DNA of 32,960 nucleotides from an uncultured Clostridium sp. (GTDB lineage: Bacteria; Bacillota; Clostridia; TANB77; CAG-508), in contig CANPDB010000017.1 in NCBI GenBank assembly GCA_947572725.1, positions 1 to 32,960 of the forward strand, written 5' to 3'. The notes below the pieces were generated by a model. That model saw nothing but the letters and a program-made list of their open reading frames with translations, did no database searches and was not told the DNA's origin. A program made the position numbers and the translations under genes. How positions within the stretch are numbered: the first letter of the stretch is position 1; the number at the start of each line of letters is the position of its first letter. Positions 1-32,960 of the stretch are shown piece by piece.

Positions 1-35
1 ATTAACTATTTAAATATAATTTTAAAAATTTCCCA

Positions 36-112
36 TGGGGGGTTTGCCATGGGTTCGGGGTTAAAAGGAAAACTAAAAAAGTTGCCATTTAAACCCGGAA
101 CCGATGGCAACC
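36..112. repeat. CCGGAACC arm repeat, one intact and one degenerate copy
   Basis: Positions 79-112 match the 34-bp arm at 17970-18003 except for two bases near the right end (GA instead of AG). The segment at about 36-70 resembles the reverse complement of the same arm but carries several indels and mismatches, so the pair forms an imperfect inverted repeat with only a few bases between the arms. Unlike the copy at 17755-18003 there is no core between the arms. The degeneracy of the left arm could be real decay or poor assembly near the contig edge. Positions 1-35 hold nothing I recognise. Confidence 0.7.
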
Positions 113-118
113 TATTTT
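79..118 (-). terminator. Rho-independent terminator of the thioester adhesin
   Basis: On the minus strand GTTGCCAT pairs with ATGGCAAC around a CGGTTCCGGGTTTAA-type loop, and a run of six T follows. It lies 11 bases after the adhesin stop codon. The stem is made of the repeat arm described at 36-112, so here the repeat itself serves as a terminator. Confidence 0.7.
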
Positions 119-123
119 TTATA

Positions 124-3100
124 TTATATTACATATTTTTTTATTAGAATAACTCCGCCAGCTATTGTAATTAATACAATAAATCCTAATGTGAAATAAA
201 TTCTTATTTGTCCTGTGCTTATTGATACCATTACTGGTGCATCGTCTATGTCGTCTTCTCCTTGTTTTTTATTGTCTGGTGTTGAGTCTTTGTCTGGTAA
301 TCCATATTTATTGTAGTCTTTTGATATTTCGGCTGTGTTTACTTTTACACCCATATTATTTTCACTGTTTATCCATGTAAGAAGTACTTCAACATCTGCA
401 TATTCTCCTGGTTTAAGCAATTTGTTTTCTAATAGTTTTGTAGAAATAACATTGTTTCCTTCATCTGTCCATCCTGGGTTATCTACTGCTACAAATTTTA
501 ATCCTTCTGGAATATAGTCTGTTACTTCTTTTGCATATCCTTCAACATCACCTTCGTTTATTACTCTTATTGAGTATTTGAATTTAACTGTTACTTGGTT
601 TAGTTTTTTTCTATGTAATTCTACTTTTACAACTTGTTCTGGGTCATCATATGGTTTGTGTCCTGTATTATTTACAGTTTGTTTTCCATTTTCAATTACA
701 ATTGCTTGTGTTACCCATTTTCTTAGTGCTAAGTCAAAAGTTTTTACAATTACTTTTTCAAAATCATCATCATCTTGTTGTCCTGGCACATAATCGCCTT
801 TTTCATCGTTTTTGTATGATGGTAGTTCTTCATCTTTTGGAAGTACCACATTGTTTTCTTGTGAATCTCTGTCTTTTACTTCTTTTTTGTTTTCATCTAA
901 ATATTTTGTAATATCAGCTATGTTTGTGATATTTTCGTTTGATTTAGCTGTGTCTTTTACTTTACACATAATTGGTACTTCTTTATATTCTAATACATAC
1001 TTTCCTTCTTTATTTTTTACAGCTTTAGCAATTTTGCTATTTTCTAAATATTTTGTTGTTACTGTTCTTCCGTCTTTTGAAACTTCCCAACCATACTTTT
1101 TATTAAAGTCTCCATCAACATATTCTAAATGTGGTGGTAAATGGTCTTTTATTTCACTTGCATAACCATCTATTTCACCTTCATTGTAAACTCTTAACAT
1201 ATATACTACTATGTTATTTTGTTTTACCAATATAGGCTCTTTTGTATGGTTATAAGTTGCAGTTGTAATTACTTTTCCGTTTTCATCTTTTGTATTTAAT
1301 TTTGATGTGTCAACTATTGGTGCCCTTTTATATGAACCATTATTATTTTTTAAATATTCATTATCATCTATTTTTGTGTCATTACTTACAGCTATAATGA
1401 ATTTTCTTAAGCTTAAATCAAATTCTTTTTCTACTGGTACATCTGGTTTCTTAGGTATTATCACCTTTTCAAAGTCGTCATCATCTTCTTGTCCTGGTAT
1501 ATAATCTTCTTTTTCGTCACCTTTATATGATGGTAAATTTTCATCACTTGGAAGTATTACATTATTTGCTTGTGAGTCTCTGTCTGTTACTTTGTTTTTA
1601 TCTTCATCTAAATATTCTGTAATATCAGCTATATTTGTAATGTTTTCATTTGTCTTAGCTGTATCTTTTACTTTACACATAATTGGTACTTCTTTATATT
1701 CTAAGACATATTGTCCAGAAGTATTCTTTGTTGCTTTGCTAATTTTACTATCTTTTAGATATTTTGTTGTTACTGTTCTTCCGTCTTTTGAAACTTCCCA
1801 ACCATATTTTTTATTAAAGTCTCCATTAACAAATTCTAAATATGGTGGTAAATGGTCTTTTATTTCACTTGCATAACCATCTATTTCGCCTTCATTGTAT
1901 ACTCTTAACATATATACTACTATGTCATTTTGTTCAACTTGTACAGGTTCTTTTGTATGGTTATAAATTGCAGTTGTAATTAAATTTCCGTCTTCATCTT
2001 TTGTATTTAATTTTGATGTATCAACAACTGGTGCTCTTTTATATGAACCATCAGTATTTTTTAAATATTCAGTTGATTCAATTTTTGTATCTTTACTCAC
2101 AGCTATAATAAATTTTCTTAAACTTAAATCAAATGATTGTAAAATTATGTTGTCATAGTCTTCATCATCTTCATATTTAACCCATTTATCAGTACTTGAA
2201 TCTCTATCATCAATATCATTTCCTTCTTTATCTGTATCTTTAGAAATTTCTGCTTCATTTCTTATTACTTTACCTGAAATGTCATCTGCTACTACTTTTA
2301 GCTTTATAGATACTGACTCATGATCTGGTCCATCTTTCATTGTTTTTGAATCATATCCTAATATTAAATTTGTATACATTTTATAATATGGATACTCTTC
2401 CTTGCTATAATCCCCTGGTACTGCATCCATTATAATTTCATTTTCTCTTGATAAAGCATCTGTTGAAACTTGGATGATCTTTTCTTTTGCATCATCATAT
2501 ACAAAATTCCCCCACAAATATGCTTGATTAAATGCTATTGCTTCTTTTTCTTCTTTTGTTAATGTTGTATCATTTTTTAGTTCTTCGCCTTCTTTTTCAG
2601 ACCATAAGAATTCAAGCCCTTCTGGTATATTTTCTGTTATTTCTGAAGCATAACCATCTAATGACCCTTCATTATAAACTGAAAATTTATATGTAACAAT
2701 ATCTCCTTTTTTTACACCTACTGGTTCCTTATTTAATTTGTAATCACCTGTTGTTATTAAATTTCCATCTTCATCTGTTGTATTTAGTTTACTTACATCT
2801 ACCTTTTCTATTCTTTCTGGAACATTTTGATTATTAACTGCTACAATACGTTTAATTAGTTTTAAGTCAAATGTTTCTGGCATTAAAATTAATTTTTCAA
2901 AGTCATCATCATCTTGTTGTCCTTTATAATAATAGTTAGAATCTGTTAAATCTGATTTATTTCCATTTCCAGTATAGTTTGGTAAATTATCAGTATTTGG
3001 TGTAGTGTCTGGTTCAGAATCTCTATCTGCACCTACTTGATTTGTAATTCTTATATTACTTTCACTATCTATTTCTTCTGAAATCCAAGCAATATTAGTT

Positions 3101-4809
3101 AATATTTTACTGTTATGTGAGTCTGGATCTGCCGTTACTTCACATGTTATTTCTATTGTTTCAGAATCTAGTTTTCCTGATTCATATGGTGCTAAATTAT
3201 CTGTATTTTCTTCATTTCTTATTAAATTTAGTATATTATCTGTTAAATTATAAGAACCAAATTCAAAATTTCCACTAATAATATTTTTAAATTTTAGTCC
3301 TTCTGGTAGTTGGTCTACAACTCTTGTTGCTCTTCCATATTTCTGACCTTCATTATATATTGTTATTTTATATGTAACAATATCTCCCTTTTTTATAGTT
3401 ACAGGATCTTTTTTGTGTTTATATGTAGCTGTCGTTCCTGTTTGTAAAGTTGACTCTTCTATTGATGGCACTCTTGATTCATTCCCTGTTAAAGTTTTAT
3501 CATTTACTTTCGTAATATATTTTCTTAATGATAAATCAAAATTTCTTTTAGCTGTTGTTAATGTTATAGGGATAGATTTTGTTTCTTTTTCAGGTATTAC
3601 AACTGGTTGTGCAACAGTGTTTGTATTTGATCCCCATAATGTTAATTTTGTATTACTATAATTAAATTTAATTTCTGCTTTCAAATTAGAAATTGTAACA
3701 CTACTTTTTGGAACAGATATATAAAAATCTTTGCCAACTAATTCTTTAATAGTCTTGTTTGTACTTCTTTTATTCTCATCTAATAAATTATACCCTGTAA
3801 TAACATTATCACCGTTTTTTACTTCTAAACCAATAGTATAAGGTATGCTATTTTCATTTTCAGTGATTTTAATTGGCCCTACAATATAATTATCTCCATT
3901 ACTTTCATATTCTAAAGTTGTTGTTTCTACTGTTGCTGGTGGATTAGCTTCATTATTAGAATAATTTACTGCATTTTCTTTTGCTTTTCTTATTAAATAT
4001 TTATATAGCAATTCTGCCTGTTTTTGTTTTCGTGAACCTATACTTTGTGATGGTATTGCTCCTGTTGGATTATAGTTTGAAAAACTATAATATGTATTTC
4101 CATTTTTATCTGTTGTATAATTTAGCCAACCAGTATTATTAGTTTGATCATAAACAGAATATCCATAATTAGTAAAATACCATAAAGCTGCTTGTTGTAT
4201 TGCTTTTACTTCATCTTCGTTTAATAAACTGTCATCCCATTCTTCACTTGTGATACTTGCTGCTTGTAGTAAAGCATCTTTTTCTTCTGGTGCTGACTGT
4301 CCTTTAATATAGAAATTATCTAACATTGCTAAAATTGCATTATATTTGCTAATTTTAACCCCGTCTTCTAACTCTATTTCTCCTTCTATTATTGAATTTA
4401 AAACCTTATTATTTTGTGCTTTTATGGCTTCTCTCTCAGTTTTCATATCAAAAAATATATCATATGTCTCAGTTCTTTTAATATCAGTGAATCCAACTCC
4501 CGCTTTCAAACAAAATATGCTTGCATCTGTCGGATCACTTCCTGCTGCACTACTATATCTTACAATATTCCATATTTTTGCTGCATATATATCAGTTGAA
4601 GTATTGGCATTTGGATTACCTATCGCATATCCTAGATGTCCTCTATTACCCTTATTGTCAAGGTCTACAATATTATTAGACATTAATTCTGAAATACCTA
4701 AATAGATAGGTGTTGTAGGAATTTGTGCATATGCAATATTTTGTGAAAATGCAAATACGAAAAATAAAATTGCAACTATACTGCTTAATAAAATTCTTCT
4801 TAGTTTCAT
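124..4809 (-). CDS. Cys-Gln thioester-forming surface adhesin with five DUF11-like repeats
   Basis: Large secreted surface protein of 1561 residues, probably an adhesin. The N-terminus is a signal peptide (KLRRILL, then a hydrophobic run ending near AYA). Residues about 45-290 look like a thioester domain: Cys100 in FCLKAG and Gln205/Gln206 in QQAALWYFT match the Cys and Gln that form the internal thioester used for covalent binding to host amines. Five repeats of about 225-245 residues follow, each opening with FDL.LRK-like text near residues 424, 647, 893, 1129 and 1358 and containing a DUF11-type Greek-key segment (NEGDVEGYAKEVTDYIPEGL). They are separated by Asp-rich GQQDDDDFEKV linkers. 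The C-terminus has one membrane helix followed by KKYVI. No LPXTG is seen; STGQ just before the helix may be a variant sorting signal. The start is fixed by GGAGAG 5-8 bases upstream. Thioester chemistry is inferred from the motif only. Confidence 0.85.
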   Translation of the reverse strand: MKLRRILLSSIVAILFFVFAFSQNIAYAQIPTTPIYLGISELMSNNIVDLDNKGNRGHLGYAIGNPNANTSTDIYAAKIWNIVRYSSAAGSDPTDASIFCLKAGVGFTDIKRTETYDIFFDMKTEREAIKAQNNKVLNSIIEGEIELEDGVKISKYNAILAMLDNFYIKGQSAPEEKDALLQAASITSEEWDDSLLNEDEVKAIQQAALWYFTNYGYSVYDQTNNTGWLNYTTDKNGNTYYSFSNYNPTGAIPSQSIGSRKQKQAELLYKYLIRKAKENAVNYSNNEANPPATVETTTLEYESNGDNYIVGPIKITENENSIPYTIGLEVKNGDNVITGYNLLDENKRSTNKTIKELVGKDFYISVPKSSVTISNLKAEIKFNYSNTKLTLWGSNTNTVAQPVVIPEKETKSIPITLTTAKRNFDLSLRKYITKVNDKTLTGNESRVPSIEESTLQTGTTATYKHKKDPVTIKKGDIVTYKITIYNEGQKYGRATRVVDQLPEGLKFKNIISGNFEFGSYNLTDNILNLIRNEENTDNLAPYESGKLDSETIEITCEVTADPDSHNSKILTNIAWISEEIDSESNIRITNQVGADRDSEPDTTPNTDNLPNYTGNGNKSDLTDSNYYYKGQQDDDDFEKLILMPETFDLKLIKRIVAVNNQNVPERIEKVDVSKLNTTDEDGNLITTGDYKLNKEPVGVKKGDIVTYKFSVYNEGSLDGYASEITENIPEGLEFLWSEKEGEELKNDTTLTKEEKEAIAFNQAYLWGNFVYDDAKEKIIQVSTDALSRENEIIMDAVPGDYSKEEYPYYKMYTNLILGYDSKTMKDGPDHESVSIKLKVVADDISGKVIRNEAEISKDTDKEGNDIDDRDSSTDKWVKYEDDEDYDNIILQSFDLSLRKFIIAVSKDTKIESTEYLKNTDGSYKRAPVVDTSKLNTKDEDGNLITTAIYNHTKEPVQVEQNDIVVYMLRVYNEGEIDGYASEIKDHLPPYLEFVNGDFNKKYGWEVSKDGRTVTTKYLKDSKISKATKNTSGQYVLEYKEVPIMCKVKDTAKTNENITNIADITEYLDEDKNKVTDRDSQANNVILPSDENLPSYKGDEKEDYIPGQEDDDDFEKVIIPKKPDVPVEKEFDLSLRKFIIAVSNDTKIDDNEYLKNNNGSYKRAPIVDTSKLNTKDENGKVITTATYNHTKEPILVKQNNIVVYMLRVYNEGEIDGYASEIKDHLPPHLEYVDGDFNKKYGWEVSKDGRTVTTKYLENSKIAKAVKNKEGKYVLEYKEVPIMCKVKDTAKSNENITNIADITKYLDENKKEVKDRDSQENNVVLPKDEELPSYKNDEKGDYVPGQQDDDDFEKVIVKTFDLALRKWVTQAIVIENGKQTVNNTGHKPYDDPEQVVKVELHRKKLNQVTVKFKYSIRVINEGDVEGYAKEVTDYIPEGLKFVAVDNPGWTDEGNNVISTKLLENKLLKPGEYADVEVLLTWINSENNMGVKVNTAEISKDYNKYGLPDKDSTPDNKKQGEDDIDDAPVMVSISTGQIRIYFTLGFIVLITIAGGVILIKKYVI

Positions 4810-4855
4810 AAAACTCTCTCCTTCTTACTTTATAAAAAATAATCTCCTGTTTATT

Positions 4856-4883
4856 ATTTTACTCTTTTTTGTACTTTAGTCAA
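4856..4883 (-). promoter_or_regulatory. Sigma-A promoter of the thioester adhesin
   Basis: Minus strand TTGACT (4878-4883), 16-bp spacer, TAAAAT (4856-4861). It lies about 50 bases upstream of the start codon, with an AAGGAGAGAG ribosome binding site in between. Confidence 0.6.
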
Positions 4884-5051
4884 TAGGTTTTTTTTGGTTG
4901 TTTTTACCTTTATTTTTTCTGCCTTTTAAGTCTTTACGGAAACAGGTTTTCTTAATTTGATTACTAAAATATTATATTCTTTACAATTATATTACATTTT
5001 TTAGGTAAAGTCTATACTTTATGTGAATTAACTCCTTTTTTCTTGCATTTC

Positions 5052-5295
5052 CGTTATAATTCACAGCCTTATTTCAAATAATATATTAGTTTGATTTTTA
5101 AGTTATTTACTCGCTCCCAAAGGATGATAATTATATATTTTTTCACTGCCCCATCCTAAAAATTCTAAAGAAAAGTTTAAAAACTTTTCTAAGAATTTTT
5201 GGACGGTCACCCCGGAGTCGTTCAAAAAGTATATAATTATCACCCTTTTCGCGCTATTTTTAGTTAATATAATTAAACTAATATATTATTTGAAA
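5052..5295 (-). repeat. Nested hairpin element A1 (family A core)
   Basis: The spacer 4810-5359 contains this element and otherwise only promoter-like AT-rich DNA. A perfect 21-bp inverted repeat (5072-5092 with 5275-5295) encloses a family A core at 5108-5264. Read on the minus strand, the core has AGCGCG at its left base, a stem around ATAATTATATA, the loop motif GGGGTGACC, an apical stem GAAAAGTTT/AAACTTTTC, GGATGGGGCAGT and GGGAGCGAGTA. Left of the outer arm, 5052-5066 matches the end motif CGTTATAATTCACAG of the element at 8173-8413, but no matching right end is present. The orientation is set by likeness to the copies at 9986, 17755 and 28187. Confidence 0.75.
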
Positions 5296-5359
5296 TTTTC
5301 ACTATATATAATGTAATACTTCCATGTATAAAATAATATAAATTATACAGGTGATTTAA

Positions 5360-6605
5360 ATGAAAAATAAAAAAATATATTTTATATTTATTGCATTCAT
5401 TCTAATATTTAGTATTACTTTTCCAGTATATGCTGTTGATGAAGATGTTGAAGAACTAACAGATTTCTCAGATATTATAGAAGTAGCGGCAAATACTACA
5501 GAAGTTCCTACAATAAACTCTCGAACTGCTATTGTGTATGATAGAATCAGCAAACAAGTTTTATATGGAAAAAATGAATATAACAAAGTAAAGATGGCTT
5601 CAACCACAAAAATTATGACAGCTATTGTTATAATAGAAAACAATGATTTAACTCAAACTGTTGAAGTTTCAAAAAAAGCTGCTGGAACTGGTGGTTCTAG
5701 ACTTGGTTTAAAAACTGGAGATAAAATAACTATTAATGATTTACTTCATGGGCTAATGTTATGTTCTCGGGAATGATGCTGCTGTAGCACTTGCAGAATG
5801 TACTGCTGGAAGTGTTCAAGAATTCGCAGAATTAATGAACAATAAAGCTATAGAATTAGGACTTACTAATAGCCATTTCGAATCCCCTCATGGCTTAGAC
5901 TCTGATGAACATTATACAACAGCTTACGAACTAGCTAAATTATCAGATTATGCTCTACAAAACAAGACTTTTTTGCAAATAGTAGGAACAAAATCATATA
6001 CTGTTACTATTAATGGCTTTCCTAAGAATATATCAAATACAAATGAATTACTTGGAAATCTAAATGGTGTTTATGGAATTAAAACTGGTTTTACAAATGG
6101 TGCTAATCGATGTTTAGTAACGGCTTGCAAACGAAACAATATGGATATTATTTGTGTTGTTTTAGGTGCTGATACCAAAAAGTTTAGAACTCAAGATAGT
6201 ATAAAATTAATTGAGTATTCTTTTAAAAATTTCCAATATGTTAATATTGAAGATTTAATGAATAAAAAATTTGAAGAATGGAAATCAGAAAATATGAATT
6301 CATTTTTAATTGATAAAGCTTCTAATTCTAATCTTGATATTTCAATATCAAAATTAGAAACTCCCATTATTCCAGTAAAAAAAGAAAATATTGATAAAAT
6401 TGATTTTTCTATTGATATTAATACAATATTATTTGCGCCTATTAATCAAGGACATATTATTGGTAATATAACTGCTTATTCTGATTCTTTGAACTTGTCA
6501 AATGCAGATGTAATTGTTAATAATTCGATTTCTAAAAGAAATTCGTTTGATTATTTATATCTTTTCTTTAAAGATTATTGCAATATTTTATTTAGTAATA
6601 TATAA
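5360..6605 (+). pseudogene. dacA: D-alanyl-D-alanine carboxypeptidase, frameshifted in the SGN motif
   Basis: Serine-type DD-carboxypeptidase (PBP5/DacA family), which trims D-Ala from peptidoglycan stem peptides outside the membrane. It has a signal peptide (residues 1 to about 25), the SxxK motif STTK, and KTG (GIKTGFTNGANR). A C-terminal PBP5-like domain with a hydrophobic tail follows. The reading frame breaks at 5765-5774: the DNA reads TCT-C-GGG-AAT, giving a stop at 5774-5776. Removing the single C at 5768 restores S-G-N-D-A-A, the second catalytic motif, and joins both halves into a protein of 414 residues, a normal length. The start is supported by AGGTGA 5 bases before ATG. Either the gene is inactivated or the base is a sequencing error; the downstream half has no decay, which favours an error or a very recent mutation. 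Confidence 0.85.
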
Positions 6606-6631
6606 CTTGCATATTAATATGTAGCAAAATA

Positions 6632-6659
6632 AAAAGGAAGTATCTTTACACTTCCTTTT
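6632..6659. terminator. Bidirectional terminator between dacA and acpP
   Basis: AAAAGGAAGT (6632-6641) pairs with ACTTCCTTTT (6650-6659), giving a 10-bp stem with an 8-base loop. The A and T flanks serve both directions, which fits the two converging genes. Confidence 0.8.
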
Positions 6660-6900
6660 ATTTTACGTTTTCTTTTATGTATTCAACTACATCTTCTACT
6701 GTTACAACTTTTTCTGCATCACTATCTGGAATTTCTATATCAAATTCTTCTTCTAGAGCCATTACTAATTCTACTATATCTAATGAATCAGCTCCTAAGT
6801 CATCTATAAATGATGCTTCCATTGTTACAGCATTTTCTGCAACTCCTAATTGCTCTACAATAATTCCTTTTACTTTTTCTAATACTTCTTCTGAACTCAT
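6658..6900 (-). CDS. acpP: Acyl carrier protein
   Basis: An 80-residue acyl carrier protein that carries growing acyl chains of type II fatty-acid synthesis on a phosphopantetheine arm in the cytoplasm. The attachment serine lies in [18 protein letters not shown], the classical DSL motif, and the protein is acidic and helical as expected. A strong GAGGAGGTG site lies about 8 bases before the ATG. It follows plsX on the same strand with a 116-bp gap, so the two can be read together, but the gap also holds its own promoter (6970-6998). The pairing of plsX with acpP is usual in Gram-positive bacteria. Confidence 0.97.
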
Positions 6901-6969
6901 TATCCGAGTTCACCTCCTCTCAAGTTTATAAAATGATTGATTTGTTTGTGTTTTAACATTTATATTTCA

Positions 6970-6998
6970 TTTATATTATATGTTATTATATTTGTCAA
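6970..6998 (-). promoter_or_regulatory. Sigma-A promoter of acpP
   Basis: Minus strand TTGACA (6993-6998), 17-bp spacer, TATAAA (6970-6975). A consensus -35 box in the plsX-acpP gap suggests that acpP can be expressed independently. Confidence 0.65.
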
Positions 6999-7016
6999 GT
7001 ATATTATAAAAATATT

Positions 7017-8066
7017 TTATTTTTGTACTACTTGGTCGTTACTGTTATGTTGTTGTTTTTGAAATTCTTCTATCATTTTATCAACTGCTTTATTTTCTAC
7101 AAACTTTTCAGCTTGAATAATTGTGTATTCAAATAATAGTTTATCACTACTTCCATGTGCTTTTACCACTGGTTTTTTTACTCCTAAGAATAGTGCTCCA
7201 CCATATGATTTATAATCCATTGTTTTGCTAAATCTTTTAATAGCTGGCAATGCTGGTATAGATAAAATTTTTGCTAATAAATTTTTGGTTAGGCTTTCTG
7301 TTAAAGTTCTTTTTACGAATTTGCCTACTCCTTCTGTTGTTTTTAAAAATACATTACCAGTAAATCCATCTGTTACAATAGCATCTATTTTTCCTGAAAA
7401 AGCATCTCTTCCTTCAACATTACCAATGAAATTGATATCTAGTTCTTCTGCTTTTTCTTTTAATAAATTATAACTTTCTTTTACAAGTTCATTTCCTTTA
7501 GTCTCTTCTGTGCCTATATTTAATAGTCCTATTGCTGGTTTTTCAATTCCAAATGTATTTCTTAAATAGATAGTAGACATTTGTGCAAATTGTAATAAAT
7601 TAATAGGTTTGCAGTTTGTATTAGAACCTGCATCTATTAATAGTAACTGACTATTATAAGCTGGTAATATAGCTGCTAATGCTGGTCTATCAATTCCTTT
7701 TATTCTTCCTACTAGAAGAGTTGCTCCTGTTAATAACGCTCCTGAATTTCCAGCTGAAATGAATACATCTCCTTCTCCTTCTTTTAGCATTTTAAATCCT
7801 ACAACCATTGATGAGTCTTTCTTGTGCTTTATTGCCATAGTTGGTATATCTTCCATTTCTATGGTCTCTGTTGCATTTTTTATTGATAGCCTGCTTGATA
7901 TTTCTTCCATTTCTTTTCCATAAAATTCTTTTATTTTTTCTCTTATTATTTGTTCTTTTCCTATTAATATTAATTCTGCCTTTATTTTGTTTATTGCATT
8001 TATTGCTCCTTTTATAGTTGCCTCTGGTGCATTATCTCCACCCATTGCATCTAGAAGTATTTTCAT
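7017..8066 (-). CDS. plsX: Phosphate acyltransferase PlsX
   Basis: PlsX makes acyl-phosphate from acyl-ACP and phosphate, the first step of phosphatidic acid synthesis with PlsY. The sequence opens with MKILLDAMGGDNAPEA and contains SAGNSGALL, DAGSNTNCKP, NIGTEETKGN and VTDGFTGNVFLKT, all family signatures. The length from this start is 349 residues, normal for PlsX. An in-frame ATG five codons upstream (8081) is rejected because the ribosome binding site GGGAGGAC overlaps it and is well placed for the ATG at 8066. The promoter lies at 8116-8144. Confidence 0.96.
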   Translation of the reverse strand: MKILLDAMGGDNAPEATIKGAINAINKIKAELILIGKEQIIREKIKEFYGKEMEEISSRLSIKNATETIEMEDIPTMAIKHKKDSSMVVGFKMLKEGEGDVFISAGNSGALLTGATLLVGRIKGIDRPALAAILPAYNSQLLLIDAGSNTNCKPINLLQFAQMSTIYLRNTFGIEKPAIGLLNIGTEETKGNELVKESYNLLKEKAEELDINFIGNVEGRDAFSGKIDAIVTDGFTGNVFLKTTEGVGKFVKRTLTESLTKNLLAKILSIPALPAIKRFSKTMDYKSYGGALFLGVKKPVVKAHGSSDKLLFEYTIIQAEKFVENKAVDKMIEEFQKQQHNSNDQVVQK

Positions 8067-8115
8067 GATTAGTCCTCCCATTATTTGTTTTTACTATTAT
8101 ATTGTTGTTTTCTTT

Positions 8116-8144
8116 ATTTTATTATTAAATCATTAAAAAATCAA
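8116..8144 (-). promoter_or_regulatory. Sigma-A promoter of plsX
   Basis: Minus strand TTGATT (8139-8144), 17-bp spacer, TAAAAT (8116-8121). The T-rich stretch after the -35 box (TTGATTTTTT) is shared with the tuf and helicase promoters. Confidence 0.65.
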
Positions 8145-8172
8145 TAGTTTATTGTAATTTTACTAAGGGACA

Positions 8173-8413
8173 GTAATTATTCGTTATAATTCACAGTCAT
8201 ATTTAAAATAGTAGAATAGCTAAAGAGTTATAATATATTATTTTTTAGAAATGAATGTGGGGACCAACAAGTTACAGTATGTAAGTAAAATTTGAGGAGC
8301 AACTGCACCGCAGAAGTTTATCTACATACTGTTAGCAGTTGGGAATGGATAAAAAATAATATATTATAACTCTTTAGCAAATATAAATAAGCTGTGAACT
8401 GTAACAATTATTC
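8173..8413 (+). repeat. Long hairpin element B1 between tuf and plsX
   Basis: The spacer 8067-8522 holds the plsX promoter, this element and the tuf terminator. The outer ends are GTTATAATTCACAG and CTGTGAACTGTAAC. Inside, GCTAAAGAG followed by TTATAATATATTA pairs with the mirror sequence ending in CTCTTTAGC. The core carries GTGGGGACC, the helix CCAAC/GTTGG, a 10-bp stem ACAGTATGTA/TACATACTGT, and GGGAATGG. The GTGGGGACC...GAATGG layout is like family A, but the basal AGCGCG/GAGCGAG motifs are missing. The left 65 bases differ by one base from 21107-21171. Confidence 0.75.
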
Positions 8414-8480
8414 AGAGGTAAGCAATTGTAAATAAGAGAAATATTTTGTACCTCTTAATAGTTAGAAGGGATGCGAACTA

Positions 8481-8508
8481 AAAAAAGAAGCATTTTTGCT
8501 TCTTTTTT
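8481..8508 (-). terminator. Terminator of tuf and the str operon
   Basis: GAAGCA (8487-8492) pairs with TGCTTC (8497-8502), flanked by six A and six T, so it works on the minus strand 15 bases after the tuf stop. The same structure would also terminate plus-strand transcripts. Confidence 0.85.
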
Positions 8509-8522
8509 ATTTTAGCTTTATA

Positions 8523-9725
8523 TTATTGGATAATATCAGCAACAACACCTGAACCAACTGTTCTACCACCTTCACGAATAGCGAATCTTAATCCTTTTTC
8601 GATAGCGATAGGTGTAATTAATTCGATTGTCATTGAGATGTTATCTCCTGGCATTACCATTTCTGTTCCTGCTGGTAATTCGATAACTCCTGTAACGTCT
8701 GTTGTTCTAAAGTAGAATTGTGGTCTGTATCCGTTGAAGAATGGTGTATGTCTTCCACCTTCTTCTTTAGTTAATACATAAACTTCAGATGTAAATTTTG
8801 TATGTGGATTGATTGTTCCTGGTTTACATAGTACTTGACCTCTTTCGATGTCTTTTCTATCAATACCTCTTAATAGAACACCAATGTTATCTCCAGCTTC
8901 AGCTTGATCTAATAATTTTCTGAACATTTCTACACCTGTAACAACAGTTTTTCTTCTTTCTTCTGTTAAACCGATGATTTCGATTTCGTCTTGTAGTTTA
9001 ACTTCTCCTCTTTCTACTCTACCTGTTGCAACTGTTCCACGTCCTGTAATTGTGAATACGTCTTCAACTGGCATTAAGAATGGTTGATCTACTGGTCTTT
9101 CTGGTGTTGGAATGTAACTATCAATTTGTTCCATTAATTCTTTCATTGGTTTATATACTTCGTCATCTGGATTTGTTGATGAGCTTTCTAATACTTGTAA
9201 TGAAGATCCTTTTATGATTGGAATTTCGTCTCCTGGGAAACCATATTCTGATAATAGGTCTCTAACTTCCATTTCAACTAATTCTAATAATTCTGGGTCA
9301 TCAACCATATCACATTTGTTTAAGTATACAACAATGTATTTAACTCCAACTTGTCTAGCAAGTAAGATGTGTTCTCTTGTTTGTGGCATAGGTCCATCAG
9401 CTGCTGAAACAACTAATACTGCACCATCCATTTGAGCTGCACCTGTAATCATGTTTTTAACGTAGTCAGCATGCCCTGGACAGTCAACGTGTGCATAGTG
9501 TCTTGCATCTGTTTCATATTCAACGTGTGCTGTGTTAATTGTGATTCCTCTTGCTTTTTCTTCTGGAGCACCATCAATTTGATCATATGCTTCATATTGT
9601 GCCTTTCCTAATAATGATAAGTATTTTGTAATAGCTGCTGTTGTTGTTGTTTTTCCGTGGTCTACGTGACCGATTGTACCAATGTTAACGTGTGGTTTTG
9701 TTCTTTCAAATTTAGCTTTTGCCAT
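8523..9725 (-). CDS. tuf: Elongation factor Tu
   Basis: EF-Tu, the GTPase that brings aminoacyl-tRNA to the ribosome. It has GHVDHGKT (P-loop), [13 protein letters not shown] (switch II), NKCD (guanine specificity) and the EF-Tu domain 2 and 3 signatures [13 protein letters not shown] and [12 protein letters not shown]. The length of 400 residues is typical. It is the last gene of the str cluster; GGAGG lies 7-8 bases before ATG. It is separated from fusA by 408 bp that contain its own promoter and a long structured leader, so it is probably transcribed both from the operon and alone. Confidence 0.98.
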
Positions 9726-9766
9726 TTTTTAATCCTCCTTAATAATTTCTTTATTTATATCTAATG

Positions 9767-9885
9767 TATACAACCTCTTTTCGTTCGGTTGTATAAGTAA
9801 GCTCTACGCCAGCTAATGCATATAAGACATCTGTAACTCGCTTTGCTTTGTACAGCTGACTTAACTTCGTTCCTAGCGCTTACTT
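9767..9885 (-). promoter_or_regulatory. Structured 5' leader of tuf
   Basis: The transcript from the promoter at 9919-9947 would begin with about 190 untranslated bases that fold well. AAGTAAGC (9878-9885 on the minus strand) pairs with GCTTACTT (9795-9802). Inside are CAGCT/AGCTG and CTGTA/TACAG helices. A second hairpin, TATACAACC/GGTTGTATA (9767-9775 with 9787-9795), stands before the ribosome binding site. No T-run follows, so it is not a simple terminator. I do not recognise it as a known riboswitch. Confidence 0.5.
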
Positions 9886-9918
9886 AAATTTAATAACGAT
9901 ATTTTGTTTAGCACTTGC

Positions 9919-9947
9919 ATTTTATAATATTTTTACTAAAAAATCAA
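9919..9947 (-). promoter_or_regulatory. Sigma-A promoter of tuf
   Basis: Minus strand TTGATT (9942-9947), 17-bp spacer, TAAAAT (9919-9924), lying between the fusA-proximal element and the tuf leader. Confidence 0.65.
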
Positions 9948-9985
9948 GTGTTTTACATTTATTTCTAAGTATAATTTTTATAAAT

Positions 9986-10127
9986 TACTGTTCATTTTTT
10001 ACTAGCGCGAAGTTCTATATATATTAATATTTTAAAGTCAAAGACTTATAGGTAGACCCCAGCTATGTTTTTGACAAGAAAATATTAATATATATAGAAC
10101 TGGGAGCTAATAAATATTTAACAGTAG
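9986..10127 (+). repeat. Hairpin element A2 (family A core) behind fusA
   Basis: The outer arms TACTGTT and AACAGTA enclose ACTAGCGCGAAG on the left and GGGAGCTAATAAATA on the right, the base motifs of family A. The main stem AGTTCTATATATATTAATAT is a near-perfect inverted repeat. The inner loop (10033-10072) is shorter than in the other copies and carries GACCCCAGC rather than GGGGTGACC, so this copy is divergent. It starts six bases after the fusA stop codon on the minus strand, and its core orientation is antisense to fusA. Confidence 0.7.
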
Positions 10128-10133
10128 CTTTTC

Positions 10134-12218
10134 TTAGTCTTCTTTTTTAGCTCTTGATGCAACTATAGTATCATGAACTGATTTTGGAACTTCTTCGTAA
10201 TGACTAGGTTGCATTGAGTATGTTCCTCTACCTTGTGTTCTTGAACGTAAATCTGTTGCATACCCAAACATTTCAGAAAGTGGAATAAATGCATGTATTT
10301 CTTGCATTCCGTCTTCACCTTCCATACCTTCCATTCTACCACGTCTAGAGTTTACATCTCCAATAACATCTCCCATATATTCCTCTGGAACTGTTATATC
10401 AACTCTCATAATAGGTTCTAAAATAACTGATTTAGCTTGCTTACATCCCTCTTTGAAAGCCATAGATGCTGCAATTTTGAAGGCCATTTCTGATGAATCG
10501 ACTTCATGGTATGAACCATCTACCAAGCTTACTTTGAAGTCTATAACTGGGTATCCTGCAAGAACACCGCTTTCAGCTGCTTCTCTCATTCCTTGTTCAA
10601 CTGGTTTGATATATTCTTTTGGAACTGCTCCTCCAACTATTTTGCTTTCAAATTCAATTCCTTTACCTGGCTCTAATGGTTCCATTTCAAACCAAACATC
10701 ACCATATTGTCCTTTACCACCAGATTGACGAATGAATTTACCTTGAACTCTTACGCTGTTTCTAATTGTTTCTTTGTATGCAACTTGTGGTTTACCAACA
10801 TTACATTCAACTTTAAATTCTCTTTTTAATCTATCAACAATGATATCTAAGTGTAATTCCCCCATACCAGCAATTATTGTTTGTCCTGTTTCTTGATTTG
10901 TATATGCTTTAAATGTTGGGTCTTCTTCAGCAAGTTTTGTTAATGCGATTCCCATTTTTTCCTGAGCTGCTTTATCTTTAGGTTCGATAGCTATATCTAT
11001 AACTGGTTCTGGGAATTCCATTGATTCTAGGATTATTGGATGATCTGGGTCACACAAAGTGTTTCCTGTTGTAACTTCTTTTAATCCTACTGCTGCTGCA
11101 ATGTCTCCTGCATATACTTTATCAATATCTTCTCTATGATTTGAATGCATTTGAAGAATTCTTCCGATTCTTTCTTTTTTATCTTTACTTGAGTTTAATA
11201 CTGTTGAACCTGATTCTAAAGTTCCTGAATAAACTCTAAAGAAACATAATTTTCCAACAAATGGGTCTGTAGCAATTTTAAATGCTAATGCTGCAAATGG
11301 TTCTGAATCTGAAGTTTTAGCTTCTGTTTCTTCTCCATCCATTGTTTCACCTTTGATATGAGGTATATCAAGTGGTGATGGCATATAATCAACAATTGCA
11401 TCTAATAATTCTTGAACTCCTCTGTTTTTGTATGAAGAACCACATGTTACTGGAACTATTTTATTTGCTATTGTACCAGTTCTTAAACCTCTTTTGATTT
11501 CTTCTTCTGTTAGCTCTTCACCATCTAAATATTTCATCATTAATTCTTCATCTTGATCAGCAACTGCTTCTATCATTATAGCTCTATATTCGTCTGCTTG
11601 AGCTTTCATTTCTTCTGGTATATCTGTTTCTTCAATTTCTTGTCCTAAATCGTCCTTATGAATAAATGCTCTCATTTTAATTAAATCAACTATACCTTGG
11701 AAGTGATCTTCTGCTCCTATTGGTAATTGGATTGGAACTGCATTTGCTTTTAATCTATTTTTTAATTGATCAACACAAAGCATAAAGTTAGCTCCTGTAA
11801 TATCCATTTTGTTTACATATACCATTCTTGGTACACTATATTTGTCAGCTTGTCTCCAAACTGTTTCTGTTTGTGGTTGAACTCCACCTTTTGCTGCTAA
11901 AACTGTTACAGCTCCATCTAATACTTTTAAAGATCTTTGAACTTCAACTGTAAAGTCAACGTGACCTGGAGTATCAATAATATTAATTCTATTGTTATTC
12001 CAGAAACAAGTTGTACATGCAGAAGTAATTGTTATACCTCTTTCTTGTTCTTGTTCCATCCAGTCCATTGTAGCAGCACCCTCGTGAACCTCTCCTATTT
12101 TATGTGTTTTTCCTGTATAAAATAAAATTCTTTCTGTTGTTGTTGTTTTTCCGGCATCTATATGTGCCATGATTCCTATATTTCTAGTTCTTTCTAATGG
12201 ATATGCTCTTCCTGCCAT
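10134..12218 (-). CDS. fusA: Elongation factor G
   Basis: EF-G, the GTPase that drives ribosomal translocation. It has [19 protein letters not shown] (P-loop), [12 protein letters not shown] (switch II), NKMD, domain IV text [14 protein letters not shown], and domain V VITEP-like [19 protein letters not shown]. The length of 694 residues is standard. A GGGGGAAA site lies before the ATG. It sits third in the order rpsL-rpsG-fusA-tuf. Confidence 0.98.
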
Positions 12219-12264
12219 TTTATATATTTCCCCCTTTCGGTTTCTTTCTTTTATTTTCTAATCT

Positions 12265-12390
12265 AAATTCAAATTCAAAATGCTAATATGTGCATTTTTA
12301 GTAATTATTGCAAGCTGAAGGCGTACGTTGGTACGTCGAAGTTTGCAATAGATACTGAAAATGTGCAGATTGCCGTTTTCAATTTGAATT

Positions 12391-12392
<2 letters not shown>
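12265..12392. repeat. Hairpin element D1 in the rpsG-fusA spacer
   Basis: An imperfect inverted repeat with arms of about 50 bp (12265-12312 with 12342-12392) surrounds a core at 12313-12341 that is identical over 29 bases to 13200-13228. The core itself can form CGTAC/GTACG around a four-base loop. The arms differ in sequence from those of D2 but still pair, with several T/C changes that keep G-U pairs. The right end reaches into the rpsG stop codon. Confidence 0.75.
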
Positions 12393-13152
<760 letters not shown>

Positions 13153-13276
13153 AAATGAAGCAAATTAGGTATATTGTGCATTTTCAAGATTTTATTATAA
13201 GCTGAAGGCGTACGTTGGTACGTCGAAGGTTATAATAAATATTAAAAATGTGCAAGATGCCTGATTTCATTCATTT
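13153..13276. repeat. Hairpin element D2 in the rpsL-rpsG spacer
   Basis: Arms of about 47 bp (13153-13200 with 13229-13276) pair imperfectly around the same 29-base core as D1 (13200-13228). The left arm reads AAATGAAGCAAATTAGG and the right arm mirrors it as AAATGAATGAAATCAGG. The right end lies four bases from the rpsL stop codon. Confidence 0.75.
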
Positions 13277-13279
13277 AGA

Positions 13280-13693
13280 TTATTTTTTAGGTTTCTTAGC
13301 CCCATACTTAGAACGCGCTTGCATTCTATCCTTAACACCTGCTGTATCCAAAGTTCCTCTGATGATATGGTATCTAACACCTGGAAGGTCTTTTACCCTA
13401 CCACCCCTAATTAATACAACACTATGTTCTTGTAAGTTATGTCCTATACCTGGGATATAAGATGTAACTTCATAACCATTAGAAAGTCTAACTCTGGCAA
13501 CTTTTCTTAAAGCTGAGTTTGGCTTTTTAGGTGTAACTGTTTTAACAACTGTACATACTCCTCTTTTTTGTGGAGCTCTATTATTAGTTAATCTTTTATT
13601 TTTTGAGTTCCATCCATGTTGAAGAGCTGGAGCAGTTGATTTTGTTACTCCTGTTTTTCTTCCTTTTCTTACTAATTGATTAATTGTTGGCAC
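13280..13693 (-). CDS. rpsL: 30S ribosomal protein S12
   Basis: S12, the decoding-centre protein of the small subunit. Signatures: [59 protein letters not shown] and [12 protein letters not shown]-like C-terminus. The lysine of TPKKPNS, where streptomycin resistance arises, is the normal residue. The length is 137 residues. The start codon is GTG (13691-13693) behind a perfect AGGAGGTG site. First gene of the str operon, with a promoter at 13814-13842. Confidence 0.98.
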
Positions 13694-13764
13694 TTAAATT
13701 TCACCTCCTATTTTCAAATTTATATTTTATGTTCAAGCATAAACTTGCTTTGCATAAAACTTAT

Positions 13765-13811
13765 AAACTGTTACGGAATTGCATAATTCAAGCAATTTAC
13801 AATAACAGTTT
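13765..13811 (-). promoter_or_regulatory. Hairpin at the 5' end of the str operon mRNA
   Basis: AAACTGTTA pairs with TAACAGTTT (13803-13811 with 13765-13773), with AATTG/CAATT inside. It starts directly at the expected transcription start of the promoter at 13814-13842, so it would cap the 5' end of the mRNA. The role is unknown; protection of the mRNA 5' end or regulation are both possible. Confidence 0.45.
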
Positions 13812-13813
13812 TT

Positions 13814-13842
13814 ATTTTACCATGTTTTTCCTTCTAAGTCAA
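13814..13842 (-). promoter_or_regulatory. Sigma-A promoter of the str operon
   Basis: Minus strand TTGACT (13837-13842), 17-bp spacer, TAAAAT (13814-13819), about 120 bases upstream of rpsL and just after the terminator of the preceding gene. Confidence 0.75.
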
Positions 13843-13845
13843 TAA

Positions 13846-13876
13846 AAAACTTGGAATTTTTTCATTTCCAAGTTTT
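13846..13876 (-). terminator. Terminator of the coiled-coil gene
   Basis: AAAACTTGGAA pairs with TTCCAAGTTTT (13866-13876 with 13846-13856) and is followed on the minus strand by TTTTTTATT. It separates the coiled-coil gene from the str operon. Confidence 0.8.
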
Positions 13877-13935
13877 ATTTGTTACTTTTCAATTTAATTA
13901 TTTCAAAATAGTATCAAAAAGCTCATATTCAAATT

Positions 13936-15976
13936 TTATTCTCCTATACCTGGACCTTGATGCCCTGAATAAACAATTTCACCTTCAACTCTTTCTAATG
14001 CTTCTTTCTTGTCTGCTCTTTTTCTGGCTTCTTCTTCTAGCTTCCCATCTTGTTTTCCTACTCTATCTACAAAACCTGCATTTCTATCTTTTCTGCTTTT
14101 TTTATCATTTGGCTTATTTTCTCCTTTTTCTGAAAATAGACCTTTTTCATCTAAACTTTCTTCAGTGACTTCTTTGTCTGATTTTCTTTCAGTTTTTGTA
14201 TCTTTTCCTGGTAATTTTTCAGTTGCTTCTTTTAATTTTTGAATATGTAGTAATTTTTGTCTTGCATCTGACAATATGTGTTCATATGCAATTTTTGCCT
14301 TCTCTTCTCCATTTATTATAGCATAATCTTTTATAGCTGTTTTTTGTTGCTCTGATATTTGTGCATTATCAAGTAGTTCTCCTAACGAATAATCACTTGC
14401 TAATTTTTCTTGAGAATCATTTACTTTTCCTTCGTTTAATGCATTAAATAAACTTCCTGTTACTTCCGCTCCTGATTTTGCTTCTGCTCTTGTATATTTT
14501 AACATTCTAAATTTCTTTATTTTACTTGCCCCATATAATTCATGAAATAAAGTAAATGGCAATTCTTCCTTATTATGTATTGCTTTAACATATGCATAAA
14601 CCATTTGGGGTTCATTTTTTATTACACTTATAATCCTTGGATTAATTTTTCTACATAATAATGCAGCTAAAACTCTATTTCCTGCCAATTCTTTACACAT
14701 ATCTTTTATTCTAAGCTTTTTATATGTCTCTCTTTTTTCTATTAATGCTGTTCTTACTCTTCCTTTTATTACTCCTTGATCTTTTTTATCATAAACAATA
14801 TCACCAGCATTTTCTCCTATATATATATTTGGCTTAGACATATCTTTTGGTTTATCTTGTATTTCTTTATTTTGTGTTCCTTTATCTTGTGTTTCTTCAT
14901 ATAATCCTTCTGTTTGTTCTTCTGGAAGTTCTTCTCCTTCTCTATATGGATTATTTTTTTCTTTTCTTTCAGCTTGTTCTTCTGCCTTTTTTCTAGCTTC
15001 TTCAGCTTTCTCTCTATCTGCTTTTTCTTGTTCTAGTTTTTGCCTTTTAGCTTGTTCTTCTGCCAATTTCTTTTCTGCTTCTTTTCTTGCTTGTTTTTCC
15101 TTTTCTGTCTCCGCCTTTGCTTGTTCTGCTTCCTTTTTAGCTTTATTCGTCTCTTCTTTCGCTTGTTCTACTTCTTTCTTAGATTTATTTTTTTCTTCTT
15201 TTGCTTGCTCTTCTTTCTTAGATTTATTTTTTTCTTCTTTTGCTTGCTCTTCTTTCTTAGATTTATTTGTTTCTTCTTTTGTTTGCTCTGCTTCTTGCTT
15301 AGCTTTATTTGTCTCTTCTTTTGTTTGCTTTATTTCATATTTCTCTATCTCATCATAATCTAAATATTTTAAATTATCTTTCATTTCATCTATTTTATTA
15401 ATATATTCTGGTAATTCTGATGAAATATAAAGAATTTTAGATTTTTTAAGAGATATCTCTTCCTTTAATTCCTGTATTTTTTTATTTGCATTTTTAACAA
15501 AAACATCTTTTTTGTCTTCAGGAATTCTAGAATCTGTACCAACTTGACTAATTGTATTTTCATATTTGATTTTTTCTGTTTCAAGAGTCTTTACTTCTGC
15601 TTCAAGATTTTGTTTCTCATTTTGCGTTTCTAAAACCTTTTGTGTTAAATTATCTATATTCCTTTGTACACCTACTCTTACAACAGCAATTGTATTTTTG
15701 ACCTGTTCTTTTGATTTTTCAGTCTCTTTAGTTTTTGATGAAAATTGATTTGATAATTTTAATACAATACTTGCTTGTTTTTTATATTCCTCTGAATCTT
15801 TATCCTTTATGTTCTTCATTTTTTCTTTTTTTCTTTCAAGTTTTTTTCCGAATCTCATTAATTGTTTTTTGCATATTACTTATTGTGTTCTTTTTTTCCA
15901 TAATGCCATTTTTTAATGTTTCCATATAATTCTCTTTTAATTCAGGTACTTTTACTTTCTTTTTATTTTCTTCCAT
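13936..15976 (-). CDS. Long charged coiled-coil protein, function unknown, frameshift near the start
   Basis: Not recognised. From the ATG at 15976, which has AGGAG 6 bases upstream, the frame runs MEENKKKVKVPELKEN and stops at 15836-15838. Dropping one A from the run of seven at 15841-15847 joins it in frame to the long reading frame (which alone could start at 15858, with no good ribosome binding site). The joined protein has about 679 residues. Residues about 40-370 are a Lys/Glu-rich coiled coil with short tandem repeats (KKEEQAKEEKNKS). A globular part of about 200 residues follows (PNIYIGENAGDIVYDKK onward, including RIKDMCKELAGNRVLAALL). The tail is again charged and ends in YSGHQGPGIGE. 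No signal peptide or membrane helix is seen, so it is probably cytoplasmic. A strong promoter lies upstream. Confidence 0.7.
15165..15300 (-). repeat. 39-bp tandem repeats in the coiled-coil gene
   Basis: Two almost identical 39-bp units (13 codons, KKEEQAKEEKNKS-like) lie side by side around 15180-15260 with degenerate copies on both sides. They keep the reading frame and the heptad-like charge pattern, as expected for slippage growth of a coiled coil. Confidence 0.75.
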
Positions 15977-16031
15977 AAATTTCTCCTTTCAGGATACACA
16001 ATATATCCTTAGAAAATATCACTCACTTATC

Positions 16032-16060
16032 ATTATACCAGATTTATGTAATCTTTGCAA
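16032..16060 (-). promoter_or_regulatory. Sigma-A promoter of the coiled-coil gene
   Basis: Minus strand TTGCAA (16055-16060), 17-bp spacer, perfect TATAAT (16032-16037). It stands about 55 bases before the ATG at 15976 and supports that start. Confidence 0.7.
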
Positions 16061-16149
16061 TATTTTTATAGATTTTTAGCTGTTTTTTAACAAAAATGTA
16101 AATTATTAGTAATATTTGTAACAATTAACAAATTTATTTATTATATATA

Positions 16150-16294
16150 GAACAACAGTGGCATGATTAAAATTTTATGACCTTTTAGATTAGTTTTCAT
16201 GCCACGTCCGTTGTTCGTCCGCGAAAATTTCATGGAAATTTTCTGTGGAATGTATTTTTGTTGTATAGGTAAAATCTTCGATTTTTCTATACAA
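16150..16294. repeat. Three hairpins in the trmFO / coiled-coil spacer
   Basis: The spacer 15977-16341 holds a promoter, these hairpins and the trmFO terminator. GAACAAC plus TGGCATGA pairs with TCATGCCA plus GTTGTTC (16150-16216). GAAAATTTC pairs with GAAATTTTC (16223-16243). TTGTATAGGTAAAATC pairs with GATTTTTCTATACAA around TTC (16261-16294). The first has a bulge (CGTCC) on one side only. They do not match the other element families by eye. Confidence 0.6.
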
Positions 16295-16300
16295 TAAAAA

Positions 16301-16331
16301 ATCTATATACTTCTCTCATATGTATATAGAT
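16301..16331 (-). terminator. Terminator of trmFO
   Basis: ATCTATATAC pairs with GTATATAGAT (16301-16310 with 16322-16331), followed on the minus strand by TTTTTTATT. It starts 11 bases after the trmFO stop. Confidence 0.75.
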
Positions 16332-16341
16332 CCATAATATT

Positions 16342-17733
16342 TTATAATTCAATTTTTAGATTCTTTAAACTTCTTTCTGCAAGTTTTTGATATCTTTCTT
16401 TTTTATCCTTTATTCTTTTTCCTTCCAATTCTGGCAAAATCCCAAAATTAGCATTCATAGGCTGAAACTTTGTATTCGTTGTAGATATGTATTTAGCTAA
16501 AGCTCCTATAACTGTATACTCTGAAAAACTATAATCTTTATCTATATTACCAATATCACCTTTTTCCTTTTTAAAACGGATAACTGCATTCAATCCAGCT
16601 ACTAATCCAGATGAAATTGACTCCACATATCCTTCAACACCTGTAATTTGCCCTGCAAAATAGATATTATTATTTATTTTTAAATTATATGTTTCATCTA
16701 ATAATTCTGTTGAATTAATATAAGTATTTCTATGCATAACACCATATTTTACAAACTCTGCATTTTCTAGTCCTGGTATCATACTGAAAACTCTTTTCTG
16801 TTCTCCAAATCTCAAATTAGTTTGAAAACCCACTAAATTATAAATCTGAGCCTGCTTATCATCTTGACGCAATTGTACAACAGCATATGGTCTTTTTGCA
16901 GTCCTTAAATCATCAAATCCTACTGGTTTTAGAGGACCAAATCTTAAGGTATCTATACCTCTTTTAGCCATTATTTCAACAGGCATACATCCTTCAAATA
17001 TCTCTCTTTTTTCAAATTCATGTAAATTTACCACTTCTGCATTTACCAATTCTTCATAAAACTTTTCATACTCTTCTTTATTCATTGGAAGATTAATATA
17101 ACTTTTTTCATATTGTTCTTGTTTTTCTAACCTTTTTTTCCATTCTTCTATACTTTCCTCTTTTTTCTTTTCTTGAATATATCTATCCCCATAAAAAGCA
17201 ATATTAAAATTAATACTATCTTTAGTAACAATTGGAGCAGCAGCATCATAAAAATACAATTTATCCTGACCTGTTATTTCTTGAATTTGCTTTGATAAAT
17301 CTTCAGAAGTAAGAGGTCCAGTAGCTATAATCACTATTCCATCTTTGGCTAATTCTTCAACATCTGTTATTTCTTTATGAATAACCTCAATTAATTTATT
17401 ATCTTCAATTAATTGAGTCACTCTTTCAGAAAAGTTATCTCTATCTACCGCTAAAGCCTGTCCAGCTGGTACCTTTGTTTCATCAGCAACCCTAATAAGC
17501 AAAGAATCTAACCTTCGTAACTCCTCTTTCAACAAACCACAAGCATTTGTTAATAAATCAGACTTAAAAGAATTGCTACAAACAATCTCTGCCAAATTTT
17601 CATTATTGTGCGCTGACGAAAACTTTATAGGCTTCATCTCATATAATTTCACCCTTATACCTTTTTTAGCAATTTGATAAGCAGCTTCACAGCCAGCCAA
17701 ACCCGCTCCTACAATAGCAATATAATCTTTCAT
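16342..17733 (-). CDS. trmFO: tRNA (uracil-54-C5)-methyltransferase, folate/FAD-dependent
   Basis: TrmFO makes ribothymidine at position 54 of the tRNA T loop using methylenetetrahydrofolate and FAD. The N-terminus YIAIVGAGLAGCEAAYQIA is the dinucleotide-binding fold; IIATGPLTSEDLS, VCSNSFKSDLL and FAGQITGVEGYVES are family motifs. A conserved Cys is present in EGCMPVEIMAKRG and another in TNACGLLKEELR. The length of 463 residues is slightly above the usual 435-450, with a Lys/Glu-rich insertion near residues 190-215. GGAGAG lies 6 bases before ATG. It follows the helicase gene on the same strand; the spacer between them is filled by element A3. Confidence 0.95.
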   Translation of the reverse strand: MKDYIAIVGAGLAGCEAAYQIAKKGIRVKLYEMKPIKFSSAHNNENLAEIVCSNSFKSDLLTNACGLLKEELRRLDSLLIRVADETKVPAGQALAVDRDNFSERVTQLIEDNKLIEVIHKEITDVEELAKDGIVIIATGPLTSEDLSKQIQEITGQDKLYFYDAAAPIVTKDSINFNIAFYGDRYIQEKKKEESIEEWKKRLEKQEQYEKSYINLPMNKEEYEKFYEELVNAEVVNLHEFEKREIFEGCMPVEIMAKRGIDTLRFGPLKPVGFDDLRTAKRPYAVVQLRQDDKQAQIYNLVGFQTNLRFGEQKRVFSMIPGLENAEFVKYGVMHRNTYINSTELLDETYNLKINNNIYFAGQITGVEGYVESISSGLVAGLNAVIRFKKEKGDIGNIDKDYSFSEYTVIGALAKYISTTNTKFQPMNANFGILPELEGKRIKDKKERYQKLAERSLKNLKIEL

Positions 17734-17754
17734 TTCAAACTCTCCATTCTAAAA

Positions 17755-18003
17755 GGTTGCCACTGGTTCCGGGTTTAAATGGCAACTTATATTTTAAGAT
17801 ATCTACTCGCTCACAAAAGTTTATAATTATATATTTTTTTTACTGCCCCACTCTAAAAATCCTAACAAAATTCATACTGAATTTTGAGGATTTTTGAATG
17901 GTCACCCCAGAATCATAAAAAATATATAATTATAGAACTTTCTAGCGCTATTTATAGTACTTAATAAGAAAGTTGCCATTTAAACCCGGAACCAGTGGCA
18001 ACC
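17755..18003 (-). repeat. Nested hairpin element A3: 34-bp perfect arms around a family A core
   Basis: Perfect 34-bp inverted repeats at 17755-17788 and 17970-18003 frame a family A core at 17801-17960. Each arm also contains its own GTTGCCA/TGGCAAC palindrome around CCGGAACC-type loops. Read on the minus strand the core shows AATAGCGC, a stem with ATAATTATATATTTTTT, GGGGTGACC, the helix CCATTC/GAGTGG, the apical stem AAAATTCA/TGAATTTT, GGGGCAGT and GAGCGAGTA. It fills the spacer between the helicase stop (18009) and trmFO. Confidence 0.85.
17970..18003 (-). terminator. Possible terminator of the SNF2 helicase gene
   Basis: The right arm of element A3 folds on the minus strand as GTTGCCA/TGGCAAC and is followed by TTTCTTATT, six bases after the helicase stop. 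The T-run is interrupted, so termination may be partial and trmFO may be read through the whole element. Confidence 0.45.
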
Positions 18004-18008
18004 CAATT

Positions 18009-21000
18009 TTAACTAAATAAGTTCATAATTTCTTCTTTTGATAGTTTATTTATAAATGATGCTTTTGTGTCTAAAACATTATCGATTAGTAAAGATTTCT
18101 TTTGTTGCAATTCGTAAATCTTTTCTTCAATCGAATTTTTTGTGATTAATTTATATACTTGAACATTGTTCTTTTGTCCAATTCTATATGCTCTGTCTGT
18201 TGCTTGATTTTCTGTTGATAAATTCCACCAAGGATCGTAATGTATTACCATGTCCGCTCCTGTTAAGTTTAGTCCTGTTCCTCCTGCTTTTAGCGAAATT
18301 AAAAATAACTGAACTTCTGGATTTTTGTTAAATTCGTCTACCATTTTTATTCTGTCGTCAACTTTTGTTGCTCCTGTTAATTTGTAATATGATATGTCAT
18401 TTTCTTTTAACTTTTTCTCCATTATTTCAAACATAGATGTATAACTTGAAAATAATAAAATCTTGTGTCCTGAGTCTGTTGCTTCTTGTATTATTTCCAT
18501 ACATTGCTCTAATTTACTACTTTCATCTTTGTATCCTTCTATAAATAAACTAGGATGACAACATATTTGTCTCAATCTAGTTAAGGCTGCTAAAATCTGC
18601 ATTTGACTTCTTTCATATCCATTTAAATCTATTTGTTCTGCTAGTTCTTTCTTCGTTTGTGCTAGATAATTTAAGTATATATTTTTTTGTTCTTCTCCCA
18701 TTTCATTTTCTAAAATTGTAACTGTTTTTTCTGGAAGCTCTGTTAGCACTTCTTTTTTTGTTCTTCTTAAAATGAAAGGTTGTATTAACATTTTTAATTT
18801 TTTCATTGCATTTTCGTCTTCATCTTTTATAATTGGCATCTCATAAAGAGTTCTAAATTTTCTATATGAAAATAAATAGTCTGGCATTATAAAATCAAAA
18901 ATTGACCATAGTTCTGACAAAGAATTTTCAATTGGTGTTCCTGTAAGAGCATATCTTGTATCTGCTTTTATTTGTTTGATTGACTTTGCATTTTGTGTGT
19001 TACTGTTTTTTAAATATTGTGCTTCATCTGCAATGATAAATCTAAATTGATAATTTTTATTTTTATATAATTCTATATCTCTTTTTAATAGGTCATATGA
19101 AGTAATAATTAAATCATATTTTTCTAGATTATCTATTTTTCTTTTTCTCTCTGCTGAATTTCCCCTAATAACTTCTGTTTTTAAGTTCTTTGCGAATTTT
19201 TCTGCTTCGTTTTTCCAATTTAATGTAAGTGAACTTGGTGATATTACTAAACTTGTTCGTTTGTTGTTTTCTGTTTGAATTTCTTCCTGACCTGATATTA
19301 CTTCCTTATTATTATGATATATGTAGTCTACAATTATTGATAAAATCTGTATTGTTTTTCCAAGTCCCATATCATCTGCTAAAATTCCACCAAATTTATA
19401 ATAATCTAAAGTTTTAAGCCATTGAAAACCTGTCTTTTGATAGAATCTTAAAACTGAGTCTAAATTTTCTGGGACATTCGTTTCTTCAAGATTCTCCTTA
19501 TCTAATTGATGAACTATTTCTTTATATTCTTCACTTTTTGTTATATTTATTCCTTTGATTTCTTTTAATAGTTGATTTAGATATAAACTTCTATATATTG
19601 GTATTTTAATTTCTCCATTTGCAATTTCTTTGTAATCAATATCCATTCCTGTTACTAATTTGTCTAGAAACTCAATTTCTTTATTATTTTCTATATTTAT
19701 AAAGCTTCCATCTTTTAATCTATAATATTTCTTTTTTAAGGAATATCTTTCCATTATGTTTTTTAATTCTTGTTTGTCAATTTCTAGTTGTTTCAAATCA
19801 ATTTCCAATAAATTATTATCAATCTTGACACCTAATCCACCTATTTTAGGATGTCTAATTTGCTTGTTTTTAAAATTATCTGTAACAAGAATTTCAAATT
19901 GTTGCATATAATTATCAATTTCTTCTGTTAAAAATCGATATATATCATCATCATCTGGTAAGATAAATCTTAGATTATTTGTATCAAACATGAATCCTGT
20001 TCTTTTAAACACATTTAATGCTTTTGTTTCTTTTATAATGTTTCTTGGAAAATCTACTTTTGCTTTTTCATCTAATGGATTCAACTCATTTTCTCCATAT
20101 AAAAATTTCACATCTGCTACTAAGTAGTCATTTTTATCAAAATCTAAAAATACCTTTATAACTAATTCTTCTGGTTGATATTTTTTTATTTCTTCCTTTG
20201 ATAGATTCTCGATTTTTATGGCATCTTTTACTTTCGGTTTTATAATAGAGAAAAATTGTTGTAAATCATCTTTTCCAAATTCAAGTTCTGTTATATAGTT
20301 CTTCCTAAATGTTTCTAATAGTTTTAAATTACAATTCTCAAATTCTTTTGAACATTGATATAATTTCTGATTATCTAAAACGTACTTATGCTCTTTTCCT
20401 TGTAAAATATTAATATCAAAAATTTCTATATTAGGAGAAATAGCATATTTATCTTCATCTATTTTTTTTAATGTGAATTGAATATTTGGTTGTTCTTCTG
20501 TAAATTTAATTGATTGGTTTTTATAATTTCTTTGTAGTGCTACTTCCTTTGTCTTTAAAACTTCAAATAAGTCATCTATTCCACTGTTTCCAACGATAAT
20601 ACTACTCTCATTTAATGCTTTTCCATAATAACGATAATTGCTATTTGAGTTAGAATTTGCATATTTTATAAGCTCCGAATATTTTAATATAAACTCTAGC
20701 AATGGTCTACTTTCTTCTTCAAACATTTCTATTGTATGTGTAAATTGTAACTTATCCCCATATTTATAAAATTCCTTATTTAACATTCTTGTATAAAATT
20801 CTGCTAAATTTTTTATCTTATAAAATTTTTTTATACCTATTTTAAATTCAACTTTCATATCGCCAGAAAATTTGTCATAAATAATTTTTGGTTCTATTTT
20901 TATTGTTCCTCTGTTTTTTAGTTCTACTTCTTTTTCTCCTTGAATAGAGTCTATTTCTTCGTTATAAAATGTGTGTATGATTTTTTTAAAATTTCTATAT

Positions 21001-21032
21001 TGCATATTTTCATTTTTATCTATCATCATCAT
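18009..21032 (-). CDS. SNF2-family DNA helicase/translocase
   Basis: Swi2/Snf2-type ATPase that moves on double-stranded DNA. Motif I is DDMGLGKT near residue 550, motif II DEAQ near 668, motif III LTGTPIENSLSELW, and the second half has SLKAGGTGLNLTGAD and RAYRIGQ near 950. The N-terminal 520 residues match the bacterial SNF2-associated region in style (many beta-like charged segments). No CxC...CxH SWIM zinc finger, common at the N-terminus of related clostridial proteins, is seen. The start is one of three successive ATGs; GAGGAG is best placed for the second or third (21029 or 21026). Role in bacteria unclear: chromatin or RNA polymerase remodelling, repair or defence are all possible, and nothing in the neighbourhood indicates defence. 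Confidence 0.9.
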   Translation of the reverse strand: MMMIDKNENMQYRNFKKIIHTFYNEEIDSIQGEKEVELKNRGTIKIEPKIIYDKFSGDMKVEFKIGIKKFYKIKNLAEFYTRMLNKEFYKYGDKLQFTHTIEMFEEESRPLLEFILKYSELIKYANSNSNSNYRYYGKALNESSIIVGNSGIDDLFEVLKTKEVALQRNYKNQSIKFTEEQPNIQFTLKKIDEDKYAISPNIEIFDINILQGKEHKYVLDNQKLYQCSKEFENCNLKLLETFRKNYITELEFGKDDLQQFFSIIKPKVKDAIKIENLSKEEIKKYQPEELVIKVFLDFDKNDYLVADVKFLYGENELNPLDEKAKVDFPRNIIKETKALNVFKRTGFMFDTNNLRFILPDDDDIYRFLTEEIDNYMQQFEILVTDNFKNKQIRHPKIGGLGVKIDNNLLEIDLKQLEIDKQELKNIMERYSLKKKYYRLKDGSFINIENNKEIEFLDKLVTGMDIDYKEIANGEIKIPIYRSLYLNQLLKEIKGINITKSEEYKEIVHQLDKENLEETNVPENLDSVLRFYQKTGFQWLKTLDYYKFGGILADDMGLGKTIQILSIIVDYIYHNNKEVISGQEEIQTENNKRTSLVISPSSLTLNWKNEAEKFAKNLKTEVIRGNSAERKRKIDNLEKYDLIITSYDLLKRDIELYKNKNYQFRFIIADEAQYLKNSNTQNAKSIKQIKADTRYALTGTPIENSLSELWSIFDFIMPDYLFSYRKFRTLYEMPIIKDEDENAMKKLKMLIQPFILRRTKKEVLTELPEKTVTILENEMGEEQKNIYLNYLAQTKKELAEQIDLNGYERSQMQILAALTRLRQICCHPSLFIEGYKDESSKLEQCMEIIQEATDSGHKILLFSSYTSMFEIMEKKLKENDISYYKLTGATKVDDRIKMVDEFNKNPEVQLFLISLKAGGTGLNLTGADMVIHYDPWWNLSTENQATDRAYRIGQKNNVQVYKLITKNSIEEKIYELQQKKSLLIDNVLDTKASFINKLSKEEIMNLFS

Positions 21033-21048
21033 ATCTCCTCGACGTATT

Positions 21049-21077
21049 ATTATACTGCATTTTCACCAAAAAATCAA
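21049..21077 (-). promoter_or_regulatory. Sigma-A promoter of the SNF2 gene
   Basis: Minus strand TTGATT (21072-21077), 17-bp spacer, perfect TATAAT (21049-21054). The leader would be only about 10-15 bases, just enough for GAGGAG. Confidence 0.75.
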
Positions 21078-21105
21078 TGATTCCATAGCAATTAAAAAAA
21101 TAATT

Positions 21106-21199
21106 GTAATTATTCGTTACAATTCACAGTCATATTTAAAATAGTAGAATAGCTAAAGAGTTATAATATAAATAAGCTGTGAATTGTAACAATTATTCA
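21106..21199. repeat. Hairpin element B2, arms without a core
   Basis: Left arm identical to that of B1 (8173-8237) over 65 bases but for one change. Right end CTGTGAATTGTAAC mirrors GTTACAATTCACAG perfectly. The 148 bases between two ATATA repeats in B1 (8233-8237 and 8381-8385) are missing, so B2 looks like a B1-type element that lost its core. The rest of the spacer 21033-21294 is the helicase promoter and the terminator of the next gene. Confidence 0.85.
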
Positions 21200-21227
21200 A
21201 AGGTACAAAATGTTAAAAGAAATATAT

Positions 21228-21267
21228 AAATAACTAGAAATTAGCTAATACTATTTTCTAGTTATTT
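21228..21267 (-). terminator. Terminator-like hairpin behind the transglutaminase gene
   Basis: AAATAACTAGAAA (21228-21240) pairs perfectly with TTTCTAGTTATTT (21255-21267), a 13-bp stem with a 14-base loop. The T-run on the minus strand is weak (TTTATATATTTC), so it may be inefficient. Confidence 0.6.
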
Positions 21268-21294
21268 TCTTATTTTATATTTTATTGAACATTT

Positions 21295-24200
21295 CTATTT
21301 CAATTCCATTAAATCAATTAACACTAATTTCACTTGTGCTATATCATTAATAGTAATTCCATTATCAGCATCAACATCTCCTGCTTTTAAACTATCTCCA
21401 GTTAATAGTTCATATTCTATAAGATGTAATTTTAATTTTCCAAGGTCATTTAATGTAATCTCCCCATCACAATCAACATCTCCTGTTACTACAAGTTTAA
21501 ATTCTAAAGTTTTTCCTACTTTTAATGTCATACCTGTTGCAATAATACTATCATCTTGTAAAGCATTTCCATTTTTATCAAAGAATTTCATTTCTTGCTT
21601 AGTTGTAACATTTTTCTTGAATTGTTGAACTGTTGTTTTTGGTAAAATTCTTGAAATATGTGTTTTGTCTATTGTATACACTTCTGAAGTAATTCCTTCT
21701 GGTTCTTCTGGTGTTGGTGGTGTTGGTGGTGTTGGCTCTTCTGGAATTTTCACATCAATATCCATTTGTGCATCATTTACTACAATTTTACCATTTCCTC
21801 CACTTGCTGAAATATTTTTTACTTTTATTGTTGTTTGCTTTTCTTCATTTATTGTATCTTTTACTTTGAATTTTAATGTAAATACTTCTCCGCCTTCTGT
21901 AATAAATTTGTCATTATCCGTTATAAATTTGAAGTTTTTATCATTATAAGCGTCTAAATCCCATCCGTTTTTTCCTGTGGCAAAACCTTCTTCAGGTGAG
22001 ATCATTTCTAAAATATCCGCATTATATTCTAATTGTCCAGCTAAAGAAATTAGTCCGTTTTGGATGTTTTTAAAATTATTTATACTAAAGCTTACTTCAA
22101 ATTCTTTTCCTGGGTTTATTTCTTCTGATGATATTACTTTTGTTAAAGTCGCAGTAAATCCTGAATCTGTAACAGTTACTTTGCACACATTACTTGTGGC
22201 TTCAGCACTTGTTGTTTCTACAGATGTTGTAACTTTTAAAGTATAATCACCATTGTCATTTTCTGTTGTATTATCTATTTTTAATATTCTTTCTGTTTTT
22301 CCGCTTAATGCAACTCCGTCTTTATACCATTGATAAGTATTTATACCTTCTGATTGTATTTTTGGTTCGATAATTAATGTATTATTTTTTACTACATTAT
22401 ATGTTTCAGGCATATTTATTATTGCTGGTTCAGCTTGTGGTTGAACAGCTACTTCTTCTCTTTGTGCTTCTTTTTCAGCTACTGTTTTTGCTACAAAATT
22501 AGCTTCAACTATATTGTTTTTATTTGTTATATCATTATAATTTACTACTAATTGCATATTATCTTTATTTGTTACTTCTTTTTGTACTCCTCCAACTGTT
22601 ACTGTTTCGATTTCGTATCCTTCATTTGGTACAATATCAAGTGTTTTTGTTTGATTTTCTGAAAGTGTTACAATATTTCCTTCTTCTCTATTTGCACCAT
22701 TAATTTGTCCATTTTCTGAAGTTGATACTATTACTGATTTATTTGCATTTTGTGTTCCATCATTTTCAACTACTGCAATAGCAAATGGGCTAAATGAATC
22801 GCAAGTTACAATTAATCCATATTGTGTAACTACACAAGGAATTTCTTCAACTTCTATTACTTCTCCTGCATTATTTCTCTTAAAGTGATATGCTTTAAAT
22901 GTAACTCCTGCATCATCTGGTCCATATCCTGCTGGAAATCCTAATGATAATCTTAATCTATGTCCTGTTTTTACAACATATTTTTTACATACATTTAATG
23001 AAATGCTATAAGTTTCACTTTTTATTAATTGTTGGTCTCCTAGTTGATTTTCCATTAAGTTATTCATTGAGTTAGTTTCTGCTGTTGTTGTTTTTGTTGT
23101 TACAAGCGCAATTCTACTTTTTAGTTTATCTGATACTGGTGTTCCATCACTTGTTTGCCATCCATTCATTGAAAGGTCTTGACCTTCAATAAGTGTTGGT
23201 CTTGCAAATACTTCCCAATTTTTTGCTTTATTCATACGATAACTACATAATATACTATTTACTGCACCATAAGATATTTCCATTGGTGCCTTTCCACTGT
23301 TTTTACCAACTAATCCTGTAATGTATATATGATATGATGCACCATCATCAGCATACATTTGACTAAATTTCAAATCAAATGTTATTCTATTCTTTCCATC
23401 AAACTTAAAGTTTGTTATTTGAGACTTTTCTGCACCTGTTGCACCTGTTGATTCCATTCTAAATCCTGCTTCAGTTGCACCTTCTGCTAATACTAAGTTA
23501 TCATCATATGTAACATCAATATGATATGTAGGACCTACTGTAAGACTTGCTGTTGCTGCTGGTGTTTGTGTTTTTATATATGGTTTTCCTTTATATGTTC
23601 CACTTGGATTATATAGTTTTCCTGATTGTGCTACAAAGTCAGAACCATTACCTTGATATGCTAAATATAAAGGATTATTTTTATAATCTCCTGGTGCTAA
23701 AGTTGTTACTGCAAATTCAACATATTCTGAATTTGGGACAGTTAAATAAATATGATCGTCATAGTCTTTAAATCCTCCAGCATATACATCTGGTAAGAAA
23801 TATGCCCATTTACTTTCATCCCATTCTTCATCTCCTGGTCTATAATAATATGATTTCATTATTATGTATTTACCTTCTTCTGCTGCTTTCTGGTATCCTT
23901 TATTATTATAACTTATATAATAGTCTCCTGCTTTATATTCTTCTGCTTCTGTTCCATCTTGTTTATATTTTACTAATAATCCATCTATATTTACAACTGA
24001 ATCTATACCATAATCCTCACTATATAATTCTGGATATTTAAATTGATAGTTTCCAGCTGCTTCTACTGTTTCAATTGGAGTATGTTCTTTTTGCATAGTT
24101 TCTGCTCCAACTAAACAATATCTTGTATTTTCAAACCCTTCAACTATATCGCTTCCTGGTTCTCTATCTCCATCATCATTAATGATATGGTTGCGTAAAA

Positions 24201-25092
24201 ATGGGTCATCTAATGTAACATCTACTGCATACCAAACTTTTTCAGTTGCTCTTGTATATGTTTGTTTATCTATTTCTACATATGTCCACATATGAGGAAC
24301 TGCTGCTGAACCTTCATTTTGATGAACTCCTTGTACAAGTATACAATTAATTCCTACTTTGTCTAATATTGTTTTAAATGCTCTTGCATATCCTTCACAT
24401 ACAGCTTGTTTTTTTACAAGTGCTCCATAAGGTGTACTTATAAAACTTTCATTTCCTGGTGTACAATCACTTTCTAATCTGTAAGATGTACTATGCGTTA
24501 TTTGATTATGTACATATTTAGTTTTTTCTACTTGAAGATTTTTTCCTTCTTCTTGTTTTATTGCATTTGCTCCTTGAGCAATTTCATTTACTCTGTTATT
24601 AAATTCTTCTACTGCTGCTTGTACTTCTGATTGGCTCGTAAATCCTTCTATATAATAGTTTTTGTATCTACCTGAACCAATATACGCATGATATTTATTT
24701 TCTTTGTCTTGTGTTACTCTAAGTGATAGAGTTTGAAAATTCACATAAAAAACTTCTGGATAATCTGCATAAAATGCATATCTTGCTGCATCCATAGCTG
24801 TAGTTAATTCTATATTTCCTTTTGAATGTTTTTCAAGTTGTTCTTGTGTAAGATATTTATTATCTTTCGCAATATCATAATCTTGTGTTCCTGTTTGCAA
24901 TATTCCTTGAATATACATATCATATATTCCATTATATATATCTTTTGCTACATCATTAAGTTGTTGATAATGGTATTTTGTGTTATTTTGGTTTTCTGTA
25001 TCTTCTGCATATACAAAATTATTGAATTGAATAAAACTTAATTGTGATATTAAAAGTGCTAATAATAACACTCCTGCTAATATTTTTTTCAT
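21295..25092 (-). CDS. Secreted transglutaminase-like protein with Ig-like, cohesin and dockerin domains
   Basis: Secreted protein of 1265 residues. A signal peptide (residues 1-30, ending near VYA) is followed by a transglutaminase/protease-like core with a Cys-His-Asp triad visible as Cys232 (AVCEGYARAFK), His267 (PHMWTYVEI) and Asp291 (VDVTLDDP). Beta-rich segments follow, then an Ig-like domain near 905-965 (YQWYKDG), a cohesin-like domain near 990-1100 (NPGKEFEVSFSI, FKVKDT), a Pro-rich PEEPTPPTPPTPEEPEG linker and a C-terminal type I dockerin from about 1204. The dockerin has two calcium loops, DVDCDGEITLND and DVDADNGITIND, with Asp at positions 1, 3, 5 and 12. The protein could therefore bind a cohesin and also offer one. 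Its neighbour upstream is a cell-anchored cohesin protein. Transglutaminase-fold proteins may crosslink, cleave or only bind; which applies here is unknown. Confidence 0.88.
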   Translation of the reverse strand: MKKILAGVLLLALLISQLSFIQFNNFVYAEDTENQNNTKYHYQQLNDVAKDIYNGIYDMYIQGILQTGTQDYDIAKDNKYLTQEQLEKHSKGNIELTTAMDAARYAFYADYPEVFYVNFQTLSLRVTQDKENKYHAYIGSGRYKNYYIEGFTSQSEVQAAVEEFNNRVNEIAQGANAIKQEEGKNLQVEKTKYVHNQITHSTSYRLESDCTPGNESFISTPYGALVKKQAVCEGYARAFKTILDKVGINCILVQGVHQNEGSAAVPHMWTYVEIDKQTYTRATEKVWYAVDVTLDDPFLRNHIINDDGDREPGSDIVEGFENTRYCLVGAETMQKEHTPIETVEAAGNYQFKYPELYSEDYGIDSVVNIDGLLVKYKQDGTEAEEYKAGDYYISYNNKGYQKAAEEGKYIIMKSYYYRPGDEEWDESKWAYFLPDVYAGGFKDYDDHIYLTVPNSEYVEFAVTTLAPGDYKNNPLYLAYQGNGSDFVAQSGKLYNPSGTYKGKPYIKTQTPAATASLTVGPTYHIDVTYDDNLVLAEGATEAGFRMESTGATGAEKSQITNFKFDGKNRITFDLKFSQMYADDGASYHIYITGLVGKNSGKAPMEISYGAVNSILCSYRMNKAKNWEVFARPTLIEGQDLSMNGWQTSDGTPVSDKLKSRIALVTTKTTTAETNSMNNLMENQLGDQQLIKSETYSISLNVCKKYVVKTGHRLRLSLGFPAGYGPDDAGVTFKAYHFKRNNAGEVIEVEEIPCVVTQYGLIVTCDSFSPFAIAVVENDGTQNANKSVIVSTSENGQINGANREEGNIVTLSENQTKTLDIVPNEGYEIETVTVGGVQKEVTNKDNMQLVVNYNDITNKNNIVEANFVAKTVAEKEAQREEVAVQPQAEPAIINMPETYNVVKNNTLIIEPKIQSEGINTYQWYKDGVALSGKTERILKIDNTTENDNGDYTLKVTTSVETTSAEATSNVCKVTVTDSGFTATLTKVISSEEINPGKEFEVSFSINNFKNIQNGLISLAGQLEYNADILEMISPEEGFATGKNGWDLDAYNDKNFKFITDNDKFITEGGEVFTLKFKVKDTINEEKQTTIKVKNISASGGNGKIVVNDAQMDIDVKIPEEPTPPTPPTPEEPEGITSEVYTIDKTHISRILPKTTVQQFKKNVTTKQEMKFFDKNGNALQDDSIIATGMTLKVGKTLEFKLVVTGDVDCDGEITLNDLGKLKLHLIEYELLTGDSLKAGDVDADNGITINDIAQVKLVLIDLMELK

Positions 25093-25136
25093 AAAATTTC
25101 TCCTCTCATTTATTTGTGTTTAATGTCACATAATTT

Positions 25137-25165
25137 ATTGTAACATAATTTGCATACTGTGTAAA
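25137..25165 (-). promoter_or_regulatory. Sigma-A promoter of the transglutaminase gene
   Basis: Minus strand TTTACA (25160-25165), 17-bp spacer, TACAAT (25137-25142), with GAGAGGAG before the start codon. Confidence 0.6.
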
Positions 25166-25193
25166 TATTTTCCGTACTCTTTCTGCATTTTTT

Positions 25194-25464
25194 GTTACTG
25201 GATAATGGCTTATCATATTAATATTAAAGGAAATGTTAGTATATAAATATTTATGTAGTATCGAATGTAACTGAAATATGTTTAGGAATTCTTATAAAAT
25301 ATAATGAGGGATGTTCACGTCGAACGTTAGTGAGGACTAAGTGAAAGCGGCTCATTATATTTTATTAGAATTCCTTAATATATGTAAGGCAATCGAGATA
25401 CACATAAATATTTATATACTAACATTTCTTTATATTCTTATTGTAAAAACCATTATCCAGTAAC
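25194..25464. repeat. Three-tier nested palindrome C1
   Basis: The spacer 25093-25573 holds a promoter, this 271-bp element and a terminator. Outer arms GTTACTGGATAATGG/CCATTATCCAGTAAC (25194-25208 with 25450-25464) are perfect over 15 bp. The middle arms at 25230-25256 and 25402-25428 are perfect over 27 bp. The inner arms, about 24 bp (25285-25308 with 25351-25374), contain GAATTC and end in AATGAG/CTCATT. Between tiers are asymmetric internal loops, and the apex is a 42-base loop (25309-25350) of higher GC. It does not share the family A motifs by eye. Confidence 0.85.
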
Positions 25465-25512
25465 CATTTTTTAGTAATTATTATTTACTTTTTATAGCGA
25501 GTAGATAACTAC

Positions 25513-25557
25513 AAAAGCACTTGACATATTATATAAATTAATATATCAAGTGCTTTT
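25513..25557. terminator. Terminator behind the cohesin gene
   Basis: AAAAGCACTTGA pairs with TCAAGTGCTTTT and the stem continues with ATATTA/TAATAT (25513-25557). It begins 17 bases after the cohesin stop on the minus strand; the flanking A and T would serve both strands. Confidence 0.7.
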
Positions 25558-25573
25558 ATTTTATATATTCACA

Positions 25574-26374
25574 CTATTTATTTAAATCTTTATTAAGTCT
25601 CTTCATTTTTATAAAGAATATTACTGCAACTATTGCAATTATTACTACTGGTATTATGGCTATCGCACCTAAGCTTCCAGCTTTTGGTAAGCTTCCGCTC
25701 TTTACGGCATTTTTATTTGAATTTTTAATTGTATTCTTGCTTGTATTAGCTGTTGTATTTGCTTTAGTATTTACATTTGAACTTGAGTTTGTACCTGGAG
25801 TTGTTGTATTCGTTCCTGTACTTGTATTTGATCCTGGAGTTGTTGTTTGGTTTTTGTTTGGATCATCTGTTCCTGGTTGTGGATTAGGATTTACTGTTCC
25901 TTCTTTTATTGTAATATTTTTATAAGTAGTAGCAATTTTTGCTGGTGTAGTTCCATCTGCAACTGTAATGTCTTTTAATGTTATTGCAAGATTTTGTTTA
26001 CTTTGTTCTTTTACTTTAAATGTAATTGTAAATACAGTTTCATTATTTTTTCCTAATCCGTTTCTAGTAATTGCTATTTTTCCATTTGCTTCGTTATAAG
26101 ATGCTCCTGAAGATGGTGTTTCCCAACCATTTTTTCCTTCCATTTTTACTAGTGTTAAACTATTTTTATCATAGTCTAATGTTGCTCCTAATGAGATAAT
26201 TCCTCTATCTGATTGTATATTAGCTATATTTACATCAACTGTAAATTGCTCATTTTTACTATATTCTGATTTTGCTGTTTGTACACTTACATTACAACTA
26301 AGTGCGGCATATACATTCCCCATAATACAAATTGCCATTAATAATACTAAACTTAATTTAAATATCTTTTTCAT
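25574..26374 (-). CDS. Cell-surface cohesin-domain protein with LPKAG anchor
   Basis: A 266-residue secreted protein: signal peptide (1-23), one cohesin domain (about 24-160; CNVSVQTAKSEYSKNEQFTV, GATLDYDKNSLTL, FTITFKVKEQ), a Thr/Asn/Ser/Pro linker (about 162-225), then LPKAG near residue 229, a membrane helix and a Lys/Arg tail. LPKAG resembles a sortase signal with A in place of the usual third variable/T arrangement, so wall linkage or simple membrane anchoring are both possible. A cohesin binds dockerins; the next gene downstream encodes a dockerin, which suggests a scaffold-and-client pair. No CAZyme is seen nearby, so this need not be a cellulosome. Confidence 0.88.
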   Translation of the reverse strand: MKKIFKLSLVLLMAICIMGNVYAALSCNVSVQTAKSEYSKNEQFTVDVNIANIQSDRGIISLGATLDYDKNSLTLVKMEGKNGWETPSSGASYNEANGKIAITRNGLGKNNETVFTITFKVKEQSKQNLAITLKDITVADGTTPAKIATTYKNITIKEGTVNPNPQPGTDDPNKNQTTTPGSNTSTGTNTTTPGTNSSSNVNTKANTTANTSKNTIKNSNKNAVKSGSLPKAGSLGAIAIIPVVIIAIVAVIFFIKMKRLNKDLNK

Positions 26375-26407
26375 AACTCTCTCCTTTTTACCTTAGTTTA
26401 TTTTTAT

Positions 26408-26481
26408 TAAGTTACCTAGTGATAACTTAATTTGTGATTGAACTCTGTTTTTATTATAACATAAAATAGGAGTCTTGTAAA
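26408..26481 (-). promoter_or_regulatory. Promoter and leader hairpin of the cohesin gene
   Basis: Minus strand TTTACA (26476-26481), 17-bp spacer, perfect TATAAT (26453-26458). The leader contains a small hairpin TTAAGTTA/TAACTTAA near 26408-26430. The promoter lies in the 135-bp gap after the Spo0E-like gene. Confidence 0.65.
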
Positions 26482-26509
26482 TTTTTTTATACAAATTTTT
26501 TTAATTTTT

Positions 26510-26662
26510 TTAAATTTTTTTAGTTTTTTCGCCTAAACCATAATATTTTGCTATAAGTTCGTCTAATTCTACACTTAACTTATACGTTATTGCGTAATCT
26601 TCTTGATTTTCTATACTTTTATTTAATTTATCTCTTAATTTACAAATATCGTCATTTAACAT
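26510..26662 (-). CDS. Spo0E-like aspartyl phosphatase
   Basis: Small protein of 50 residues related to Spo0E/YisI/YnzD, which dephosphorylate Spo0A-P and delay sporulation. It has the two-helix layout and the family motif LSVELDELIAKYYG. The start at 26662 is chosen because AGGAGAG lies upstream of it; a longer frame back to 26716 would add a basic 18-residue extension without a ribosome binding site. A weak promoter (TTGACT, 17 bp, TAACTT) lies upstream. Family membership is a motif-based call; the partner is inferred. Confidence 0.8.
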   Translation of the reverse strand: MLNDDICKLRDKLNKSIENQEDYAITYKLSVELDELIAKYYGLGEKTKKI

Positions 26663-26805
26663 AGTACTCTCTCTCCTTTTTAATTTGTCTTCTTTTGTAT
26701 ATTTATAAGTTATCATATGAATAGTCTCAAGTCAAGTATTTTCAATGGTTTTTCCAAACTTTCGTAAGACAGTTTTTTATTTTTTTCGACTATTTACGAC
26801 AATAA

Positions 26806-26844
26806 AAAACGGTATCTATTTTTTTATATAAATAACACCGTTTT
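26806..26844 (-). terminator. Terminator of yfmH
   Basis: On the minus strand AAAACGGT pairs with ACCGTTTT, extended by ATTT-type pairs, and is followed by TTATTG. It begins about 40 bases after the yfmH stop. Confidence 0.7.
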
Positions 26845-26883
26845 TATGACATTTTTTTATTCTCCACTTTTATACAAATTTCT

Positions 26884-28170
26884 TTAATTTTTCACAATAG
26901 AAAGCACCATTTTTTCCTCTTTAAATACATCATTTAACATTTGATGCAAATATTCTACATTAAGTCCTTCTATTTCTTCTAAATAATCAAAACTACTTAT
27001 TCCTTTAAAATAGTCTGATAAAAACATTTTTGACATATCTACTATATCATCATAATCCCTGATATATCCACCATAAATCATTTTTTTCATTCTATTAAAA
27101 TCATCATTGTTAATTCCCTCTGTTTTTAATTTCTTTATTTCTTTTTGTAATTCATTATAGACTTTTTCTGGCTTCTCTGCTTGTCCTGTAATTAAAATAT
27201 GTGCATATGTTTTTCCAAATTCGTAATCTGCACTTGGAGCAAAAGATATAATTCCTTCGTCGTATAACTTTTTATACAAATTAGAACTTCTTCCTATTAA
27301 TATGTTTAATAAAATTTGAATTGCGATGTGTTTTTTTACTACTTCACTTTTATTTTCTAAAGAACATTCATTAACTTTGTCTTTAATTCCTATTGTGTAC
27401 ATAGGCCTACTTACTTCTAGTTTTTCTTCTATTTTCTCTTGAACAATATCCTCTGGTTCTTCTGGATATATTCGTTTTATTTTTCCATTTGATTTTTTGT
27501 CAATTAATCTTTTTTGTACTTCTTTTATCATTTCTTCTGGTTTAAAATCTCCACTTACTACTAATAGCATATTAGATGGATTATAAAAAGTATTGTAGCA
27601 TTTATACAATATGTCTTTATCAATCTTACTAATTGTTTCTTGTGTTCCAGTAATATCTATTTTTATTGGGTTATTATGATACATCGCTTTCATAGCATTT
27701 AGATATACTCTCCAGTCTGGATAATCATCATACATCATTATTTCTTGGCCAATAATGCCCTTTTCTTTTTCAACATTTTCATCTGTGAAATATGGATGCT
27801 GTACATAATCCATCAATTCATCCATTGCTTCATAAAAATTGTCTGTACATTCAAATAAATATGCTGTATGGTCATTTGTTGTATAAGCATTTGCATCTAC
27901 TCCTAATGCTGTTAAAGTATCTAAGCTATTTGTTCCATTTTCTTGTTCAAATAATTTGTGCTCTAAAAAATGAGCAACACCATTTGGCACAGTTATTTCT
28001 TTATCTTCACCTGGAACAACGAAAACACTATCATTTGAACCATAGTTTGTTCCCCATATCATATACTTTTTTTCTATTCCTTCTTTAGGAACAATCATAA
28101 CTGTTAAACCATTGTCTAACTTTTCTATATATACTTTTTCTTTTACCTTTAAATTTTCTATAATTTGCAT
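26884..28170 (-). CDS. yfmH: M16 family zinc peptidase, YfmH type
   Basis: Active subunit of an M16 (pitrilysin/processing peptidase) pair, 428 residues. The zinc motif HFLEH (His67, Glu70, His71) is present, with a later Glu in KGIIGQEIMMYDDYPDW as likely third ligand. Family M16 proteins of this kind have been tied to modification of elongation factor P in Bacillus; the substrate here is not known. AAGGA lies 7 bases before ATG. The partner yfmF is upstream on the same strand, with element A4 in between, so a common transcript would have to pass through a 200-base hairpin. Confidence 0.9.
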   Translation of the reverse strand: MQIIENLKVKEKVYIEKLDNGLTVMIVPKEGIEKKYMIWGTNYGSNDSVFVVPGEDKEITVPNGVAHFLEHKLFEQENGTNSLDTLTALGVDANAYTTNDHTAYLFECTDNFYEAMDELMDYVQHPYFTDENVEKEKGIIGQEIMMYDDYPDWRVYLNAMKAMYHNNPIKIDITGTQETISKIDKDILYKCYNTFYNPSNMLLVVSGDFKPEEMIKEVQKRLIDKKSNGKIKRIYPEEPEDIVQEKIEEKLEVSRPMYTIGIKDKVNECSLENKSEVVKKHIAIQILLNILIGRSSNLYKKLYDEGIISFAPSADYEFGKTYAHILITGQAEKPEKVYNELQKEIKKLKTEGINNDDFNRMKKMIYGGYIRDYDDIVDMSKMFLSDYFKGISSFDYLEEIEGLNVEYLHQMLNDVFKEEKMVLSIVKN

Positions 28171-28186
28171 ATTAATTCCTTTCTGC

Positions 28187-28382
28187 TACAGTTCGATTAC
28201 AATTACTTTAAATAGCGCGAAGAAGTTTATATTTCAATATTTTGAAGTGAAATTGTGGGGACCGTTCAAAAATCCTCAAAAGTTCTATGAACTTTTGTTA
28301 GGATTTTTAGAATGGGGATAACGGAAAAATATTTAAATATAAACTTATGGGAGCGAGTAAATAATTTTTTGTTGAACTGTAC
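28187..28382 (+). repeat. Hairpin element A4 (family A core) between yfmF and yfmH
   Basis: Outer arms TACAGTTC/GAACTGTA (28187-28194 with 28374-28381). The core 28205-28363 reads AATAGCGCGAAG, stem AAGTTTATATTT, GTGGGGACC, helix CCGTTC (28262-28267) with GAATGG (28310-28315), CAAAAATCC, apical stem AAAAGTTC/GAACTTTT, GGATTTTTAG, GGGGATAA, the return stem, and GGGAGCGAGTAAATA. It begins five bases after the yfmF stop and its core orientation is antisense to yfmF and yfmH. Confidence 0.85.
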
Positions 28383-28386
28383 ACCT

Positions 28387-29658
28387 TTAATCTTTTAAAA
28401 AATAGATTGTATTAATACTAACTTTATTAGCAATATCTATAATGTTTTCTTTTGTTATTTTATTAACTTTTTCAATATATTCATCAATTGATACCTCTTC
28501 TTGTGATAATTCTTGAGAAAAATAATAACTTATTTGTGTATCTTGCTCGTCTTTAATCGTTTTGATTGTAGCTATAATCCCTTTTTTTACATTATCAATT
28601 TCTTGTTCTGTAAAATCTCCTTTTTTCATATTGTCAATTTGTTCTCTTATTAATTCTAAAGCTTTTTCATAATTTTCAATATCAATTCCACAATTTATAA
28701 ATATATTTCCTTTATGTCGTAAATAACTTGAACTTGCAACATATGCTAGGTTTGCTTTTTCTCTTACGTTTTGGAATAACTTTGAGTTTGCTGTTCCGCC
28801 TAATATGCTATTATATAATAATGTATCATATCGTAAAGCTGCATTTTCAAGATTAACATCTAATCCTAAAATTAATTTTCCTTGTGATACATTCATTGAT
28901 TCTGTAATAACATTTTCTTCTTTATTCTGCTGTTTTTCTGTGATTTTTGGTATATTATATTTTGGTTCTCTTTCTTTTAGTTTCTCTATACTTTCATTTA
29001 ATTTAACAAAATCTATAATTTGTTCATCAATAATTCCAGATACGAATATATCAATTTTACAATTATTAATTAGTTCTTGATAATATTGATATAAATTTTT
29101 ACCATCTATTTTTTTTAAATCTTCTATATATCCAAATTTATATAATCCATATGGCTCGTCTTTGTACATTTCTTCAATACATCTATCTACTGCATATCTT
29201 GCTTTATTATCTATTTTACCTTCAATTCTATTCTTTATATTGTTTTTTTCTTGTTCAACATACTCTTCTTTAAAGCCATCATTTTCAATATATGGATTAA
29301 AAATAATTTCTAATATTCTTTCTAACGAATTTTTTAAGATATCTTCACTGTTTCTTGGTAAAAAATTGTCATTTATAGTTTCAATATAAAACTTAAGTAC
29401 TTGATTATCTGCCATTTTGTCTAGTCCACAGTCAAAACTTGCTCCATACATATCTTCCATTTGCTTACTAATTTCTTCTTGTGAAGTCATATTTTTGCTT
29501 CCTCTTCTTAAGATAGTTGAAATTAGTGCATTTTTAGTTACATTTTCTCTGTTTAATTCTGTTGTCAAAAATATTGCTATTAAATTTGTTTTGAATTTGT
29601 CTGTTTTTATCATATGCAAATTAATACCTTTTTTTATTTCTTTTTTAATATTATTCAT
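28387..29658 (-). CDS. yfmF: M16 family protein lacking the zinc site, YfmF type
   Basis: Partner subunit of the M16 pair, 423 residues from this start. It has the M16 fold text (NALISTILRRGSKNMTSQEEISKQMEDMYGA, QGKLILGLDV, NSKLFQNVREKANLAYVASSS) but no HxxEH, as usual for the non-catalytic half. GGAGGG lies 6-8 bases before the ATG at 29658. The ATG nine codons further upstream (29685) is rejected because it lies in front of that site and inside the palindrome at 29680. Confidence 0.88.
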   Translation of the reverse strand: MNNIKKEIKKGINLHMIKTDKFKTNLIAIFLTTELNRENVTKNALISTILRRGSKNMTSQEEISKQMEDMYGASFDCGLDKMADNQVLKFYIETINDNFLPRNSEDILKNSLERILEIIFNPYIENDGFKEEYVEQEKNNIKNRIEGKIDNKARYAVDRCIEEMYKDEPYGLYKFGYIEDLKKIDGKNLYQYYQELINNCKIDIFVSGIIDEQIIDFVKLNESIEKLKEREPKYNIPKITEKQQNKEENVITESMNVSQGKLILGLDVNLENAALRYDTLLYNSILGGTANSKLFQNVREKANLAYVASSSYLRHKGNIFINCGIDIENYEKALELIREQIDNMKKGDFTEQEIDNVKKGIIATIKTIKDEQDTQISYYFSQELSQEEVSIDEYIEKVNKITKENIIDIANKVSINTIYFLKD

Positions 29659-29679
29659 TATTCCCTCCAATCGAATTTG

Positions 29680-29765
29680 TTGCAATTCACAATTCTATTT
29701 AAGATAGTAAAGAATTATAATATATTATAATGCTTTATCTAATATAAATAAAATTTGAATTGTAA
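29680..29765. repeat. Hairpin element B3, short arm-only copy
   Basis: The spacer 29659-29985 holds this element and a stack of hairpins. TTGCAATTCA at the left mirrors TGAATTGTAA at the right. The inside (TATTTAAGATAGTA, TTATAATATA, AATATAAATAA) follows the order of B2, with ATTATAATATATTATAAT in the middle. It starts 22 bases upstream of the yfmF start codon, so it would lie in the leader or promoter region of that gene. Confidence 0.65.
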
Positions 29766-29816
29766 TATCTATTTACTTTCTATTATTAACAATTATTTCA
29801 TTTTTTATTAAAAAAC

Positions 29817-29913
29817 CAGAATCAAGATTTTGTACGCAGTGCAAACTGCTACAAAATCTAACTTCTGCCATATTTATCTTCTATGGAAAGTTATCATACC
29901 ATGATAACTTTCC
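29817..29913. repeat. Two perfect hairpins behind rpsU
   Basis: First (29817-29867): CAGAA, AGATTTTGT and GCAGT pair in order with ACTGC, ACAAAATCT and TTCTG around the loop GCAA. Second (29885-29913): GGAAAGTTATCAT pairs perfectly over 13 bp with ATGATAACTTTCC around ACC. They lie beyond the rpsU terminator. Confidence 0.65.
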
Positions 29914-29930
29914 TAGAATATAAAAAACAT

Positions 29931-29979
29931 AAAGATTGGAAGTACTAAGCTACTTTATATCTTAGTTCCCCCAATCTTT
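29931..29979 (-). terminator. Terminator of rpsU
   Basis: A 19-bp stem (29931-29949 with 29961-29979), AAAGATTGG...CTAAG with CTTAG...CCAATCTTT, has one mismatch and G-T pairs, and is followed by TTTTTTATA after a few bases. It begins seven bases after the rpsU stop. Confidence 0.75.
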
Positions 29980-29985
29980 TCTTTT

Positions 29986-30156
29986 TTAAAATTTTCTTTT
30001 TCTAGCTGCTTCTGATTTTTTCTTTCTCTTTACGCTAGGTTTTTCATAGTGTTCTCTTTTGCGAACTTCTTGCAATACCCCATTTCTTGCGCATTGTCTT
30101 TTAAATCTTTTTAAAGCATCTTCTATATTTCCATTATTAACTTTTATCTCTGACAT
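29986..30156 (-). CDS. rpsU: 30S ribosomal protein S21
   Basis: S21, a small basic protein of the 30S subunit near the anti-Shine-Dalgarno region. The 56-residue translation starts [20 protein letters not shown], continues through [20 protein letters not shown], and ends in a Lys/Arg-rich tail RKRKF. This matches the family in length and text. GGAGGGG lies upstream of the ATG. It has its own consensus promoter and terminator, so it is a single-gene unit. Confidence 0.96.
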
Positions 30157-30217
30157 CTATATTCCCCTCCTTCCGGCCCATACGAACTGTATGTGGAATA
30201 ACTTCTATAACGTTTAT

Positions 30218-30246
30218 ATTATACATTAAAGGTTTTTACTTGTCAA
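30218..30246 (-). promoter_or_regulatory. Consensus sigma-A promoter of rpsU
   Basis: Minus strand TTGACA (30241-30246), 17-bp spacer, TATAAT (30218-30223): a full consensus match. A small CATAC/GTATG hairpin lies in the leader. Confidence 0.85.
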
Positions 30247-30264
30247 TAGGTAAAAATCAATCAT

Positions 30265-30786
30265 TTAAAATTCGAATAATACTGCCTTTTTGCCTTCAAT
30301 TGATTTTTTTACGTCAATAATTCTTTGATTGCTTGAACCTCTGAATCGTAATTTAATATCTTTATTTTCTTCTTCAAATTTACCATCGACAATTACATCA
30401 ATATATGATAAAAGCTCAGGTGTTTCTTCCCATTTATTGCACATATCACCCATAACATCCTTATCAAATGTATATCCTGTATAACACCAAATATTTTTAT
30501 CTGGTAATTTTTCTTTAACTTTTCTAAGTAAAGGTAATAATCCTTGCTGATTAATATGTTCTAATGGTTCTCCTCCTAATAATGTTAATCCTGATACATA
30601 TGGATGGTCTAATTCTTTTATTATTTTGTCAATTTCCTTTTCAGTAAATTCCTCTCCATAATTAAAATTCCACGCTTCAGGATTAAAGCAATTTTTACAG
30701 TGATGATTACATCCACTTACAAATACTGATACTCTTACTCCTAATCCATTTGCTATATCTGCTTTTTTTATATCTGCATAATGCAT
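30265..30786 (-). CDS. nrdG: Anaerobic ribonucleotide reductase activating protein
   Basis: Radical SAM enzyme that installs the glycyl radical on NrdD for anaerobic dNTP synthesis. The CxxxCxxC cluster motif is Cys26-Cys30-Cys33 (GCNHHCKNC), followed by FNPEAWNF and the glycine-rich TLLGGEPLEH. The length of 173 residues fits the family. nrdD is not in the window. It follows the J-domain gene by 48 bp and is probably cotranscribed with it; AGGATG lies upstream of the ATG. Points to an anaerobic or facultative lifestyle. Confidence 0.95.
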   Translation of the reverse strand: MHYADIKKADIANGLGVRVSVFVSGCNHHCKNCFNPEAWNFNYGEEFTEKEIDKIIKELDHPYVSGLTLLGGEPLEHINQQGLLPLLRKVKEKLPDKNIWCYTGYTFDKDVMGDMCNKWEETPELLSYIDVIVDGKFEEENKDIKLRFRGSSNQRIIDVKKSIEGKKAVLFEF

Positions 30787-30834
30787 TTTTATCTACATCC
30801 TTTCCTTTATATCTTAGTTTATTTATTATAACTA

Positions 30835-31428
30835 TTAATTAAACATCCAACTAAATAGTGGGTTTTCGAATATAAGCTCTCTCATCCAACCATTAGTGAA
30901 TGGAATAAACCATAAAATAATTCCTAATATTATAAGTATTGCTATTGTCAATAATATTGCATACATATCTATTTTTGTTAAATCCTTAAAACTTATTTTT
31001 TTTGGCTTATTTTTAAAGATTTCTTTTACTAACGCTACTGCTCCTCCAAATGTTCCTATTTGATGTGTTTGTTCCTTTTGATTATTTTGTTTTATCTGCT
31101 CTCTTTGTTGCCTTGGTGACGTTTGTGCTCTTTGTCTTCTCATATTCTGATTGTTTCTATTAATTCTTTCTTGCATAGACTCTTGTTCTTTTACATATTC
31201 TTCTACTTGTTCTCTTTTTAATTCTGCATCATATTGTTCTTTTAAAAATTCATCTGAAAGAATTCTGTATGCTTCATTAATATCTCGTGTTCTTTTTTCT
31301 GCATATTGCTTTTTTTCTCCTACATATAAATCTGGATGATATTTTTTTATTAGTACTCTATATGCTTTTTCTATTACTTCTATAGAAGCGTGCTCATTTA
31401 CTTCTAATATTTCATAATAATTTTTCAT
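30835..31428 (-). CDS. J-domain protein with a C-terminal membrane helix
   Basis: The N-terminal 65 residues are a J domain (YYEILEV, HPD at residues 31-33, INEAYRILSD) that would stimulate a DnaK. It is followed by a Gln/Arg/Asn-rich linker and one membrane helix near residues 155-178 (YAILLTIAILIILGIILWF). It lacks the G/F, zinc-finger and C-terminal domains of DnaJ, so it is a type III J-protein, probably placing Hsp70 at the membrane. The ATG at 31428 is preferred over the one two codons upstream because AAGGAG is 8 bases from it. Confidence 0.88.
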   Translation of the reverse strand: MKNYYEILEVNEHASIEVIEKAYRVLIKKYHPDLYVGEKKQYAEKRTRDINEAYRILSDEFLKEQYDAELKREQVEEYVKEQESMQERINRNNQNMRRQRAQTSPRQQREQIKQNNQKEQTHQIGTFGGAVALVKEIFKNKPKKISFKDLTKIDMYAILLTIAILIILGIILWFIPFTNGWMRELIFENPLFSWMFN

Positions 31429-31475
31429 ATGCATTACTCCTTTTTGAATTCTTTCTCTTTTGATTTTTCATTCAT

Positions 31476-31504
31476 ATTTTATACTAAAAAAATAAAAATA
31501 TCAA
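31476..31504 (-). promoter_or_regulatory. Sigma-A promoter of the J-domain gene
   Basis: Minus strand TTGATA (31499-31504), 17-bp spacer, TAAAAT (31476-31481). Confidence 0.6.
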
Positions 31505-31571
31505 TAAGTTTATTATGAGATTTAAAATTTAATAAATTGTAATTTTGCAGTTATTTTTTCCCTTTATTAGT

Positions 31572-32057
31572 TTATCTGTTGTCAATTTCTTTTGCCAATC
31601 TGCTCTTTTTTAATGTTCCATTTTTAATATGTCTTAGCAAAATCATTGGATTATAGCTATAAGATAACCTTATTTTATAATAATTTATCCATTCTATTAT
31701 GGCAAATATCCAGATGAACATAGCAAAAATCGTTATAACTGTATTGTGGCTATTAATCAATATTACTGGTAATTCTATACAAATCAAAAAAACATCTATT
31801 ATTTTCAAAAAGCTATACATCTTTCGAGTATACCCTTCTGCAAATTTTGGTATTGATAATCTTTTTAATACAATCCACCAATAAATAGAACCTTGAATAA
31901 GAATGAAACTTAATATAATTAATGGATATATTATTGAGAGTATCATCGAAATATTTGTAAGCCATTCTTTTATTACAAAAAAGCATAACCAAAACGATAT
32001 AATAGAAGCTAATTCTCCTGTCCATAATTTTGTCAGCTCCTTCTTTAATTTTTCCAT
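31572..32057 (-). CDS. Small integral membrane protein, function unknown
   Basis: A 161-residue protein not recognised by sequence. Four hydrophobic segments are visible: ASIISFWLCFFVIK, ILSIIYPLIILSFILIQGSIYWW, IIDVFLICIELPVILI and TVITIFAMFIWIFAIIEW. The C-terminus is basic and cytosolic-looking (RHIKNGTLKKSRLAKEIDNR). AAGGAG lies 6 bases before ATG. It lies alone between ftsH and the J-domain gene. Confidence 0.7.
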   Translation of the reverse strand: MEKLKKELTKLWTGELASIISFWLCFFVIKEWLTNISMILSIIYPLIILSFILIQGSIYWWIVLKRLSIPKFAEGYTRKMYSFLKIIDVFLICIELPVILINSHNTVITIFAMFIWIFAIIEWINYYKIRLSYSYNPMILLRHIKNGTLKKSRLAKEIDNR

Positions 32058-32198
32058 AACATTCTCCTTACTAAAAGTTCTAGCATATATATTATCTAAT
32101 AGACTATTTCAATTACAAAATAAACTTTATTTTTTTCTTATACATCTTTTTCCCCTTAAATTTACTAAATTATAATTTCTCGAGATGATTATAACATA

Positions 32199-32233
32199 AA
32201 AGATAGATAATTTTCAAACTATTATCTATCTTT
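32199..32233 (-). terminator. Terminator of ftsH
   Basis: AAAGATAGATAAT (32199-32211) pairs with ATTATCTATCTTT (32221-32233); on the minus strand the stem is followed by TTATGTTAT. It begins 10 bases after the ftsH stop. Confidence 0.75.
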
Positions 32234-32243
32234 CATTTATAAT

Positions 32244-32960
32244 TTATTCTTCTCCAAATATAGCCTCAAATTCTTCTGCTTCGATTTTCTCTTTTTCTAA
32301 AAGAATTCCTGCTACTTGGTGTAACTTATCTACATTATCAGATAAAATTTGTTTTGCTCTATTATATCCTGTATCAATAATTCTCTTTGTTTCTTCATCT
32401 ATAATTCCTGCTGTTTCTTCAGAATATTCTTTGCTTTGAGCAAAATCTCTTCCTAAAAATACCTCTTCTTGACTAGAACCTAGCATTAATGCTCCAATTC
32501 TATCACTCATACCATATTTAGTAACCATACTTCTTGCTATTTTTGTTGCTCTTTCAATATCATTACTTGCACCTGTTGAAATATCATTTAATATAAGAGC
32601 TTCTGCCACTCTACCACCTAATAGAGATACAATATTTTCTTCCATTTCTGTTTTTGACATAAATGATTTATCTTCTGTTGGTCTATACATTGTATATCCT
32701 CCAGCCATACCTCTTGGTACTATTGATATTTGATGAACTGGATCTTGTGTTTCTAAGTAATGACTTACTACAGCATGACCTGCTTCGTGATATGCTACTA
32801 ATCTGTTTTCTTTTTCGCTTCTTACTCTAGTTTTCTTTTCAGGTCCCATCGTTACCTTAACCATAGCATCTTCTATTTCTTTCATTCCAATTTCATTTAA
32901 GTTTCTTCTTGCTGCTAAAAGTGCTGCTTCATTTAATACATTTTCTAGGTCTGCTCCTGC
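32244..32960 (-). CDS. ftsH: ATP-dependent zinc metalloprotease FtsH, C-terminal part
   Basis: Partial gene: the frame is open to the right edge and reads AGADLENVLNEAALLAARRN at its visible start, the end of the AAA module. The zinc motif HEAGH follows (AYHEAGHAVVSHYLE), then IVPRGMAGGYTMY, GGRVAEALILNDISTGASNDIERAT and GYNRAKQILSDN, all FtsH signatures. FtsH degrades membrane and some soluble proteins. The membrane segments and Walker motifs lie beyond the window. The C-terminus (IFGEE) is short, without a long tail. Confidence 0.97.
   Translation of the reverse strand, partial: AGADLENVLNEAALLAARRNLNEIGMKEIEDAMVKVTMGPEKKTRVRSEKENRLVAYHEAGHAVVSHYLETQDPVHQISIVPRGMAGGYTMYRPTEDKSFMSKTEMEENIVSLLGGRVAEALILNDISTGASNDIERATKIARSMVTKYGMSDRIGALMLGSSQEEVFLGRDFAQSKEYSEETAGIIDEETKRIIDTGYNRAKQILSDNVDKLHQVAGILLEKEKIEAEEFEAIFGEE

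Follow-up and report, generated by a model that had tools for sequence, protein, structure and literature searches.

Family A hairpins of a Clostridia genome as probable MITEs with IS66-type ends

Several kinds of short, dispersed repeats that form hairpins and show MITE features have been described in bacteria. In Streptococcus pneumoniae these include BOX, RUP and SPRITE, BOX having a modular build (PMC3049150). MITEPye1 of Paracoccus yeei is described as a non-autonomous, mostly intergenic element with direct repeats, a long stem-loop and IS-like ends (PMC11578231). A term search of a review of prokaryotic MITEs finds no mention of IS66 (PMC10969869); two published elements of the IS66 family, ISPpa5a and ISPpa7, are reported with 8-bp repeats (PMC3281130). 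A separate body of work concerns hairpins that are kept paired by copying at the level of DNA: template switching homogenises the two arms and inverts the loops, and loop inversion is presented as its mark (PMC8794818), with arm homogenisation and loop inversion by the same process also described elsewhere (PMC8604942).

The window, that is the whole stretch of 32,960 nucleotides analysed here, is contig C17 of a draft genome (G000) of 1.955 Mb in 95 contigs, 88% complete. An earlier note, made from its letters alone, had drawn attention to four spacer elements, A1 to A4, collectively family A, and read them as copies of a covarying structured RNA. We consider it most likely, with a probability of about 0.88, that family A consists of gene-less MITEs moved in trans by IS66-family transposases. 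The terminal ends, the target-site duplications, the copy number, the intergenic placement, the empty sites at the A4 locus and the IS66 elements with matching ends are all directly observed. That an IS66 transposase supplied in trans is the mover is the step that we infer.

Four elements of the window

Family A elements share a common plan: nearly the whole element forms one hairpin, broken by short internal-loop modules, and these modules (loop 1 together with one of several apices) recur in varied combinations. Where both ends can be placed, an element measures about 145-200 bp, with a terminal inverted repeat (TIR) as its boundary and an 8-bp duplication beside it. Direct reading finds A1 to A4 at the places given by the earlier note, with every motif that it quoted. 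A4 reaches slightly beyond the limits assigned to it (Table 1). Its proposed fold is well supported: the energy of -43.9 kcal/mol compares with a mean of -25.97 for shuffled versions (z -5.18), and none of 200 shuffles folds as well. A4 overlaps no ORF of at least 80 aa. The place of A2 in the family holds in part: it has the outer loop in common with the others, while the rest differs and its apex is another module, one that recurs at a locus (L315) in another genome of the genus. A2 lies between the genes for EF-G and EF-Tu.

Table 1. Positions of family A elements, their parts and related MITEs in the window
Feature	Position	Strand	Details
A1, class I' copy	5075..5296	-	core 5108-5256 with paired outer arms; approximate limits
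Additional MITE in the same TIR group	8183..8405	+	loop 2-like module; duplication AATTATTC, 8/8
A2, class III copy	9984..10128	+	loop 1 plus apex AGGTAGACCC..AGCTATG
A2, ends and flanks			ends ATTACTGTTCA / GCTACTGTTAA; flanks TTTTATAA / TTTTCTTA, 6/8 equal
A3, class I' copy	17754..18004	-	core 17804-17950; limits approximate; outermost arms a mirrored TTGCCA..TGGCAA repeat
75-bp MITE	21116..21190	+	duplication AATTATTC, 8/8
A4, left flank	28177..28184		TCCTTTCT
A4, complete MITE copy, class I (loop 1 + loop 2)	28185..28383	+	199 bp
A4, left terminal inverted repeat	28185..28195	+	GCTACAGTTCG; consensus GTTACAGTTCA, 2 mismatches
A4, loop 1, left side	28213..28222	+	TAGCGCGAAG
A4, loop 2, left side	28254..28263	+	TGTGGGGACC
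A4, loop 2, right side	28313..28323	+	TGGGGATAACG
A4, loop 1, right side	28349..28359	+	GGGAGCGAGTA
A4, right terminal inverted repeat	28373..28383	-	TGTACAGTTCA reading inward, 2 mismatches
A4, right flank	28384-28391		CCTTTAAT; 4/8 bases equal to left flank

In A1 and A3 we found no clear TIR or duplication. The flanks of A4 are possibly a decayed target-site duplication, weak when taken alone. In A3, as at loci L073, L165, L096 and L166, mirrored TTGCCA..TGGCAA or GGGGACGG-type repeats take the place of the usual end, an arrangement that would result if a different repeat were copied to each arm.

The window also holds two further MITEs, at 8183 and 21116, the shorter of which looks like an internal-deletion derivative of the longer type. 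The two carry identical duplication letters 13 kb apart, and their outer flanks diverge past the first few bases; chance, target preference or a common history may explain this identity.

Ends, copies and genomic placement

When the outer arms are compared across genomes a common end emerges, GTTACAGTTCAG, the terminal repeat of the family being GTTACARTTCA. Where this end is kept it lies at a near-constant distance from loop 1, as a rule 28 and 25 bases, and direct 8-bp repeats sit immediately outside it. Only 36 distinct elements among the 183 extracted keep both ends (at most three mismatches), and this, together with the lack of clear ends in A1 and A3 and the weak duplication of A4, is among the evidence that counts against the MITE reading. 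In those 36 the two flanks agree at a mean of 5.0 of 8 positions and eight pairs are perfect, as against a mean of 3.03, a maximum of 3.81 and at most three perfect pairs in 5000 shuffles. Taking end pairs at any spacing from 40 to 500 bp, 31 of 260 have a matching duplication, defined as 8/8 or as 7/8 with at most two end mismatches; some of the searched loci were chosen because they contain the end, a selection that inflates the number of pairs and leaves the share with a duplication unaffected. The corresponding count for nine control motifs (eight shuffled, one reversed) is 0 of 304. The pairs with a duplication range in size from 47 to 474 bp, and family A is thus one branch of a larger MITE group. 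Ten of these end-pair examples were folded: most form a single near-full-length hairpin, and one (L176) has a wide unpaired stretch. Within the window's own genome the end occurs 35 and 34 times at up to two mismatches, as against 4 and 4 for the reversed control. The exact 15-base end GTTACARTTCACAGY is present in 49 of 191 genomes of the order, belonging to 15 of 39 genera, and its reversed control in none.

The family is large and dispersed, and it also occurs in related genomes. A DNA search with A4 returned at least 61 rows in its own genome (40 of 185 candidates scored), made up of A4 itself, at least 39 further places on the same strand, and a remainder of palindromes read in reverse or fragments. 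A covariance model built from 36 copies returned at least 126 rows over both strands of the same genome (150 of 3638 candidates scored), many of them the same palindrome read in reverse; under stricter filters it has members in 20 of 55 genomes including the window's own, all of the window's genus. Motif anchoring, by which elements were extracted, gave 82 loop 1 rows in this genome, representing 81 places (L110 appears twice) and excluding both A4, which is filed under L258, and A3, which missed the motif cut-off. These comprise 42 class I, 22 class II and one class III row (A2), with 17 left over that are mostly of class I' (the A1 type) and include one short deletion copy. Two loci are of unusual build: one of the pair L039:1450-1702 and L110:1453-1658 has about 100 bp of extra insertion in its apex, and the other is preceded by a second left side of loop 1, which looks like the insertion of one element into another.

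In genome contigs the loop 2 pattern occurs in at least 87 stretches, and the titles of the 80 matches listed are those of Clostridia, Eubacteriales, Clostridiaceae or Clostridium MAGs. The same pattern, the only one searched in this way, has no match in viral contigs, and a phage origin is rejected to that extent. A comparison with Rfam, proposed by the earlier note, gave nothing at gathering score, either for the window as a whole or for four further loci; the five sub-threshold matches are all to eukaryotic or viral families. That note had counted an exact match to a described MITE family as a refutation of its reading; no such match was found, yet the ends and target-site duplications are those of MITEs. 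A non-exhaustive literature search, by title and start of abstract, found no paper on family A or on IS66-derived MITEs. Family A is hence new to the sources searched, and the kind of element is already known.

The A4 spacer separates two co-oriented genes on the minus strand that encode M16 peptidase domains. A search with this gene pair gives a match, weak in a few cases, in all 58 genomes of the genus, the window's own among them. In the 19 best-matching relatives, whose spacers were read, the M16 genes are adjacent and the element is absent in every case, a result that concerns the A4 site alone; the spacers there measure about 15 to about 130 bases, some with other sequence. In one relative (L265) the spacer holds a different repeat-like sequence of GTCCCCTTCGACA type, and it may therefore take more than one repeat family.

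Across the genome 81 of the 82 loop 1 rows lie outside ORFs of at least 90 aa, although the loci are 79% coding, and one copy lies within an ORF. With respect to neighbouring genes 36 rows are antisense, 20 sense, 14 divergent and 9 convergent, with two at contig edges. The earlier statement that the element is not a plain leader of the adjoining genes is upheld by this mixture, and a cis-regulatory RNA leader, which would sit upstream of genes in a fixed orientation, is rejected on this ground.

IS66 elements with matching ends

The link to IS66 comes from elements that combine such ends with a transposase gene. At locus L322, in another genome of the order, the end GTTACTATTCAGAC, an ORF of 501 aa and a mirrored end follow one another, with GAATTATT on either side as an 8/8 duplication. 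The encoded protein matches the IS66-family transposase domain PF03050 of Pfam (2.9e-23), and its sole NCBIfam match is to IS66 (1.3e-40), at 139.7 bits against a model cut-off of 180 bits and hence below it. Matches to this protein are present in 23 of the 191 genomes, the genome of L322 itself included. In all, seven IS66 elements have matching ends and 8/8 duplications: the ORF is intact in five (L338, which is the same as L322, L339, L340, L341 and L343) and broken in two (L344, L361). A further one, L342, has these ends but no matching duplication, and the remaining loci of the IS66 search are mostly fragments with no recognised end pair. The correspondence with the MITEs can be close: the MITE end in L133 and the IS end in L341 are the same over 18 of 18 bases. 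The IS66 elements found here have a single ORF, a layout we take to be ISBst12-like, after the sub-group of that name.

Little beyond the ends is common to the MITEs and these elements, since neither the loop 2 motifs nor a full loop 1 was found in the IS66 elements examined; L338 has a lone AGCGAGTA near its left end. Four of them (L339, L340, L341 and L361) have a hairpin-like AGTGTTACAGACTTTTTT stretch near one end, a possible internal terminator. At L325 the end is of the other type, GTTACAATTCACAG, and is followed by an IS66-type ORF directed at the edge of the contig.

The window's draft genome yielded no IS66 transposase, with 8 of 13 candidates scored; for a fragmented draft this is weak evidence, yet it counts against the proposed mover, and mobilisation in trans is therefore put no more firmly than as most likely.

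Stem covariation, loop 2 and comparison with known systems

The alternative that survives best, though we regard it as improbable, is that family A is a structured RNA, either a regulator or a processing site, with a fold that is selected, loops that bind a protein or ligand and a mobile element as its carrier. The covariation on which the earlier note had based its RNA reading is real and strong: 98.2% of 1719 cells are paired and 17 of 48 pairs show change on both sides. The covariation score is 0.193, where shuffles give 0.072 +/- 0.005 and slid partners never exceed 0.057, and a weaker measure, the number of further pair types, gives 34 against 30.7, a value that 19 of 500 shuffles reach. 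In the stems of the alignment labelled A1, both bases depart from the commonest pair in 119 cells that remain Watson-Crick, as against one-sided mismatches of 10 G-T, 6 A-C and 17 other.

The same note had argued that the odd pairs are G-U on one strand and would be A-C on the other, as expected of selection on an RNA. This is correct for the helices that it quoted and fails for the family, whose stems have no excess of G-U over A-C; the covariation has a form that would be uncommon in an RNA. We counted mismatches in 121 of 128 extracted elements (seven with arms shorter than 15 nt were dropped), a set in which overlapping loci may show some places twice. The inner stem has 2587 Watson-Crick cells with 8 G-T, 6 A-C and 33 other, near the 2:2:8 ratio for no preference; the outer arms have 65 G-T, 50 A-C and 289 other, and the apical stem 25, 50 and 231. 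On this mismatch spectrum we reject the G-U pairs as a sign of selection on the RNA of one strand.

The apical loops, for their part, occur in inverted forms. Among three-base loops TAT (15) and ATA (8) are exact reverse complements, beside AAA (5) and GTA (2); among five-base loops the same is true of TGAAA (5) and TTTCA (1), beside TGTAA (2) and TGCAA (1). In one copy (L009) the right side of loop 1 is altered toward the complement of the left. The mismatch spectrum, the loop inversions and L009 together make the stem covariation fit template switching, by which a change in one arm would be copied to its partner, and we infer that much of it arose by such DNA copying, although related copies do not represent independent events.

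A different picture is presented by a 2-bp helix within loop 2, which unpaired bases part from both long stems and which, being isolated from the long arms, is poorly explained by arm copying. It takes the forms GT/AC, AC/GT, GC/GC and AT/AT, with a wobble form GC/GT in three copies of the window's genome and one in relatives. Parsing reduced 62 rows to 55 in the window's genome, where the helix is paired in 44 (5000 shuffles: mean 33.1, maximum 42), and 94 rows to 87 in relatives, where it is paired in 73 (mean 46.4, maximum 56); the pairing thus exceeds all shuffles in both sets. These counts are low rather than high, as the unpaired rows include seven copies of the 8183 type, with its different loop layout, and misreadings of the left side. 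G-U cells outnumber A-C cells 4 to 0 in the window's genome and are outnumbered 2 to 6 in relatives, and the pair types track clades, so that independent changes may be few. On this modest evidence, selection on the loop 2 fold is suggested.

The recurrence of loop 1 and the apices on unrelated stems likewise favours a structured RNA. Against it stand the unfixed orientation to genes, the lack of an Rfam match and the conservation of the loops, which in the window's genome is not significantly higher than that of the stems (p 0.28, 0.34); across species such conservation is partly built in, because the relatives were found via loop patterns or the family model. It is conceivable, though improbable, that the loop modules are parts of folded RNA or single-stranded DNA with a function of their own, kept by selection and passed cassette-like between MITE lineages while stems and ends turn over. 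If so, loop 2 and the covarying helix inside it would form a motif that binds a protein or ligand, with a transposon as its carrier.

Considerably less probable is a generator of palindromes that involves no transposon, in which fold-back copying of the DNA at hand gives every site new arms. This would account for arms that vary between copies and pair near-perfectly for up to 77 and 100 bp (L082, L096), and for the mirrored TTGCCA repeats of A3, L073 and L165, but many arms within the genome form subfamilies with a common TIR end, and the 8-bp repeats beside the TIR are direct and not inverted; both features disfavour it as the sole origin of the arms.

Very improbable are REPIN-like elements, mobilised as single-stranded hairpins by a RAYT (Y1) transposase. 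In favour of this reading, the copies are hairpins and 45 of 55 genomes, including the window's own with two, have Y1_Tnp matches. But no family A element lies beside any of 20 Y1_Tnp genes examined in 13 genomes, two such loci having one stray single-mismatch motif each; Y1 matches also occur in genus members that the model finds element-free (e.g. G002, G003, G005), and Y1 enzymes are not known to make terminal repeats with an 8-bp duplication. The gene flanks and the target-site duplications lead us to reject it. Two RAYT-like Y1_Tnp genes, at G000:C7:15858-16187 and C61:2815-3147 (L238, L239), have no family A neighbours.

As probable IS66-moved MITEs, the family A copies illustrate how a hairpin transposon can mimic an RNA gene: its stems change on both sides, its copies number in the tens, and it is found in more than one species. 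A covariation screen could pick out such a family, yet the pattern of its mismatches and the inverted loops point to copying of DNA from arm to arm; the loop 2 helix offers a test case for telling selection on a fold from such copying.

Among known systems the IS66 elements are alike in their GTTACTNTTCAGAC-type terminal repeat, 8-bp target duplication and host order, and unlike in that the MITEs have no ORF. BOX, RUP and SPRITE belong to another host and are described with no link to IS66 (PMC3049150); for family A, by comparison, an IS family with matching ends is identified and the apices are interchangeable. MITEPye1 differs in being of IS1182 type and in having one to three chromosomal copies, and its description includes no covarying family (PMC11578231). 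The hairpins maintained by template switching show the same simultaneous compensatory changes and loop inversion but are those of rRNA and microRNA genes (PMC8794818), whereas family A is a transposable element of bacteria, present in tens of copies in a single genome. To these systems family A adds a MITE group with IS66-type ends.
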